Positions 1 to 64,000 of a DNA stretch of 64,000 nucleotides are shown here, one piece after another (position 1 is the first letter of the stretch; each line of letters opens with the position of its first letter). Position numbers and translations under genes: made by a program. Location: NCBI RefSeq assembly GCF_937910895.1, contig NZ_CALEMI010000040.1, positions 1 to 64,000 of the forward strand. The letters are read 5' to 3'. The notes under the pieces were generated by a model, which was given only the letters and a program-made list of their open reading frames with translations, did no database searches and had not been told where the DNA came from. The DNA is from an uncultured Dokdonia sp. (GTDB lineage: Bacteria; Bacteroidota; Bacteroidia; Flavobacteriales; Flavobacteriaceae).

Positions 1-684
1 GAAGAGAACATACCGTCATCCTTAAATACAGATTTTACTTTTTATGATGAACTGATAGAGAGTGATGCGTATAAAATACGTTTGCATGATCTGTCGCATT
101 CCTACTTTAGCACGTTGGGAGTCCTTTTTGAAGAGCGAGATCCAAAACAAGATAAAAGCGATCAAAAAATCATGGCTTCGTATCGACTAGCGGCGACATA
201 TAGTTTACATTTTATGAACGCTTATCTTAAAAATGACCCAACCTCTTTAGAGTTTATAAACAATACGCCACTGGAAAACAAAATTTCAGAGCAACTCATT
301 TCTATAGCTTCTAAAAAAGCGAGTAAAGTCCCACTTGATTTTTATCATTTTTTTAGCGAGGCAAAACAACAAGGATATAAAAATCTATTACCGCTTTATA
401 CAAACCTAAAAAGAGAACATCCTGCTTTAGTGATTCCAGAAGGAAATTTAAATACCCTTGGATTGCAACTCATTTTTAATCCTTCCATGTCTGAAGAAGG
501 AATTGCGGTTTTTGAGTTTGCAACGATCTTATATCCTAACGCTGCAAATCTCTATGATAGTTTGGCTGAAGGCTATCTATCTATGGGAGATTATAAAAAT
601 GCCATTCAGTATTTTGAAAAATCACTTTCATTAAATCCTGACAATCAAAATGCCATAAAACGATTGAAGGAGTTGCGGTCTTAA
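1..684 (+). CDS. C-terminal part of a TPR-containing, probably esterase-type protein (5' truncated by window edge)
   Basis: The reading frame is open from base 1, so the TTG at 82 offered by the ORF track is not the real start; the gene begins outside the window. The C-terminal 45 residues form a clear tetratricopeptide hairpin (NLYDSLAEGYLSMGDYKNAI..), which in Bacteroidota often follows an alpha/beta-hydrolase or beta-lactamase-like domain. The HDLSHSYFSTLG stretch could be the C-terminal catalytic-His region of a putative esterase (IroE/YbbA type), but the nucleophile region is not visible, so this is only a guess. TPR units usually mediate protein contacts. The gene ends 88 bases before the NTF2-like gene on the same strand. 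Confidence 0.6.
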   Translation, partial: EENIPSSLNTDFTFYDELIESDAYKIRLHDLSHSYFSTLGVLFEERDPKQDKSDQKIMASYRLAATYSLHFMNAYLKNDPTSLEFINNTPLENKISEQLISIASKKASKVPLDFYHFFSEAKQQGYKNLLPLYTNLKREHPALVIPEGNLNTLGLQLIFNPSMSEEGIAVFEFATILYPNAANLYDSLAEGYLSMGDYKNAIQYFEKSLSLNPDNQNAIKRLKELRS

Positions 685-771
685 TAAAATAGAGATTGAT
701 CTCATAAAATATTATTTTTAATAAAACAGGTATCTTGTAAAAAAGTACGCATTCCTCATCACAAATAATAT

Positions 772-1110
772 ATGTCACCAGAACACATTGTCCAAAAACA
801 ACTAGATGCTTACAACAATAGAGATATAGATTCCTTTGTCGCTATGCACGCACCTGACGCCGAGTTATATATTTTCTCTGAAACAGTACCTTTTGTAAAA
901 GGACAAGCGCAACTAAGAGCGACTTACAGCGAAATATTTGAAAACTCTCCTACCCTATTTTCAAAGCTTATTCATCGAATTGTCTTAGGTAATAAAGTCA
1001 TCGATCACGAAGAAATTACAGGTCGTAAAGGAGTTGATGTGTTGGAGTTTATTGCGATTTATGAAGTCAATGAAGTGGTTATCACAAAAGCGCATTTTAT
1101 ACGTAAATAA
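772..1110 (+). CDS. NTF2-like / SnoaL-fold small protein
   Basis: This 112-aa protein has the short alpha+beta cone-fold pattern of the NTF2/SnoaL superfamily: an N-terminal helix (EHIVQKQLDAYNNRDIDSF), the hallmark 'hApDAELY' strand, a central FVKGQAQLRATYSEIF helix and terminal beta strands (VLEFIAIYEVNEVVITKAHFI). Members are steroid isomerases, polyketide cyclases or binding proteins; the substrate cannot be read from sequence. No signal peptide, so it is cytosolic. It converges on the HMG-CoA lyase gene with only 5 bases between the stop codons and no visible terminator. Confidence 0.75.
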   Translation: MSPEHIVQKQLDAYNNRDIDSFVAMHAPDAELYIFSETVPFVKGQAQLRATYSEIFENSPTLFSKLIHRIVLGNKVIDHEEITGRKGVDVLEFIAIYEVNEVVITKAHFIRK

Positions 1111-1115
1111 TTTTA

Positions 1116-1982
1116 TTAATGATACTTCTCAAACACTTTTAAGGCTTCGTTATAGCTACTTTCAAAAGACATGGCATTGACATTATCATTTGCTTTTACA
1201 GAAGAAAAATAAGAGATTAATTTTTCTGTCGGCATATTTCCTGTGAGCTCATCTTTTGCCATCGGACAGCCACCAAAACCTTGAATAGCGCCATCAAAAC
1301 GACGACATCCTGCTTTGTAAGCGGCATCTACTTTTTCATGCCAGGTTGTTGGTGTGGTGTGTAAATGAGCACCAAATTCTATGGTTGGATATTTGGGAAT
1401 AAGATTCGAAAACAGATAGTTAATATTTTCAGGATTAGACGTTCCCACCGTATCAGATAAGGAAATAATCTTTACCCCCAAAGCACTTAACTTTTCGGTC
1501 CACTCCCCGACTATATCCACGTTCCACGGATCTCCGTACGGATTTCCAAATCCCATAGAAATATACACCACCACTTGTTTGTCATTGCTATGTGCCAGGT
1601 CTAAAATTTCTTTCAGTACCTCGACAGATTCTGCAATGGTTTTGTGGGTATTACGCATCTGGAAATTTTCAGATATCGAAAATGGATAGCCCAGATAATC
1701 GACCATCTTGTGGGTCACCGCATCGCTTGCGCCACGTACGTTGGCAACAATGGTCAGTAGTTTACTCTCCGTTTTTGAAAGGTCTAAGCTGTGCAATACT
1801 TCAGCGGAGTCTACCATTTGCGGGATCGCTTTTGGGGACACAAAACTCCCTACATCTATGGTATCAAAACCACAACGCAATAAGGACTGAATATACTGAA
1901 CTTTAGCTTCGGTCGGAATCCAATCTTTAATTCCTTGCATTGCGTCACGAGGACATTCTATGATTTTTACCTTTGTATTCAC
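1116..1982 (-). CDS. Hydroxymethylglutaryl-CoA lyase (HMGL-like)
   Basis: Predicted to cleave 3-hydroxy-3-methylglutaryl-CoA to acetoacetate and acetyl-CoA, the last step of leucine degradation. The 288-aa length fits the family. Visible motifs are the N-terminal IIECPRDAMQG (catalytic Arg and metal-binding Asp of the DRE-TIM superfamily), the metal-binding HLH near residue 206 (GAHLHTT) and the active-site cysteine loop GFGGCPMAKDELTGN near residue 240. That loop departs a little from the more usual GGCPYAxGASGN. Cytosolic. No other leucine-degradation genes are adjacent, so it seems to stand alone. Related DRE-TIM lyases are the alternative, but the cysteine loop favours HMGL. Confidence 0.88.
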   Translation of the reverse strand: MNTKVKIIECPRDAMQGIKDWIPTEAKVQYIQSLLRCGFDTIDVGSFVSPKAIPQMVDSAEVLHSLDLSKTESKLLTIVANVRGASDAVTHKMVDYLGYPFSISENFQMRNTHKTIAESVEVLKEILDLAHSNDKQVVVYISMGFGNPYGDPWNVDIVGEWTEKLSALGVKIISLSDTVGTSNPENINYLFSNLIPKYPTIEFGAHLHTTPTTWHEKVDAAYKAGCRRFDGAIQGFGGCPMAKDELTGNMPTEKLISYFSSVKANDNVNAMSFESSYNEALKVFEKYH

Positions 1983-2063
1983 TATGTAAAAATAGGGCTA
2001 ATTACGCTTTTAAGGAACAACGTGACGAAGAAGTTTATGCTGAACAACGTTGAAGTACGAAAG

Positions 2064-2675
2064 CTAAATTAAAATGAAAACCGCGATCCCAATAAAAACA
2101 ATAATCTGTAACCATTTAAGAATATTACCAATTTGATTGCTTTTTTTAAGATATCCCGAGATACTTCCCGCCAAAACGGCGATTCCGCCGAAAATAATAA
2201 ACGATTCTATCATAAATAAAATCCCTAAAACATAAAACTGAAACACGGTATTGCCTTCTGGTTCCCATAAAAACCCGGGAAAGAACGCAAGAAAAAAGAT
2301 GGTGACTTTTGGATTAAGAATATTCATCAGGACACCTTGTTTGAATAAACTCCAATGACTCTTTTTTGGAGCACCGTCTGTGAGAGAAACCTTAGCGTCA
2401 CTCTTAAATACTTTATAGGCAAGAAACAAAAGGTAGGCAGCACCGAATACTTTGATAATAAAAAATATAGTAGGTGACGTGGCAATAATCGCCGAAACAC
2501 CAAAAGCAACCAGCGTGGTATGAACAATGCAACCTGAGATCAGCCCAGCCGTAGTCGACAACCCAGAAGCACAACCGTTTACCACACTTTGCGTCAGCAC
2601 ATAGATATTATCAGGTCCAGGAGAAAACGCTAGTATGGCTGTCGCTCCCAAAAAGGCAAGCATGGATTCTAGCAT
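2064..2675 (-). CDS. LysE/RhtB-family amino acid exporter
   Basis: A 203-aa inner-membrane protein with about six hydrophobic segments. The N-terminal FSPGPDNIYVLTQSVVNG is the LysE/RhtB signature (PGPD), followed by the glycine-rich AGLISGCIVHTTLVAFGVSA segment. The family exports amino acids such as lysine, threonine or homoserine lactones by proton antiport; the substrate here is unknown. A start four codons further in (MLAFLG) is equally possible. It lies 81 bases upstream of HMG-CoA lyase on the same strand, so co-transcription is possible but not obvious. Confidence 0.88.
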   Translation of the reverse strand: MLESMLAFLGATAILAFSPGPDNIYVLTQSVVNGCASGLSTTAGLISGCIVHTTLVAFGVSAIIATSPTIFFIIKVFGAAYLLFLAYKVFKSDAKVSLTDGAPKKSHWSLFKQGVLMNILNPKVTIFFLAFFPGFLWEPEGNTVFQFYVLGILFMIESFIIFGGIAVLAGSISGYLKKSNQIGNILKWLQIIVFIGIAVFILI

Positions 2676-2838
2676 GGGCTACAAAGTTTCATAAGGTATA
2701 TTTCAGTAAAAATAAGTAAATAATTGTCTAGATAATTTATGAGCTATTGAAAGGAATATAATTTTACAATTTACAAAGTAAGCTTCTAGTTTAGTAGAAC
2801 TTATGATTGCTTTAATTTTTAATCAATTAAAAATCCGT

Positions 2839-2846
2839 TAGATTTG
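2839..2846 (+). promoter_or_regulatory. Candidate Bacteroidota -7 box (TAGATTTG) upstream of the LytTR gene
   Basis: TAGATTTG matches the Bacteroidota -7 consensus TAnnTTTG. It lies 117 bases before the LytTR gene start, leaving a long leader. No well-spaced TTG -33 box was found, so support is weak. The rest of the 287-bp gap is AT-rich and contains a short inverted repeat around 2885-2901 (TTGTTG..CAACAA). Confidence 0.3.
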
Positions 2847-2962
2847 TAGTGCATACATAGTATATAATAGCAATTGCTATTATATTGTTGTTAGCAACAA
2901 GCCAAAAAAACAATCTCAAATAAAATACAAATTGAAATCAGACTAAAATATAGTAATTCCTT

Positions 2963-3799
2963 ATGCAGTGGCTCAACTCACCATATCCATTATTACAAAA
3001 AGCTAAATACAAGTGGTTATTTGCCTTATTATCAGGTCTTTTTGTTTTTGTGTTTTTGATTGTTTTTCAACCTTTCGGCGCAGCACAGTCAATAGCTTAC
3101 AAATATGTATTCTTGGCGGGTTTTGGGGTTTCCGTTTTTCTTGGTGTGGCTGCTACTTATTTTATTCTTCCTAAACTATTTAGAGATTTTTTTCGCCCAG
3201 AAAAATGGACCATAGCAAAGGAAATTCTATTACAATTTTGTTGCATCTTGATCATAAGCGCTTTTAATTCCCTGCACAATTATAATTGGTGGCGCGATAT
3301 TGATTTATATCAAAACTTTATTATTTTTCTTAAAATCACTACTTCGATAGGAATTTTCCCTATCATAGGTTTAATCTTTTTTAAAGAGCGCACCCTTTCA
3401 AAACGCAATATCGAAAGAGCACAATTGCTTTCTAATCGATTACCGATCGCAGCGGTAGAGGAAACGATTACAGTACAAATACAAGAAGAAAATGTAAAAG
3501 CATCGCCTATTGTAATGCAATTATCAGATTTTGTATATGCACAATCAGAAGGGAATTATGTAACGATATTTTATTTGGAGGATAGTACGCTTTCGCGAAA
3601 GCTAATTAGACTTTCTTTAAAACAGCTCGAAATACAGTTAGAAAATCATTCTCAAATAAAACGATGTCATCGCTCTTACCTTATTAACACAAAACATATA
3701 ATGGCTATTGACGGCAATGCAAGGTCACTCACAATACAACTAGATAAGGTTGCTACACTTATTCCTGTTTCTAGATCATTTTCAAAGGCTGACTTTTAA
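2963..3799 (+). CDS. Membrane-anchored LytTR-family transcriptional regulator
   Basis: 278 aa with four hydrophobic segments in the first 145 residues (starting WLFALLSGLFVFVFLIVF), followed by a linker and a C-terminal LytTR DNA-binding domain (about residues 165-278). The domain shows the typical FVYAQSEGNYVTIFY, the IKRCHRSYLINTKHI core and the closing VSRSF. LytTR proteins bind imperfect direct repeats as dimers. Here the domain is fused to a membrane part instead of a receiver, a common Bacteroidota layout suggesting direct membrane sensing. No histidine kinase is adjacent. One full GCTTTCGCGAAAGC palindrome lies inside the coding sequence (3589-3602), read as LSRK within STLSRKL. Confidence 0.88.
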   Translation: MQWLNSPYPLLQKAKYKWLFALLSGLFVFVFLIVFQPFGAAQSIAYKYVFLAGFGVSVFLGVAATYFILPKLFRDFFRPEKWTIAKEILLQFCCILIISAFNSLHNYNWWRDIDLYQNFIIFLKITTSIGIFPIIGLIFFKERTLSKRNIERAQLLSNRLPIAAVEETITVQIQEENVKASPIVMQLSDFVYAQSEGNYVTIFYLEDSTLSRKLIRLSLKQLEIQLENHSQIKRCHRSYLINTKHIMAIDGNARSLTIQLDKVATLIPVSRSFSKADF

Positions 3800-3903
3800 T
3801 AGCCTTCCCGTTCATCACAAAAGTGGCACACCCATCCCATTTTTTTATAACGTACTGATTTCAAGACTATTTTTGGGCTAAATAATTTTTAAAATATAGA
3901 CTT

Positions 3904-4452
3904 ATGAAAAATCGTATTCACAGCATCTTAATCTTAATGGCAGGAATCTTATTATTAAGCAGCGCTGCAAGTATGGAATCAGAAAAAAGAAATTCTAATC
4001 TCAAAGTAAAACTTAATGAGGTGGCATCCTATATTCCTGTACGGGATACAAAAAACCTTGAAGTTTCAGAAGCTGCTGTTGCGTGGCATATGGATCACAT
4101 TTATTTAATGGTAAATCAGTTATATAAAGCGCTCGAGTATTCTGATGAAAGTAACTATAAAGCGGAATCCAATAAGACACGTGATTATGTCTTTACTTCT
4201 AATACGCTACCTAGAGGAAAAGTTACTGCGCCAGAGTCCGTAAGACCAGCAGAAAACTTAACTATCAATACGTTACGAATGCATTATGATGAAGCGCTTG
4301 CTAAAGTCGAAAAGTTGCCTATGCTTGCAGAAAAGAAGCACTTTAATCATCCTATTCTTGGGACTATGAATAGAGACGAGACCATTATGTTTCTTACTAT
4401 TCATACTGAACATCACCTTAAGATTATACGAGATATATTGAAGGGCAAGTAG
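3904..4452 (+). CDS. Secreted DinB-like (DUF1569-type) protein
   Basis: 182 aa with a hydrophobic N-terminus that looks like a signal peptide (ILILMAGILLLSSAAS). The mature part has spaced histidines in the DinB/YfiT four-helix layout: AWHMDH near residue 61 and IHTEHHLKIIRDIL at the C-terminus. These are the expected divalent-metal ligands, and the HILGTMNRDET-like segment precedes the last helix. DUF1569 is the closest family I recognise. DinB-fold proteins include metal-dependent thiol transferases, but no reaction can be assigned. It sits 104 bases after the LytTR gene, so it could be a target or partner of it, though nothing proves that. Confidence 0.65.
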   Translation: MKNRIHSILILMAGILLLSSAASMESEKRNSNLKVKLNEVASYIPVRDTKNLEVSEAAVAWHMDHIYLMVNQLYKALEYSDESNYKAESNKTRDYVFTSNTLPRGKVTAPESVRPAENLTINTLRMHYDEALAKVEKLPMLAEKKHFNHPILGTMNRDETIMFLTIHTEHHLKIIRDILKGK

Positions 4453-4505
4453 TTTTCTAGATCATTACTCATTGAATTAGGTAAAAAACCAAAAACCATC
4501 TAAAA

Positions 4506-6011
4506 ATGAAAAAAATAATTATCCTTATAGTTTTAATTCAACTATCGTATTATGGATTTTCACAAACTTGTGACTGCTCTTCAAACCTAAAATGGCTCAC
4601 TGAAACATTTGAAAAAAATGATGCAGGATTTCAATATGTTATTGACATAAAAGGAGAAAATTCTTATGCAACACATAATACACTTTATACTAAAAAAGCC
4701 TCAAAAATATCGGACTTAAATGAGTGCCATACATTATTAAATGATTGGACGGAGTTTTTTAGAGAAGGTCATCTGAATGTTCAGTTAATAGCACAAAGTC
4801 AGAATGCAATTGAGCAAACTGGACCATCGGACAAAGAAATCATAGAGAAATATAAAAATTCTGAACAATTTGAAATAGAGAAACAAGAGTTTGACAACTA
4901 CGTAGATAAGCTTGGAAACAACTCAGGTTTTGAAGGTCTTTGGGCTTCGGGACCTTATAAAATTGGAATAATCAAGGACAACTTAAATCCTAACAGAGAA
5001 TACGTTGGATTCATAGTTGACTCTGAAAATCCTTATTGGTTGAAAAATCAAGTTAAACTAGAGATTTTCAAAGCAAAAGATGGGAAACTTTCTATAAGGT
5101 ATTACATGGGTGACCACTCACCAATTGATTTTGAAAGGTTTGAATTTTACGGAAAAAATTATGTGCTTGCTGGATCTGGTAATGACCTATATGCTAACCC
5201 AAGTAATATTTCTTTGAGAAGAATTTTACCAAAAATAATAACGAATGAAAAAGTTGAACGATACTTGAACTCAATATATTCCAACAAACCTTTTATTGAA
5301 AAAGTATCTGATAATACCGTGTTATTGAGAATTCCATCATTTAACTATTCAAATAAAAAATATATTGATAGTCTACTAAACAGCAATGATAATTTAATAA
5401 AGAGTACAGAGAATTTAATTATCGATGTAAGATATAATGGTGGTGGATCAGATTATAGTTATGAAGAAATAAAGCCTTATTTATACACAAACCCAATAAG
5501 AGGAATTGGTGTAGCATATTTATCAACAGAATTAAACAATAAACGAATGGTTGATTTTATGAATGATCCAGACTGGTCAGATGATGATAAAAAATGGGCA
5601 AAAGAAAGTTTAAATAAACTGAACAAGCATATTGGAGAATTTGTGAACTTAGATGAAAGTATTGTAAGTATTGATACGCTTAAAAATGTCTATCCAAATC
5701 CAAAGAAAGTAGCAATTTTGATAAATGGAAATTGTGGGAGTACTACAGAACAATTTCTATTAGAAGCAAAACAAAGTAAAAAAGTAAAACTTGTTGGAAC
5801 CACTACAGCAGGTGTATTAGATATTTCAAATATGTACTATGTTAGTTCACCATCAAAAGAATTTGAATTATGGTATGGTTTGTCAAAAAGTTACAGAATC
5901 CCTGAAATGATAATTGACGAAAAAGGAATACAACCTGATTATTATTTTGATAAAACTATTAAACCCTATGAATGGATTGATAAGACAATAGAAATACTGA
6001 ATTATAAATAG
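4506..6011 (+). CDS. Secreted S41-family (C-terminal processing/tricorn-like) serine peptidase homologue
   Basis: 501 aa, signal peptide at residues 1-20 (LIVLIQLSYYGFSQ). The C-terminal half carries the S41 fold: VLLRIPSFNYS, then the LIIDVRYNGGGSD strand-loop, then NGNCGSTTEQFLLEAKQ, whose Ser is the expected nucleophile, then KLVGTTTAGVLD. There is no PDZ domain; the middle resembles the N-terminal beta region of eukaryote-type S41 proteins. Secreted or periplasmic. Codon use is more AT-rich than in its neighbours. The stop codon is followed within 10 bases by an attC-like palindrome (6015-6042) and IS debris, so this gene may be a recently acquired cassette. Its substrate is unknown. Confidence 0.82.
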   Translation: MKKIIILIVLIQLSYYGFSQTCDCSSNLKWLTETFEKNDAGFQYVIDIKGENSYATHNTLYTKKASKISDLNECHTLLNDWTEFFREGHLNVQLIAQSQNAIEQTGPSDKEIIEKYKNSEQFEIEKQEFDNYVDKLGNNSGFEGLWASGPYKIGIIKDNLNPNREYVGFIVDSENPYWLKNQVKLEIFKAKDGKLSIRYYMGDHSPIDFERFEFYGKNYVLAGSGNDLYANPSNISLRRILPKIITNEKVERYLNSIYSNKPFIEKVSDNTVLLRIPSFNYSNKKYIDSLLNSNDNLIKSTENLIIDVRYNGGGSDYSYEEIKPYLYTNPIRGIGVAYLSTELNNKRMVDFMNDPDWSDDDKKWAKESLNKLNKHIGEFVNLDESIVSIDTLKNVYPNPKKVAILINGNCGSTTEQFLLEAKQSKKVKLVGTTTAGVLDISNMYYVSSPSKEFELWYGLSKSYRIPEMIIDEKGIQPDYYFDKTIKPYEWIDKTIEILNYK

Positions 6012-6014
6012 CTA

Positions 6015-6042
6015 GTTGCCAACACCGGTAACCGTTGCACAA
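6015..6042. repeat. Imperfect palindrome, copy 1 (also at 37247-37275)
   Basis: The segment GCCAACACCGGTAACCGTTGC and its flanks recur after the DUF695-RraB gene; both copies share CAACACCGGTAACCGTTGCACAA. The inverted arms (GCAAC/GTTGC in copy 2) with a central ACCGGTAACC give an attC-like hairpin. Both copies directly follow a stop codon and are followed by a terminator-like hairpin and a transposase 3'-end remnant. Confidence 0.6.
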
Positions 6043-6072
6043 CCCCATAATTCTGATAAAAACGACTCATGC

Positions 6073-6098
6073 AAAGCCTCTCTTTCGAGGCTTTTTTT
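6073..6098 (+). terminator. Rho-independent terminator after the S41 peptidase
   Basis: AAAGCCTC and GAGGCTTT form a perfect 8-bp stem around a six-base loop, followed by a T run. Confidence 0.8.
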
Positions 6099-6099
6099 A

Positions 6100-6225
6100 T
6101 GGCATCTCGTATGGATGTGTACTTTTAAAAACGTTTAGATACACGTATATGAGCTTATAAAAAGTGATTTTATGAAATCCTGACAAAAATCCCATTCTTA
6201 CCCCACTTTTTACCTTTAAATGTCG
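6100..6225 (-). mobile_element. Remnant of the 3' end of an IS1182-like element
   Basis: Bases around 6178-6215 (..CCTGACAAAAATCCCATTC.., TACCCCACTTTTTACC) match the transposase 3' end at 37410-37446 with scattered substitutions. The stretch between the palindrome and this block is also partly shared. No intact transposase remains here. The remnant abuts and ends the truncated sigma factor. Confidence 0.55.
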
Positions 6226-6373
6226 CTATCGATCGCCACACATGAACCAAAACCTCTTGAAAAAGATCTTTGGCGTCTTCATGATCTTTTGAATAGATCG
6301 AGCAAATTCGGAATAGTTTTTCCTGATTTTCTTCTAAGGCAGTAAGAAATATAGTTTCACGTTCTTTTCTCAT
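6170..6373 (-). pseudogene. Truncated ECF sigma factor (N-terminal region 2 only)
   Basis: 67 aa. Residues 1-53 read as the start of an ECF-type RNA polymerase sigma factor: EENQEKLFRICSIYSKDHEDAKDLFQEVLVHVWRSI is region 2.1-2.2, where the DAxDLxQEV core binds RNA polymerase. After ATFKG the frame runs into DNA matching the IS1182-like end, giving KKWGKNGIFVRIS and a stop. Regions 2.4 and 4 (promoter recognition) are missing, so it cannot act as a normal sigma factor. No anti-sigma gene is next to it. The likely cause is insertion followed by deletion. Confidence 0.7.
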
Positions 6374-6578
6374 AATGAATTCTTGTCTCTACTATGTTAG
6401 TTACAGGAGGTGTATAAATATGACACTTTAGTATGGTTATTTTTAATGTGTGATGTATTAAAATTAATGGTACTTAGATTTTTTACTCCGATAGGACTAT
6501 ATGAATCGATATTGATAAAATAGCATTCAGTATCTATATTACAGAAATAGCATTAAATTTAAAGTCTAACTCATTAAT

Positions 6579-6956
6579 ATGAAATTTTACACTTCGATTC
6601 CAAAAGGATTAAAGCCCTATTACACATCAGAATTGGAAAAATACCGAATTGAATACTCGCATGGGAATTTAAGAAATGCGTGGAATCATTTAGAAAGAGC
6701 ACACATTATAGGTCAAAAGTATCCCTACGCTCACACCTATGTACATTGGAAAATGTTACAATTCGGATGTAAAACTAAAAACAGAAAAGAAATCATCGGA
6801 CAAATTCCACGACTGATTTTTGGGGGAGTAAAATCTTTTGTTGGAAAAATTCCTGTTGGAAATTCTGGAGGGGCAAATGTTCCGCCATTAAAACCATTTC
6901 CGATTAAAAAAGAATTACAAGATATTTTTACAAAAGCAGGAGTAAGCATAAGCTAA
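6579..6956 (+). CDS. DUF3703 family protein
   Basis: 125 aa, no signal peptide. The central NAWNHLERAHIIGQKYPYAHTYVHWKMLQFG and the later PVGNSGGANVPPLKPFPIKKELQDI blocks match the pattern of DUF3703, a small conserved family of unknown role. The several conserved His residues (HLERAH, H..VHW) could bind metal, but this is not shown. It lies 38 bases upstream of a lipoprotein gene on the same strand, so the two may be co-transcribed. Start ATG at 6579 is the only reasonable one. Confidence 0.8.
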   Translation: MKFYTSIPKGLKPYYTSELEKYRIEYSHGNLRNAWNHLERAHIIGQKYPYAHTYVHWKMLQFGCKTKNRKEIIGQIPRLIFGGVKSFVGKIPVGNSGGANVPPLKPFPIKKELQDIFTKAGVSIS

Positions 6957-6994
6957 AAATATAAAACCAAACACTACAAAATCCACTTTATTCA

Positions 6995-7444
6995 ATGAAC
7001 TATAAATACATCCTTCTATTTGCAGTAACACTATTACTCACTTCTTGTGCTTTAAAGCCTATCACTTCTGAATTTACTTTTATAAAAACGGATTTAGAAA
7101 AAGTGGAACTTGAGAACTTAGGAAATGGGACCGTATTAATCTATAATGGAGCCGATATTTTGCATAAAATGGATAATACAGCCAGATTAAACATTTGGAT
7201 AGACAATAAACCATTAGGTCAGATTCGACCGAGTGAATATGTAATTATTAACCTTAATGATGGAAAATATTTATTTGACGTGTTACATCTAGATCTTGTC
7301 AATATGAGAAGTTCGCATGATGTGCTTATTGATGGGAACACTAAAGTCATCAAAATCAAACCGAATCTTACCTCAAACAAATTAACCGTAACCAACGAAT
7401 TACCAAAAAGATTTGAAAAATTTAGCTACGCAGAAAAAAGGTAA
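6995..7444 (+). CDS. Small lipoprotein of unknown function
   Basis: 149 aa. The N-terminus is a lipoprotein signal (YILLFAVTLLLTSC) with the lipobox cysteine at residue 18. The mature protein is predicted mostly beta; the IWIDNKPLGQIRPSEYVIINLNDGKYLFDV segment resembles DUF2846-type lipoproteins, in which a small beta domain carries this 'xxDg..iG.l..g.y....l.pG.h' pattern. Role unknown; likely outer-membrane attached. It follows DUF3703 on the same strand. Confidence 0.7.
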   Translation: MNYKYILLFAVTLLLTSCALKPITSEFTFIKTDLEKVELENLGNGTVLIYNGADILHKMDNTARLNIWIDNKPLGQIRPSEYVIINLNDGKYLFDVLHLDLVNMRSSHDVLIDGNTKVIKIKPNLTSNKLTVTNELPKRFEKFSYAEKR

Positions 7445-7496
7445 CTCAAATACTAGAATTAAAAATATGGTTATTATAAAATACTAGGAACGCTAA

Positions 7497-7658
7497 TTAC
7501 CACTGACGCTCTTTCCACACCAAATAAAGCCCTAAGAGCAATAAGACACCCGCAATACCAACTTTTACAATTTGTGGGATAAAAGTAGCTAGGTCTGGTT
7601 TTAAAGAAAAAAGCAATACCATCACGGAAGCTAAAAGAACTTTATGAGAATTACGCAT
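7497..7658 (-). CDS. 53-aa membrane protein, missed by the ORF track
   Basis: An ATG (complement of 7656-7658) opens a 53-codon frame ending in TAA at 7497-7499. The protein reads as two hydrophobic stretches (VLLASVMVLLFSL and VGIAGVLLLLGLYLVW), a central PDLATFIPQI turn and a charged tail KERQW. It begins 14 bases downstream of the pyrD stop codon on the same strand, so it is probably translated from the pyrD transcript. The spacing, the hydrophobic pattern and the clean ends argue that it is a real gene. I do not recognise a family. Confidence 0.6.
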   Translation of the reverse strand: MRNSHKVLLASVMVLLFSLKPDLATFIPQIVKVGIAGVLLLLGLYLVWKERQW

Positions 7659-7672
7659 AGTGATCTAGATGC

Positions 7673-8713
7673 TTAAGAAGAATGAACCTCACGTTTTAAA
7701 AGCGCTTTATTAATATCGGTAATCAAGCTTGGACCTTCATAAATAAACCCTGTATATAACTGAATAAGACTCGCACCTGCATCTAGTTTGTCCAATGCAT
7801 CTTGTACAGAGTGAATACCACCCACACCAATAATTGGGAAGGACTTGTTACTCTTTTCTGATAAATACCGAATCACACGTGTAGACTTGCCAGTGATCGG
7901 TTTGCCACTGAGGCCGCCGTTTCCTATTTCATCTAAGCGTTCTTTAGACGCTTTTAATCCGTCTCTAGACACAGACGTATTACTAGCAATCACACCATCT
8001 AAGTTGGTTTCTTTTACTAAATCTACAATCTCATCTAATTGCTGATCGTTTAAATCGGGTGCGATTTTTAACACGATTGGGCGTTGTACTTTGTATGTTT
8101 TGTTTGCTTTTTGTACCGCTTGGATCAACTCTATGAGATAATCCTTATCGTTCAGTTTTGCGTGACTCGACACATTTGGACAACTCACATTCAGTACAAA
8201 ATAATCTACATACGGATGCAGTGCGTGAAAACATGTTAGGTAATCCGCTGTATAATCTTCTGGTTTGGTGTCTGTGTTTTTACCAATATTCCCGCCTATC
8301 AATACATTTCTATTCGACTTAAGACGTTCTACTGCGGCATCAACACCACCATTATTAAAGCCCATTCGGTTAATAATTCCTTGATCGCTTTTTAATCGGA
8401 ACAATCTTTTTTTAGGATTTCCAACTTGTGCTTTGGGAGTCACAGTACCAATTTCTATAAAACCAAAACCTACATCATCCAGTTCTTTATACAACTTGGC
8501 GTCTTTATCAAAACCTGCCGCAAGTCCAACAGGATTCTTGAATTTCAACCCAAATATCTCACGTTCTAGTCTTTTATCTTTGACCTGCCACAAGCTTCGA
8601 AAGAGTCCGCCAAAGCCCAATTTGACCATATTCCGAATCAGAGAAAAGGTGAAATGGTGCACTTTTTCGGGGTCAAATAAAAAAAGAATAGGTCGGACAA
8701 GAAGTTTGTACAT
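7673..8713 (-). CDS. pyrD: Dihydroorotate dehydrogenase (quinone), class 2
   Basis: Oxidises dihydroorotate to orotate in pyrimidine synthesis, passing electrons through FMN to the quinone pool at the inner membrane. I choose the ATG at 8713 ([16 protein letters not shown]..), giving 346 aa, because this N-terminal helix is the usual start of class 2 enzymes. The ORF-track start at 8797 would add 28 unlikely residues and overlap the divergent esterase gene. Motifs include [43 protein letters not shown], the NVSCPN strand with the catalytic-serine region, and the phosphate-binding [12 protein letters not shown] / [25 protein letters not shown] palindrome lies upstream (8764-8777). Confidence 0.95.
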
Positions 8714-8763
8714 AATCGTTTGAGATCTTGAGTGCAAAAGTAATTGAAAATAGGTAATTTTAT

Positions 8764-8777
8764 GCTTTCGCGAAAGC
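8764..8777. repeat. GCTTTCGCGAAAGC palindrome (pyrD/esterase divergent gap)
   Basis: A perfect 14-bp palindrome, one of 12 exact copies in the window. It lies between the divergent pyrD and esterase starts. Confidence 0.9.
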
Positions 8778-8799
8778 GGAAAAAAAATCAATGACATTT

Positions 8800-9645
8800 A
8801 TGAAAAAAATATACGGTTTCTTATTCCTATTCCTCTCTCTATATACGTTCAGTATAGCACAACAAAACGAAACCATCGCCACCCTAAAAACAGTACCTTT
8901 TACGATAGGCGAAACCCGTACTTTTTATTCCAGCGAACTTGAAGAAAACAGAACCATAAACGTATACCTACCACTTTCTTATGATAAAAAAAAGGAAGCT
9001 TCCTATCCAGTGATCTATTTATTGGATGGTAGCAAAGACGAGGATTTTATACATATCGCGGGAATCGTACAATTTGGAAATTTCCCATGGATTGATATGC
9101 TTCCCGAGTCTATTGTAATAGGAATCAGCAACGTAGATCGAAAACGAGATTTTACCTACCCAACTACCAATACAAAAGACAAGGAAGATTTTCCTACCAC
9201 AGGAGGTTCGGCAGCCTTTATTTCGTTTTTGGAAAAAGAGTTACAATCCTACGTCGCAAATACGTATCGCGTGACAGAAGAACGTACTTTAATTGGACAA
9301 TCCTTAGGTGGATTACTCGCTACCGAAATTCTTTGGAAACAACCCACGCTTTTCTCTAATTATATTATCGTGAGCCCAAGTTTATGGTGGGATGACAACT
9401 CATTACTGCCTAAAGAACGCGCACCAATCACATCGCCTACAAAAGTATATGTGGCGGTGGGAAAAGAAGGTCCATACATGGAAAGTGCTGCATTTAGCTT
9501 GATAGGTGCTTTGAAAGAAGATCGGCAGATTACATCAAGTTTTACCTATTTTAATGGACAAGATCATTCCAATATTTTGCATAAAGCAGTATATGAGGCT
9601 TTTGTTAATTTTTATACGGTAGAGGAAGAAGATGGAAAAGAATGA
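8800..9645 (+). CDS. Secreted putative esterase (esterase D / IroE-like alpha/beta hydrolase)
   Basis: About 281 aa from the ATG at 8800 (the ORF track starts three codons earlier). The start is followed by a signal peptide ending near FSIAQ. The alpha/beta-hydrolase fold shows NVYLPLSYD, YPVIYLLDGS, the nucleophile elbow GQSLGG (Ser near residue 171) and SPSLWWDD. A late H in GQDHSNILH is the probable catalytic His. This matches the putative-esterase family that includes siderophore esterases. The substrate is unknown and no siderophore genes are adjacent. Periplasmic or exported. The divergent neighbour is pyrD. Confidence 0.85.
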   Translation: MKKIYGFLFLFLSLYTFSIAQQNETIATLKTVPFTIGETRTFYSSELEENRTINVYLPLSYDKKKEASYPVIYLLDGSKDEDFIHIAGIVQFGNFPWIDMLPESIVIGISNVDRKRDFTYPTTNTKDKEDFPTTGGSAAFISFLEKELQSYVANTYRVTEERTLIGQSLGGLLATEILWKQPTLFSNYIIVSPSLWWDDNSLLPKERAPITSPTKVYVAVGKEGPYMESAAFSLIGALKEDRQITSSFTYFNGQDHSNILHKAVYEAFVNFYTVEEEDGKE

Positions 9646-9858
9646 GATCGCTTTCGCGAAAGCGTGGAAAAGAGAGAACATAGTTGGGAGTTGGATTTTT
9701 TTTTGAAAAGAGAGAAGAGATGAAGGAAAAGAGACTGGATGCTAGATGAGGGAAGTGGAAAGTTCTTTTTGTGATTTGAGATTTGGAACTTGTTTTAGAA
9801 AAATAATATAAATAAGAAAGCGGGATGAGATTTCCGCCTTCGCGGAAATGAAAATAGT
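9646..9858. repeat. Dispersed purine-rich repeat with a GCTTTCGCGAAAGC copy at its left end
   Basis: The 14-bp palindrome is at 9650-9663. The following purine-rich text (GAAAAGAGAGAAGAGATGAA, AGAGACTGGATGCT) read on the other strand resembles the intergenic pyrimidine-rich text at about 18300-18440 and 33290-33600. A diverged palindrome (TTTCCGCCTTCGCGGAAA) lies at 9829-9846. The ORFs proposed here on the minus strand are shadows. Confidence 0.6.
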
Positions 9859-11100
9859 ATGATTGATAAACAAGCATTGATAGATCGTTTTGTAAGTTAT
9901 GTAACGATAGATACGGAAAGTGATCCGAATAGTGATACCACGCCTAGTTCTGAAAAGCAATGGGATCTGGCGCGTAAGTTGGCGGGTGAATTAGAAGCTA
10001 TGGGGATGACAGATGTTACTATAGATGAGAATGCCTATATCATGGCTACACTTCCTTCTAATGTGGCTCACAAAGTGCCAACGATTGGTTTTGTATCACA
10101 CTTTGATACGACGCCTGATTTTACAGGAAAAGATGTAAAACCTCAAATTATAGAAAATTATGACGGTGGTAATATTGTTCTTAATAAGGAGCAAAATATC
10201 ATATTATCTCCAGATTATTTTGATGATCTTCTCCAATACAAAGGACAAACTATTATCACAACAGACGGAACTACTTTATTAGGCGCCGATGATAAAGCGG
10301 GGATTACAGAAATTATGGAAGCGATGCAATACCTATTGGCGCATCCAGAAATTAAACACGGAACTATACGCGTTGGCTTTACTCCTGATGAAGAGATTGG
10401 TCGTGGGGCGCATAAATTTGATGTAGAAAAATTTGGCGCTGACTGGGCATACACCATGGACGGAAGTCAGATAGGTGAGCTAGAATATGAGAACTTTAAT
10501 GCGGCAGGTGCCGTCGTGACCATAGAAGGTAAAATTGTACACCCAGGCTATGCTAAGGGAAAGATGGTCAATAGTATGTATATCGCAACAGATTATATCA
10601 ACTCATTACCCAGATTTGAAACCCCCGAACATACAGAAGGTCGTGAAGGGTTCTTTCATTTGTATAGTATCGAAGGTGGTGTAGATAGCACAAAACTAGA
10701 ATACATTATAAGAGATCACGATAAAAACCATTTTGAAGCACGTAAGGCAATGATGGTACAATTGGCTAACGAACTTAATGAACAACTAGAAAAGGAACTA
10801 GTCACTGTAACGATGAAAGATCAATATTTCAATATGCGAGAAAAAGTAGAACCTGTCATGCATATTGTAGATATTGCTGAAGAAGCCATGAAGGCGCTTG
10901 GTATCCGACCGCTTATAAAACCTATTCGCGGAGGTACTGATGGATCTCAACTTTCTTTTATGGGATTACCTTGTCCCAATATCTTTGCTGGCGGTCATAA
11001 TTTTCATGGACGCTATGAGTATGTGCCTGTAGAAAGTATGATGCGGGCTGTAGAAGTGATTGTAAAGATTGCTGAGATTACGGCTCAGAGAGAACAATAA
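9859..11100 (+). CDS. pepT: Peptidase T (tripeptide aminopeptidase)
   Basis: Removes the N-terminal residue from tripeptides in the cytosol; M20 family with two zinc ions. 413 aa, close to the usual 408. Metal and catalytic motifs are all present: HFDTTPDF (His/Asp), [10 protein letters not shown] (bridging Asp), PDEEIGRG (catalytic Glu and Glu ligand), [19 protein letters not shown] (Asp) and [13 protein letters not shown] (last His). The dimerisation domain sits between them. It is a single gene, followed by a very strong bidirectional-looking terminator. Start at ATG 9859, just after a purine-rich repeat. Confidence 0.96.
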
Positions 11101-11115
11101 TATCCCTATTCTATA

Positions 11116-11157
11116 TAATTTAACAAAGCAGTCTTAAAAGACTGCTTTGTTAAATTA
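11116..11157. terminator. Perfect 20-bp inverted repeat, terminator-like, after pepT
   Basis: TAATTTAACAAAGCAGTCTT and its exact reverse complement are separated by AA. The stem is GC-rich near the loop with A/T-rich arms, so it could terminate transcription in both directions. Nothing else is evident in the 225-bp gap. Confidence 0.75.
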
Positions 11158-11376
11158 TACTATTAAGTCAATATATTAGTTATAAAGGAATACTGTTTAA
11201 AACAGCGCTTACTTTATAAAATCATGTTAATCTTAGGTTAAGCTATAGCTATAAGAAGCAACCTTTTTACAATCTTTGACTCTATAGAATATATTAATTA
11301 AAACTACAATACTAAAAGATAGTAGATGTGTTTAAAAAAGTACATTTTTAGAATACTATCACTAACAACAATCCTT

Positions 11377-11949
11377 ATGAAAAACAAGATCACATTTTTA
11401 TTCTTAGCTATTACTACTATTGCTTTTGCACAAGAAGATGCAGATGATCAACCTGTAAATCTTAATGAGATCAATAACAAAAAACATGAGTTTCGTATAG
11501 ATGTTCTAGAAAGTCTTGCTTTACCCGCTTTAGATATTAGTTATGAATACGTTCTGAGTAAATATTCAGGAGTCGGAGCGAGTATCAATATTAATTTTCA
11601 GGATGAAGATTCTGATTTTAGACAAGAATTTGCATTTACACCTTACTACAGACAATATTTCTTTAATAAAAAAGACTATGGAGCTAGAGGCTTTTTTGCC
11701 GAAGGTCTATTACAATATGCAACTGGAGAAAATGGAGATTTTCTATTTGGAGAAGATGGACTTGATGAATCAGAAAGAGGCACTTGGAATAAGTTTGGAG
11801 TAGGAGTTGCTATAGGTCAGAAATGGGTGAGTCGAAATGGTTTTGTTATAGAATTATCTTTAGGAGGGGGTCGTTACCTAGGAGGTGATGATCGCTTCTC
11901 ACCCGAAGGATTCTTTAGAGGAGGCATTTCTTTTGGATATCGATTTTAA
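11377..11949 (+). CDS. Outer-membrane beta-barrel protein
   Basis: 190 aa from the ATG at 11377; the ORF-track start 17 codons earlier precedes the signal peptide MKNKITFLFLAITTIAFAQ, so I prefer the internal start. The mature protein alternates hydrophobic and polar residues in strands (LDISYEYVLSKYSGVGASININF, FAFTPYYRQYFF, GFFAEGLLQYA, GVGVAIGQKWVSRNGFVIELSLGGGRYLGG) and ends in GISFGYRF. A C-terminal aromatic is the outer-membrane insertion signal. It resembles DUF3575-type small barrels. No partner genes are adjacent. Role unknown. Confidence 0.75.
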   Translation: MKNKITFLFLAITTIAFAQEDADDQPVNLNEINNKKHEFRIDVLESLALPALDISYEYVLSKYSGVGASININFQDEDSDFRQEFAFTPYYRQYFFNKKDYGARGFFAEGLLQYATGENGDFLFGEDGLDESERGTWNKFGVGVAIGQKWVSRNGFVIELSLGGGRYLGGDDRFSPEGFFRGGISFGYRF

Positions 11950-11977
11950 TTAAAAATACATCTATTATATAACATAG

Positions 11978-12009
11978 AGAGCTGCCTTTTTAAGGTAGCT
12001 CTTTTTTTT
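11978..12009 (+). terminator. Rho-independent terminator
   Basis: AGAGCTGCC pairs with GGTAGCTCT (one G-U), followed by a run of eight T. It ends the beta-barrel gene transcript. Confidence 0.85.
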
Positions 12010-12074
12010 GATGCCAATAGTTCCAATACGCAATTTCAAAATTTATAAAAAAGAAGCAAATTTGCGCTCCTTGC

Positions 12075-12143
12075 CTACACAATTGTGTAGTTCATCGATA
12101 AAAAAGATAATTAAAATTATCGACGAATCGATGAACTACACAA
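12075..12143. repeat. Composite palindrome (CTACACAATTGTGTAG plus a 17-bp inverted repeat)
   Basis: CTACACAATTGTGTAG at 12075-12090 is a perfect 16-bp palindrome. Its right half begins TTGTGTAGTTCATCGAT (12083-12099), which is repeated in exact inverted form at 12127-12143, enclosing 27 AT-rich bases that contain a further CGATAA/TTATCG pair. This is too elaborate for a simple terminator and is 110 bp before the LRR gene. It could be a small palindromic mobile repeat or an operator. Confidence 0.75.
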
Positions 12144-12254
12144 AATTCTGTTGTAAATGTTAAAATATCGAGTATTTGATCGAAAAAATCAATCCCTTCA
12201 TCGTTGGCTTTAAGATTCTAATTAAATTAGTACCACCCAAATCAAGCAACCAAT

Positions 12255-13013
12255 ATGAAAATTTTTACTCCTCTAGCCTTAGCGCTATTTATTTCTTTCA
12301 GTTCTTTTGCTCAAATTTCTAACGCTGAAAAACAAGCTTTAGTTGACCTTTACTCACAAACAAATGGTGACTCTTGGACAAATTCTTGGGATTTACAACA
12401 ATCTCCAAAATCCTGGAAAGGTGTTGTTGTTGTTAATGATAAAGTCATTGCATTAACACTTACTGATAATAACTTAACAGGTACACTACCCGAAAGTATT
12501 GGAAACCTAACCAACCTTAAGGTTTTAAATCTTCATAAAAATAATATAGAAGGAACGATTCCTGAATCTATAACCGCTATTACAGGATTAAAAGTGTTAA
12601 ACATCTCTTTTAATAAATTAGAAGGTTCACTTCCTTCTAGGCTAACAAACCTTGCTAGTTTAGAGTATTTGGATTTATTCTTTAATAATTTAACGGGAAC
12701 GTTACCACAAGACTTAGGTAATTTAACAAATCTTAAAAGATTAAGTTTATATAGCAACAACTTTGGAGGTCAGCTTCCATCATCTATTGAGAATCTTGAA
12801 AAATTACTAGATATACAAATTAGTAGCAACCAATTTGAAGGAGAGTTACCTGTAGGTATTGCTTCTTTAAATTCGCTTAAAAGGCTAAGTATTTTTGACA
12901 ATAATTTTTCTGGAGAATTTCCAGAAGTAATTAATACGTTGGAACTTCAAGAACTTGCATACCAAAACAACAAATTCAATTCGGTAGCAGTAGTTGCTAT
13001 CAGCGATAAATAA
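12255..13013 (+). CDS. Secreted leucine-rich-repeat protein
   Basis: 252 aa with signal peptide (PLALALFISFSSFAQ). An N-terminal cap (AEKQALVDLYSQTNGDSWTNSWD) precedes about six 24-residue plant-type LRR units of the form NLTNLKVLNLHKNNIEGTIP. Such proteins in Flavobacteriaceae are secreted binding proteins, often linked to larger surface proteins. This one has no visible T9SS C-terminal domain, no lipobox and no enzyme domain, so it may work as a soluble ligand-binding module. A terminator follows at 13078. Confidence 0.88.
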   Translation: MKIFTPLALALFISFSSFAQISNAEKQALVDLYSQTNGDSWTNSWDLQQSPKSWKGVVVVNDKVIALTLTDNNLTGTLPESIGNLTNLKVLNLHKNNIEGTIPESITAITGLKVLNISFNKLEGSLPSRLTNLASLEYLDLFFNNLTGTLPQDLGNLTNLKRLSLYSNNFGGQLPSSIENLEKLLDIQISSNQFEGELPVGIASLNSLKRLSIFDNNFSGEFPEVINTLELQELAYQNNKFNSVAVVAISDK

Positions 13014-13077
13014 ATTACAGTCATATACTAGTCGTAAGCTAGTGTATTTACCCCAAATCTTTATTAGATTTAGTTAA

Positions 13078-13100
13078 GAGCCTCTTTTTAGAGGCTTTTT
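13078..13100. terminator. Terminator between convergent LRR and YciO-like genes
   Basis: GCCTCT pairs with AGAGGC around TTTT, followed by TTTTT. It serves the LRR gene on the plus strand. Confidence 0.75.
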
Positions 13101-13121
13101 CTATGTTTAAAAATGAAGGAT

Positions 13122-13739
13122 TTATATTTCTAAACTCCCTTTTCCTTCTCGTATCAAGATAGGCTCTGCTCCTGTAAGATCAATCACTGTAGACGGTACA
13201 TTGTCACCATAACCACCATCTACAACCACATCCACAAGATGTCCCCATTTCTCATAAATAAGTTCAGGGTCGGTCATATATTCTATCACCTCATCTTCAT
13301 CATAAATAGAGGTAGATACAATCGGATTTCCTAAAACGTCAATAATGGTACTAGTAATTAAGTTATCAGGAACTCGGATGCCCACTTCTTTTTTCTTTTT
13401 AAAAACGGTAGGTAAATTGTTATTTCCGGGTAGTATAAATGTGTACGGGCCTGGCAACGCTCTTTTTAGAAGCTTAAACGTAGCGGTATCTATTTGTTTT
13501 ACATAATCAGAAAGATTGCTTAAATCTTTGCACACAAAAGAAAAGTTTGCCTTCGCAAGTTTGACGCCTTTAATTTTTGCCACGCGTTCTAAAGCTCGGT
13601 TATTTGTGATATCACACCCTAAAGCATACACCGTATCACTAGGATAGATAATTAAACCTCCATCTCGTACAATAGAAACAATACGCTCTATATCCTTCGG
13701 ATTAGGATTCTCTTCATATATTTTAATGAATTCTGCCAT
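13122..13739 (-). CDS. YrdC/Sua5-fold protein of the YciO subfamily
   Basis: 205 aa with the YrdC dsRNA/nucleotide-binding fold: IVRDGGLIIYPSDTVYALGCDI, FSFVCKDLSNLSDYV, LPGPYTFILPG, VGIRVPDN, STSIYDEDE, STVIDLTG and a final VREG-like LIREGKG. The STS-plus-acidic block in place of the STSANISG of TsaC, and the overall order, follow Escherichia coli YciO more closely than TsaC. The window also has a true TsaC-like gene at 51193, which supports a different or backup role for this one. YciO itself has no settled function. Cytosolic; single gene. Confidence 0.8.
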   Translation of the reverse strand: MAEFIKIYEENPNPKDIERIVSIVRDGGLIIYPSDTVYALGCDITNNRALERVAKIKGVKLAKANFSFVCKDLSNLSDYVKQIDTATFKLLKRALPGPYTFILPGNNNLPTVFKKKKEVGIRVPDNLITSTIIDVLGNPIVSTSIYDEDEVIEYMTDPELIYEKWGHLVDVVVDGGYGDNVPSTVIDLTGAEPILIREGKGSLEI

Positions 13740-13809
13740 ATAGCTAGGTAACGTTATTTACTATAAGTCAGTTGCTTGGATAAGCAATGACTTACAGTAC
13801 TATTCTATT

Positions 13810-14319
13810 TTATTTTTTTAATTTGAAATATCTATGTTCGTCACAAATTTGATCATTCTTAAAAATTGCTTTTTTGAATACACCTTCTTTTTCATATCCA
13901 TTTTTCTCAAGTACTTTCATAGAAGCCACATTGAATTCAAATACACCCGAATAAATTCTAACGAGGTTAAGTTCTTCAAATCCATACGTAGTTATTAATG
14001 CTACCGCTTCTGTTGCAATTCCTTTTCCCCAATAAGGTTCTCCTAACCAATATCCAATTTCTGCTGATTTTTTATAAACATCTTCTTGTAGCACTAATCC
14101 AATGACTCCGCAAATTTCTCCTTGGTATTCAATTCCAAAACTTTGTTTAGGATTTTCGTTATTGGTTAGGGTTATAAAAAATTCTGCATCAGTTTTATCG
14201 TAAGGATTAGGTATATAATCTCTTAAATTATTCCACACTTTTCTATTATTAGCAAGTTTCGCTAATTGTGATGTATCGGATACTTTGAGTGATCTTATTT
14301 TAATTTTTGGATTGCTCAA
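13810..14319 (-). CDS. GNAT-family acetyltransferase (RimJ/RimL type)
   Basis: 169 aa. The GNAT core is visible: IGYWLGEPYWGKGIATEAV (the acetyl-CoA pyrophosphate loop xGKGIATEA), followed by ALITTYGFEELNLVRIYSGVFEFNVASMKVLEKNGYEKEGVFKKA, the common N.aS..vleK.GF.kEG pattern of RimJ/RimL-like enzymes. It transfers acetyl from CoA to an amine, but whether the target is a ribosomal protein N-terminus or a small molecule cannot be told. Cytosolic. It lies 70 bases upstream of the YciO-like gene on the same strand. Confidence 0.88.
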   Translation of the reverse strand: MSNPKIKIRSLKVSDTSQLAKLANNRKVWNNLRDYIPNPYDKTDAEFFITLTNNENPKQSFGIEYQGEICGVIGLVLQEDVYKKSAEIGYWLGEPYWGKGIATEAVALITTYGFEELNLVRIYSGVFEFNVASMKVLEKNGYEKEGVFKKAIFKNDQICDEHRYFKLKK

Positions 14320-14378
14320 TTATGTTCGATTTTCAAATGACATATAACCATCAAGTAAAGTTATGAAAAAAGTGGTAC

Positions 14379-14392
14379 GCTTTCGCGAAAGC
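14379..14392. repeat. GCTTTCGCGAAAGC palindrome inside a longer near-repeat
   Basis: The palindrome is extended to TACGCTTTCGCGAAAGCGTA (20 bp, perfect). It is followed by TAAAGTATCATAAAAAATA, which is nearly repeated after the copy at 14519, so the two copies are about 140 bp apart as part of a longer repeat. Confidence 0.9.
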
Positions 14393-14518
14393 GTATAAAG
14401 TATCATAAAAAATACATAATACGTGTTCTTCATTATGAAACAGATACTGTAGAAAATAGTTGAAATTTTCAATTTTCATCTCAAACCTAAAGGAAAACTG
14501 AAAAATTCACAGATAATT

Positions 14519-14532
14519 ACTTTCGCGAAAGC
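14519..14532. repeat. Diverged copy of the palindrome (ACTTTCGCGAAAGC)
   Basis: Differs from the 14-mer at one position. The following GTATAAAACATCTTAAAAAA parallels the text after 14392. Nothing else is evident in the 14320-14590 gap. Confidence 0.8.
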
Positions 14533-14665
14533 GTATAAAACATCTTAAAAAATATATTTTATATTTTCTCACTAAAAAGAGGTACACTAATTGATGAAGG
14601 ATAGAAATCGTCTCTACGAAACATACGTAAAGCATCCATCCCAACGTTATACTAAAAAACTAGCT

Positions 14666-15574
14666 ATGAAATATTTGCAAATCCTTTTAATTACAATTAG
14701 TTTTTCTATACTCTTTTCTAGCTGTTCATCTTCAGATGATCAGATCCTAACAGATGATACTACCGTCATTATTGATGCTTCCTTAGAAGCAGCAGTCTTG
14801 ACAAATGTTTCTTATGGTGATAATTCGCAACAAGTGTATGATCTCTATTTGCCTGAAGGAAGAACAACTGAGACCACAAAAGTAATTGTACTGATACACG
14901 GCGGTGGCTGGACTTCTGGAGACAAAAGTGATATGGCAGCATCGGTTGCTTTTATACAAACGTTTCATCCAGATCACGCGATTGTGAATGTCAATTATGT
15001 ATTAGCATCATTCCCAAATACACCTGCGTTTCCAAATCAATATTTTGATATACGTTCCATCATTAATCAGGTTACAGCACAAAGCGAAGAATTACAAATA
15101 CTACCCGAATTTGGAATGATCGGCGTGAGTGCTGGAGCGCATCTGGCAATGATGTATGATTATGTATACGATATGAATGACCAAGTAAAATTTGTGATTA
15201 ATATTGTAGGTCCTAGTGATTTTACAGATCCTTTTTATGCAGATGATCCTGACTTTGCGCTAGCCTTAGACTTTTTTGTAGATGAAAATCAGTATCCATC
15301 AGGTACCGATTATGCATTTGTAAATAGTCCTGCATTGGTAGCAACTGATAACAGTAGTCCTACCCTACTCTTTTACGGGAATCAAGACCCGCTAGTACCC
15401 CTTACCAACGGAACACGATTAGACAGTCGATTAAATACAGTCAATGTACCTCACCTATTTACCGTATATCAAGGCGGACATGGAAATGACTGGAGTGAGG
15501 AAAGCAACTTAGATCTAGCACTAAAATCAAGTCAATATATCGAAACTTATCTCCCGATCCCTATTATTCAATAA
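14666..15574 (+). CDS. Lipoprotein alpha/beta hydrolase (carboxylesterase-like)
   Basis: About 302 aa from the ATG at 14666, chosen because it starts a lipoprotein signal (MKYLQILLITISFSILFSSC, lipobox FSSC); the ORF-track start adds 25 unlikely residues. Hydrolase motifs are the oxyanion-hole block LIHGGGWTSGDKSD, the nucleophile GVSAGAHLAM, and the late GNQDPLVPL and GGHGNDW that supply Asp and His. This is the hormone-sensitive-lipase/BD-FAE-like class, often acting on carbohydrate esters or short acyl esters. It is envelope-attached. Its 3' end overlaps the convergent helicase gene by 11 bases. Confidence 0.87.
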   Translation: MKYLQILLITISFSILFSSCSSSDDQILTDDTTVIIDASLEAAVLTNVSYGDNSQQVYDLYLPEGRTTETTKVIVLIHGGGWTSGDKSDMAASVAFIQTFHPDHAIVNVNYVLASFPNTPAFPNQYFDIRSIINQVTAQSEELQILPEFGMIGVSAGAHLAMMYDYVYDMNDQVKFVINIVGPSDFTDPFYADDPDFALALDFFVDENQYPSGTDYAFVNSPALVATDNSSPTLLFYGNQDPLVPLTNGTRLDSRLNTVNVPHLFTVYQGGHGNDWSEESNLDLALKSSQYIETYLPIPIIQ

Positions 15575-17903
15575 TCTTAAGTTTGGCAAAACGTAATAGT
15601 AGTTTTTTTAAGCCACCGTTTTCAAAGTTGATTTCGGCTTTTTGATCCATTCCTTTTCCTTCTAGACCTTCTACAATACCACGTCCAAACCGAATGTGCT
15701 CTACAATAGCACCTTTTTCTAAAGCACCCACTACGCTAGATCCTGACACATCAGAAGCATCCGTAGGTTTGATCTTACGCAATTTACGCAACTGATCTCC
15801 TGTAGGCGTTCCTACGCTTGGCGGAGCGCCGCTGACAGGTTTTTTTAAACGTAATTTACTCTTATCTACATCGCCAAAAATATCGGTATCCATTAAAGGC
15901 TTATAGCGATACGTTTGCATAGGCGTTTGATAATCTAAATACGCATCATCAATCTCTTCTATAAACCGACTAGGCTCTGCTTCTACTAGTTTTCCCCATC
16001 GATACCGAGACTCTGCATAGGTAAGATAGGCTTGCTTTTCAGCTCGGGTCAATGCCACGTAAAAAAGACGCCGTTCTTCTTCGAGTTCGCTACGTGTATT
16101 CATACTCATCGCACTTGGAAACAAATCTTCCTCCATCCCGACGATATACACAAATGGAAATTCCAATCCTTTGGCTAAATGAATGGTCATTAACGCAACG
16201 CGATCTTCATCGCCTTTATCATTATCCATATCAGTAGCGAGCGCTACATCTTCCATAAACTCGGCTAATGATCCTGTGGTATCGGCAAGTTGTTTTTGCT
16301 CTTCCACAAAATCACGCATTCCATTCAAAAGCTCTTCTATATTTTCTATACGTGCCACTCCTTCTGGAGTTCCGTCTTTTTTGAGTTCTTGTAGTAAGCC
16401 TGTCTTTTTAGCAACCAATTCAGCTACCTCAAAAGCATCACTTCCTTCATTAAAGATTTGAAAGCTTTTGATCATGGTAACAAAATTTGCCAACTTGGTT
16501 TGCGTCCCACGGTTGATATTCATGGAGCCACCTAACTGTTCTATCTTTTCCATCACCTCAAAAATAGAACGCCCATAATGCTTGGCAGCGACGATGAGTT
16601 TATCGATGGTCGTACCGCCAATCCCACGTGCAGGATAATTGACCACACGCTTCAACGCTTCTTCATCCTTGGGATTAATTATCAAACGCAAATACGAAAG
16701 TACATCCTTAATCTCTTTACGTTGATAAAAAGATAGTCCGCCATAAATCCGATACGGGATATCGCGTTTACGCAACGCGTCTTCCATCGCACGCGATTGT
16801 GCGTTGGTACGATACAAAATTGCAAAATCACCATTCATTAATTGGTGATTCATTCTATTTTCAAAAATACTTGACGCTACATAACGCCCCTCTTCCCCAT
16901 CAGTAGGAGATCTGTGGACTACAATCTGGCCGCCATCATCATTAGACGTCCAAACCGTTTTATCCAGTCGGGTTTTATTTTTTTCGATCACAGAATTTGC
17001 CGCCTCTACAATATTCTTCGTAGACCGATAATTCTGCTCCAAACGATACATCGCTACATTGTCATAATCCTTTTGGAAGTTGAGAATATTATTAATATTT
17101 GCTCCTCTAAAAGCATAAATACTCTGAGAGTCATCTCCTACCACACAAATATTCTGAAACCGATCAGAAAGCGCTTTAACAATCAAATACTGACTGTGGT
17201 TGGTATCTTGGTACTCATCCACCAAGATATACTGAAAACGATTTTGATATTTTGCCAATACCTCTGGAAACCGATTTAAAAGTTCGTTAGTACGTAACAA
17301 CAGATCATCAAAATCCATCGCGCCTGCTTTAAAACAGCGGTCTACGTACTCTTTGTAAATCTCACCCATCCGCGGCCGTTTTGCCATCGCATCTGCTTCC
17401 ACCAAATCGGGATCATTAAAATAGGCACGAACCGTAATCAAACTATTCTTAAAAGAAGAAATTCGGTTTTGTACCTGTTTGTACTTATAAATATCTTTAT
17501 CAAGTTGCAATTCTTTAATAATTGAACTGATTAAGCGTTGCGAATCTTGCGTATCATAAATCGTGAAATTAGAGGGGAATCCAAGCTTATCAGCTTCAAA
17601 GCGGAGGATTTTAGCAAAAATGGAATGGAAGGTTCCCATCCACAAGTTTTTGGCTTCGCTACTTCCTACAATACTTGAAATTCGTTTTTTCATCTCACGC
17701 GCTGCCTTATTGGTAAACGTCAGAGACAAAATATTAAAGGCATCAACCCCTTGACTCATCAAATACGCAATCCGCATGGTAAGCACACGTGTCTTTCCAG
17801 ATCCCGCTCCCGCAATCACAATAAGTGCCCCATCTTTATGTAAAGTAGGCGCTCGTTGAGCTTCATTTAAGCCCTCAATATATACTTCTAGTTTAGAATC
17901 CAT
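15564..17903 (-). CDS. PcrA/UvrD-type superfamily 1 DNA helicase
   Basis: 779 aa from ATG at 17903 (MDSKLEVYIEGLNEAQRAP), the usual start context; the ORF track begins four codons earlier. All SF1A motifs are visible: LNEAQ (Q motif), AGAGSGKT (Walker A), DEYQDTN (motif II), GDDSQSIYAFRGA (III), QNYRST (IV), MTIHLAKGLEFPFVY (V), YVALTRAEKQAYL (VI). The C-terminal VEHIRFGRGIVEGLEGKGMDQ is the Tudor-like PcrA tail that contacts RNA polymerase. It unwinds DNA 3'-5' in repair and replication. Cytosolic. Gene symbol left open because pcrA and uvrD are used interchangeably. Confidence 0.95.
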   Translation of the reverse strand: MDSKLEVYIEGLNEAQRAPTLHKDGALIVIAGAGSGKTRVLTMRIAYLMSQGVDAFNILSLTFTNKAAREMKKRISSIVGSSEAKNLWMGTFHSIFAKILRFEADKLGFPSNFTIYDTQDSQRLISSIIKELQLDKDIYKYKQVQNRISSFKNSLITVRAYFNDPDLVEADAMAKRPRMGEIYKEYVDRCFKAGAMDFDDLLLRTNELLNRFPEVLAKYQNRFQYILVDEYQDTNHSQYLIVKALSDRFQNICVVGDDSQSIYAFRGANINNILNFQKDYDNVAMYRLEQNYRSTKNIVEAANSVIEKNKTRLDKTVWTSNDDGGQIVVHRSPTDGEEGRYVASSIFENRMNHQLMNGDFAILYRTNAQSRAMEDALRKRDIPYRIYGGLSFYQRKEIKDVLSYLRLIINPKDEEALKRVVNYPARGIGGTTIDKLIVAAKHYGRSIFEVMEKIEQLGGSMNINRGTQTKLANFVTMIKSFQIFNEGSDAFEVAELVAKKTGLLQELKKDGTPEGVARIENIEELLNGMRDFVEEQKQLADTTGSLAEFMEDVALATDMDNDKGDEDRVALMTIHLAKGLEFPFVYIVGMEEDLFPSAMSMNTRSELEEERRLFYVALTRAEKQAYLTYAESRYRWGKLVEAEPSRFIEEIDDAYLDYQTPMQTYRYKPLMDTDIFGDVDKSKLRLKKPVSGAPPSVGTPTGDQLRKLRKIKPTDASDVSGSSVVGALEKGAIVEHIRFGRGIVEGLEGKGMDQKAEINFENGGLKKLLLRFAKLKIIE

Positions 17904-17915
17904 AGCTATCCGCAA

Positions 17916-18488
17916 AGTACGATATGAAGCCCAATTTTAAAACCAATCCTTAGCGTTTTTATACTGATTTTTCAACAGGATTAAAAAAAGAATATGGAGC
18001 ATAGAATATAGACTAATTAAAAAGGAGAAATCTCAAATAACAAAAAACAAACCTCAAAAGTCTTGTTTGTTAACTTGATGTTTTCTGATTCACTCTAATG
18101 AAAAAAAGAAGACCATTCTATTTGTGAAATATATTATTATAGTTTCCGCTTTCGCGAAATCAAATTAATCAGTCATCTCGAGCGTAGTCGAGAGATCACA
18201 CAAGAAGCTCCATGCTACGTTTGCATACTGTTATGTGATTTCTCGTCACTCAAACCTCGCTCTGTCGAAAGGACGCAACTCTTCAAACAAAACATCCAGC
18301 ATTCAGCAACTTCCAAATTCCAAAAAAACAAATCTCAAAAAAACTTCCCACACCCAGTCTCTTTTCTTTCATCTTTTTTCTCTTCTCTCAAAAATGCTTC
18401 CCACACCAGACAAAACATCCAGCATCCTACAAATTTCAATTTCGATTTCAACAAATTATAAAGTATCTTCACAGAGAAGAAAAAACGT
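17916..18488. repeat. Intergenic zone with dispersed repeats
   Basis: Holds a half palindrome at about 18147-18160 (CCGCTTTCGCGAAAT), a flavobacterial dispersed repeat at 18171-18275 (GTCATCTCGA..TCGAGAGATCACAC..TGTGATTTCTCGTCACTC..CTCTGTCGAAAGGAC), and a pyrimidine-rich block at 18300-18440 (CCAGTCTCTTTTCTTTCATC) related to 9646-9858 and 33231-33600. The 85-aa ORF at 18235 is made of this repeat text and is not a gene. Confidence 0.6.
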
Positions 18489-19028
18489 ATGAAACCACTA
18501 GTATTTATTTTTTGTTTATTCGCTTTCGCGAAAGCGTACCCACAACAACCTGTAGCCCAATCTGGAAATGTAATTCCTGAGTTTGGAAAAACCTATAAAA
18601 CCCCCAATCCTGATTTTAAAACAGATACCGATTTGGTGTTTAAAGCCGTTTTTGATGTCTCCAAAGCACCCGAAGATCCCAGTGTGCGAAATCCGTATAT
18701 CGAAACCATTGCACGTTTTCTGAATATGCACGAAAGCGCTGGCGTTCCTGTAAAAAATCTGCACGTACGTATGGCAATGCACGGACAGGCATCCTATGGA
18801 TTACTGACCAATGAAGCGTATAAAGAAAAATTTGGCGTTGATAACCCGAACATTAAATTACTCGAAGCGATTGATAAAGCAGGTGTCGATATTATTTTAT
18901 GTGGTCAAACGGCGGGCGCTCGAAATATTACCGAAGATCGTCGTTTACCACTGACCCAAACCGCACTTTCGGCGATGACGATTTTGATTCAGTCGCAAGG
19001 GGAAGGGTTTCGACTGATTGCTTTTTAG
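18489..19028 (+). CDS. Exported DsrE/DsrF-like family protein
   Basis: 179 aa with a short signal peptide (LVFIFCLFAFAKAYPQ). The FAFAKA part of that signal is encoded by a full GCTTTCGCGAAAGC palindrome (18522-18535). The mature fold matches DsrE-like proteins: LVFKAVFDV, FLNMHESAGVPVKNLHVRMAMHGQASYGLL, NPNIKLLEAIDKAGVDIILCGQTAGARN. The CGQ cysteine corresponds to the conserved Cys of DsrE/YchN-type sulfur-relay proteins. A sulfur function is plausible but unproven in an exported form. It precedes the first M20 amidohydrolase by 121 bases that contain a short dispersed repeat (CACACTGAGCTTGTCGAAGT). Confidence 0.8.
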   Translation: MKPLVFIFCLFAFAKAYPQQPVAQSGNVIPEFGKTYKTPNPDFKTDTDLVFKAVFDVSKAPEDPSVRNPYIETIARFLNMHESAGVPVKNLHVRMAMHGQASYGLLTNEAYKEKFGVDNPNIKLLEAIDKAGVDIILCGQTAGARNITEDRRLPLTQTALSAMTILIQSQGEGFRLIAF

Positions 19029-19164
19029 TACTTTTAAAATACATGATAATACTCGATACTATTCTCGATAACATTTAATGAGACTCCCGCCAGAGTTTAT
19101 TCAGAGTGTCACACTGAGCTTGTCGAAGTGCGATAATTGAAGAGCGGGAATGAAAATTAGAATT

Positions 19165-20439
19165 ATGAAAAAACACATATTCCCACTACTCCTACTAATG
19201 GTAGGAACTACATTTGCACAAACCAGTTTTGACGCAGACATTGAAGCTGTCAAAGATAAAGTCATTGAATGGCGTCGTGATTTTCACGAAAATCCTGAAT
19301 TGGGAAATCGCGAATTCAAAACCGCAGAGAAAATTGCTAATCATCTTCGTTCTTTAGGCATCGAAGTCCAAACAGGGGTTGCCAAAACAGGGGTTGTCGG
19401 CATTCTAAAAGGAAACAAACCTGGAAAAGTCATCGCCCTTCGTGCCGATATTGATGCGCTTCCGGTGACGGAACGTAATGACTTATCTTTCAAATCAGAA
19501 GTAAAAACCACATTTCTAGGTGCAGAAACAGGTGTGATGCACGCTTGTGGGCATGATACACATACGGCTATTTTAATGGGCGTTGCAGAAGTTCTTGCCA
19601 AGAACAAAGATAAAATCAACGGAACGGTAAAATTCATTTTCCAACCCTCTGAAGAAGGTCCACCACCGGGAGAAGAAGGTGGTGCTAAGTTGATGGTGAA
19701 AGAAGGGGTACTGGAAAACCCTAAAGTAGATGCCATCTTCGGATTGCATATTAATAGTGGTACACCCGTCAATACGATCCGTTACAAACCTGGCGGAACG
19801 ATGGCAGCCACAGAGCGTTTTGTGGTGAATGTTAAAGGAAAACAAACCCATGGGAGTCAGCCGTGGTCTGGGGTGGATCCGATTTATATTTCGGCGAAAA
19901 TCATTGATGGGTTTCAGAGTATTATTTCGAGAGAAAGTAAATTAACCGACGAAGCTGCGGTAATTACCATTGGAAAAATCACATCTGGGCTACGTTTTAA
20001 CATCATTCCTGAAAGCGCAGAGCTGATTGGTACCGTGCGCACATTAGATCCTGATATGCGAACTAAAATCATCAGACGTATGAACGAAATGGCACGAGAC
20101 ATCGCCAAAGCGTACGGAGGCGAAGCCACCATCGAATGGCAAAATATGACAGTGGTAACTTTCAATGATCTTGATCTGACTGCACAAATGCTTCCAACCC
20201 TTCAAAAGGTAGGCGGTACTGAAAATATTCAATTACAGAAAGCCGTAACAGGCGGAGAAGATTTCTCCTTTTTTCAAGAAAAAGTGCCTGGTTTCTATTT
20301 CTTCTTAGGGGGAATGACACCAGGAAATACAGAAGTATTTCCGCATCACACCCCCGATTTCTTTATCGACGAATCTGGCTTCCAATTAGGTGTCAAAGCG
20401 TTAAGTCAGATGAGTATTGATTATTTGAATGGGAAATAA
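19165..20439 (+). CDS. Exported M20 amidohydrolase (hippurate hydrolase/N-acyl amino acid type), paralogue 1
   Basis: 424 aa from ATG 19165, which begins the signal peptide KKHIFPLLLLMVGTTFAQ; the track start adds five residues. M20D motifs: ADIDALPV, HACGHDTHTAILMG (metal-binding Cys and His), FQPSEEGPPPGEEGG (Glu pair), FGLHINSG, and the final HHTPDFFIDE. The enzyme removes acyl groups from amino acids or related amides; exported location suggests scavenging of amides from outside. It is closely similar to the protein at 21367, so this is a tandem duplication with a DUF4287 gene between. The 3' end is partly repeated downstream with hairpins (20456-20680). Confidence 0.92.
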   Translation: MKKHIFPLLLLMVGTTFAQTSFDADIEAVKDKVIEWRRDFHENPELGNREFKTAEKIANHLRSLGIEVQTGVAKTGVVGILKGNKPGKVIALRADIDALPVTERNDLSFKSEVKTTFLGAETGVMHACGHDTHTAILMGVAEVLAKNKDKINGTVKFIFQPSEEGPPPGEEGGAKLMVKEGVLENPKVDAIFGLHINSGTPVNTIRYKPGGTMAATERFVVNVKGKQTHGSQPWSGVDPIYISAKIIDGFQSIISRESKLTDEAAVITIGKITSGLRFNIIPESAELIGTVRTLDPDMRTKIIRRMNEMARDIAKAYGGEATIEWQNMTVVTFNDLDLTAQMLPTLQKVGGTENIQLQKAVTGGEDFSFFQEKVPGFYFFLGGMTPGNTEVFPHHTPDFFIDESGFQLGVKALSQMSIDYLNGK

Positions 20440-20457
20440 ATAGCTTCTTAATGGAGC

Positions 20458-20516
20458 GGGTGGTTGTTTTCTATTTTTTATAATTTGCGTAGCATAAAAA
20501 ATAGAAAACTTTCCGT
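20458..20516 (+). repeat. Hairpin element A (GGGTGGTTG ... CTTTCCGT)
   Basis: Fixed left flank GGGTGGTTG, then a perfect 15-bp stem (20467-20481 with 20494-20508) around the loop AATTTGCGTAGC, then fixed right flank CTTTCCGT. The same flanks with other stem sequences occur at 20581, 22653 and 22769. Confidence 0.85.
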
Positions 20517-20525
20517 GCCACTCTT

Positions 20526-20680
20526 GTCGCCAAATGTCAATAGACTACTTGAATGGGAAGTAAGTTGTTCCTTTTGGAGCGGGTGGTTGTTTTATAAATT
20601 GCGTAATTTATAAAACTTTCCGTACCACTTCTGCTACCAGATGCGTATTGATTATTAGAATGAAAATACTATTTTAAAAT
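20526..20680 (+). repeat. Tandem partial duplications of the amidohydrolase-1 3' end with hairpin B
   Basis: TCAATAGACTACTTGAATGG (20538-) and TATTGATTATTAGAATGAAA (20645-) are diverged copies of the gene's last codons (TATTGATTATTTGAATGGGA). The first copy is followed by TTTTGGAGC and hairpin B: GGGTGGTTG (20581-20589), perfect 11-bp stem TTTTATAAATT/AATTTATAAAA around GCGT, then CTTTCCGT (20616-20623). So the unit [gene end + hairpin] is repeated in tandem. Confidence 0.8.
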
Positions 20681-20714
20681 ATTTATGTACCTTGAAATAG
20701 AAAACGAACTCCCT

Positions 20715-21266
20715 ATGGACAAGATCGACAAAGCCCTACAAAGCATGATTGATAATATGCCTGAAAAGACAGGTAAATCATTAGCGCAATGGAAAGCGCT
20801 TCTCAAAACAACTTCGTTCAGTAAACACTCTGAAGCTGTCAACTTTCTAAAGAAAGAACATCGAGTCACGCATGGCTTTGCAAATACCATTGTCGCTTTA
20901 TCAAAAGAAGAAGACAACTCCCCTGCTGATCTTGTGGAAGCTCAATACAAAGGAAAAGAAAACCTACTTCCTATCTACAAACAATTACTTACGGTCGTTA
21001 AAGGTTTTGGAAATGATGTAATTATTACTCCTAAAAAAACCACGGTGAGTATCATTAGAAAAAAGCAATTTGCTTTAATCAAACCAGCAACCAAAACTCG
21101 TATTGATTTGGGCTTAAAATTAAAAGACACTCCAACCACAGAGCGTCTTGAAAATTCAGGACCTTTTGGTACGATGTGTACGCATCGTGTCAAGGTATCT
21201 CATAGTGATGAGATAGATGATCAACTTATCGGGTGGTTAAAAGAAGCCTATCAAATGGCTGATTAA
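20715..21266 (+). CDS. DUF4287 plus DUF5655 domain protein
   Basis: 183 aa from ATG 20715 (MDKIDKALQSMIDNMPEKTGKSL), the usual DUF4287 start; the ORF track begins ten codons upstream. The N-terminal 65 residues carry the DUF4287 pattern (NMPEKTGKSLAQW..HGFANTIV). The C-terminal about 110 residues match DUF5655, with TVSIIRKKQFALIKPATKTRIDLGLKLK and THRVKVSHSDEIDDQLIGWLKEAY. Both families are uncharacterised; the second may bind nucleic acid or small ligands. Cytosolic, unlike its exported neighbours, so it probably sits by chance inside the duplicated amidohydrolase pair. Confidence 0.8.
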   Translation: MDKIDKALQSMIDNMPEKTGKSLAQWKALLKTTSFSKHSEAVNFLKKEHRVTHGFANTIVALSKEEDNSPADLVEAQYKGKENLLPIYKQLLTVVKGFGNDVIITPKKTTVSIIRKKQFALIKPATKTRIDLGLKLKDTPTTERLENSGPFGTMCTHRVKVSHSDEIDDQLIGWLKEAYQMAD

Positions 21267-21366
21267 CTGACTATATCAACAAAACAGTTCCTTACTTCCA
21301 TAAATTCCCTCAATTAATTCGTATTTTTCAGTCAAATCAATTTGTTATTTACTTCAAACCATACCT

Positions 21367-22641
21367 ATGAAATATACAAAAGCACTCCTTTTAAGTGGGA
21401 TGATTCTTGTGTCCGCTTTCGCGAAAGCGCAATCATTAGAAAAAGAAATTAAGGCAGTAGAATCTAAAGTCATTGAGTGGCGTAGGGATTTTCACCAAAA
21501 TCCAGAACTAGGAAATCGCGAATTCAAAACCGCCGAAAAAATCGCAGCGCACTTAAAATCCTTAGGGATTGAGGTGCAAACAGGTGTTGCCAAAACAGGC
21601 GTCGTAGGAATCTTAAAAGGAAAACGTGACGGAAAAGTAGTCGCTTTGCGTGCCGATATTGACGCATTACCTGTCGAAGAACGTGTGGACTTACCCTTTA
21701 AATCAACCGCTAAAGGAACGTATCGCGGGAATGAAGTGCCTGTGATGCATGCCTGCGGTCACGACACACATATTGCTATTTTAATGGGCGTTGCCGAAGT
21801 ACTCGCAAAAAACAACGACTTTGCAGGAACGGTCAAGTTTATCTTCCAACCTGCCGAAGAGGGAGCACCTCCGGGAGAAGAAGGTGGCGCCGAACTCATG
21901 GTGAAAGAAGGGGTGCTGAAAAACCCTGATGTCGACGCTATTTTTGGATTACACATCGGTGCAGGACAAGACATTGGTACAATTGCGTATAAAGCTGGCG
22001 GAATTATGGCGGCTTCTCAAAGTTTTGAAATCAACGTCAAAGGAAAACAAAGTCACGGTTCGACCCCGTGGACGAGTATCGATCCCATTATGGCATCTGT
22101 CAAAATCATAGACGGACTCCAAACAATTATTTCACGAGAATCCCCACTGACGCAAGAAGCAGCGGTACTTTCGATAGGAAAAATCAATGCGGGTGTGCGT
22201 AGTAATATCATTCCTGAAAGCGCACAAATTATAGGAACGCTCCGTACGCTAGATTATGATATGCAAGCCATGATCAACAAACGTATGCAAGAAATGGTCC
22301 CTGCGATTGCAGCGGCATATCGCGCCGAGGCGACCGTTGATATTTCAAAAGGCTATCCTATTACCTATAACCATTTGGATCTCACAGCACAAATGCTTCC
22401 GTCGATGGAAAAAGCCGCTGGAAAAGAGAATGTAAAACTCATCAAAGCCATTACGGGCGCTGAGGATTTCTCATTCTTTCAGAAAGAAGTGCCTGGAGTA
22501 TATTTCTTCTTAGGTGGTAAAACACCCGGAGATACCAACGCAGCACCGCACCATACTCCTGATTTCTACATTGACGAAAGCGGATTGTTATTAGGTGTGA
22601 AGACGTTTGTGCAAATGACGACGGATTATCTTGGAAGTTAA
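21367..22641 (+). CDS. Exported M20 amidohydrolase, paralogue 2
   Basis: 424 aa, closely similar to the 19165 protein. The signal peptide (LLLSGMILVSAFAKAQ) contains AFAKA from a full GCTTTCGCGAAAGC palindrome (21415-21428), unlike paralogue 1. M20D motifs: ADIDALPVEE, HACGHDTHIAILMG, FQPAEEGAPPGEEGG, FGLHIGAG, HHTPDFYIDE. Same predicted reaction (N-acyl amino acid deacylation) with possible differences in substrate. Its last 36 bases are exactly duplicated at 22720-22755 with hairpins between, a pattern shared with paralogue 1 but not identical in sequence. Confidence 0.92.
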   Translation: MKYTKALLLSGMILVSAFAKAQSLEKEIKAVESKVIEWRRDFHQNPELGNREFKTAEKIAAHLKSLGIEVQTGVAKTGVVGILKGKRDGKVVALRADIDALPVEERVDLPFKSTAKGTYRGNEVPVMHACGHDTHIAILMGVAEVLAKNNDFAGTVKFIFQPAEEGAPPGEEGGAELMVKEGVLKNPDVDAIFGLHIGAGQDIGTIAYKAGGIMAASQSFEINVKGKQSHGSTPWTSIDPIMASVKIIDGLQTIISRESPLTQEAAVLSIGKINAGVRSNIIPESAQIIGTLRTLDYDMQAMINKRMQEMVPAIAAAYRAEATVDISKGYPITYNHLDLTAQMLPSMEKAAGKENVKLIKAITGAEDFSFFQKEVPGVYFFLGGKTPGDTNAAPHHTPDFYIDESGLLLGVKTFVQMTTDYLGS

Positions 22642-22652
22642 AAGTGGTGAAA

Positions 22653-22710
22653 GGGTGGTTGTTTAATAAATTGCGTAATTTTTCTTTACGTAATTTATTA
22701 AACTTTCCGT
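22653..22710 (+). repeat. Hairpin element C
   Basis: GGGTGGTTG (22653-22661), a 17-bp stem with one G-U (22662-22678 with 22686-22702) around TTTTTCT, then CTTTCCGT (22703-22710). Same fixed flanks as elements A, B and D. Confidence 0.85.
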
Positions 22711-22719
22711 TTCTATTTA

Positions 22720-22755
22720 GTTTGTGCAAATGACGACGGATTATCTTGGAAGTTA
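22720..22755 (+). repeat. Exact 36-bp copy of the amidohydrolase-2 3' end
   Basis: Identical to 22605-22640, the last 36 coding bases up to two bases of the stop codon. It is followed by GGTGAAAGGGTGGTTG, as after the real gene end, so the repeat unit is about 115 bp. A shorter third copy (GCAAATGACGACGGATTATC) lies at about 22844-22863, and a decayed fourth around 22990-23012. Confidence 0.9.
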
Positions 22756-22768
22756 GTATCTGGTGAAA

Positions 22769-22827
22769 GGGTGGTTGTTATTGCTTTTTTGTAAAATGCG
22801 GAGCATAAAAAAGGAATAACTTTCCGT
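22769..22827 (+). repeat. Hairpin element D
   Basis: GGGTGGTTG (22769-22777), a 15-bp stem with two non-Watson-Crick positions (22778-22792 with 22805-22819) around AAAATGCGGAGC, then CTTTCCGT (22820-22827). The loop resembles that of element A. Confidence 0.8.
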
Positions 22828-23059
22828 TTATATCCTTGTGAATGCAAATGACGACGGATTATCTAGGTAACTAAATGTGGTGAAAGGTTTTTAAAGAAGA
22901 AAAAACAGTTCTCGACTGCGCTCGAACGGACAATGATTATCAATTCATAGTGTTGGAAAATAAAATAATTAAAGTTTTCCATTTCTATTTCTTTGTATAA
23001 ATGATGACGTGATTTCGATACACTCGACTTGCTGCGAAGTTGGCAATCAACTATAATTT

Positions 23060-23106
23060 AAATACATCACAAAATCACACGTTATTATTTTGTGGTGTAT
23101 TTTTAA
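23060..23106 (+). terminator. Terminator-like hairpin upstream of the DUF2339 gene
   Basis: AAATACATCACAAAAT pairs with ATTTTGTGGTGTATTT (one G-U), followed by TT. It probably ends transcripts from the amidohydrolase side. The rest of 22830-23284 holds decayed repeat text (GAACGGAC, CACTCGACTTG). Confidence 0.6.
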
Positions 23107-23284
23107 CGGGAAATCTTTCGATGTATACATCATATTGTTCTTAAATAAACAACTACAATAATTTGAGTTATATTTAATCTTTGTATAGTAATCGATTAGT
23201 AAACTAAATGAATGAACTCATCTAAAAACGTGTCCCTTTTTGAAAACACAATTCAATCTATGAGCACTTCATTACACCTACACC

Positions 23285-25678
23285 ATGACAGAAAATCAGC
23301 ATAAGATCAATCAGCTTTTTAGTGCCGTAGAAAGGTTATTAAAGAAACAAGAGTCTATCGCTAACGATATTACCTTGTTACGCAATGAAATACAAAAAGT
23401 ACAAGATGCTGAACCAAAAGTCGATGCTGTAAAAGAAAACTCTTCAAAAGAAGAGGCGACAACACCGCCAATTTTTGAAACTGTAAAAGAAGCAGAAGTA
23501 GTTTCCCCTACTCCTGTAGCGAAAGACTCATTTGAAGAACAAAAAATAGAACATACCCCAAAACCAACTGCCACACCTCCTACTAGAAAAAAACCAAAAA
23601 CCAAGAATGAACTCGAAAAGTTTATAGGTGAAAACTTAATCAACAAAATAGGAATTGCCATTACCGTGATTGGTGTTGCCTTAGGTACAAAATACTCTAT
23701 CGAGAACGAATTAGTGAGTCCGCTCACAAGAATTATTTTAGGATACCTTGCTGGAATAGGTCTCTTAGGATTTGGCATCAAACTCAAGAAAAAATACGAA
23801 AACTATAGTGCGGTACTCGTAAGTGGTGCGATTGCTATTCTATATTTCATCACATTTTCGGCATATAACTTTTATGAACTCATTCCGCAGACCATGGCGT
23901 TTGCGCTTATGGTGGTGTTTACCATCTTTAGTGTCATCGCTGCCATCAACTATGACAAGCAAATTATTGCGCATATAGGTTTAGTCGGCGCGTATGCAAT
24001 TCCGTTTTTATTGAGTGATGGCTCTGGGAAGGTAGTGGTATTGTTGAGTTATATGGCGATTATCAATGTGGGAATTTTAATTATTTCTTTCAAAAAATAT
24101 TGGAAACCACTCTACTATTCATCTTTTGGATTAACGTGGATCATTTTCTTAGTTTGGTATGTTGCCGAATTCCAAACCGACTTACATTTTAGTCTAGCAT
24201 TTACGTTTCTTACGATCTTCTTTGTCATTTTTTATCTCACCTTTTTAGCCTACAAACTCATTAAAAATGAAAAGTTTGGGATTGAAAATATTGTGTTACT
24301 TCTTATCAATTCTTTTATATTCTACGGATTAGGATATGCAATTTTAAGTGAACACGAAACAGGCAAAGACCTCGTAGGACTTTTTACACTTTGCAATGCC
24401 ATTGTGCATTTTGTGGTAAGTGTTATCATTTACCGTAAAAAATTAGCCGATAAAAACCTATTCTACTTGGTAGCTGGTTTGGTACTCGTATTTATCACGA
24501 TAACCATTCCTGTACAACTAGATGGTAATTGGGTGACCTTATTATGGGCAGCAGAAGCCGTACTCCTCTTTTGGATTGGAAGAACAAAAAAGATTACGGT
24601 CTATGAAAAGCTATCCTATATAGTGATGATTATCGCATTTTTTAGCTTGTTACAGGATTGGACAGATGCCTATAACTTGTATTATTATGGTTATGACCAA
24701 GTGCAATTGACTACAGTATTCAACATTCATTTTCTAACATCTTTATTAGTGATCACTGCCTTTGGTGCGATACAGTTTATCAACAATACTAAAAAGTACA
24801 TCTCTGCATTTGGCGAACAAAGTGGGCTTACTAAAATCATCTCATTCTTAATTCCTGCGGCACTTATCTTTATTAGTTATTTTGCAATTCGTTTAGAAAT
24901 CTCAGCCTACTGGGATCAGCTGTATAATAATTCTAGTATTTCTAAAAATGCAGATGTTTCTACCTATATAAATAGCGATTATAACTATAGCCTACAAAAT
25001 TTTAAAGCAGTCTGGTTGGTCAATTATTCCTTGTTATTTTTCTCACTACTGGCTTTTATGAATCTTAAAAAGATTAAAAATAACTACTTGACCTACGTCA
25101 GCCTTGTGTTACTAACACTGATGATTTTTGGCTTTTTAGTCCGTGGACTCTATGAATTAAGTGAACTCCGCGAAACGTATTTAGATCAATCATTATCAGA
25201 ATATTATAATAGAGGTTTCTTTTACATCGGCATACGCTATATTTCATTTGTATTTGCAGCACTCGCTATTTTCTTGTGTTATCAACTTACACGACAAGAG
25301 TTTATAAATAAAAAACTTCATATCCTATTTGAAATACTGCTTCATATTACCATACTTTGGACACTAAGTAGCGAACTCATTCATTGGATGGATATGGGCG
25401 CATCAGAGCAATCCTATAAATTAGGACTTAGCATTCTTTGGGGGGTGTATGCACTTTTACTCATCGGGTTAGGCATTTGGAAAAAGAAACAATACCTACG
25501 TATAGGTGCCATTGTATTATTTGGGATTACACTCATCAAACTGTTTGTGTATGATATCTCACACCTCAACACCATTTCAAAAACCATCGTCTTTGTTTCC
25601 TTAGGCGTTTTATTACTTATCATTTCATTTTTATATAACAAATATAAAAGCAGTATCGCTAATGAAACTACAGACTAA
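23285..25678 (+). CDS. DUF2339 multi-pass membrane protein
   Basis: 797 aa. The first 40 residues look like a coiled coil (INQLFSAVERLLKKQESIANDITLLRNEIQK), followed by a Pro/Thr-rich linker to about residue 110. The rest is about 20 hydrophobic segments, starting at the family hallmark FIGENLINKIGIAITVIGVALGTKYSIEN. DUF2339 proteins are large inner-membrane proteins of unknown function, with a fold thought to resemble multi-pass sensors or transporters. The next gene (DUF3999) overlaps by 17 bases. That pairing recurs across bacteria, so the two very likely work together in the envelope. Confidence 0.93.
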   Translation: MTENQHKINQLFSAVERLLKKQESIANDITLLRNEIQKVQDAEPKVDAVKENSSKEEATTPPIFETVKEAEVVSPTPVAKDSFEEQKIEHTPKPTATPPTRKKPKTKNELEKFIGENLINKIGIAITVIGVALGTKYSIENELVSPLTRIILGYLAGIGLLGFGIKLKKKYENYSAVLVSGAIAILYFITFSAYNFYELIPQTMAFALMVVFTIFSVIAAINYDKQIIAHIGLVGAYAIPFLLSDGSGKVVVLLSYMAIINVGILIISFKKYWKPLYYSSFGLTWIIFLVWYVAEFQTDLHFSLAFTFLTIFFVIFYLTFLAYKLIKNEKFGIENIVLLLINSFIFYGLGYAILSEHETGKDLVGLFTLCNAIVHFVVSVIIYRKKLADKNLFYLVAGLVLVFITITIPVQLDGNWVTLLWAAEAVLLFWIGRTKKITVYEKLSYIVMIIAFFSLLQDWTDAYNLYYYGYDQVQLTTVFNIHFLTSLLVITAFGAIQFINNTKKYISAFGEQSGLTKIISFLIPAALIFISYFAIRLEISAYWDQLYNNSSISKNADVSTYINSDYNYSLQNFKAVWLVNYSLLFFSLLAFMNLKKIKNNYLTYVSLVLLTLMIFGFLVRGLYELSELRETYLDQSLSEYYNRGFFYIGIRYISFVFAALAIFLCYQLTRQEFINKKLHILFEILLHITILWTLSSELIHWMDMGASEQSYKLGLSILWGVYALLLIGLGIWKKKQYLRIGAIVLFGITLIKLFVYDISHLNTISKTIVFVSLGVLLLIISFLYNKYKSSIANETTD

Positions 25679-26894
25679 CTTAAGTATAGGAATAGGATTA
25701 CTAGCTTCTTTCTATTCTTATGGGCAGATGCAAGACTATACCTATGCACGTGAGTTAAAAGGAATCAGCGACTCGTGGCACAAAGTCGTTATACCGGAAA
25801 CGATGTTTGGTACGCTTTCGCGAAAGCTAACCGACATTAGACTCTACGGCATTACAAAAGAGAATGATACCATTGAAGCGCCTTATATTCTTCAAAAAAC
25901 CAAAGATCAGGTAACTACTAAAGAAATTACATTCAATACCTTAAATACTTCTCGTAATAACGAAGGCTATTTTTACACCTTTGAAATTCCGTCAACGGCT
26001 CCTATCAATCAAATAGATTTGGATTTTGGACAACAAAACTTTGATTGGAAAGTCAGACTAGAAGGAAGCCAAGACCAACAAGAATGGTTTACCATCACAG
26101 ATGATTACCGAATCGTCTCTATAAAAAATACTTCAACTAATTTTCAATTCAGTACACTCACTTTTCCTGATGCAAAATACCGCTATTTCAAACTGCGCAT
26201 CAACGCCGAATCGGAGCCTGAACTAAAAAAAGTGAGTATCTCACAGCAACATATCATAGAAGGTAACTTCAACGACTACAAGATAAAATCAATTCAAACA
26301 GAAGAAAACAAGCAAGCCCGGCAAACCGAAATCAGCATCGACTTACAATACGCCGTTCCTGTGAGTCACCTAAAAATGAATCCAAAAGCTTCCTATGATT
26401 ACTATAGGCCTGTCACTATCAAATACCTTACAGATAGTATAAAAACAGAAAAAGGATGGATTTATAACTACCGTACCCTCACGTCTGGCGTACTGAATTC
26501 TTTAGGTAAAAACGAATTCAAAGCAAGGAGTAGAGTCATCAAAAAACTCAAAATAGTCATCCATAATCAAGACAATCAACCGCTGGAATATGATGATATT
26601 CAAATCAAAGGATATGCGCACGAACTCATTGCACGTTTTACAGAACCTGCGACCTATTTTTTAACCTACGGAAATGCAGAAGCACGGCTTCCTACCTATG
26701 ATATTCAGAAATTCAAAGAAAATATTCCCACAACACTGACCACCTTAGAACTAGGTGACGAAACGATGATCCAAAAAACCAAAGCAAAGACTACATCCCC
26801 ATTATTTGAAAATAAAATCTGGCTTTGGGCAATCATGGGACTGCTGATCATCATCCTTGGAGGGTTTTCGTTAAAAATGATCAAACAGAAATAA
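25662..26894 (+). CDS. DUF3999 family exported protein with C-terminal membrane anchor
   Basis: 410 aa: a signal peptide (IGIGLLASFYSYGQ), a long beta-rich periplasmic region with two discoidin-like segments (IDLDFGQQNFDWKVRLEGSQD; YRYFKLRINAE), and a C-terminal membrane helix (IWLWAIMGLLIIILGGFSL). The start overlaps the end of the DUF2339 gene, implying translational coupling. A GCTTTCGCGAAAGC palindrome (25814-25827) is within the coding sequence, read as LSRK. Function unknown; the fold suggests binding of sugars or cell-wall material for the DUF2339 partner. Confidence 0.88.
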   Translation: MKLQTNLSIGIGLLASFYSYGQMQDYTYARELKGISDSWHKVVIPETMFGTLSRKLTDIRLYGITKENDTIEAPYILQKTKDQVTTKEITFNTLNTSRNNEGYFYTFEIPSTAPINQIDLDFGQQNFDWKVRLEGSQDQQEWFTITDDYRIVSIKNTSTNFQFSTLTFPDAKYRYFKLRINAESEPELKKVSISQQHIIEGNFNDYKIKSIQTEENKQARQTEISIDLQYAVPVSHLKMNPKASYDYYRPVTIKYLTDSIKTEKGWIYNYRTLTSGVLNSLGKNEFKARSRVIKKLKIVIHNQDNQPLEYDDIQIKGYAHELIARFTEPATYFLTYGNAEARLPTYDIQKFKENIPTTLTTLELGDETMIQKTKAKTTSPLFENKIWLWAIMGLLIIILGGFSLKMIKQK

Positions 26895-26985
26895 TGGTAG
26901 CGTCAAAAATACCTTTAAAAGGAATCTCACCTATTTTTGACCATTCGGCTAAGACCATTGTACTTAAAAAAAATAACACATATCT

Positions 26986-28581
26986 ATGGATACTATTTTA
27001 AACGTTCTAGGAAATATCCCTTGGTGGGGTTGGATCCTCATTGTCATCGCTATTATTGCCTTGCGAGATATTTTACAACGTAGACACACCATCAGTCATA
27101 ACTACCCTATCGTCGGACACTTACGCTATCTGTTAGAAAGTATTGGTCCAGAAATGCGTCAGTATTTTGTGGCAAATAACCGAGAAGAGTTGCCTTTCAA
27201 TCGTATTGAACGTGGATGGATTTACGCTTCCGCGAAAAAAGAAAACAACTACGAAGGCTTCGGAACCGATCGAGATATCTATGCCCATCAGCATATATTT
27301 ATCAATAATGCGATGATGCCTTATAAAATCGAGGATAACCATCCCAACGCAAAAGACAAAACCTTTTTACCTTGCGCTAAAGTCATTGGCGTCTATCACA
27401 ACCGTAAAAAACCATTCCGTCCCGCATCTGTTATTAATATCAGCGCCATGAGTTTTGGTTCGTTGAGTGCCAAAGCTGTCGAATCCCTCAACAAAGGAGT
27501 GAAAATTGCAGGCGCCTATCACAATACAGGAGAAGGTGGTCTTTCTCCGTACCACAGTCATGGAGGTGATGTTGTTTTTCATTTTGGAACAGGCTACTTT
27601 GGCGTACGTGCCGAAGATGGTGGTTTCTCTATGGAAAAAATGATTAAACTTGTAGAAGACAATCCTTTTATCCGCGCTATTGAGGTAAAGCTATCACAAG
27701 GTGCAAAGCCAGGAAAAGGAGGCGTATTACCAGGTGCAAAAATCACACCCGAAATTGCAAAAATACGTGGCGTCGAAGTAGGTAAAGACGTCCTTTCACC
27801 ACCGAATCATAAAGCCTTTTCTAACGTTCCAGAAATGGTTGATTTTATAGAAGAAATCGCAGCAGCTACAGGATTACCTGTCGGCATCAAAGCGGCTATC
27901 GGGAAACTAGGACAATGGGAAGAACTCGCTGATATTATGGTAAAAACAGGAAAAGGCCCTGATTTTATTACCGTAGATGGTGGTGAAGGTGGTACAGGCG
28001 CAGCGCCTCCGAGTTTTGCAGATCATGTCTCCTTGCCTTGGGTATATGGATTTAGCGATCTCTATCGCCTATTTAAAGAAAAAGGACTCTCAGAACATTT
28101 GGTCTTTATAGGAAGCGGAAAATTAGGATTTCCCGCCAAAGCTGCGATGGCATTCGCGATGGGTGTTGATTGTATAAATGTGGCTCGTGAAGCAATGATG
28201 AGTATTGGTTGTATCCAAGCGAAAGTCTGCCACACCAACCGTTGTCCTTCTGGAATAGCGACACAAAGCAAATGGCTTCAAAACGGAATTGATGTACCAC
28301 TTAAATCAGATCGACTGGCACAATACTTTAGAACTTTTAGAAAAGAGTTTATCGAGATTACTCACGCGGCTGGCTATGAACATCCATGCGAGTTTCAAAT
28401 GAGTGATATCGAAATCAACTTAGGCGATCATCATATTTCTACGGAGTTAGATAATACTTTTGCTTACAAAAAAACACCCGTTCCCTTCAATGGAATGCAA
28501 GAACTCTATGATTGCCAGTATTTAGGAGGTCAAAACAAAATGGAGATGGAAAAAGCAAATATTAGATATACTAAATATTAA
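26986..28581 (+). CDS. FMN-binding glutamate-synthase-like protein (GltB alpha-2 domain, membrane-anchored)
   Basis: 531 aa: one N-terminal membrane helix (IPWWGWILIVIAIIAL), then a glutamate-synthase FMN/TIM-barrel domain with MSFGSLSAKAVESLN, NTGEGGLSPYH, KPGKGGVLPGAKI, GGEGGTGAAPPSF. The Cys cluster CIQAKVCHTNRCPSGIATQ is expected to bind an iron-sulfur centre. The glutaminase domain is missing, so it is not a complete glutamate synthase; it may oxidise or reduce amino-containing substrates. The last eight residues (NIRYTKY) are encoded by DNA beyond a 44-bp repeat whose second copy lies at 30556, so the native C-terminus was probably replaced when the NACHT gene entered. Confidence 0.88.
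   Translation: MDTILNVLGNIPWWGWILIVIAIIALRDILQRRHTISHNYPIVGHLRYLLESIGPEMRQYFVANNREELPFNRIERGWIYASAKKENNYEGFGTDRDIYAHQHIFINNAMMPYKIEDNHPNAKDKTFLPCAKVIGVYHNRKKPFRPASVINISAMSFGSLSAKAVESLNKGVKIAGAYHNTGEGGLSPYHSHGGDVVFHFGTGYFGVRAEDGGFSMEKMIKLVEDNPFIRAIEVKLSQGAKPGKGGVLPGAKITPEIAKIRGVEVGKDVLSPPNHKAFSNVPEMVDFIEEIAAATGLPVGIKAAIGKLGQWEELADIMVKTGKGPDFITVDGGEGGTGAAPPSFADHVSLPWVYGFSDLYRLFKEKGLSEHLVFIGSGKLGFPAKAAMAFAMGVDCINVAREAMMSIGCIQAKVCHTNRCPSGIATQSKWLQNGIDVPLKSDRLAQYFRTFRKEFIEITHAAGYEHPCEFQMSDIEINLGDHHISTELDNTFAYKKTPVPFNGMQELYDCQYLGGQNKMEMEKANIRYTKY
28513..28556 (+). repeat. 44-bp direct repeat, left copy
   Basis: TGCCAGTATTTAGGAGGTCA.. is identical over 44 bases to 30556-30599. It lies in the last codons of the glutamate-synthase-like gene; the right copy lies beyond the NACHT gene. 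Confidence 0.95.
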
Positions 28582-30430
28582 TATCAAAATTATTTTTATA
28601 TAGTTTTTTTGGTATGAAAAGATTTTCGCAAAGTAAAATATATTCTTCTTCCTCTTCTGTTAAGGAGTATTTGTATATTTCATCAGATACTATCAACTTA
28701 TATAAATTATCATTCCTGTATGCCCATTCTATTGTAAAAAACTTTTTGAAAATTTCAAAAGAGTCAAATACTTGATGATTATTTTTAAATTTTCTTATTA
28801 AATTCGAAAAATTTTGTTCAAATTCAATTAATTTTTGATTGTCAAAAACTTTATCATTATTGTTTATCAAGGAATTGTACAACACAATAAAACTTAATGG
28901 AATAAAGATAGATTTTTTAAAAATTGGTTTTTCAAACTCTAACCTATCTAAAAATTCAACAATAAACTTTATACTAAAATAGTTCTTACTTAAGTATTCA
29001 AAAACTAACTTATTAAATGCTATTGAATTATCAGCTGATAAACAAATTGCAATAGCAAACTCATTTGAAATACTAACACCATCATTTCCAATATATTTGT
29101 AAGGCAATTCATGCATTTTTATCATGAAATCAGCAGCTAAATATTCCTGCATAGATTTATGAGAAAATTGATACTTATCAAAACCTGTGTTAATTACAAT
29201 TCCATTTTGAGCTTGTATTTCTTTAATTACTTTTTTGAGTTGATTTTTAGGTAAATCATGATTGTCATGAATTCTACTATAAGAATTAAAAAAATCATCT
29301 TCACTGTAGGCTCTTGATTTAACATTTACACATAAATCATAAGCAAATTGACTTAAAAAGTCATACTTGTCATCATTGTCAAATTTTGAATATTTAGACC
29401 CTTTGTCTAAAACACCTTTTCTATTAAGTATACCTCTTTGCAAATCCCATTCTTCATTTAAGAGTTGTATTAACTTCTTATAAATGAGTTTAGGTCTATC
29501 ATACAATTTACCTGTAGATTCATAAATAGCACATAAATGTGCTAATGTTAATGGGCGTAATGATAAATCATAAAACTTTGAGTTATTTAGAGAATCCATA
29601 AAAGACAGAGATAAATTTTCATCATTAAACCATTTCTTAACGAACTCAGCAACTTGATTGTCTTTTAAGTCACATAGTTCATATTTCTTAGCATAATCAA
29701 AATTATAATCTAATGATGCTGATCTAGAAGTAAGAATAACTAATGAATTATCTAGACTTCTCATCAAATCTTCAATTTCCCTGTAAAAAAAAGATAAACG
29801 CTTTGGTTCTACTTCATCTAAACCATCTAAAATTATTACTGCATTGATCTCATTTAAAAATGCATTAATAATTTTTTCTCTAATTGTTATATTCGAAACA
29901 ATAGATGTCTCGTTAGTTTTATTGTCTTTTACATGAAATAATATCCCTAAGTTGCCTGTTATTCTTGAATAAATTGTTTCATCCTCTAAAAGGTCTTTTA
30001 AATTTATTAAGATAGGTATACTGTAAATACTACTTGTATCTCCTTCAATTAGTTTTTTACAGAGATTTCTGACTGTTGTTGTCTTTCCAGCACCAGGACC
30101 TCCTAATAAAATAATATGTGAATTTACATCGTTAGATCTATTTTGTATTAAATCTTCTATTGTAGAATTACCATTGTATATTGTACTGTCATAACCCTCG
30201 ATTCGAATGTTTATTCCAATATATATATCTTTTAAAAGTTTATTTCCTTTTCTATATGATGCAAAATTTATTGTATTTAAAATATAATTGATATGCCTGT
30301 TAATTGATTCTTCTGTATATTTTTTTGTTATCACTAATTCATAATCACTTTGCTTTGAAATTCTTTTTATTGCTTTAAAAGCTTCTGTTAACAATTGCCC
30401 TACTGCAAAATCAATTAAAAATTTATTCAT
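28571..30430 (-). CDS. NACHT-domain NTPase, candidate antiviral protein
   Basis: About 619 aa from the ATG at 30430 (MNKFLIDFAVGQLL); the track start is nine codons upstream. A NACHT/STAND module is clear: Walker A GGPGAGKTTTVRNL (near residue 105), Walker B VIILDGLDEVEP, sensor VILTSRS, and SLRPLTLAHLCAIYE of the winged-helix region. The short N-terminus and a C-terminal region of about 200 residues without recognisable repeats resemble bNACHT proteins with a small C-terminal domain; some of those block phage. The gene is much more AT-rich than its surroundings and lies between the 44-bp repeats, so it is an insertion. Its 3' end overlaps the preceding gene by 11 bases. Confidence 0.82.
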   Translation of the reverse strand: MNKFLIDFAVGQLLTEAFKAIKRISKQSDYELVITKKYTEESINRHINYILNTINFASYRKGNKLLKDIYIGINIRIEGYDSTIYNGNSTIEDLIQNRSNDVNSHIILLGGPGAGKTTTVRNLCKKLIEGDTSSIYSIPILINLKDLLEDETIYSRITGNLGILFHVKDNKTNETSIVSNITIREKIINAFLNEINAVIILDGLDEVEPKRLSFFYREIEDLMRSLDNSLVILTSRSASLDYNFDYAKKYELCDLKDNQVAEFVKKWFNDENLSLSFMDSLNNSKFYDLSLRPLTLAHLCAIYESTGKLYDRPKLIYKKLIQLLNEEWDLQRGILNRKGVLDKGSKYSKFDNDDKYDFLSQFAYDLCVNVKSRAYSEDDFFNSYSRIHDNHDLPKNQLKKVIKEIQAQNGIVINTGFDKYQFSHKSMQEYLAADFMIKMHELPYKYIGNDGVSISNEFAIAICLSADNSIAFNKLVFEYLSKNYFSIKFIVEFLDRLEFEKPIFKKSIFIPLSFIVLYNSLINNNDKVFDNQKLIEFEQNFSNLIRKFKNNHQVFDSFEIFKKFFTIEWAYRNDNLYKLIVSDEIYKYSLTEEEEEYILLCENLFIPKKLYKNNFDINI

Positions 30431-30504
30431 AAAATACACTAATATATTGTTTTCCACTAAATTAATAAAAATACTATAGATACAAAAGTTGCTTTTTGTC
30501 TAGT

Positions 30505-30609
30505 TAGAAAACACAAGTGTTTATAAAATTTGAAGGTAAACAAGATTTATATTACTGCCAGTATTTAGGAGGTCAAAACAAAATGGAGATGGAAAAAGCG
30601 CATGGATAA
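30505..30609 (+). pseudogene. Detached C-terminal fragment of a glutamate-synthase-like gene
   Basis: In the plus frame the text reads ..KFEGKQDLYYCQYLGGQNK.. and on to KAHG and a stop. This parallels the intact gene end (NGMQELYDCQYLGGQNK..KANIRYTKY). The last 44 shared bases are identical, while the upstream part is diverged. It looks like the 3' end of a related or earlier version of the gene left behind by the NACHT insertion. Confidence 0.7.
30556..30599 (+). repeat. 44-bp direct repeat, right copy
   Basis: Identical to 28513-28556. Together the two copies delimit a segment of about 2.0 kb that carries only the NACHT gene. Confidence 0.95.
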
Positions 30610-30661
30610 TAGATAGTTTCTATGTTTGCTCCTACCAGCAGGCAGGCAGGCTCGCGAAAGC

Positions 30662-30692
30662 AAAAAAACCCACTCAAAACGAGCGGGTTTTC
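30662..30692. terminator. Terminator downstream of the carboxypeptidase-regulatory-domain lipoprotein
   Basis: AAACCCACTC pairs with GAGCGGGTTT (one mismatch or G-U) around AAAAC, with T/A runs on both sides. It serves the minus-strand gene ending at 30716. Just before it lies a CAGGCAGGCAGGCTCGCGAA word seen in other intergenic repeats. Confidence 0.75.
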
Positions 30693-30715
30693 TATTAATA
30701 ATAAGGTGAAAAATA

Positions 30716-32521
30716 TTAATCTCTAAGTACGTGTAATGACCCACTTACAGGTTGCACTGCCGCTGAGTTATCTGTATACGTACCTGTAAAGGTAATATCG
30801 ATATAATCACCTACGGCACCAAAAGCATTGAGTTGAAAAGTAATATTGATAGGTGCATTATAATCTACATCTGATTGCGATAATAGTTCAAACATTTCCA
30901 TTTCAAAAGAACCTGGAGGTGCTTGAATACCATTACCCCATACATACGTTCCTACCGTATTATCTGAACTACTCATATAGAAAAAGTCGTTTCCATTACT
31001 AGCATTAATACTGAACGCATCTCCGTTATCAAATGTATTTATTGGAGAGGTTAAGAAATGCTGTACACCTTCTATCTCCCACTCTATATATTCTGTCACT
31101 GCATTACAAGAAGTAATGGTTCCTAAGTCTGTCGTTGGAGGTGTAAATGTATAATTAATAACGCCACTAGACTGTTGATTTATAATATCGATTGCCTCAA
31201 GTGTAAAGACATTACTCGCTGGACAGCTAATCAAATTGATATCAAAAGTTCCTGCTGTTACTGGCTCATAAAATGTATTTCCTGCATACTCTAAGACAAC
31301 ATACCCATCTGTAATGGCAACATTAGAACAATCATCAAAGTTACCTACTACTTGCTGTGACGTTGATGAACCAGGGATTACTGAAATAGGTCCGTAAGTG
31401 ACTGCTGCTGCAAAGGGTCCAATCACATCTGAAAAAACAGCGTTTCCACATAAATCAACAACCTCTATGGTCATGGTCAATCCAGAGGGTACTTTTCCAC
31501 ATACCTGTCCGTTCTGATCTGTAATTCCAGACCTTGGATACGGAGTGTTAGGACTCGTAATGTGTACCGTCGTATTTGCTAAAGGATTTCCGTTGTCATC
31601 TAATACCGTTGTACAAAAATCGACGACTGGAAATGGTGCATCACAATTCCAAAAAGAGAAGTGAGAAACCTGTCCTACATATTCGTTACCTTGTAAAGTC
31701 GCCTCTCCGTCTTCTATCCAATAGCCTAAGGTATCATCAAAACTCCATAACGGAATCGTCGCTGGTGCAATACCCTGTAAAGCTGGATCTAGTGGAAAAC
31801 GTAATTCGGCGGGACTGTTAGGATCTATATTGAGTTCATTTCCGCTGGCATCGCGCAACTCTACAGAGATCATCCCAAACGTTTCAAGATATACCTCATC
31901 TCCCGCAACATCTTCTGCATACAACATCCCTGGCATGACAGCATCTAAGTCTTGGGATGCTGGATCGAGAAAGTCCAAAATAACATCTACAGTTCCTGCA
32001 TAAGGATTTCCATTTCCATCAATATAATCTCCTGGTAAAGCAACGCTCGCTCCATTTCCTAATTGCACGGTTTCTGGTACACCACTAGTTACGGTGGCAG
32101 TCACATCTGCGCTCAATAACATCAATTTAATACGATTTGTACTGTCTGTAGGTCGTAAGGCTCTACCACTTGTGACATACCCAGATGCTGTAACTCGTAG
32201 GTACGCAAACTGCTCATTTACCGAAGCATCTTGCACAGAAAAAATTCCGTTACTGTCTGTAAATACCGTTTGTGCTCCTACGGCGACAAGCGCTCCGGAG
32301 ATTCCATTATTGTTTTCATCGACGACTTGACCAAAAAAACTTCTTGTGGCGGCTGCTCCAAAAAACTGATCTAGATTCCCTGTATCATTCGGATCATCTA
32401 CAATAACCGTATCATCAGGAATATCTGGATTGTCTTGTGTAAAATCATCATCTCGCTCACAAGAAGTAAGCGTTAGCATACATGCTATAAGTACGGTGGT
32501 TAAAATTCTAAGTGTTTTCAT
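30716..32521 (-). CDS. Large lipoprotein with carboxypeptidase-regulatory-like domains
   Basis: 601 aa. N-terminal lipoprotein signal (LTTVLIACMLTLTSC) followed by an acidic DDD-rich stretch. A carboxypeptidase regulatory-like domain occupies about residues 62-125 (FGQVVDENNNGISGALVAVG..VFTDSNGIFSVQDASV); a second one appears around residue 308 (FCTTVLDDNGNPLANTTVHITSP..). The middle has beta-sandwich segments (VDVILDFLDPASQDLDAVMPG..). No catalytic residues can be assigned, so it is likely a structural or binding surface lipoprotein. The gene is followed by a terminator and is transcribed alone. Confidence 0.82.
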   Translation of the reverse strand: MKTLRILTTVLIACMLTLTSCERDDDFTQDNPDIPDDTVIVDDPNDTGNLDQFFGAAATRSFFGQVVDENNNGISGALVAVGAQTVFTDSNGIFSVQDASVNEQFAYLRVTASGYVTSGRALRPTDSTNRIKLMLLSADVTATVTSGVPETVQLGNGASVALPGDYIDGNGNPYAGTVDVILDFLDPASQDLDAVMPGMLYAEDVAGDEVYLETFGMISVELRDASGNELNIDPNSPAELRFPLDPALQGIAPATIPLWSFDDTLGYWIEDGEATLQGNEYVGQVSHFSFWNCDAPFPVVDFCTTVLDDNGNPLANTTVHITSPNTPYPRSGITDQNGQVCGKVPSGLTMTIEVVDLCGNAVFSDVIGPFAAAVTYGPISVIPGSSTSQQVVGNFDDCSNVAITDGYVVLEYAGNTFYEPVTAGTFDINLISCPASNVFTLEAIDIINQQSSGVINYTFTPPTTDLGTITSCNAVTEYIEWEIEGVQHFLTSPINTFDNGDAFSINASNGNDFFYMSSSDNTVGTYVWGNGIQAPPGSFEMEMFELLSQSDVDYNAPINITFQLNAFGAVGDYIDITFTGTYTDNSAAVQPVSGSLHVLRD

Positions 32522-32711
32522 GAGTATATGTTTTGTTGTTACACCCCTATATCCAAAAGGATATAATTTTGTTACCCCTTAAATTCATTTTTTTTAAAAC
32601 ACGCTAATAAATTAAAGCAGACACGATAGTGTACATACAACATTCCTATAGCTTACACGTTGTAAAACTGTTCAAAAACAAGTACATTAGTCATCCCAAA
32701 TTTGTAGATCT

Positions 32712-33230
32712 ATGGAAATAAATTTAGTCAACCTCGCCTTTAACCTATTACCAGCACTTATCGTAGCGGGTATTTCCTATTTTTTCTTTAGCCAATACAC
32801 CAAGAGTGAAGAAGGTAGAAGACGTTTCTTATTACATAAAGCCAATCAAGCCGCTGCCCTACCACAAAAATTACAAGCCTATGAACGATTAACACTGTTC
32901 TTAGAGCGTATATCACCTGGCAACCTGCTGATACGTGTAAAACCATATAGTGATGACAAAAACGAATATGAATCACTACTGTTACGGAGCATAGAACAAG
33001 AGTTTGAGCATAACTTAGCTCAACAAATTTATGTGACAGAAGAATGTTGGAATGTCGTTAGGACGGCAAAAAATGCCACGATTTCTATCATTCGTAAAAC
33101 CAATATGAGTGGTAAAATAGATAATAGTGACAAACTTCGTAAGACCATTTTACAAGATCTGATGGATCAGCAAGCCCCTAGCGAAACAGGAATTACGTAT
33201 ATAAAGAGAGAAGTTGCGGAGATTATTTGA
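32712..33230 (+). CDS. Membrane-anchored conserved protein of unknown function
   Basis: 172 aa. One N-terminal membrane segment (LALNLLPALIVAGISYFFF type; residues 6-27), then a soluble region with the Bacteroidota-conserved pattern FLLHKANQAAALPQKLQAYERLTLFLERISPGNLL and VKPYSDDKNEYESLLLRSIEQEFEHNLAQQIYVT. I recognise it as a recurrent short flavobacterial protein, but the role is unknown. It lies divergently from the lipoprotein gene at 30716, with a 190-base gap in which I see no clear promoter. Confidence 0.65.
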   Translation: MEINLVNLAFNLLPALIVAGISYFFFSQYTKSEEGRRRFLLHKANQAAALPQKLQAYERLTLFLERISPGNLLIRVKPYSDDKNEYESLLLRSIEQEFEHNLAQQIYVTEECWNVVRTAKNATISIIRKTNMSGKIDNSDKLRKTILQDLMDQQAPSETGITYIKREVAEII

Positions 33231-33997
33231 GATCGTCTAGAAATAGAGGTGAGAGAATATAGATCGCTTTGCTTTTGGTTGTTTACTAAATCACAAATTC
33301 CAAAAAATCAAATCTCAAATTCGATTATAATTTTAACTTCGATTTTAAAATCGGGATTTCGATACAATTTTTTGATAGCCTATTGGCGAAAAAAAATACT
33401 CAATCGTCTAGCTTTTTGATTCAAATCTCAAACTACAAAAACTTCCCGCTTCCACCTTCCTACCTCCAGCATCCTGCAAAAATAAAACTTCTAAATAATC
33501 GTAAATTTTCAATTTAGATTTGAACTTTAGTTTTACTGATTACACCAGTCTCATTTCACTTTTCTCATTTAGTCTTCTTCCCGCTTTCGCGAAAGCGTAC
33601 ATAATTTAAAACAATTAGGATTCAAGACAAAAAAGGGGGCTACGAGCCTATGAGTCGTGAGTTTTGAGTTATCTTGACCGCAAAAGAGATCACGTATCTG
33701 GCTTACTCTCATACAATTTCTTTCACTCGTACCTCGTCGTTCGTACCTCGTATTTCTTATCTCGTACCTCACTAACATGACTAAAAACAACGTCGTGAGT
33801 CGTGAGTCATCAACCCCAGCGATCCTGAGTCTTTTATTCCTAATATAAACTTCTATACTCATTTTAACCTATATCCTTTAACTTTTAACCGTTATCCTCC
33901 TAATCTTTTATTTTCTTTGCACCCTTACTAAATAATTAATAAGTTTGAAATATTAGAAGAACTATCTTACTTTTAAACATAAAAACATAGGGTACGT
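33231..33997. repeat. Intergenic repeat zone before SulP
   Basis: Contains pyrimidine-rich text (AAATCTCAAACTACAAAAAC, CCTACCTCCAGCATCCTGCA) related to 18300-18440 and 9646-9858. A full GCTTTCGCGAAAGC lies at 33583-33596, a diverged 'TTGACCGCAAAAGAGATCAC' repeat at 33668-33745, and repeated CTCGTACCTCGT / GTCGTGAGTC words around it. The ORF at 33569 is made of this text and is not a gene. Confidence 0.6.
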
Positions 33998-35656
33998 ATG
34001 GCATCAAAACTATTAGATTTCAGTAATTTAAAAGGTGATTTAACAGGTGGTCTGGTTGCCGGAATCGTCGCTTTACCTTTGGCACTTGCCTTTGGGGTAC
34101 AATCAGGAATGGGTGCTACAGCAGGGCTTTATGGAGCTATTATGGTTGGGATATTTGCTGCTATTTTTGGCGGAACACCCACACAAGCCAGTGGACCTAC
34201 AGGGCCGATGACGGTGGTTTCTGCTGCCTTAGTTGCCGCAGCCATACAACTAACAGGAAGCCTAGAGACTGCTATGGGCATCATTCTTTTAAGTTTTTTA
34301 TTAGGAGGTGTGTTACAAATTGTTTTTGGACTCATCAATATTGCAGGATATGTTAAGTATTTTCCGTATCCAGTGGTCTCTGGATTTATGAGCGGTGTTG
34401 GATTGATTATTATCATTCTCCAAGTATTCCCCTTTGCAGGACTCAAATCTGGAAAATCCACCTTTGCTATATTACAAGATTTACCAAGATTTTTTACCGA
34501 ATTTAATATCTATGCACTCGCATTAGGTGCTTTAACTGTTTTGATCTACTATCTATTTCCGCTGATTACCAAAGCAATTCCAAGTGCTTTGGTAGCCTTA
34601 GTCGTCGCTGCGCTTGCAGGCTATTTTCTAGGATGGGATGTGCCTATTATTGGAGATATCCCATCAGGAATCCCAAGTATACAAGTCGGCACCATGTTTA
34701 GTAATATCCCACCAGAAGCGTATATGTTAATCGTAGAATATGCCGTCGTGCTTGCTGTATTGGGTAGTATTGATTCTTTATTAACATCGGTTATTGCAGA
34801 TAATATGACAAAAACACGTCATAATAGTAATCGAGAATTGATCGGACAAGGAGTTGGTAATATGCTCGCTGCTATTTTTGGCGGAATTCCTGGTGCAGGA
34901 GCCACAAAAGGAACCGTTGTCAATATTAATGCGGGTGGTAAAACCCGTATTTCTGGAGCCGTTCATGGACTGTTTTTGCTAGCCGTTCTTTTAGGGTTAG
35001 GATCACTCGCAGCTTATATTCCTTTATCCGTTTTGGCAGGATTACTGATCCCTATTGGTTTTAAAATCATTGACACCAAAGGATTAAAACACCTACTTCG
35101 CGTACCAAAAGCAGATGCCGTTGTTTTAATTTTAGTTCTACTGATTACCACTTTTGGCAGCTTGATTCAAGCTGTTGGAATAGGCGTCGCATTGGCGTGT
35201 ATCTTATTTATGAAAAAGGCAAGCGACCTTGGCGAAAAAGGGATTACGATGGAGTTGGTAGAAAATTTAGAAGACGAAAAACCTTGGCAAGATGAATTAC
35301 CCTTTTACGATCTATACAAAGATAAGATTCTAATAAAGCACTTAAAAGGTCCACTATTTTTTGGATTTACTGCCCATCTTAAAAACCAGATAGCAGCCAT
35401 AGATAAAAACATTAAAGCATTAATTATCCGAATGGATGAAGTCCCGCTCATCGATCAATCAGGATTGTACGCGTTGGAAGATATTGTCTTTGATTTGGAA
35501 CAGCGAGGCGTACAGGTATTACTGGTAAACCTACAAGAGCAACCTTTAGATATATTACGATCTATTGATATTATTCCTGATCTCGTTAGCGAAGATCATA
35601 TTTTCACTACGGTAGAAGGTGCTTTCGCGTATCTAAAAGAGACTATTGGAAAGTAA
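33998..35656 (+). CDS. SulP-family anion transporter with STAS domain
   Basis: 552 aa inner-membrane protein. The N-terminal GLVAGIVALPLALAFGVQSG and GPTGPMTVVSAALVAAAI segments match SulP/SLC26 transporters; about 12 hydrophobic segments follow to about residue 400, with GGIPGAGATKGTVVNINAGGKT in a conserved core. The C-terminal STAS domain (about 435-550) shows the ILIKHLKGPLFFGF strand and LIIRMDEVPLIDQSGLYALEDIV. Sulfate, bicarbonate or other anions are possible; marine bacterial relatives often carry bicarbonate. No carbonic anhydrase gene is beside it, so substrate stays open. Confidence 0.92.
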   Translation: MASKLLDFSNLKGDLTGGLVAGIVALPLALAFGVQSGMGATAGLYGAIMVGIFAAIFGGTPTQASGPTGPMTVVSAALVAAAIQLTGSLETAMGIILLSFLLGGVLQIVFGLINIAGYVKYFPYPVVSGFMSGVGLIIIILQVFPFAGLKSGKSTFAILQDLPRFFTEFNIYALALGALTVLIYYLFPLITKAIPSALVALVVAALAGYFLGWDVPIIGDIPSGIPSIQVGTMFSNIPPEAYMLIVEYAVVLAVLGSIDSLLTSVIADNMTKTRHNSNRELIGQGVGNMLAAIFGGIPGAGATKGTVVNINAGGKTRISGAVHGLFLLAVLLGLGSLAAYIPLSVLAGLLIPIGFKIIDTKGLKHLLRVPKADAVVLILVLLITTFGSLIQAVGIGVALACILFMKKASDLGEKGITMELVENLEDEKPWQDELPFYDLYKDKILIKHLKGPLFFGFTAHLKNQIAAIDKNIKALIIRMDEVPLIDQSGLYALEDIVFDLEQRGVQVLLVNLQEQPLDILRSIDIIPDLVSEDHIFTTVEGAFAYLKETIGK

Positions 35657-36372
35657 TGAAAGGCTCTACTAGAGTTGTGTCTTCGCTCCTATCTCCCGAC
35701 AGGCAGGTGCGCGAAAATGAACCAAGAATCAAAGGATTCAGTAGTCGGTAGTCGGTAGTCGGTAGTCGGTAGTCGGTAGTCGGTAGTCGGTAGTCGGTAG
35801 TCGGTAGTCGGTAGTCGAAAAAACTATAAAAAATCTTTGAAATAAGCAATTCTGAGTTTTTTTCTCGCTTTCGCGAAAAGGAAACAGGACGCAAAAGAAT
35901 CATGAGTCAAGATGAAAACTCAAAATAGTCATGAGTTGTGAGTCCTGAGTCTTGGAGTATAGCGATCCTGAGTCATCTCGACGGCAGGAGAGATCACATA
36001 TCTAACTCACTGTGATGCGATTTCTCGTTGCCCGTATCTTCGCTCGTTTAAAATGATTATAACAAAAATAGTACTACGTCCTATGTCGTATTCTCTAATT
36101 TCAAAATTACCATCCCTACTCTCATCACTCCCTTCTCTATATTCTATACTCTCTTTTCTATATTCTTTTTTTACTCCAATTGTGGGAAACCGTAAATAAA
36201 TATCGCGTATGTTATATATATTCACAACTCAAGATAGCTGTTTATAACGGTTATAAACGTTTATATTTCCTAGTATTACCACGAAAACTACTCACAAACA
36301 AATAATTACAAAACCTTATTTTAAAATTTAGTGTAGATTTGTGAGTAACTATATAATAGGAATATCGTACAT
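35657..36372. repeat. Repeat-rich intergenic region
   Basis: Besides the tandem array at 35741-35817, it holds a half palindrome (CGCTTTCGCGAAAAGG near 35866), a dispersed repeat at 35971-36048 (GTCATCTCGACGGCAGGAGA..GATGCGATTTCTCGTTG), CATGAGTCAAGA/CATGAGTTGTGAGTCCTGAG words, and a TAGATTTG -7-like box at 36334-36341 before the DUF695-RraB gene. I see no gene in it. Confidence 0.6.
35741..35817. repeat. Eleven tandem copies of GTAGTCG
   Basis: 77 bases made of exactly 11 copies of the 7-mer GTAGTCG, with no sequence drift. The reverse frame reads as repeated DYRLPTT because three 7-mers make 21 bases, but no plausible gene surrounds it. Perfect homogeneity suggests recent slippage or active length variation. 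Confidence 0.95.
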
Positions 36373-36387
36373 GTGCGATATAAACTA

Positions 36388-36397
36388 GTTGCCCACA
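36388..36397. repeat. Left inverted boundary GTTGCCCACA of the DUF695-RraB unit
   Basis: Exact reverse complement of TGTGGGCAAC at 37247-37256. It falls three bases before the preferred TTG start, so the pair brackets the gene closely. Confidence 0.65.
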
Positions 36398-36399
36398 AT

Positions 36400-37242
36400 T
36401 TGAAAAAACATCATCGAAACATATTAACCTTTATTTTATTTATGGGATTTTTAAGTAAAATCTTCGGACAATCTGAACCGAAAAATGAATATCAACCTGA
36501 TTGGACATTTTACTTTTCGAACGTAAATGACAAATTAAGTTCAATTGCAACCGATTTGAATTTAATAAATGTTGCACCTATAAAAGGACAAGAAAATGTA
36601 GTTTATGTCTCAATCAAAATGCCTAATCCGAAAGACAATGGATTGTCGAGTAACGAAGATGCGGATGAATTATGGAAAATTGAAGACGTAATAATAAGCG
36701 GATTTGACAAAAACAATCTGAATTACACTTTTGCTGGTCGTTTGACTTCTAACGGATTTCGAGATTTGTACTTTTTTGCAGAAAACACCATTTTAATGGA
36801 AAAAGAAGTCTCATCTGCAATGACAGCATTTCCGAATTTTAAATTTGATTTTGGACATAAAGCAGATAAAGAATGGAGCGGATATTTTGACTTTTTATAT
36901 CCTTTGCCAAGACAAATGCAAATTATCCAAAACAGACGAGTACTTGAACAATTAGAAAAAGGTGGAGACAAACTAACGAAAGAAAGAGAAGTTTTTCATT
37001 GGATATATTTCAAAACTCAAAATGAACTTGACCAATTTGAGAAATTTACAAATGAATTAGATTTTAAGACAAAAAATAAAGGAAAAACAGAACAACCAAA
37101 TGAATATAAATTTGTTATTCAAATATCACGAATTGACAAAGTTGGTTATGACGAAATAGATGAATATACATTGGAATTGTGGCAAAAAGCATCTGATTTG
37201 AATGGAGAGTATGATGGCTGGGAAACATCAATTGAGGAATAA
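36400..37242 (+). CDS. Exported DUF695-RraB fusion protein
   Basis: About 280 aa from a TTG at 36400, which starts a convincing signal peptide (KKHHRNILTFILFMGFLSKIFGQ); the track start (GTG 36373) lies across the boundary repeat. The N-terminal half matches DUF695 (DWTFYFSNVNDKLSSIATDL..WKIEDVIISGF). The C-terminal half matches the RNase E inhibitor RraB (NRRVLEQLEKGGDKLTKEREVFHWIYFKT .. LNGEYDGWET). Export makes a direct RNase E role unlikely, so the RraB-like part probably has another binding role. AT-rich codon use and the flanking inverted repeats point to a cassette. Confidence 0.82.
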   Translation: MKKHHRNILTFILFMGFLSKIFGQSEPKNEYQPDWTFYFSNVNDKLSSIATDLNLINVAPIKGQENVVYVSIKMPNPKDNGLSSNEDADELWKIEDVIISGFDKNNLNYTFAGRLTSNGFRDLYFFAENTILMEKEVSSAMTAFPNFKFDFGHKADKEWSGYFDFLYPLPRQMQIIQNRRVLEQLEKGGDKLTKEREVFHWIYFKTQNELDQFEKFTNELDFKTKNKGKTEQPNEYKFVIQISRIDKVGYDEIDEYTLELWQKASDLNGEYDGWETSIEE

Positions 37243-37246
37243 AAAC

Positions 37247-37275
37247 TGTGGGCAACACCGGTAACCGTTGCACAA
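37247..37275. repeat. Imperfect palindrome, copy 2 (TGTGGGCAAC-ACCGGTAACC-GTTGCACAA)
   Basis: Directly after the DUF695-RraB stop. Arms TGTG.GCAAC and GTTGC.ACA pair around ACCGGTAACC. Same as 6015-6042 apart from the first bases. Downstream text (CCATAATTCTGAT.., GCCTCTCT..) is also shared between the two loci. Confidence 0.65.
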
Positions 37276-37367
37276 GTCCATAATTCTGATGAAAATGGCG
37301 CATTATAAGCCTCTCTCTAGAGACTTTTTTTATGACACCTACTATTGAGATGGAATTTTAGAGACGT

Positions 37368-37805
37368 TTATATCGAAGAAAAAAAGCGATGGGAGGATGA
37401 TTTACAAAATCCTAACAAAAACTCCATCCCTACCCCACTTTTTACCCGTTTTTGAGTGAATTTGAGGTATTTCTTAAGATTATACGCTATGGCAGATAAG
37501 TGCATCACCTTATTTGCCTGCACAATCCCTATCGTATTGATCTTCCTCAGCCCCATAAATTGAGTTAATGTACCAAATACGGGTTCTACCGTACTCTGCC
37601 GTTTTGATTTCATATAACGCCCCTCTGGACTGTTTACTCTAGCTATGTTGCGTTCATACTCCTCTCGGTAATACGTGACCGTAAATTTCTTCTCCTGTGC
37701 CCTCTTGCCTAAACAACTACTCCTAATAGGACAATCTATGCATAACCGTTTTGAACAACCCCTCGCTGCTAAGCAATTGTATCGCGTTCCAAAAGAAAAG
37801 GGATA
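37368..37805 (-). pseudogene. Decayed IS1182-family transposase (C-terminal part)
   Basis: The 81-aa ORF MKSKRQSTVEPVFGTLTQF is only the end; the frame continues upstream to about 37805 without a stop and reads TRYNCLAARG-like text, CIDCPIRSSC and YYREEYERNIARVNSPEGRY before it. The Cys-rich block and R..STVEPVFG..K-type region with the later LSAIAYNLKKYLKF are characteristic of IS1182/DDE transposases. The N-terminal catalytic part is absent and replaced by unrelated sequence, so it cannot transpose. Its 3' end sequence recurs at 6178-6215 inside the sigma-factor remnant. Confidence 0.75.
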
Positions 37806-37904
37806 GCGAAGCGACTTCGAGTCTTTTTAAAAAAGAAACTCACATCACTAGAAATACCCCTACCTTTGCCAAAACTAGCCATCTACAAAACGGCTAACAT
37901 CACT

Positions 37905-38306
37905 ATGGAAAAAACTGAATTTTTAGAAAAGCATATTTTTACAGATCTTCAAAACCTAAATACCAACGTTGAGGCAGATGATATCTATTCATTTTCAGAA
38001 TTAGATTTTGGGACTATTCTTGAGCGCATTGAGCATTTTGGAATAGGTATCTATACGATTGAAGGTTTTTTGAACGGAAAATCGTATGATGTTAAAACCA
38101 ATGAAGATTCTAGAAAGAAAGCCACAGATCCAAAATGGTATAAAGGAGCTTATTCAGGTCTTAAAAAACGCCAAGCCGATCTACAGTACACTGCTACCTT
38201 TAAAATTTCAGATAAGTTGCTAGCCAAAGAAAACATACAAGGTCCAAGCGCTCTTCCTAAAGCTGCTTCTGAGACGAGTGTTGATGAAGATTCAAAAGAA
38301 TCATAA
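37905..38306 (+). CDS. Unknown protein with a charged C-terminal tail
   Basis: 133 aa from ATG 37905; the track start 13 codons upstream overlaps likely IS-junction sequence. No signal peptide, membrane segment or motif that I recognise. An acidic N-terminal helix (EKTEFLEKHIFTDLQNLNTNVEADD) is followed by SFSELDFGTILERIEHFGIGIYTIEGFLNGK, a basic KWYKGAYSGLKKRQADLQYTATF block, and a disordered PSALPKAASETSVDEDSKES tail. It sits alone between IS debris and dispersed repeats, so it may be part of the acquired DNA. Confidence 0.5.
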   Translation: MEKTEFLEKHIFTDLQNLNTNVEADDIYSFSELDFGTILERIEHFGIGIYTIEGFLNGKSYDVKTNEDSRKKATDPKWYKGAYSGLKKRQADLQYTATFKISDKLLAKENIQGPSALPKAASETSVDEDSKES

Positions 38307-38681
38307 ACACCTAGAATTCTGTAGGAAAATCTCAAATCAGAAAATATTGGATCCCTGAGTCATCTCGACCGCAGGAGGGATCACACAAATAGCGAAGACC
38401 CCACAACTAAATACCAAATATGATGCGATTTCCTACCTACGGCAGGCAGGCTCGTCACTCGTGCCTCGTTCTGTCGAAATGACTACAACAAAAAAGTCTT
38501 ACGTCTTAAAGCGAAGCAGTCTTAGGTGTTCTTTTTAAAAAATATAGTTTCTAGAAGTGTAGCGGTCTAATATCTTTTTTAAGAATCTCAAAAAAATCTC
38601 ACATCCTAGATCTTTCAGCGTAGCGATCTTTCGTCTTTCAAATACCCTTCCTTTTTCCTAAATTCGTTTAAAAATAAGCAC
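38307..38681. repeat. Dispersed repeat before the GH13 gene
   Basis: 38358-38485 is a long copy of the dispersed repeat: GTCATCTCGACCGCAGGAGG, GATCACACAAA, then GATGCGATTTCCTACCTACG, CAGGCAGGCTCGTCACTCG and CTGTCGAAATGACTACA. Words such as GCGAAGCAGTCTTAGG and CAGCGTAGCGATCTTTCG follow. No gene is seen. Confidence 0.6.
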
Positions 38682-40370
38682 ATGAATCAAACGTGGTGGA
38701 AAGAAGGCATTGTCTATCAAATATATCCAAGGAGTTTTAAGGATACGACTGGAAATGGTATAGGCGATTTACAAGGCATCATTGAAAAACTTGATTATAT
38801 CGCAAGTCTGGGTGTTGATATTATCTGGCTCAATCCTGTGTATGACTCTCCCAATGATGATAATGGCTATGATATCCGGGATTATCGTACCATCATGGCC
38901 GAGTTTGGCACCATGGCTGATTTTGACCAACTACTTTCAGGTATGAAAGCTCGCAACTTACGCCTGGTCATGGATCTGGTCGTCAACCATTGTAGTGATG
39001 AACACGAATGGTTTCAACAATCCCGATCCTCGCGTGAGAATCCGTATCGGGATTATTTCCATTGGTGGCCTGCTGAAAAAGGAACACCTCCCAAACGCTG
39101 GAGCTACTTTGATGTTAACGAAAATGCGTGGCAATACGATGCCCAAACGGATGCGTATTATTTACATTATTTCGCTGTAAAGCAACCCGACCTCAAGTGG
39201 GAGAATCCGCAGGTGCGTCAGGAGATTTATGAGATGATGCACTTCTGGTTTCAAAAAGGCGTGGATGGTTTCCGTATGGATGTGATTCCGTTTATAAGCA
39301 AGGACACGACCTATCCTGAGATAGCCGCAACGGCGCCGCATGAGTTTATTGCCTATTATGCTAACGGTCCCAAAGTACACGAATACCTTAACGAACTTAA
39401 TCGCGAAGTGATCTCTAAATACGATGCGTTTACCGTTGGCGAAGGTCCTGGCATTCACATCGATCAGGCGCTGGATTTTGTGCATGAAGACCGTAAAGAA
39501 ATGGATATGTTTTTCCATTTTGACTTGATGTCACTGGATCGTAAACCGGGCGAGGTGTTTACCATGAGAGAAGACAAATGGAAGTTATCGGAGTTTAAAA
39601 AAGTATTTAGTGATTGGGATTCCGCTTTCGCGAAAGCGGGATGGGGCAGCTTATTTTTAGCTAACCACGATTTTCCGAGATCCGTGAGTCGCTGGGGAAA
39701 TGACAGCCCAAAACATTGGAAAAACAGCGCTACCCTACTCCATACCTTTTTATTGACCATGCGTGGTACACCGTATTTTTATCAAGGCGACGAAATCGGC
39801 ATGACCAATGTTCGCTTTACAGAAATCGAAGATTATCGGGATATCAATACCATTAATCGGTATGAAAATATAAAAAATAACGGAGGTGATCTGGAAGCTT
39901 TTATGCAAAGTGAGCAGCACGCCGCCCGCGAAAATGCACGTACACCAATGCATTGGGATGCGACACCTAATGCGGGTTTTACAAAAGCTACACCGTGGAT
40001 TCGATTGAATCCAAATTATAGTGATGGTATTTCCGTTGCTCATCAAGAGGAAGAGGATCATTCAGTACTTTCCTATTTTAGAAAGATGACGGCTGTCCGT
40101 AAATCAAATGTTGCTTTAGTGTATGGAGTGTATAAATGTTTAGATCCTGATCACGAGCAAATCTACGCCTACACGCGAACGTTAGGCGAAAATCGGTTTT
40201 TAATTCTGCTTAATTTTTCTGAAGATACGGTGACCTATACCCTACCTCATCATATTACTTACAATCGAAAAGAAAAAGTCATTTCTAATACACTCATCTT
40301 GGATGATAAAACCTACAGAGAGTTTATGCTCAGTGGTTGGCAAGCGGTGGTGTATCGATTGGAGGATTGA
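38682..40370 (+). CDS. GH13 alpha-glucosidase (oligo-1,6-glucosidase type)
   Basis: 562 aa, the usual length of cytosolic GH13 alpha-glucosidases. N-terminal WWKEGIVYQIYPRSFKDTTGNGIGDLQGII is typical. The four GH13 regions are visible: DLVVNH (I), GFRMDVIPF with the nucleophile Asp (II), TVGEGPG with the acid Glu (III), and FLANHDFPR (IV). It hydrolyses alpha-1,6 or alpha-1,4 glucosidic ends of short sugars (isomaltose, sucrose or trehalose-type; the exact one cannot be read). No signal peptide. A palindrome GCTTTCGCGAAAGC (39624-39637) codes for AFAKA within SAFAKAGWG. The next gene lies 48 bases on, same strand. Confidence 0.93.
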   Translation: MNQTWWKEGIVYQIYPRSFKDTTGNGIGDLQGIIEKLDYIASLGVDIIWLNPVYDSPNDDNGYDIRDYRTIMAEFGTMADFDQLLSGMKARNLRLVMDLVVNHCSDEHEWFQQSRSSRENPYRDYFHWWPAEKGTPPKRWSYFDVNENAWQYDAQTDAYYLHYFAVKQPDLKWENPQVRQEIYEMMHFWFQKGVDGFRMDVIPFISKDTTYPEIAATAPHEFIAYYANGPKVHEYLNELNREVISKYDAFTVGEGPGIHIDQALDFVHEDRKEMDMFFHFDLMSLDRKPGEVFTMREDKWKLSEFKKVFSDWDSAFAKAGWGSLFLANHDFPRSVSRWGNDSPKHWKNSATLLHTFLLTMRGTPYFYQGDEIGMTNVRFTEIEDYRDINTINRYENIKNNGGDLEAFMQSEQHAARENARTPMHWDATPNAGFTKATPWIRLNPNYSDGISVAHQEEEDHSVLSYFRKMTAVRKSNVALVYGVYKCLDPDHEQIYAYTRTLGENRFLILLNFSEDTVTYTLPHHITYNRKEKVISNTLILDDKTYREFMLSGWQAVVYRLED

Positions 40371-40418
40371 CGATTGTTAAAACAATATATTACACATCAA
40401 AACAAATTATAACTACGC

Positions 40419-41630
40419 ATGCATTCAAATTCTTGGAACACTTTTTTAAACGATACGCAGCAATTGACCAAACCTGCACGAGCAACCCAATTAATTTCAA
40501 AGACAGATATCGTCGAAATAAAGCTATTGATTATTGACGTTTTAAAAGGTTTTTTGAATAAAGAAGACCTTCATGTAGGGTTAAAAGTATATATCGATCA
40601 TACCCTTCGTAACGATATGATTGATGAGATGGCGATGAATCCGCCTACAGTAGATGGGGATCTGGAGGAATGGTCACAACACATTTTTGGGAATCAAAAA
40701 TTTGGTATAGTTCTCGTAGGTTTGGAACAATACAGTAATGCCTTTTCCGAAAAAGCGGCTACCATTGTTCAGCCTTTGCTAGAGAGGGCAGGATTACCCC
40801 TTCATGGATTGTCTTTCCTCTTTTTTATGGGGAATTATGGGTTTACGCCTTTTGGTATTCACAAGGAATCTACTGGAGAAGATGGCATTCTGTTTCATTT
40901 AGGTCCTGGAGATAAACAATTCTATACCTGGGACGATCCCAAATACAACGCTATAGAACATAATTCTGAAGTCTTTCATAACATTTCAGAAATGCTTGAA
41001 GATGGACAATCGTATAGATTATCATCAGGAGATGCCATGTTTATTCCACATTATGTCTACCATGTTGCCAATACACCTGAGTTTTCTTTAAGTTTTGTAT
41101 TGGATTATATCAATCCGCCTAAAGATCGATTTGAAAATGAACTACTACAAGAGACGGCAGAAGAAGCACTATCAACTCAAACTGAATACGAGAAACCCAT
41201 ATCATTAGACACACCTTTAAATCAACTGAATACTACAATCGATTTTCAGTCAATTCAGAAGAAAATAGAAATTTCATTTGCTAGAAAAATACTACGTTTG
41301 AAGAGCAATGGAGGGATCAGAAGAAAATCAAATAACGCAAGAGTCGCCATCCCACCGATAGAAAATTTTTCGATCAAAGGCAAAAAAGCATTTCCTATCT
41401 ATCTGGATGAAGAAGATTCAAAAAAGACCTTTATTTTTGCAAGAGGTCATCGCATCATGAAAGCAAAACATCCTATGCTCTCACAACTTATTAAGCAATT
41501 AAATCAAGGAGACGTGATCACTATGGCGTCTATAAGAGATCAAATGGAACCTTTATGGGATCTCATAGAAGTGCTAGGTTTTGTGCAAGAACTTTTGAAT
41601 ACAGAGGCTGTTACTGTAGAAAATATTTAA
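40419..41630 (+). CDS. JmjC/cupin-like protein, candidate iron-dependent oxygenase
   Basis: 403 aa, cytosolic. The middle (about 150-235) has a cupin/JmjC pattern: GFTPFGIHKESTGEDGILFHLGPGDKQFYTW, then SSGDAMFIPHYVYHVANTPEFSLSFVLDY. The HxE of GIHKE and the later H of YHVAN could form a two-His-one-Glu iron site. The C-terminal part (DVITMASIRDQMEPLWDLIEVLGF) looks like a winged-helix or dimerisation region, as in ribosomal-oxygenase-like proteins. Substrate unknown. It lies between a glucosidase and an NADH dehydrogenase; neither tells its job. An ordinary cupin sugar-binding role is an alternative. Confidence 0.55.
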   Translation: MHSNSWNTFLNDTQQLTKPARATQLISKTDIVEIKLLIIDVLKGFLNKEDLHVGLKVYIDHTLRNDMIDEMAMNPPTVDGDLEEWSQHIFGNQKFGIVLVGLEQYSNAFSEKAATIVQPLLERAGLPLHGLSFLFFMGNYGFTPFGIHKESTGEDGILFHLGPGDKQFYTWDDPKYNAIEHNSEVFHNISEMLEDGQSYRLSSGDAMFIPHYVYHVANTPEFSLSFVLDYINPPKDRFENELLQETAEEALSTQTEYEKPISLDTPLNQLNTTIDFQSIQKKIEISFARKILRLKSNGGIRRKSNNARVAIPPIENFSIKGKKAFPIYLDEEDSKKTFIFARGHRIMKAKHPMLSQLIKQLNQGDVITMASIRDQMEPLWDLIEVLGFVQELLNTEAVTVENI

Positions 41631-41697
41631 AACAAAATGTTGACGACACAGTCGTACATCTTTGTACGATTTCGTATCTTTAGATCAAACATTTTTA

Positions 41698-42975
41698 ATG
41701 AATATTCCCACTATCGACTTACCCAGAGTTGTTGTTATCGGAGCAGGATTTGCAGGGCTTCAAGTTGCTAAAAAGATCGATACAAGAAAGTATCAATTGG
41801 TCATCATTGACAAAAACAATTACCACACCTTTCAACCTTTATTATACCAAGTATCTTCTGCGGGATTAGAGCCAGACTCCATCGCCTATCCTATTCGGAA
41901 AATCTTACAAAAAAAACAGAATGCATTCTACAGACTTACCAACGTAGAATGTATAGATACCCAAAACTCAAGTATCAAAACTGACATTGGAGATCTTACA
42001 TACAACAAGCTGGTGATTGCGACAGGTGCGACAAATAATTTCTTCGGAAATGATGCGATTGCTAAGGATTCACTGCCTATGAAGTCGCTGACAGATGCAT
42101 TGAACTTACGCTCTAAAATCTTAGGTAATTTTGAAAAAGCCTTAAACACCACCGATTTAGAAAAACGTAAAGAACTCATGAATTTTGTGATCGTAGGTGC
42201 GGGACCAACAGGTGTCGAACTCGCAGGTGCGCTTGCTGAACTTAAAAACAAAATTCTACCTAAGGATTTTCCGGACTTGGACTTGAGTCTTATGAAAATA
42301 CATTTGATAGAAGGTGCAGACCGAGTGCTCGCAGCTATGCATAAAGAATCTTCAGAAAGAGCATTTGCAGATCTAAAAAAATTAGGTGTTCATCTTTGGA
42401 TGAACACCTCCGTTACCAATTATAAAGATAATCTCGTCACGACCAACGGCGATCAATCGTTTAGAACCGATACCCTCATCTGGGCGGCGGGTGTTAAAGG
42501 AGATTTCCCAGAAGGGATTACCACAGATATCGGAAAAGGACATCGTATCATCACTGATGATTTTTGTAAAGTAAAAGGTGTAGAAAACATATACATTCTC
42601 GGTGATGCGGGACTTATAAAATCTGAACAGTATCCGGAAGGCTTACCTATGCTAGCCGCTGTAGCAATGCAACAAGGCATCTATCTTGCAAAAATATTTA
42701 ACCGCTTGGCGCGAAATAAAGAAGCAACACCTTTTGTATATATCGACAAAGGATCGATGGCAACCATAGGACGTAATAAAGCCGTTGTCGAAGTCAAAAG
42801 CTTTAGATTTCAAGGAATTTTTGCATGGTTGGTCTGGATGTTTGTACATCTTATGCTACTCGTTGGCTTTAGAAATCGACTCATTGTTTTTATCAACTGG
42901 ATGTGGAATTATTTTAGATATAATAATGGCTTACGTCTTATTGTAAGACCTTATAAAAATTCTTCCAAAACATAA
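41698..42975 (+). CDS. ndh: Type II NADH:quinone oxidoreductase (NDH-2)
   Basis: 425 aa from ATG 41698, which places VVVIGAGFAGLQVAKKI (FAD-binding GxGxxG) near residue 10; the ORF track adds 12 residues. The second dinucleotide-binding motif NFVIVGAGPTGVELAGALAEL is near residue 162. GDAGLIKS and PEGLPMLAAVAMQQGIYLA follow, then a C-terminal membrane-binding tail (GIFAWLVWMFVHLMLLVGFRNRLIVF). It transfers electrons from NADH to quinone without pumping protons. Peripheral inner membrane. It follows the cupin-like gene by 67 bases, with no clear terminator. Confidence 0.93.
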   Translation: MNIPTIDLPRVVVIGAGFAGLQVAKKIDTRKYQLVIIDKNNYHTFQPLLYQVSSAGLEPDSIAYPIRKILQKKQNAFYRLTNVECIDTQNSSIKTDIGDLTYNKLVIATGATNNFFGNDAIAKDSLPMKSLTDALNLRSKILGNFEKALNTTDLEKRKELMNFVIVGAGPTGVELAGALAELKNKILPKDFPDLDLSLMKIHLIEGADRVLAAMHKESSERAFADLKKLGVHLWMNTSVTNYKDNLVTTNGDQSFRTDTLIWAAGVKGDFPEGITTDIGKGHRIITDDFCKVKGVENIYILGDAGLIKSEQYPEGLPMLAAVAMQQGIYLAKIFNRLARNKEATPFVYIDKGSMATIGRNKAVVEVKSFRFQGIFAWLVWMFVHLMLLVGFRNRLIVFINWMWNYFRYNNGLRLIVRPYKNSSKT

Positions 42976-43478
42976 GAATCCTATTTTTTCAATAGATTTA
43001 AAAATCAGTATATAAAGCTACCTCATTTTCAGTAGTTGTACATACTGATTTTTGCGTTTAGGATATTTGAAAAATAGCTACACGATCTTCCCGTTATTTC
43101 AAATACAATTTCTAAAAATGCTTTATACGCTTTCGCGAAAGCGTGTAAAAAATCAATTCCACATATCTCAAAATAACAAGCACTCTTTTCCTTTGAATAA
43201 TCAGGAATGCATCTTTGTATTTCAAGCAACATGTCTTTTTAAGGAAAGGGATTTATAAGCAAGAACACAAAACTGTAATAGCTTCACTACAAGTGCTGTA
43301 GGTTTTTATATTTAAATTTCACAAACGACTGAAACTACTGATCCAATCCTGAAAAAGTAGTATAATTTATCCCTTTCCAAAGTACTTTTATCCTGTGATT
43401 ATGATGAAAGACATCATAATTATGAGTGTGAATACTAGTAAAGCACGAGTAACGATTAATTAATTTAAATCAAAAAAA
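42976..43478. other. 503-bp gap before the haloperoxidase pair
   Basis: Contains one full GCTTTCGCGAAAGC copy (43129-43142) within TACGCTTTCGCGAAAGCGTG. The two ORFs proposed over it (43029 minus and 43052 plus) cross the palindrome in different frames and show no protein-like features. The final 150 bases are AT-rich and probably hold the haloperoxidase promoter, but no confident box was found. Confidence 0.6.
43129..43142. repeat. GCTTTCGCGAAAGC palindrome
   Basis: Perfect copy in the gap between NDH-2 and haloperoxidase 1. Confidence 0.9.
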
Positions 43479-45449
43479 ATGAACAATTACAGAAGAAAAG
43501 AAGCGTTGGCAAAACGAAAAGAAGCCGCGCAACTTGCATTCGATCGCGAGCACTTACCACATATAAGTAATGGCGACGAACAAAGTTTTAGACACAAGCA
43601 AGAGACTGCTGAAAGACACGGTATTGCAAAAGGAGAGTCTTCTTACTTAATGACATTTACCAAAGGAATGCCGCACAATGAGAAAACGGGGTTAGTAAAT
43701 ACTCCAGACAATGTGCAAAAATTTATTAGAGCTATAGATAGTGGTGATGTACGAGATTTTAGAGATACACCATTAGGTAGTGAAGAAAATGTAGGGGATA
43801 ACTGTGTGGTACCTGATTGGTTATCAGTAAAAGCAAAAACTGGAAATAATGGAGGACCTGTTGGCTTACGCGCTTGGGAAAGCCAGAGTGCAGGACTTGC
43901 ATTTGATCTTGAAGGGCCTGATGCACAAGCAGTAACTATGCCACCTGCACCAAACCTTGCAAGTGAAGAACTAGAAGGTGAAATGGCGGAGGTATACACA
44001 CAGGCTTTGTTAAGAGACACTCCTTTCCATGCATTTAGTAATGGCGTTATGGGATTAGGCGCTGGTCAAGATCCTAAAAAGGATATTTCGCCTAGTGGAT
44101 TTTTGAAGGCTTTTAACACCAACACTAGTAATGTCAATTTTGTAAATCAATTCACTAAGAATTTACAAAAATTAGATTGGTTTAATGAAGAAGTATCATT
44201 AAAATTAAATGATCAAGAAGAAATTCGTAGATGTGATCGTTTTTGTCCGACTCCTGCAACTGGATACAGAGGAATCACCCCTGGTGATGACATAGGTCCT
44301 TATATTTCTCAATTTCTTTTAGTAGGAAATACAGGAATTAATGGAAATGATGCAGAGCGTTTATCCAGCGATGGATTGATCACTTACGGAGGTATTTCTG
44401 TAAATCAACGTGTGCGTACTGCAACGCCAGGACAGGATTATATGCAAACTTGGGAAGAGTGGTTAGATGTTCAAAACGGAGCTGCTGTAGGCGCTTTGGA
44501 AACATACCTTCCTGGAAATACTGCAGCAGGTCGTCGTTTTATCTATACACCGCGTGATCTTGCTACATACGTGCATTATGATGCTTTATATGAAGCGTAT
44601 TTAAATGCTTGTTTAATTCTTCTTGGTAACGGTACACCATTTGATCCAGGAATTCCTTTCCAAGCAAATGATAAAGTAGATCACCAACAAGGATTTGCTC
44701 ATTTTGGAGGACCACACATCTTGTCATTAGTAACAGAGGTAGCAACACGTGCGTTAAAAGCCGTACGTTTCCAAAAGTATAATGTACATAGACGTTTACG
44801 ACCAGAAGCATTGGCTGCAAGATTGTTTCAAATTGATCAATTACAACACATGGCTCCAGATTTAAGAGAAATGTTTGACAATTTAGATGCATGTGACATT
44901 CTAAAAGCTGTTGAAGATAGAAATGGACAAGCAGGTAATTATTTATTACCAATGCCTTTCTGTGAAGGATCACCAATGCACCCTGCGTATGGAGCGGGTC
45001 ACGCAACAGTCGCTGGTGCTTGTGTTACTATACTTAAAGCATTCTTTGATCATAGTCATAAACTGGAAGTAGTGCCTAAAAGTGAACTTCAAGATGATAT
45101 TTTTGAGGTGTTCAAAACTATAGATCCAAACATTACAGAAGATAAGATTCATTCATCAAATCTTGCGTATGTATCTATAGAAAAAGGGCAAAAATTAGAT
45201 CCTATACCTGTATTAGATAGTAATAACAAGATTGCAAATCTTACCATAGAAGGAGAGCTTAACAAATTATGTTCTAACATTTCTATAGGACGTGATTGGG
45301 CTGGTGTACATTACTTTACAGATTACTATGAGTCTATATTAATGGGTGAAGAAATTGCCCTTGGTATTCTTGAAGAGCAAAAATTAACGTTTGGAGAGAA
45401 CTTCTCAATGACCGTTCCATTGTTTAACGGAGAGTCAAGAAGAATATAA
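43479..45449 (+). CDS. Vanadium-dependent haloperoxidase (algal bromoperoxidase-like), paralogue 1
   Basis: 656 aa, near the length of algal/cyanobacterial bromoperoxidases (about 600) rather than the shorter bacterial iodoperoxidases. Vanadate-site motifs: KYNVHRRLRPEALAAR (Lys, Arg), EGSPMHPAYGAGHATVAGACV (two His) and SNISIGRDWAGVHYFTDYYESI (Arg, catalytic His, Asp). In HPAYGAGH the Ser expected in the family HPSYPSGH is Ala. It would oxidise bromide or iodide with hydrogen peroxide; the replaced Ser may alter this. There is no signal peptide, which is unusual. A tandem copy follows and a terminator ends this gene. Confidence 0.9.
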   Translation: MNNYRRKEALAKRKEAAQLAFDREHLPHISNGDEQSFRHKQETAERHGIAKGESSYLMTFTKGMPHNEKTGLVNTPDNVQKFIRAIDSGDVRDFRDTPLGSEENVGDNCVVPDWLSVKAKTGNNGGPVGLRAWESQSAGLAFDLEGPDAQAVTMPPAPNLASEELEGEMAEVYTQALLRDTPFHAFSNGVMGLGAGQDPKKDISPSGFLKAFNTNTSNVNFVNQFTKNLQKLDWFNEEVSLKLNDQEEIRRCDRFCPTPATGYRGITPGDDIGPYISQFLLVGNTGINGNDAERLSSDGLITYGGISVNQRVRTATPGQDYMQTWEEWLDVQNGAAVGALETYLPGNTAAGRRFIYTPRDLATYVHYDALYEAYLNACLILLGNGTPFDPGIPFQANDKVDHQQGFAHFGGPHILSLVTEVATRALKAVRFQKYNVHRRLRPEALAARLFQIDQLQHMAPDLREMFDNLDACDILKAVEDRNGQAGNYLLPMPFCEGSPMHPAYGAGHATVAGACVTILKAFFDHSHKLEVVPKSELQDDIFEVFKTIDPNITEDKIHSSNLAYVSIEKGQKLDPIPVLDSNNKIANLTIEGELNKLCSNISIGRDWAGVHYFTDYYESILMGEEIALGILEEQKLTFGENFSMTVPLFNGESRRI

Positions 45450-45472
45450 GTATTCGTATTGTCTTAATTGAT

Positions 45473-45506
45473 AAAGCGTCACTCATCTTTGAGTGGCGCT
45501 TTTTTT
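45473..45506 (+). terminator. Terminator after haloperoxidase 1
   Basis: AAAGCGTCACTC pairs with GAGTGGCGCTTT (one G-U) around ATCTTT, followed by a T run. The copy after haloperoxidase 2 has nearly the same stem, so the terminator was duplicated with the gene. Confidence 0.9.
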
Positions 45507-45695
45507 ATATAGCTTTTTTAATTTTCTTCTGGACATACTTTATCACGACTGTCAAATACGCTTACACTACTATTCTGTTAACTAAAATATACATTCTCAC
45601 TCACCCTTCTTGCTTTGTTTACCTATGGATATAATTAGTTGAACGACTTTCCGTTAAAGGGGCAAACACCCCTATCTAATTAATAAACAACACTA

Positions 45696-45703
45696 TAAAT
45701 TTG
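45696..45703 (+). promoter_or_regulatory. Candidate -7 box (TAAATTTG) for haloperoxidase 2
   Basis: TAAATTTG fits TAnnTTTG and lies 52 bases before the ATG, giving haloperoxidase 2 its own promoter after the upstream terminator. No clear -33 box is present. Confidence 0.4.
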
Positions 45704-45754
45704 TAAAGTTGTTAAAACAACATGAGGGAATCACTAATTTTAACTTGAAAAAAA

Positions 45755-47725
45755 ATGAATAATTACAGAAGAGAAGAAGCTTTAGAAAGAAGACGAAAAG
45801 CAGCACAGCTCGCCTATGACAGGCCACATCTACCACACATAAGTAATGGTGATGAGCAAAGTTTTAGACACGACCAAAATACTGCCGATAGCCACGGTAT
45901 TTCAAAGGGAGAGTCTTCTTACTTAATGACTTTTACCAAAGGAATGCCGCACAATGAGAAAACAGGATTGGTAAACACACCGCTTAATGTGCAAAAATTT
46001 ATTAACGCGATAGATAGTGGTAATGAAAGAGATTTTAGAGACACACCATTAGGTCGTGAAGAAAATGTAGGATATGTATGTAAGCTTCCTGATTGGTTAT
46101 CAGAGAAAGCCAAAACAGGTAATAACGGAGGACCTGTTGGTTTAAGAGCTTGGGAAAGCCAAAGTGCAGGGCTTGCCTTTGATCTTGAAGGACCCGATGC
46201 GCAAGCAGTAACAATGCCACCTGCTCCTAATCTTGGAAGTGAAGAATTAGAAGGAGAAATGGCAGAAGTGTATACGCAAGCCTTATTGAGAGACGTCCCT
46301 TTTAACGCATTTTCTAATGGAGTGATGGGATGTGGACCTGGATTAAACCCTAAAAAAGACATCTCCCCTAATACTGTTTTGAATGCTTTTAACACAGCGC
46401 TTGCCGATGTAAAGAAAGTGAATGAATTAACAAGTAGATTACAAAAACTTGATTGGTTTAATGAGAAAAAAGAATTAAAATTAAACGAACAAGAAGAAAT
46501 CCGTAGATGTGATCGTTTTTGTCCTACACCTGCAACTGGGTATAGAGGTATCACGCCTGGAGATGATATAGGTCCTTATATTTCTCAATTTCTCTTGGTA
46601 GGAAACACAGGAATTAATGGAAACGATGCAGAACGTAAAACCAGAGATGGATTGATCACGTACGGAGGTATTTCTGTAAATCAGCGTGTGCGTACCGCAA
46701 CGCCTGGACAGGATTATATGCAAACTTGGGAGGAATGGTTAGATGTGCAAAATGCAGCCGCTGTTGGAGCTCTTGAGGAATATCTTCCAGGAAATACACC
46801 TGCAGGGCGTCGATTTATCTATACCCCTCGTGATCTTGCTACATACGTGCATTATGATGCTTTATATGAAGCGTATTTAAATGCTTGTTTAATTCTTCTT
46901 GGTAACGGTATACCATTTGATCCAGGAATCCCTTTCCAAGGAAATGATAAAATTGATCACCAACAAGGATTTGCTCATTTTGGAGGACCACATATCTTAT
47001 CATTGGTCACTGAGGTAGCTACACGTGCATTAAAAGCTGTACGTTTCCAAAAGTATAATGTACACAGACGTTTACGCCCAGAAGCATTAGCTGCTAGATT
47101 GTTTAAAATTGATACCTTACAACACATGGCTCCAGATTTAAGAGAGCTATTTGATAACTTAAAAGATTGTAAAATTTTAGATGCTGTAGCAGACAGAAAT
47201 GGACAAGCAGGAAATTACTTATTACCTATGCCTTTTTGTGAAGGATCTCCGATGCATCCTGCCTATGGAGCGGGTCACGCAACAGTCGCTGGCGCTTGTG
47301 TAACCATCCTTAAAGCATTCTTTGATCATAGTCGTCTTCTTGAAGTAGTGCCTAAAGATGAATTATCAAGAGAAGATTTTGAAGTCCTTAAAAAAGTAAA
47401 ACCAGGAATTACTAGAGCTAAGGTTCACTCATCAAATCTTGCCTATGTATCTGTAGATAATGGTCAATCATTAAGTGTAGTACCTGTACTAGATAGTAAT
47501 AATGAAATTGCAAAGCTTACGGTAGAAGGAGAACTTAACAAGTTATGTTCTAACATTTCTATAGGACGTGATTGGGCTGGTGTCCATTACTTTACAGATT
47601 ATTATGAGTCTATATTAATGGGTGAGGAAATTGCACTTGGTATTCTTGAAGAACAAAAACTAACGTTTGGAGAGAATTTCTCAATGACTGTTCCATTATT
47701 TAATGGAGAGTCAAGAAGAATATAA
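45755..47725 (+). CDS. Vanadium-dependent haloperoxidase, paralogue 2
   Basis: 656 aa, same length as paralogue 1 and very similar; differences cluster around residues 195-245 and 505-560. The vanadate-site motifs are the same (VHRRLRPEA; MHPAYGAGHATVAGAC; ISIGRDWAGVHYFTD), including Ala where Ser is expected. It has its own candidate promoter and terminator, so the two genes can be regulated separately. Expected role: halide oxidation by peroxide, for defence, signalling or peroxide removal in a marine setting; halide choice cannot be read. No halide transporter lies nearby. Confidence 0.9.
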   Translation: MNNYRREEALERRRKAAQLAYDRPHLPHISNGDEQSFRHDQNTADSHGISKGESSYLMTFTKGMPHNEKTGLVNTPLNVQKFINAIDSGNERDFRDTPLGREENVGYVCKLPDWLSEKAKTGNNGGPVGLRAWESQSAGLAFDLEGPDAQAVTMPPAPNLGSEELEGEMAEVYTQALLRDVPFNAFSNGVMGCGPGLNPKKDISPNTVLNAFNTALADVKKVNELTSRLQKLDWFNEKKELKLNEQEEIRRCDRFCPTPATGYRGITPGDDIGPYISQFLLVGNTGINGNDAERKTRDGLITYGGISVNQRVRTATPGQDYMQTWEEWLDVQNAAAVGALEEYLPGNTPAGRRFIYTPRDLATYVHYDALYEAYLNACLILLGNGIPFDPGIPFQGNDKIDHQQGFAHFGGPHILSLVTEVATRALKAVRFQKYNVHRRLRPEALAARLFKIDTLQHMAPDLRELFDNLKDCKILDAVADRNGQAGNYLLPMPFCEGSPMHPAYGAGHATVAGACVTILKAFFDHSRLLEVVPKDELSREDFEVLKKVKPGITRAKVHSSNLAYVSVDNGQSLSVVPVLDSNNEIAKLTVEGELNKLCSNISIGRDWAGVHYFTDYYESILMGEEIALGILEEQKLTFGENFSMTVPLFNGESRRI

Positions 47726-47747
47726 ACACTTTATAGTCTTAATTGAC

Positions 47748-47781
47748 AAAGCGCCACTCAGTATTGGGTGGCGCTTTTTTT
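47748..47781 (+). terminator. Terminator after haloperoxidase 2
   Basis: AAAGCGCCAC pairs exactly with GTGGCGCTTT, followed by a T run. It sits between convergent genes. Confidence 0.9.
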
Positions 47782-47829
47782 AAATTCTTATTTATAGAAA
47801 TAGCTTACAAATAATGTACGCGTTTATTT

Positions 47830-49113
47830 CTAAGACTTTCTTCGGTGGCGACTTTGATTATTTTTAGAGCGACTACTACTAGCACCTTTTGATGCACCTT
47901 GCCCTTGTCGAGAACTACGAGGTTGCCTTCTATGATTTGCTTTATTTTCGGCAGCTTGTGCTTTTAACTCTTCGATGGTATCGGTAGGTTCAAAACCAGG
48001 TACTACGCTACTTGGTAAACGCTCTCCTAGTAATTTCTCAATTCCGCGTACATATTCCATTTCATCTACACCTACTAGTGAGATAGCTTCTCCGCTTGCT
48101 CCTGCTCTCCCAGTACGACCAATACGATGTACATAGTCTTCTGGCACGTTAGGAAGTTCGTAATTAATCACATGAGGTAATAACGGAATATCAAGACCAC
48201 GTGCCGCAATATCTGTTGCCACGAGTACTCTGATGGAACCTTTTTTAAAACCTGCTAATGCTTTTGTACGTGCGTTTTGTGTCTTATTTCCATGAATCGC
48301 TGCCGATGTAATCCCAGCCTTATCTAGCTTCTGACTTAGTCTATTAGCTCCATGTTTAGTTCTTGTAAAAACAAGCACCTGATTCCAATTCCCTTCTTCG
48401 ATAAACTTGGTAATCAATTCTGTTTTCTTTGATTTATCAACACGATAGGTCGTTTGATCTACTTTTTCAGCAGTCGTGTTTTCTGGAGTAGCTTCCACCA
48501 ATATAGGGTTATTCAACATACTACTAGCTAGCGCCTTAATATCTTTAGAAAAGGTGGCGCTAAATAATAAGGTTTGTCGTTTTTTAGGTACTAAAGAAAT
48601 TACTTTCTTAATATCTCTCACAAATCCCATGTCTAGCATACGATCTGCTTCGTCTAGAACCAGAAACTCCACTTTAGAAAGTGATAACTCTCCTTGGTTG
48701 AGTAAGTCTAATAATCTCCCAGGAGTCGCAATAAGAATATCTACCCCTTGCCGTAACGTACGTACTTGCGGATTCTGATTGACACCTCCAAAAATCACGG
48801 TAGATTTCATATCTAAAAACACGCTGTATTCTTTTACATTATCAAACACCTGAGCTGCGAGTTCGCGGGTAGGTGTAAGTACTAATGCTCGGATAGGGCG
48901 TCTGCGTTGTGGTGGTGTTTTTGCTAATAATTGCAACATCGGCAAGGTAAACCCTGCTGTTTTTCCTGTTCCCGTTTGTGCAGAAGCAAGCACATCTTTT
49001 CCCTCTAATATAGGAGGAATGGCTTTTTCTTGAATAGGAGAAGGAGTTGTATATCCTTTTTTACTCACTGCTTTGAGTAGGGCATCAGATAAGCCCAATG
49101 ATTGAAATGACAT
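47830..49113 (-). CDS. DEAD-box RNA helicase, RhlE type
   Basis: 427 aa. Motifs in order: Q motif with [38 protein letters not shown] (I), PTRELAAQV (Ia), [11 protein letters not shown] (II), SATF (III), [12 protein letters not shown] and [10 protein letters not shown] (V, VI). The C-terminal tail is basic and Ser/Arg/Gln-rich ([18 protein letters not shown]), typical for RhlE-like enzymes that bind RNA loosely. It remodels RNA or ribosome-assembly intermediates; cold response is common in the family. A second DEAD-box gene is at 54429. Cytosolic, single gene. Confidence 0.93.
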
Positions 49114-49216
49114 AAATAAGTCTTAAGAAATGACTTTTAGTTAGTGGTGTCATTTCGTGTAAGGTGCAAAGGTACGTATATTTTAAGGGATACTATATTT
49201 TACTGTTTCTGTATAC

Positions 49217-49230
49217 GCTTTCGCGAAAGC
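49217..49230. repeat. GCTTTCGCGAAAGC palindrome
   Basis: Perfect copy in the 159-base gap between the RhlE-type helicase and the Kdo-kinase-like gene. Confidence 0.9.
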
Positions 49231-49272
49231 ACATAATACATACTTAGAAATCAATTAGTTACAAATACATTG

Positions 49273-50031
49273 CTATGAACGCTTCCAGAATTTGAGTTTT
49301 TTCTTAAGTCTCTTTTTTTTGTGAAATCCTTTTTGGAAATCTTGGATGCCTTGCCACATTGCTCTAAAAACCGTTGTAGGATCTTCGCCGCTGGCACTAG
49401 CATAAGCATCTGCCATGACTTGTACCTGCGATTCAATAGATGAGAGACGTCTAAAATTTGACATCCGAGTGTTAAAGTCCATAGGTCCAAATTCCATTCG
49501 ATTGAGATCCACCAAGTAAAAATCGTACCCATTATCTTTGATCGTAATCAGGGTATTTCCGGGAGAGTGGTCTAGAAAATGAATATTTTTTTTGTGTAGA
49601 CTATGAGTAAATTTCGCGAAAGCGGACAACATATCCACATCCCCTACATATTCTGAGTCACGTATGAGTTCGCGATACGTCAAGTCATACGACTGATGCT
49701 TACTCACGTAATAACTCCTCCCAAAAAACAATCCCCGTTCTTCAAAATAACCGATAGGCTGCGGAGTGAGCACCTTATTTTCTAATAAACGATGGGCATA
49801 CTCAAAAGAGCGTCTTGCCTTTGAGGTTCTGAAATATCGATACGCAATCTTATTGATAAGGTTAGGAACTTTAAAGGATTTTACATTGATCGTCTCGCCG
49901 TTAAGGTCAAATAACTTAAGGGAATTGCGGTTACGCTCATCAAAGTTTTTACCTCGCGACTCAAAATGAGTCACGATATCCAAAATATGATCTGCCTGAT
50001 CTTGATATGCAGGTGCTATATGATACTTCAC
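49273..50031 (-). CDS. Lipopolysaccharide core kinase-like protein (Kdo/WaaP family)
   Basis: 252 aa with a small eukaryotic-like kinase fold: NVKSFKVPNLINKIAYRYFRTSKARRSFEYAHRLLENKVLTPQPIGYFE in the N-lobe, the catalytic loop FLDHSPGNTLI (HxDxxPxN analogue, Asp near residue 154), and VDLNRMEFG as the DFG-like metal Asp. This fits Kdo kinases and WaaP-type enzymes that phosphorylate LPS sugars. The C-terminal tail is very basic (KGFHKKKRLKKKLKFWKRS), suited to binding acidic lipids or membranes. Divergent neighbour is a glycosyltransferase, which supports an envelope-polysaccharide role. A partial palindrome (ATTTCGCGAAAGCGG) codes for FAKF. Confidence 0.82.
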   Translation of the reverse strand: MKYHIAPAYQDQADHILDIVTHFESRGKNFDERNRNSLKLFDLNGETINVKSFKVPNLINKIAYRYFRTSKARRSFEYAHRLLENKVLTPQPIGYFEERGLFFGRSYYVSKHQSYDLTYRELIRDSEYVGDVDMLSAFAKFTHSLHKKNIHFLDHSPGNTLITIKDNGYDFYLVDLNRMEFGPMDFNTRMSNFRRLSSIESQVQVMADAYASASGEDPTTVFRAMWQGIQDFQKGFHKKKRLKKKLKFWKRS

Positions 50032-50066
50032 GGTGCAAAACTACAGAAACTACCGTTTATAAAACA

Positions 50067-51182
50067 ATGAACAATCAGGAGTTTTCATTTATCTTTGTCG
50101 GCATGTCCAGAATTCCTAGTATTTTTTTAGAAAGTCATAATATCAAAAACCCATTTTCGGGTTTTGGACAGTTTAATTATCATCTTATTAAAGGGATCTA
50201 TGAAGCTAAAATTTCTGACCTGCGTTGTACCTTATACGCAAAGAACCCTACACCATTGCAAGAAGAATTTGGCAATTACTTTGACTATAAAAAATACTAC
50301 ACCCTCCACAGGCGAGCTCCTTTTAGAATCCGTAAAAAGTATGATGTGTGGCATTCACTCAATCAAAATCTAAAAGTAGAACCACATCACGATATCCCAT
50401 ACATACTGACCGTACACGATGTAAATTTTATAGATGAAGTCTCTACAGATATGCACCATGAGAGCAATCAACGGTTTCAAGCGAAGTTAGACCGAAGCCA
50501 TGCGATTACCTATATTTCTAAATATTCACAAGCGTCTACGCACAAGTACTTTAATGTACCCAATGTACCTGAGTATATCATTTATAATGGGAACACCTTA
50601 GAGACCATTACCCTACCCGAAGATCATATATCAAAGATTCCTATTGAAGGTCCATTTTTGTTTAGTATTGGGGAATTTAGCGAACGCAAAAACTTTCATT
50701 CGCTTGTTGAAATGCTCGCACTCGTACCTGAATACAAGCTTGTACTCTCTGGAAATAGTAACACTACCTACGCAAAAATAGCCTTACAAGAAGCCATTGA
50801 TAAACACCAACTTCAAGACAGAATCATTATCACTGGGAAAATCTCTGAATTTGACAAACAGTATTACCTAAAACATTGCACCGCTTTTGTGTTTCCATCC
50901 TTACGAGAAGGATTTGGAATCCCGCCTATAGAAGCGATGCGATTTGGCAAACCTGTATTTATATCCAACAATACATCCTTACCAGAAGTAGGTGGCACAC
51001 ATGCTTTTTATTGGGATCACTATGATCCTGAATATATGGCAACCGTATTAAAAGAAGGACTAGCCGAGTATTTTAAAAATGAAAATACGCTCTCAAAAAC
51101 ATATATAACGCACGCACAACAATTTAGTTGGGCGAAGGCAGCACAACAATATATAGACGTCTATAGAAGTCTTACATCTTGA
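50067..51182 (+). CDS. Glycosyltransferase family 4 (GT-B)
   Basis: 371 aa from ATG 50067 (MNNQEFSFIFVGMSRIPS); the ORF-track start overlaps the divergent kinase gene. The C-terminal GT-B domain shows FSIGEFSERKNFHSLVEML, then FVFPSLREGFGIPPIEAMRFGKPVFISNNTSLPEVGG, the E(x)7E-type donor-binding motif of GT4. It transfers a sugar from a nucleotide sugar in LPS, O-antigen or capsule-like pathways; the exact sugar is unknown. The adjacent Kdo/WaaP-like kinase hints at LPS-core work. The next gene (TsaC) starts 10 bases after the stop, so they are in one operon. Confidence 0.88.
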   Translation: MNNQEFSFIFVGMSRIPSIFLESHNIKNPFSGFGQFNYHLIKGIYEAKISDLRCTLYAKNPTPLQEEFGNYFDYKKYYTLHRRAPFRIRKKYDVWHSLNQNLKVEPHHDIPYILTVHDVNFIDEVSTDMHHESNQRFQAKLDRSHAITYISKYSQASTHKYFNVPNVPEYIIYNGNTLETITLPEDHISKIPIEGPFLFSIGEFSERKNFHSLVEMLALVPEYKLVLSGNSNTTYAKIALQEAIDKHQLQDRIIITGKISEFDKQYYLKHCTAFVFPSLREGFGIPPIEAMRFGKPVFISNNTSLPEVGGTHAFYWDHYDPEYMATVLKEGLAEYFKNENTLSKTYITHAQQFSWAKAAQQYIDVYRSLTS

Positions 51183-51192
51183 TATTATACTT

Positions 51193-51753
51193 ATGAAAGA
51201 AGAACACGACAACGCCATTGCAACGCTTAAAAGAGGCGGACTCATCTTATACCCTACCGATACGGTTTGGGGTATAGGATGTGATGCGACAAATGCTGAT
51301 GCCATAGAAAAAGTGTATCAACTTAAAAAACGTGCCGAAAGCAAAGCATTAATTTGTCTTGTCAGTGACTTTAAAATGTTGCAACAATATGTCGAGGAGA
51401 TTCCTGAAGTGGCGTATGATATTTTAAAATATGCTGTAAAACCTACGACAATTATTTATGACGATCCCATCCGTATTTCTGAAAATCTAATCGCACCAGA
51501 CAACACCTTAGGATTTCGCGTATGTCGGAATAAATTTTGTAATTTCTTACTGAAGAAATTTAGAAAACCGATTGTGTCCACGAGTGCCAATATAAGTGGT
51601 GCGCCAACCCCTCGTAAATTTAGCGAGATTGACCCCATTATTTTGGAAGGCGTAGACTATATTGTAAATTTGGATCGAAATAAAAAAAGCCTTGCTCCAT
51701 CTGCCATTATCAAACTCACTAAAGATGGAAAAGTCACGATCATTAGAGAATAA
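51193..51753 (+). CDS. tsaC: Threonylcarbamoyl-AMP synthase (TsaC/Sua5 family)
   Basis: 186 aa. Makes threonylcarbamoyl-AMP from threonine, bicarbonate and ATP for the t6A37 modification of ANN-decoding tRNAs. Key motifs are LILYPTDTVWGIGCDATN, KRAESKALICLVSDFKMLQQYV (KxR region), VKPTTIIYD, LGFRVCRNKF and the STSANISG block with Ser/Asn. This is the canonical TsaC pattern, unlike the YciO-like protein at 13122. Cytosolic. It lies 24 bases before the CCA-adding enzyme, so two tRNA-maturation genes are together. Confidence 0.9.
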   Translation: MKEEHDNAIATLKRGGLILYPTDTVWGIGCDATNADAIEKVYQLKKRAESKALICLVSDFKMLQQYVEEIPEVAYDILKYAVKPTTIIYDDPIRISENLIAPDNTLGFRVCRNKFCNFLLKKFRKPIVSTSANISGAPTPRKFSEIDPIILEGVDYIVNLDRNKKSLAPSAIIKLTKDGKVTIIRE

Positions 51754-51777
51754 CAGACAGGATTAAATACAGTACGA

Positions 51778-53196
51778 ATGCCTAATTACCAAAATGCTTT
51801 ATCACAACCTATTTTTAAAACCATCTCTCAAGCAGCCGATGCTCTAGGCGTAGAAACGTATGTGATAGGTGGCTTTGTACGCGATTATATTTTAAAACGA
51901 GATACCTCAAAAGATATAGATGTTGTCGCTGTGGGAAGCGGTATTACGCTTGCGCGAAAAGTATCACAGCTACTTCCAAATACACCTAAAGTTCAAGTTT
52001 TCAAAACCTACGGAACCGCCATGTTAAAAAGTGGTCAAACCGAAGTAGAGTTTGTAGGCGCACGGAAAGAATCCTATACTAAAGACAGCCGTAATCCCAT
52101 TGTAGAAGACGGTAGTTTGCAGGACGATCAAAATCGGCGTGATTTTACGATTAATGCCCTTGCCATCCGACTGAATGATGCTCAATATGGTGACCTTATA
52201 GATCCGTTTGGTGGAATTGAAGATTTAGAAAAAGGAATCATAAGAACGCCACTTGATCCAGATATCACCTACAGTGACGACCCGTTGCGTATGATGCGTG
52301 GAATTCGATTTGCCACACAACTGAATTTTACGATTGAAAAAGAATCACTTGCTTCGATCAAACGCAATGCAGATCGCATCAAGATCATAACCAAAGAACG
52401 TATCGTTGTCGAACTTCATAAAATCTTACTCAGCCCTATTCCTTCTAAAGGATTTTTATTATTAGAAAAAACAGGATTGTTACCATATATTCTTCCTGAG
52501 TTAGTTGCTCTTAAAGGAATTGATGAAGTCGAAGGGCAAAAACATAAAGACAATTTTTATCACACGTTAGAAGTTGTCGATAATATTTCTCAATATACAA
52601 ACGACGTATGGTTACGATGGGCAGCACTCCTTCACGATATAGGAAAAGCCCCCACCAAGAAGTTTAGCAAAAAAGTGGGATGGACCTTTCACGGACATGA
52701 ATTTGTGGGTTCAAAAATGGTGTATAAACTGTTCAAACGTCTCAAAATGCCCTTAAATGACAAAATGAAGTTTGTTCAAAAAATGGTGTTAATGAGTTCG
52801 CGACCTATTGTCATTTCTGAAGATCACGTAACGGACAGTGCTGTACGAAGATTGGTATTTGACGCAGGAGACAACATCGAAGATCTCATGACCTTATGTG
52901 AAGCTGATATCACCACCAAAAATCCTAGACGTTTTAAGAAGTATCACAATAACTTCAAAGTCGTACGCAGTAAAATCAAAGAGGTAGAAGAGCGGGATCA
53001 CATCCGTAATTTCCAACCACCTGTTTCTGGAGAAGAAATCATGAAAACTTTTGGACTTCAACCAGGAAGAGAGATCGGTATTATTAAAGAAGCGATTAAA
53101 GAAGCGATTCTTGAAGGCGTCATTCCTAATGAATATGACGCTGCTCATGCTTTTATGATAGAGAAGGGAAAAGAGATTGGGCTTCAGTTAAAATAA
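51778..53196 (+). CDS. CCA tRNA nucleotidyltransferase with HD domain
   Basis: 472 aa. Adds or repairs the CCA 3' end of tRNAs. Head motif GGFVRDYILKRDTSKDIDVVAVGSG (GG and DxD metal site), then EDGSLQDDQNRRDFTINALAIRL, and DPLRMMRGIRFA with the RRxxNxxx-like neck. The HD domain in the C-terminal half (LRWAALLHDIGKAPTKKF) is typical of bacterial enzymes of this class and adds phosphohydrolase activity. Class II nucleotidyltransferase. Operon with tsaC. Single-copy in this window, so likely essential for tRNA maturation. Confidence 0.93.
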   Translation: MPNYQNALSQPIFKTISQAADALGVETYVIGGFVRDYILKRDTSKDIDVVAVGSGITLARKVSQLLPNTPKVQVFKTYGTAMLKSGQTEVEFVGARKESYTKDSRNPIVEDGSLQDDQNRRDFTINALAIRLNDAQYGDLIDPFGGIEDLEKGIIRTPLDPDITYSDDPLRMMRGIRFATQLNFTIEKESLASIKRNADRIKIITKERIVVELHKILLSPIPSKGFLLLEKTGLLPYILPELVALKGIDEVEGQKHKDNFYHTLEVVDNISQYTNDVWLRWAALLHDIGKAPTKKFSKKVGWTFHGHEFVGSKMVYKLFKRLKMPLNDKMKFVQKMVLMSSRPIVISEDHVTDSAVRRLVFDAGDNIEDLMTLCEADITTKNPRRFKKYHNNFKVVRSKIKEVEERDHIRNFQPPVSGEEIMKTFGLQPGREIGIIKEAIKEAILEGVIPNEYDAAHAFMIEKGKEIGLQLK

Positions 53197-53274
53197 AATC
53201 TCAAAAAAGGAAATCTCAAATCACAAAAGAATCCATAAACGTATTATATGATTTGAGATAAAAAGATTAAAAAT

Positions 53275-53312
53275 AAAAAATGCTGATTGTATAATTACAA
53301 TCAGCATTTTTT
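53275..53312. terminator. Bidirectional terminator between the CCA-adding enzyme and the CDGSH gene
   Basis: AAAAAATGCTGATTGTA pairs exactly with TACAATCAGCATTTTTT around TAAT. Works for both convergent genes. Confidence 0.9.
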
Positions 53313-53332
53313 ATATAACGTATTTTGCTTTT

Positions 53333-53572
53333 TTATTTATGTGATCCATCGCAATACGGTGGATTCTTAGTTAATTTACAGGTACATAAATAGACTGTAG
53401 TTGTTTCTGTAGCTTCAAAACGTAAGCTAGGAGTGCTTTCGGCCGCTTTATGAGATCCGTCACAAAAAGGCTGATTTTCACTATGCCCACAGGTACACCA
53501 AGAATATTTTTTCCCTTCAGCTACTTCACATGCAATAGGAGCGTCTCCTCCTCTTTTTTTATTGTCTTCCAT
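53333..53572 (-). CDS. Two-motif CDGSH iron-sulfur protein
   Basis: 79 aa with two CDGSH-type sites: CTCGHSENQPFCDGSHK (residues about 28-44) and CTCKLTKNPPYCDGSHK at the C-terminus. Each has the C-x-C-(x)n-C-D-G-S-H ligand set of the mitoNEET class, so two [2Fe-2S] clusters are expected. Such proteins store or transfer iron-sulfur clusters or electrons. Cytosolic, small, single gene. The next minus-strand gene upstream is about 0.8 kb away in sequence order but a separate unit. Confidence 0.95.
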   Translation of the reverse strand: MEDNKKRGGDAPIACEVAEGKKYSWCTCGHSENQPFCDGSHKAAESTPSLRFEATETTTVYLCTCKLTKNPPYCDGSHK

Positions 53573-53655
53573 ATCAATTATATTTCCGTGTAAACAGAAA
53601 TCGCATTTTTTAAGTTAGTATTATACATCTAAGATATACATAAAGACTTTTGGAA

Positions 53656-54432
53656 TTATTCTAAATTACTTCCAAGAGTATCGTTGGTGGTAAATAACTC
53701 AATGGTGTAATCGAGTAATGATATATCCCCTTTGCCTCCGTGTCCAGGAATGATAGTTTGTACTTCTGGATAGGCTTCTTTTACTTTCTTTACCGTTTTT
53801 GACCACACCTGAGTATCTGCATCTTTAATATTTCCTTGACTTGCATGTAAAGATTTTATCATACAGCCCCCGTATAAAATATGTTCCTCTTGGATATAAG
53901 ACACAATGTTATCTTGTGTGTGTGCTGGGCCAAAATAAGTGTTTTCGACAGTGGTATTTCCAACTTTAATTTCTTGCTTGGTTTCAAAAGGATATGTAAT
54001 TACTTTGGAATCTTTGGCTAGAATTTGAGCTGTTTTGCTAGATGCATAAGAAGGAATGTTCGCTTTCGCGAAAGCTTTCAATCCGCCGGCTGCATCGGTA
54101 TGGGAATGATTTACCACAACACCTACAATCTTAACATTCAACTCTTTTTGTAGAAACTTAATAAGTTGAGAGGCACTCACTTCATCTACTGGAGAATCAA
54201 AAATTATGGCTTCTCCATTAGAAATGTAAACATATCCATTACACGGATAAAAATCAGATTGTTTTAGCTTTAAATAAGAAATATGTTGGTATTTATTTTC
54301 CGATAGCTTAACGATCTCTAAAGGTCTTACGTAGATGTCTGGATCAAATTTATTATCTCCTCCCATACAGGAAGATAAAAACAACGTGAAAAGACAAAAG
54401 ATAGCAAGCCTAAAGAGAAATTTTTCTATCAT
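53656..54432 (-). CDS. Lipoprotein of the subclass B1 metallo-beta-lactamase fold
   Basis: 258 aa. The N-terminus is a lipoprotein signal (FRLAIFCLFTLFLSSC). All B1-type zinc ligands are present: VVNHSHTDAAGG (HxHxD), GPAHTQDNIV (His), YGGCMIKS (the B1 Cys) and IPGHGG (last His). This could be a chromosomal beta-lactamase of the kind found in many Flavobacteriaceae, or another hydrolase of the fold; activity cannot be read. The FAKA in AGGLKAFAKANIPSY comes from a full GCTTTCGCGAAAGC palindrome (54062-54075). It starts inside the stop of the DEAD-box helicase gene (4-base overlap), so they share a transcript. Confidence 0.88.
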   Translation of the reverse strand: MIEKFLFRLAIFCLFTLFLSSCMGGDNKFDPDIYVRPLEIVKLSENKYQHISYLKLKQSDFYPCNGYVYISNGEAIIFDSPVDEVSASQLIKFLQKELNVKIVGVVVNHSHTDAAGGLKAFAKANIPSYASSKTAQILAKDSKVITYPFETKQEIKVGNTTVENTYFGPAHTQDNIVSYIQEEHILYGGCMIKSLHASQGNIKDADTQVWSKTVKKVKEAYPEVQTIIPGHGGKGDISLLDYTIELFTTNDTLGSNLE

Positions 54433-55790
54433 TTACGTTTATTTCTTTTATTATAGTTCTTATCACCTCTCGTTTTAGGCTTTTTATATTTTTCTTTTAT
54501 AGTCCGACTATAAGATCCACCTAAATTAACTTTTCGGTTTTTTTCTTTTTTCTCATGAAATGCAGGTCCAGGTGCGTCTTCATCTTCCTTATTTTTTCTA
54601 TGAATAGGATTATAAATTTCTTTGGCTTCTGGTCGCTCTTCTGGAGCGAGTTCTTCTGAGATTTCAATAGTCTCTGGCAGCGCTGTCTGAGGAACTTTAA
54701 ATTGCATTAACTCCTCTATATCTTCTAAAAACTTCTCTTCCTTTGGGGTCGTAAACACAATGGCTGTTCCTTGTTTTTGCGCACGCCCTGTTCTACCTAT
54801 TCGGTGCAAGTAATTTTCGGGATAACTAGGAGTATCTACATTAATGACATGAGAGATATCATCTATATCTAATCCTCTTGCCATTACATCGGTTGCTACG
54901 AGGATGCGGACGACGCCTTCTTCAAAATCCTTAATACTATTAAGACGATAGTTTTGCGTTTTATTAGAATGTATGACTTCACATTGTGAGGGAAAAGCCT
55001 CGTCTAGCTTCTTAAAAAGACGATCAGCCATCCGTTTATCTCTTGTAAAGAGTAATGCTTTTGGGTACGCTTTCGCGGAAGCGAGTTCTTTTAAAAGAAA
55101 GTTTACTTTGGTATAAAAGTTAGGTATTTTATAACCTATTTGCGTAATATTCTCTAAAGGAGTACCACTACGAGCGACAGAAATACGTTCAGGATTCTGG
55201 AAAAAATCAGTGATTAAGGCATCCACATCATCTGTCATCGTTGCAGAAAACATAATGTTTTGTCTACGTGGAGGTAAGATATCAAAGATGTTCATCAACT
55301 GAGGTCTAAATCCTAAATCCAGCATCACATCTACCTCATCAATCACTAATTTCTGAATGGATTTGAGTTGTAATACCCTACTCACAGCAAGGTCATACAA
55401 TCGTCCAGGTGTGGCAACAATAATATCCTGACCATCTGCAATTAGCTTTTTTTGTGTGTTGATATTTGCGCCTCCATAAACTCCTGCAATACGTATATTA
55501 AGGTAGGCAGATAGCTTTTCTATTTCGTCAACTACCTGAACAACGAGTTCTCGCGTAGGGACTAATATTAAAACTCTAGGCGTCTCTTGACGAGAATGTG
55601 TAAGAATTCGTAAGATTGGAAGCATGTATGCGTACGTTTTTCCCGTACCTGTTTGGGCAATACCCACCACATCTCTACCAGACATTACAGGGGAAAAAGC
55701 GAGTTCTTGTATGGAGGTAGGCTCAGAAAAACCTAGGTCTTCCAAGGCGTTCCACAAAGAATTATTAAGATTAAGTTCTCTAAAAGTCAT
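54429..55790 (-). CDS. DEAD-box RNA helicase with basic tail
   Basis: 453 aa from ATG 55790 (MTFRELNLNNSLWNALEDLGFSEPTSIQ); the ORF track begins seven codons upstream. Motifs: IAQTGTGKT (I), PTRELVVQV (Ia), VIDEVDVMLDLGF (II, DEVD instead of DEAD), SATM (III), [22 protein letters not shown]. The DEVD variant is seen in some family members. C-terminal tail is Lys/Arg-rich (KEKYKKPKTRGDKNYNKRNKRK). Probably remodels ribosomal RNA or mRNA. Overlaps the metallo-beta-lactamase-fold gene by 4 bases. A diverged palindrome (GCTTTCGCGGAAGC) codes for ASAKA. Confidence 0.9.
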   Translation of the reverse strand: MTFRELNLNNSLWNALEDLGFSEPTSIQELAFSPVMSGRDVVGIAQTGTGKTYAYMLPILRILTHSRQETPRVLILVPTRELVVQVVDEIEKLSAYLNIRIAGVYGGANINTQKKLIADGQDIIVATPGRLYDLAVSRVLQLKSIQKLVIDEVDVMLDLGFRPQLMNIFDILPPRRQNIMFSATMTDDVDALITDFFQNPERISVARSGTPLENITQIGYKIPNFYTKVNFLLKELASAKAYPKALLFTRDKRMADRLFKKLDEAFPSQCEVIHSNKTQNYRLNSIKDFEEGVVRILVATDVMARGLDIDDISHVINVDTPSYPENYLHRIGRTGRAQKQGTAIVFTTPKEEKFLEDIEELMQFKVPQTALPETIEISEELAPEERPEAKEIYNPIHRKNKEDEDAPGPAFHEKKEKNRKVNLGGSYSRTIKEKYKKPKTRGDKNYNKRNKRK

Positions 55791-55958
55791 AAGATTAGAA
55801 GGATCGAGCAAAGCTAGTGAATTTTAACAAATTTTTGTAAGAAATTCGCATGAACGATTTACGTATTAAAATTTATTGTAAAACTACACCTCTTTTTAAC
55901 TCATATCTAATTATAAAAGGTATTAAACAAGAAACCCACTGAAAAAGCGGGATTTGTA

Positions 55959-58925
55959 TTAACGATTCAAGTAGACCCAACCCGTCATATCATCAAAACC
56001 GTCATCACTTAATTTCAATACCCAAAAGTACACACCCGTTGGGGCTTCACTACCTCCAATACCTTCATTTGGAATTCCATCCCAAAATGGAATGGAATTA
56101 TCTCCTTTGTAAATAAGATTGCCCAATCTGGAATAAATGGTAAGTTCGTAATCAAATATATCTCTAAGACCACTGATTTCAAAAGTATCATTGATAGTAT
56201 CTCCGTTAGGAGAAAATCCTTCTGGCACAAAAGGAGGACAATTTTCTATATTTAAACGTAGGAGTGCCAGGTTGTAGCAGGTATCACTATCAGCACTATC
56301 GGTACGAATAAAAATGGTTTGGGGATTGATGGTATTAGTATATGCAAATGGATCTGTAATCTGATTTTCTTCATTAAAGGCATCGATTACGGTTACATAA
56401 TAGCCTGTTATGGTTTCAGTATTCAATAAAACAATAGTTTCTGCAGCTGTGACTAAATCAAAAACAGCCATCTCTAGTCCTTCATTACAAGATATAATAT
56501 CTGGTAGTATTTGTGGAGAAGCTATGGTTTGTACTTCTAAAGAAAAAATCCCTAAATCAAAGCAGTCAGGATTTGCTGGATTTTCTAATCGTACGTAGAT
56601 GGTTTCAGGATTGGTTACATTTTGATAGCTCTCTGGATTCTGTATCGTCCCTATGTTATTTTCTGCATCTTCTATGGTCGTGTGATAGCTTATTATAAAG
56701 TCTTCTTGGTCAACGAGTATGGTAGCTTCTTGTTGGGTTAAGTCAAATATTAAAATACCATCATTGCTACTATCATCACAAGAAGACAGATCATCCAGAG
56801 AAGGGAGGATGGGTTGCTCAAACACTTCTATAAAAAAAGAGTCTATGGTAACACAAAGCGTATCGTCATCTTGTACAATGCGTATATAGATGGTTTGTGG
56901 AGATACCGTATTATCAAAAGTATCTGGATTAGGAATAGGGTTTGTTCCCTCGTTTGCATCTTCTTCTGTAAGGTGGAAGGTCACCGTGACATCTGTTTGA
57001 TTTCCTATGGCAAGTGTTTCATTGATGGTGAAGTCAAACGTAAATACTCCGTCATTTCCTTGATCATCGCATACCAAAAAGTCTTCTAATGGATTTGCAA
57101 TGACAGGAACGTCCTCTACGATGAGTTGAAAGGAAGCAATATCAAAACAAGCTGTTGCAAGTGTATTGGTAAGCCTTACAAAAATGGTTTGTGCATTTGA
57201 GGTATTTTGAAAAGCTGTGGGTGTTGTGATAGGATTGGTTGCTTGCTGTGCATCAGTAAGACTAGTATAAAACTGAAGAGCTACATTGGTTTGTGTTCCT
57301 ATGATAAGTGCATTCTGAAAAGTGAGATCGAATGTCGCCACTCCGTCATTACTCACATCATCACAAACTTTACTATCGTCTAAAGTAGGAATGACAGGTT
57401 GTGCTTCTACTATGATCATAAAAGATTCAATAACGACACATAATGGATCTGCCTCCAAACTAAATCGTATGAAAATTTCTTGTGGGTTTGTGGTATTGGA
57501 ATATGTATCTGGATTGGAAATGGGATTGTCTCCAGTTAAGGCATCTGCTTCACTTTCGTGATAGGTGACCATAATTCCTGTTTGTCCATCTAATGCCAAA
57601 TTACCATTAACGGTAAGGTCAAAAATGACAAACCCATCATTACTCTCATCATCACACATAGTTAGGTCTGGCAAAGGAGTTACAATATCAATTACATTGA
57701 GATTTACAGTCACGCCTACTGATTCATTATTTACCTCGTTGGTTTCAGTGACGATACCATTTCCTGTGCCTTCATCATCTACTACGGTGATTAAGTTAAA
57801 AACGTCCGGAATCCCGTTAGGAATCGTGATTGTACTAGTTGCTAATAGCGATTCATTAGGAAGTATCGCTATTGTGGTTGTGGTTGTCCCCAGCAGTATT
57901 CCATCAGCATAAAACGCTATAGGGGTTCCTACAGGTAACGGATCTGTTCCAAGATTTGATACAGTGTAGCTAAGTTCTATATCTCTACTACCACAAGTCA
58001 CATCTACCGTATTTATAGCAATCACGCCATCGGGAAGCTGACTATTTAATACAGTAATAATATTATTAATCATCACAAAATCTTGCCCTGATGTAAGCAT
58101 AATCGTGGCAGATGTATCTCCTACATTGATGTTGTTTTCAATATTATAAAAATCAATATCCATATTATACAGATCATCTTGACCTGTGAAACTATTGGTT
58201 CCATTAAACTGATTGTCGGCTGGATTTAATGGTAGATTACTCAGGATATTTCCGTTAATCGATAAGGTTTCATTAACAGCAATGCCTGCATCGCCTTCCC
58301 AAGCGACGAACCCGATTCGTGCATTTTCATTATCTAAAACGTTGAGGTTTTCTAATTCTATAGTGAGTTCGTTATTAAACTGAGATACATTTTCTAGTCC
58401 ATCAAATACATTGACCAGATTGAGGGGTAGATCTGGGTCTTCAAAAATCACTGTGATTGCCCACCCAGCAAAGTTGGTACCTGTAGGACAGAAAGGTGGA
58501 ATCACATCGGTTAAGTCCAAATCACCAAAGGTATATTCGCCAGAACCTGTTTCTTGAACAATGGTGGTCACATCTATAAATCCAGCAAAAAATACACGAT
58601 CTGCATCTATTTGATCTGCAAACGTACGCTCTGCGGTAAGGGGGATATCATTCAGGGTAATATCAAAATCTCCAGTGCCTGAACCTGCCCAGTATAGGTA
58701 AGCAGCTTCTACAGTCTGATCTGTTGCAAGCGTTAAGGTGGCGGTACTTTCGGTGAGAATTTCACAAGGCGCGTTTACACCATTTTCTCCTGTATTCAGG
58801 GTGTTTCCTATCGCTGTATAATCAAAACGTCCAGCAAAAACGGTAAACTGCGTGATCTCTTGTGCCTTTATAAAAGGACTTATAAAAAGAAATAAGAATA
58901 GGAGTGTTTCGTAGTTTTTTTGCAT
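55959..58925 (-). CDS. T9SS-exported multidomain protein with gliding-motility C-terminal domain
   Basis: 988 aa. Signal peptide (TLLFLFLFISPFIKAQ), then a domain of about 290 residues with beta-sandwich strands, a CARDB-like domain (about 300-395: VDVTCGSRDIELSYTVSNLGTDPLPVGTPIAFY), then about five repeats of roughly 80-90 aa, each opening with CDD.SNDG..TFDLT-type text. The C-terminus (FVPEGFSPNGDTINDTFEISGL..YSRLGNLIYKGDN..GVYFW..) is the gliding-motility-associated/T9SS type B sorting domain. So it is exported across the outer membrane and probably cell-surface attached. The repeats suggest adhesion. Ends with no close partner gene. Confidence 0.92.
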   Translation of the reverse strand: MQKNYETLLFLFLFISPFIKAQEITQFTVFAGRFDYTAIGNTLNTGENGVNAPCEILTESTATLTLATDQTVEAAYLYWAGSGTGDFDITLNDIPLTAERTFADQIDADRVFFAGFIDVTTIVQETGSGEYTFGDLDLTDVIPPFCPTGTNFAGWAITVIFEDPDLPLNLVNVFDGLENVSQFNNELTIELENLNVLDNENARIGFVAWEGDAGIAVNETLSINGNILSNLPLNPADNQFNGTNSFTGQDDLYNMDIDFYNIENNINVGDTSATIMLTSGQDFVMINNIITVLNSQLPDGVIAINTVDVTCGSRDIELSYTVSNLGTDPLPVGTPIAFYADGILLGTTTTTIAILPNESLLATSTITIPNGIPDVFNLITVVDDEGTGNGIVTETNEVNNESVGVTVNLNVIDIVTPLPDLTMCDDESNDGFVIFDLTVNGNLALDGQTGIMVTYHESEADALTGDNPISNPDTYSNTTNPQEIFIRFSLEADPLCVVIESFMIIVEAQPVIPTLDDSKVCDDVSNDGVATFDLTFQNALIIGTQTNVALQFYTSLTDAQQATNPITTPTAFQNTSNAQTIFVRLTNTLATACFDIASFQLIVEDVPVIANPLEDFLVCDDQGNDGVFTFDFTINETLAIGNQTDVTVTFHLTEEDANEGTNPIPNPDTFDNTVSPQTIYIRIVQDDDTLCVTIDSFFIEVFEQPILPSLDDLSSCDDSSNDGILIFDLTQQEATILVDQEDFIISYHTTIEDAENNIGTIQNPESYQNVTNPETIYVRLENPANPDCFDLGIFSLEVQTIASPQILPDIISCNEGLEMAVFDLVTAAETIVLLNTETITGYYVTVIDAFNEENQITDPFAYTNTINPQTIFIRTDSADSDTCYNLALLRLNIENCPPFVPEGFSPNGDTINDTFEISGLRDIFDYELTIYSRLGNLIYKGDNSIPFWDGIPNEGIGGSEAPTGVYFWVLKLSDDGFDDMTGWVYLNR

Positions 58926-59222
58926 AACTGCCTCGTATCCTATAAATGTACCATTTCTTTTTTTTATGCGCTATATCAGAATCTTTTCAAGATGTATCAG
59001 TCTTTTTACGCTTTCGCGAAAAAGAGTCAGGAATCAAGATCGCTTTGCTACAGGGATCAGGACTATTTTGTGTACTCCCATCTTTAAAAACGGTATTTAT
59101 TTACATCTTGCTTTATCAATTTTCGCGAAAGCATATAAAAAAAGCCAAGACTACAATATGAAGTCTTGACTCTTGATTCTTTTATGCTTTGATTCTTTTT
59201 TTGCTTTCGCGTAAGCAAAAAA
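58926..59222. other. Gap with three diverged palindrome copies
   Basis: CGCTTTCGCGAAAAAG at about 59009, TTTCGCGAAAGCAT at about 59123 and TTGCTTTCGCGTAAGCAA at about 59201-59218 lie in under 220 bases, with partial copies in both orientations. The ORFs drawn over it cross these repeats and are not supported. Confidence 0.6.
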
Positions 59223-60065
59223 CTATAAATCCCGCCTTTTAAGTAATGCGAAAGATCCATAAATGAATAGGAAAATCCACGCAGACACAATGGCAATTTC
59301 ATACCAGTATACAGCATAATCAAAACCGATATCGGTTTGTAATTGGTTGGCTGCAGACTGGATCACATTTAGTCTCGTAAAGGGTTGCTCTATAAGGTTA
59401 CTCATAGATTCTAATGGTAAAAATTGTACCACAGAAGAGCGTAGTCCTTCCACGTCATATTTATTTTCAAAGAAGAGCATGATTAACTGTATAATTCCTT
59501 CTATAAAATACCAGAAGAGCAAAAAGCCTATCGCAAAAGCTGATCGCTTGATTAAAATTCCTAGGAATAAACAGAAAGAGAAAAAGCCCACTAATTTTAG
59601 AAAAAATGCAAATAAGTATTCTAAATCCTGTGTGATAATACTCAACTCATTAAAGTCTGAAAATACTAATCCTAATATCAAACTCACCACAAAAATAAAA
59701 AGTGTAGAAATTGCTGAAAAAACAATCACAGTAATAAATTTGGAAAGAATGAATTCCTTTTTACTTAATCCATCTATCAGGTTTTGTTTTAAAGTTCTGT
59801 TGCTATATTCATTGGCTGTCATTGATACGATCACAACCGCTAAGAAAAATTTGAGAATCGCAGCGATATAGGTATTAAAATGCCATATATATGGGAAGTT
59901 AAAAATCCCTTGATCTGCTAGTCGGAACTCAGCACCAAAAAGATTGAACTTTATGGAAGCCAAAAGTGCAATGGCTGAGAGTAATATAAAGTACCCTAAG
60001 ATTAATACCCTTGAGGTCTTATTATGTTTAAGTTTATAATATTCTATCGTTAAAAGTCGTAGCAT
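59223..60065 (-). CDS. ABC-2 type transporter permease
   Basis: 280 aa with six hydrophobic segments spaced as in ABC-2 permeases: YFILLSAIALLASIKF, a large periplasmic loop, FFLAVVIVSMTANEYSNRTLKQNLIDGLSKKEFILSKF (the conserved NExxxxTLKQNLI-type cytosolic loop), then TLFIFVVSLILGLVF, FLFWYFIEGIIQLIM and a final VSAWIFLFIYGSFALL. Pairs with the ABC ATPase directly upstream (6-base gap), forming a two-gene exporter. Cargo unknown; such units often move peptides, lipids or antibiotics. Confidence 0.9.
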   Translation of the reverse strand: MLRLLTIEYYKLKHNKTSRVLILGYFILLSAIALLASIKFNLFGAEFRLADQGIFNFPYIWHFNTYIAAILKFFLAVVIVSMTANEYSNRTLKQNLIDGLSKKEFILSKFITVIVFSAISTLFIFVVSLILGLVFSDFNELSIITQDLEYLFAFFLKLVGFFSFCLFLGILIKRSAFAIGFLLFWYFIEGIIQLIMLFFENKYDVEGLRSSVVQFLPLESMSNLIEQPFTRLNVIQSAANQLQTDIGFDYAVYWYEIAIVSAWIFLFIYGSFALLKRRDL

Positions 60066-60071
60066 GGCGGT

Positions 60072-60971
60072 TTAGTTTAAGTTGTTAGTCAATTGTAAGA
60101 ACTGCTCTTCTAAGCTTTCTTTACGTTGTACAAGATGGCTAAGAACAATGCCTTGCGCATGAAGTTGGTTATTTAATTCTTTCGCGCTAAGCGGCGTATT
60201 TAAAAAACCAGTCACCAAATCGCCTTCTGTTTTGACTTCTCCAAACATCGGATTGCTTTTTAGATATGTTATGAGTTTTTTAGTATCATCACATTTCAAC
60301 TCAAAGAAACCGTGACTTGCATTCATTGCATCTACACGTCCAGAATATAGCTTGATCCCTTTGCGTAAAATCACCACGTGTGAACATACTTTTTCTACCT
60401 CATCTAGCAAGTGAGAGGCTAATAAAATAGTTGTTCCTGCAGCGGCAATTTTTTTTATGATCTCTCGTATTTGGTGTATTCCTTGAGGATCCAAACCATT
60501 GGTAGGCTCATCTAGTATTAAGATTTCAGGATCGTTTAATAAGGCGGATGCAATGGCTAGACGTTGTTTCATCCCTAATGAATAGGTGCTAAATTTACTA
60601 TCCTTACGATCTAATAAACCTACTATTTCTAGCTTTTGGTCTATTTTATCATTAGAAACGCCTTTTATCTTACAGACCAATCCAAGATTCTGGCTTGCTG
60701 TCATATAGGGATAAAAGTTAGGACGCTCAATAATGGCTCCTACTTTTTTAAGTGCATTGTGTGTAGAGTCAGATCCATCAAACCAATGATAGTCTCCTCG
60801 TGTAGCATTTACGACATTGAGCACCATCCCTAAAGTGGTTGATTTTCCACTTCCGTTAGGTCCTAAAATTCCGTATACATTGCCTTTTTCTATAGTAAAT
60901 GAAAGATCATTTACTGCGCGTACTGCACCATAGTGCTTGGTAAGCTTGTTTAAAGTGAGTATTGTTTCCAA
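60072..60971 (-). CDS. ABC transporter ATP-binding protein
   Basis: 299 aa. Walker A GPNGSGKST (near residue 37), signature YSLGMKQRLAIASALLNDPEI, Walker B ILILDEPTNGLDPQG, and the H-loop LLASHLLDEVEKV. The C-terminal 70 residues (VDAMNASHGFFELKCDDTKKLITYL..) form the small regulatory tail seen in ABC-2 exporter ATPases. It powers the permease encoded immediately downstream. Expressed divergently from the next gene at 61067 with 95 bases between; a shared promoter region is likely there. Confidence 0.93.
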   Translation of the reverse strand: METILTLNKLTKHYGAVRAVNDLSFTIEKGNVYGILGPNGSGKSTTLGMVLNVVNATRGDYHWFDGSDSTHNALKKVGAIIERPNFYPYMTASQNLGLVCKIKGVSNDKIDQKLEIVGLLDRKDSKFSTYSLGMKQRLAIASALLNDPEILILDEPTNGLDPQGIHQIREIIKKIAAAGTTILLASHLLDEVEKVCSHVVILRKGIKLYSGRVDAMNASHGFFELKCDDTKKLITYLKSNPMFGEVKTEGDLVTGFLNTPLSAKELNNQLHAQGIVLSHLVQRKESLEEQFLQLTNNLN

Positions 60972-61066
60972 AAAGATGTTGTTTTTTTGATTGTGTTATG
61001 TAAACAAGACGTTAAAGCCTAGCAATTGTTACATCACTTTCTTATATTGGGTTTTAAACCTACGCT

Positions 61067-62140
61067 ATGGAAGAAAAGTTAATGTCAAAAAAAAAGCCAG
61101 CTTATCCCGTAAGCCAAAAGCTTCAAGATTATCTAAGTAGATACAACAGAGATATTAAAATTTCTGTCTCTTATGATGATCTTTTACGCTTTGCCGATGG
61201 GGTTAATCTTTATGACCAACAAGATAAAGATACCTTATGGATTAGTGTGTATTATGAGGAGCATGAAAGAGAAGAAATCATGGATAGCCTTAAACGTGTG
61301 TATGCTGTACTTCATTCTGATGGGAATGAGCAAATTCTCCCGTTTCTAGAAGTTGCCTCTATAGATTATTGCACATTTGGAAATTCAAAACCCTTCCGGA
61401 TAAAGATCAAAAATATCTATAATGACAACTATACATATTTCTATGTAAAAAGAGCTGATGCTAGTAGAATTTACGGCTTAGAACTAGAACATATATTATC
61501 TCCTAATAGGATTAATTTCTTAGTATATTCCGACACACTTATAGAAGAGCATATTGCAGGAATTCCAGGTGATGAGTTTATAGAAAACTATCTTGAAAAA
61601 TGTGATGATGTAGGAAAAGCACAAATTGCTAAAGAGTTTGTGAAGTTTAATGAGCGATGCACCATATTATTACTTGGAGATATGCGCTCTTATAACTATG
61701 TAGTGATCCCTACGCATGATTTTGATCATATCAAATATAAAATACGTGCGATAGACTTTGATCAACAATGTTATGAAGGCAAGCTCAAGGTGTACAAACC
61801 ACATATTTTTAAAGAAAATTTCAAAATGGTAGATTTGGTTTCTAATATGTTAAGTACAGGTGTTATAGAATTGTACCAAAAAGAAGAACGCGCAGTACTT
61901 GCAAAACGTATCATTACCTCTCGTACACGACTTAAACAGCTCATGACGTGCATGACAACTGATAAAATATCTACACAAGAAAACTTACAACAGTTACGAA
62001 CTGAGTTATACGAATACACCAAAGACATCAAGTTTAAACGCTCTCGATCTATGGGTCAAATTGTAAAAAATGCGTTAGAATTTGTAAGCCGAAATTACGA
62101 AGATGTAAGTCTTAAAAGATTAATGCAACAATCGTTTTAA
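61067..62140 (+). CDS. Unknown cytosolic protein with protein-kinase-like features
   Basis: 357 aa, no signal or membrane segment. I do not recognise a named family. Parts of the middle resemble a divergent kinase fold: LLLGDMRSYNYVVIPTHDFDHIKYKIRAIDFDQQC, where GDMRSYN could be a degenerate catalytic loop and IDFD a metal-binding DFG-like step. The N-terminal region (VSYDDLLRFADGVNLYDQQDKDTLWISVYYEEHEREEI) and the C-terminal helical tail are specific. Divergent from the ABC exporter, and convergent with the NdpA-family gene with a 4-base overlap. Could be a pseudokinase or small-molecule kinase. Confidence 0.5.
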   Translation: MEEKLMSKKKPAYPVSQKLQDYLSRYNRDIKISVSYDDLLRFADGVNLYDQQDKDTLWISVYYEEHEREEIMDSLKRVYAVLHSDGNEQILPFLEVASIDYCTFGNSKPFRIKIKNIYNDNYTYFYVKRADASRIYGLELEHILSPNRINFLVYSDTLIEEHIAGIPGDEFIENYLEKCDDVGKAQIAKEFVKFNERCTILLLGDMRSYNYVVIPTHDFDHIKYKIRAIDFDQQCYEGKLKVYKPHIFKENFKMVDLVSNMLSTGVIELYQKEERAVLAKRIITSRTRLKQLMTCMTTDKISTQENLQQLRTELYEYTKDIKFKRSRSMGQIVKNALEFVSRNYEDVSLKRLMQQSF

Positions 62141-63189
62141 TTTTCTTTATTAAAATATACGAGATAATAATACATTTGCTTCTCTTCATCCCAACCTTTT
62201 TCGACATATTTTTCTGCACTCTCAGGATTTATAAAATCAAGTTTGATTTGAATGTTTGTATCTAACTGTATTAAGTTTTTAATCTTTTTACGTTGTGTAC
62301 TTACTGCTTTATTACTAATATGAAAATCGGTTAAGTCTTCTATTTTATATTTTGGTGCTTGTTCTGTTTTGTAATGCTTAAACTCAGGAATCAATTCTGG
62401 ATTTTCCATCACCTCATTCATAAAAGCAGTTTCATTAAAAGAATCGTTTTTTGCAAAGTGATTCACTGCTCGGTTCATAAAGAGCACTTCTTCCTTCTTA
62501 TCCTCGGCGGGAAGAACAACATCTTTTGCAAAATCCTGACAAAACTTTAAGTACTTTTTGGTATAGAAATTATCATCCTCAAAAATCTCAACACCCAAAA
62601 AATTTTCAATCCAGTATTTAGTGTCATATCGATTAGAATCTACCGAAAGGATTTTATATCCTTCTTCTGCTTTGTGATTTATAATCAAGCAACCTTTATC
62701 TAATTTATTAAGATTGATCCCTTGTTCTAAAAACATTTCTAGGTTAGACCCGCTTTCGCGAAATTGTAAAAAGTCTTGCTTTAATTCGCTTTTGAAGATA
62801 CCGATAGCATCTGTCTTAATATTATCAATCATCACATTTTCTAAATGTGCGATGTATAATTCCCCAGCTTTGATATGTGGGTGTTCACTTTGATCATACA
62901 GATGTTTTGCAATTTCTTCAGACAGGAGATGCGTGGCACTTGGATTTTCAAAAACCTTTTGTGCGATTCCAAATAAGGTGTGAAATTCCAAATCAGTTTC
63001 ATGATCAAAACGATAATAATTTTCTTCCTTTTCTCTAAAAGATTTAAAAAAGAACTCCTTTACCAAAGGTGTGATTTCATCACTTAGAGGATATGGATCA
63101 TTAGATACAAAGAGACCTTCTGCTTTACTTTTATTCCCTACTCTATGAATAGAAAGTGACTCTATTTGCGCATTGTATAAATTAATCAT
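62137..63189 (-). CDS. NdpA-family nucleoid-associated protein
   Basis: 350 aa, cytosolic, matching the 37-kDa nucleoid-associated protein family (NdpA/YejK): NLYNAQIESLSIHRVGNKSKAEGLFVSN at the start, LSEEIAKHLYDQSEHPHIKAGELYIAHLE, DAIGIFKSELKQDFLQF, and the NRAVNHFAKNDSFNETAFMNEV region near the C-terminus. Family members bind DNA nonspecifically and compact it. Flavobacterial copies are often near defence or mobile regions, which is not proof of a role here. It overlaps the unknown gene on the other strand by 4 bases at 3' ends. A diverged palindrome (CCCGCTTTCGCGAAAT) lies within. Confidence 0.8.
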   Translation of the reverse strand: MINLYNAQIESLSIHRVGNKSKAEGLFVSNDPYPLSDEITPLVKEFFFKSFREKEENYYRFDHETDLEFHTLFGIAQKVFENPSATHLLSEEIAKHLYDQSEHPHIKAGELYIAHLENVMIDNIKTDAIGIFKSELKQDFLQFRESGSNLEMFLEQGINLNKLDKGCLIINHKAEEGYKILSVDSNRYDTKYWIENFLGVEIFEDDNFYTKKYLKFCQDFAKDVVLPAEDKKEEVLFMNRAVNHFAKNDSFNETAFMNEVMENPELIPEFKHYKTEQAPKYKIEDLTDFHISNKAVSTQRKKIKNLIQLDTNIQIKLDFINPESAEKYVEKGWDEEKQMYYYLVYFNKEN

Positions 63190-63301
63190 GTGTGGTTTGT
63201 TGTTGATTGTTTCAGGTAGGTGATTTTAATAGAATTTTCTATAAAATCAGTTAATCACCTCAAGAGAAATAAAATACTGTCTTGTTACATAGTAAATTCG
63301 A

Positions 63302-63811
63302 CTAATTCCAGTTTTGATCAAAGTTAAGATCATCCAGATCGTCTATATCCAGACCATCTTCAAATTCAATGTCATCATCACTCTCCTCAGCTTCAAAAGT
63401 AATCTCTGGTGCTTGATCTGGAATTTGTCCGTGTACATACATAAGATTAGGATAGGTAATCCCATCTTCACGTTCTGCAATCTCTCCAAGCTCTAGCATA
63501 AAGCGCCACATACTTAAAAAGTCATATACATATAGCAAACGAGTTTCTGCCTCACTGATCACATCTTCCACCAAAGTCTCACTCATGAGGCGCACATCTG
63601 TATCACCTTCACTCATATCAAAAAGGGAAATTTCCTGTCCTTGATTCCACTGGTCATCACTCTTATAAAAAGAAGCCATCTCGCCACCATCAAATCCAAA
63701 AGATTGATTAACAGCATTATGCAAATCTTCAAGAGTCGCTTGTTGATCAATCTCTAAGTCTCTAAACACATCTTCTTCCGTATCTAGAATGACTCTAAAA
63801 CGATATATCAT
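63302..63811 (-). CDS. Plasmid pRiA4b ORF-3-like family protein
   Basis: 169 aa. N-terminal IYRFRVILDTEEDVFRDLEIDQQATLEDLHNAVNQSFGFDGGEMASFY is the family's core pattern, with the later ETRLLYVYDFLSMWRFMLELGEI block. The C-terminal 40 residues are very acidic (ESDDDIEFEDGLDIDDLDDLNFD) and probably disordered. The family also occurs on plasmids and in IS1096-type elements; its role is unknown. It is 112 bases from the NdpA gene start on the same strand, so they could be linked. Confidence 0.82.
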   Translation of the reverse strand: MIYRFRVILDTEEDVFRDLEIDQQATLEDLHNAVNQSFGFDGGEMASFYKSDDQWNQGQEISLFDMSEGDTDVRLMSETLVEDVISEAETRLLYVYDFLSMWRFMLELGEIAEREDGITYPNLMYVHGQIPDQAPEITFEAEESDDDIEFEDGLDIDDLDDLNFDQNWN

Positions 63812-64000
63812 ATCCTACAAATTTTTGGTCTGTAAAGATACTAATACCATTAGGAGTATACGCATGGTATGGATAAGAAGTTATTAAAAGGTATTTTTCT
63901 TTTGAATTAATTGATGCTGTTACTGAATAGTATTGATAAACATATTGAAAAAAAAGAAGTACACAAAACCGCAACAAACACTAATAAAGAGATCAAAAGA
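63812..64000. other. Window end, non-coding
   Basis: AT-rich text upstream of the pRiA4b-like gene. I see no gene or repeat of note; the 60-aa minus ORF at 63795 overlaps the start of the real gene and has no protein-like features. Confidence 0.5.

Follow-up and report, generated by a model that had tools for sequence, protein, structure and literature searches.

Why should the last codons of a peptidase gene recur several times directly behind that gene, with a hairpin between one copy and the next? This question is raised by two neighboring genes in the window, by which we mean the whole 64,000-nucleotide stretch of an uncultured Dokdonia sp. contig analysed here. A first-pass annotation had proposed either a process that repeatedly copies a gene end together with its hairpin, or a mobile palindrome that targets such ends. 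Our results support this proposal in outline, as the same arrangement is present at at least 31 distinct gene ends in several genera and has a precise junction. From a comparison of species, one genome each, we infer that the hairpins have probably moved. We give a probability of about 0.5 to the reading that they are a DNA-level element family that settles directly behind genes, each addition duplicating the gene end.

Repeated ends of two M20 peptidase genes

The two genes had been labeled amidohydrolases; more exactly, both ORFs (gene 1, 19150..20439, and gene 2, 21367..22641, both on the + strand, as are the gene-end copies, hairpins and motifs given below for them) encode M20-family peptidases (Pfam PF01546). 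Behind gene 1, the last codons QMSIDYLNGK* (20407-20439) are followed by hairpin A (20458..20516), composed of GGGTGGTT, a 16-bp stem with a TGCGTAGC loop, and TTTCCGT. A displaced end comes next (20531..20563), again QMSIDYLNGK* with exclusively synonymous differences (Ser AGT to TCA), then hairpin B (20581..20623), shortened to a 12-bp stem with a GCGT loop, and finally a decayed third copy, QMRIDY* (20638..20669). Behind gene 2, the coding end QMTTDYLGS* (22605-22641) is followed by hairpin C (22653..22710), a second copy (22720..22755) that starts 11 nt past the TTTCC of this hairpin, hairpin D (22769..22827), a third copy encoding an older end, ...LGN* (22843..22874), a degenerate third hairpin that had been overlooked (about 22881..22985), and a decayed fourth copy (about 22992..23013). 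The 36-bp repeat reported between 22605-22640 and 22720-22755 is exact and maximal; 300 shuffles of 22501-23100 produced repeats of at most 12 bp. The shortened and decayed copies described near 22844 and 22990 were likewise recovered, so that identity to the live end reads 36/36, 28/32 and 19/22 going outward.

Hairpins A to D do share the flanks GGGTGGTT...TTTCCGT, and they score 77.7, 50, 67.3 and 70.4 bits, respectively, with the family covariance model, A and D belonging to the 25 sequences that built it. The proposed division into two loop types stands in part: TGCGnAGC is common to A and D and GCGT is the loop of B, whereas in C GCGT tops the stem and the loop is TTTTTCT. Each gene has one hairpin of each type, and the A/B order is indeed opposite to the C/D order. 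Hairpins C and D are unrelated although the two proximal gene-2 ends are identical.

Other palindromes are found in the same places. In the window, the palindromic repeat TTCTCGACTGCGCTCGAA (22905-22940) interrupts the degenerate third hairpin, and palindromes of the CCCGCTGAAAGCGGGATC or TTCCGCGAAGGCGGAA type split hairpins at other loci; several repeat families thus seem to be nested in these gene ends. The palindrome GCTTTCGCGAAAGC (21418-21431) recurs in many intergenic regions and within signal-peptide coding sequence.

A hairpin family behind unrelated genes

The family has a simple anatomy: GTGGTT on the 5' side and TTTCCGT on the 3' side enclose a 16-bp stem, free in sequence, and its loop. 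About 20-35 copies per genome are present in three Dokdonia genomes, namely that of the window (G000), D. pacifica (G002) and Dokdonia sp. 807 (G015), where they lie just 3' of the stop codon of unrelated genes and are co-oriented with them. With the relaxed pattern GTGGTT-N-TTTCCGT these genomes have 22, 27 and 38 matches, some of them by chance, against 7, 3 and 4 in reversed controls; the strict pattern GTGGTTGTT-N-AACTTTCC gives 12, 12 and 19 against 0. Many small-genome Dokdonia have relaxed-pattern matches at control level. True copies also occur in GTDB records of Aequorivita, Ulvibacter and other Flavobacteriaceae, and a covariance-model search found the hairpin in 12 of the 237 genera sampled within this family, with a few copies each in about ten non-Dokdonia genera. 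Viral contigs held no true hairpin, their only two matches being chance ones with unpaired arms. Rfam covariance models gave no gathering-level match in the window and, at ten loci, four weak matches far below the cut-off. A literature search, to which most subscription journals were out of reach, found no description of the element. The first-pass annotation had reasoned that an identical array in all strains, without relatives elsewhere, would mean a one-off slippage product. This is refuted, since the family is widespread and the hairpins, their order and their copy number vary between sister species, some of which are empty.

In 25 diverse hairpins, both-sided changes occur at 14 of the 16 inner pairs, 94% of cells are paired, and stem covariation is far above that of shuffles and slid controls. 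Because two-sided changes exceed one-sided changes by 97 to 3, we suggest that arm complementarity is maintained as DNA rather than through stepwise RNA evolution. The larger hairpin set has 48 G-T wobbles vs 26 A-C mismatches in its stems, a moderate excess that leans toward a role as RNA or as single-stranded top strand and counts against the DNA-level reading. Between loci, stem arms resemble each other more than column composition would predict, with at least 13/16 matches in 13 of 22 (null: mean 3.3, maximum 9), a result that rests on a locus clustering that may be too coarse. An outer stem between linker and tail was convincing at the M20 genes and in genome G010 and weak at others, and hence is not claimed.

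Duplication of the gene end and the junction rule

We compared 250 nt on either side of each hairpin, at a score of at least 40, and found the upstream gene end repeated downstream of 74 of 98 hairpins, as against 0 of 98 when the downstream side was reversed. The first hairpin lies 4-110 nt past the end of the same-strand upstream gene. Copies start mostly 11-18 nt past TTTCC, with a peak at 14-15 nt, and most displaced copies retain the stop codon, or sometimes another stop. No copy is visible at some sites (the tRNA-Gln sites, L017 and L030). The M20 hosts were assigned by Pfam; the other host names rest on reading the sequences, without a family search, and we take these genes to encode a response regulator, a MoxR-like ATPase, a photolyase, a phosphopantetheinyl transferase and a TPM-type membrane protein.

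Could these hairpins simply be ordinary intrinsic terminators, with the copies due to chance or local accident? They follow stop codons, and hairpin C passes a terminator-like scan. As a full account this is refuted, and we give it next to no weight: flanks are invariant and stem length is fixed across the family, gene-end copies stand at 74/98 vs 0 in the control, and the MoxR-like gene has its native terminator elsewhere, beyond the displaced end.

On the gene side, a TGGGG-like motif precedes the junction point by about 10 nt and resembles the hairpin's own GGGTGG foot. At the M20 genes, sequence and motif statistics identify it as TAGGTGTC (20387..20394; junction at about 20407) and TAGGTGTG (22592..22599; junction at 22605). 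Positions -15..-11 contain GG in 25 of the 31 distinct gene ends, where random positions give a mean of 6 and a maximum of 15 (5000 draws). In some arrays the GGGGTGG foot of an existing hairpin serves as the motif, so that the unit resumes within the older hairpin arm. The duplicated coding stretch ranges from about 18 to 174 nt; this spread far exceeds a normal transposase stagger and counts against our main explanation.

A tRNA-Gln (TTG) gene is a shared hairpin site in several genera (L046, L057, L063, L080, L300). Duplication of the tRNA is unclear there except at L080, which has a doubled tRNA 3' end and a second terminator. The linker at these sites often contains the acceptor end of the tRNA as its reverse complement, GTTGGCCCAC. 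At L046 (1560-1960), the tRNA-Gln and one intact hairpin are followed by about nine tandem 45-bp units, GTCCCCCATTTTTCCAACTGTGGTGGTTGGGTTTCAGAACTTTCC, in which GTGGTTG and AACTTTCC are kept and the stem is lost. Short tandem satellites were seen right behind the photolyase gene (CGATAAC units, L022) and right behind the Sfp-like gene (TTGTTGA units, L257).

Probable growth of the arrays and the native end

Among the 32 arrays with room beyond the last hairpin, gene-end copies number hairpins plus one in 23 and plus two or three in 6 more, while 3 break the rule; in 24 of the 32 a copy lies within 60 nt of the last intact hairpin. The gene-proximal copy is the coding end. These counts bear on the idea that host enzymes alone are at work, a replication fork stalling at the hairpin and restarting upstream, by slippage or template switching, to leave a tandem gene end plus hairpin with no dedicated element. 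Hairpins are slippage sites, and near-identical or identical tandem units do exist in D. pacifica (C21) and sp. 807 (C4 and C9); the identical units in C21 and C4 look like ordinary unequal exchange. Slippage predicts, however, as many ends as hairpins, where one more is observed, and adjacent units can pair identical gene ends with unrelated hairpins, as C and D do in the window. It also leaves unexplained why a G-run motif should stand 10 nt ahead of the junction, and why one hairpin family is present at at least 31 unrelated genes. Simple tandem duplication was rejected on the copy count and the hairpin mismatch, and hairpin-provoked slippage we judge unlikely.

Since the gene-2 copies decay outward and copy 3 retains ...LGN*, the arrays suggest that the newest unit would be the one next to the gene, older ends having been pushed outward to decay. 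This ...LGN* is the coding end in D. pacifica and D. sinensis (G003), and the live end in the window is ...LGS*. In the hairpin-free genome G017, the response-regulator gene ends only once, with ...AAAAAACCATTAGATTTTTGTATTTTGC after that end; the matching sequence of D. pacifica and sp. 807 comes after the last, displaced end of the same gene. Judged from such comparisons, the native end at the response-regulator and MoxR-like genes is the downstream, displaced one.

Coding history of the displaced ends

Displaced and live ends differ at 121 synonymous and 53 non-synonymous codons (45 non-redundant pairs, the first two codons of each skipped). The synonymous fraction is thus 0.70, where random placement gives 0.22 and at most 0.32, and neutral decay of the displaced copies is rejected. 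The differences are concentrated on the junction side, away from the stop (14 of 21 pairs), their mean relative position of 0.42 being under all 5000 random draws. The clearest case is the Sfp-like gene of D. sinensis, with many synonymous changes on the junction side and an identical stretch before the last codons. We read this polarity as a probable trace of diverged gene bodies imported later by homologous recombination, with the crossover inside the live end. In Flavobacterium psychrophilum, 72.9% of the SNPs outside recombination tracts are non-synonymous vs about 35% overall, which is the same kind of contrast between imported and mutational SNPs (PMC5808330). Alternatively, selection for synonymous recoding that blocks re-insertion is possible.

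The same data invite another explanation, in which the native end is pushed aside when a foreign gene end, with its hairpin, integrates in the homologous gene; fungal mitochondrial mobile ORFs and the prophages of icd act in this way. The mainly synonymous divergence between the two ends agrees with it, as do the native end found downstream, the similarity that ends at the stop codon at some sites, and the recoded TCA-ATA end of gene 1, which is displaced in the window genome and in sp. 807 and coding in D. pacifica. Yet little or no difference is seen in several copies (L004, L040, L177, L049), the displaced ends of the D. sinensis Sfp-like gene retain species-specific amino acids, and the polar divergence away from the stop is expected from later gene-body exchange. 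We consider such horizontal end-swapping quite unlikely.

Candidate enzymes

A linked RAYT or reverse transcriptase had been suggested as a trace of the machinery; we looked for both, and the suggestion was not supported. D. pacifica and sp. 807, the two hairpin-richest genomes, gave no match to the Y1 transposase (PF01797) and no detectable reverse transcriptase (PF00078), and the TnpB domain (PF07282) is missing from all 18 genomes. All three were rejected as the enzyme on these grounds. Nine Y1 loci were found elsewhere in the genus, none of them with a hairpin, and the fetched reverse transcriptase loci were likewise without one. As a separate observation, the IS200-like Y1 transposase at L194 (C161 of the window genome) is flanked by palindromes of its own, CCCCGAGGCTCTGCCTCGGG, with no relation to the hairpin family.

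The hairpins could be REP-type repeats moved by a RAYT/Y1 HuH transposase, with GTGG as a guide at the hairpin foot. A GTGG at the 5' foot and a junction on the 3' side resemble the geometry of REP and of the IS608 right end (PMC6006769, PMC3733652). Against this stand the lack of Y1 in the two richest genomes, the absence of the hairpin from all nine Y1 loci, and the fact that gene-end duplication is not a described outcome of REP mobility. Present-day activity of this kind is largely refuted, and we hold the explanation to be highly improbable. Retro-copying, in which a hairpin-protected mRNA 3' end would be copied by a reverse transcriptase and put back at a nick in the gene it came from, would fit the 3' boundary fixed about 15 nt after the hairpin, the variable 5' boundary and the strict co-orientation with the gene. 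It meets the lack of a reverse transcriptase in D. pacifica and sp. 807 and the very few G-U intermediates in stems, and is in our opinion very improbable.

Discussion

Returning to a DNA-level element family as our main reading, we propose that each addition would bring a hairpin of about 54 nt together with a short linker and a ~15-nt tail, plus a duplicate of the host gene end. An enzyme would read two signals, one per side, namely the folded hairpin and the G-run, and would join the hairpin tail, ~15 nt past the hairpin foot, to the point in the gene defined by the G-run, the stretch between being duplicated. This joining would take place in single-stranded or cruciform DNA, not in RNA. 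New units would be added beside the gene, and older ends would shift outward and decay as fossils. The live end would then exchange with other alleles by homologous recombination and leave the displaced end behind, which would give the mainly synonymous differences. We advance only tentatively the further idea of a new class of element and enzyme, a hairpin-reading nuclease or recombinase that would insert palindromes behind genes by joining them to G-run-defined coding sites, duplicate the gene end at every insertion and leave a CRISPR-like, time-ordered record of former C-termini, with synonymous recoding of the live end possibly serving as protection from further insertion.

If true, small ORF-less bacterial elements would enter gene ends and yet leave the gene intact, because the end that they displace is duplicated. 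To our knowledge, end displacement has been known only for phages and endonuclease-bearing mitochondrial elements. The offsets (TTTCC+15, GGGG+10), together with a 16-bp hairpin of free sequence, strongly constrain the enzyme and make it searchable. Displaced ends would be fossils of earlier C-termini, from which recombination and codon change could be read in a single genome; they also give false short ORFs and pseudogene tails, and could mislead annotation.

Comparison with known systems

At the defining features tested, membership in the REP/RAYT, TnpB, retroelement and attC systems fails. In REP sequences the palindrome, with a stem of mostly 6-9 bp, is tagged by GT[A/G]G at its 5' foot (PMC3733652, PMC6006769). 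Our hairpins are likewise short palindromes, dispersed outside genes and clustered, and GTGG is invariant at the 5' foot in the alignment, partly through selection by the search pattern. They differ in their 16-bp stem, conserved 3' TTTCCGT, gene-end duplication and lack of Y1 in the richest genomes, and the likeness is in form only. Like integron attC sites, they sit at gene ends, form arrays and preserve their structure, not their sequence. However, attC needs RYYYAAC...GTTRRRY with the crossover in the box, whereas here the triplets run GTT...AAC instead of AAC...GTT, the junction falls outside the hairpin, at a distance of about 15 nt, and the units are gene ends, not genes, so attC was rejected. 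The likeness to CRISPR arrays is in architecture only, with repeats exceeding spacers by one and the newest unit probably beside the fixed end; here the host gene's own end takes the place of the "repeat" and a family hairpin that of the "spacer". The hairpin units may be a new variant among short palindromic bacterial elements, and a categorically new system is possible.

Prophage e14 and phage 21 insert in icd and bring a replacement 3' end, the old end being displaced. Those are large elements with their own integrase at one gene, unlike the tiny units at at least 31 genes described here. In fungal mitochondria, mobile ORFs of ~1 kb that encode LAGLIDADG or GIY-YIG endonucleases carry the C-terminus of atp6 in Allomyces and of atp6, atp9, cox2 and nad3 in Glomus (PMC3630166). 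There too, insertion near the 3' end gives the gene a new coding end and the native end is displaced downstream with largely synonymous differences (PMC3630166), and a displaced native end with synonymous divergence is what we find downstream here. Unlike these ORFs, the hairpin units are bacterial, form arrays and have no ORF; at about 100 nt plus the gene end they are too short for a homing endonuclease, and a nuclease acting in trans remains compatible with them. By analogy, what the hairpin units would most resemble in their working is the end-displacing mobile ORFs of fungal mitochondria, minus the ORF.
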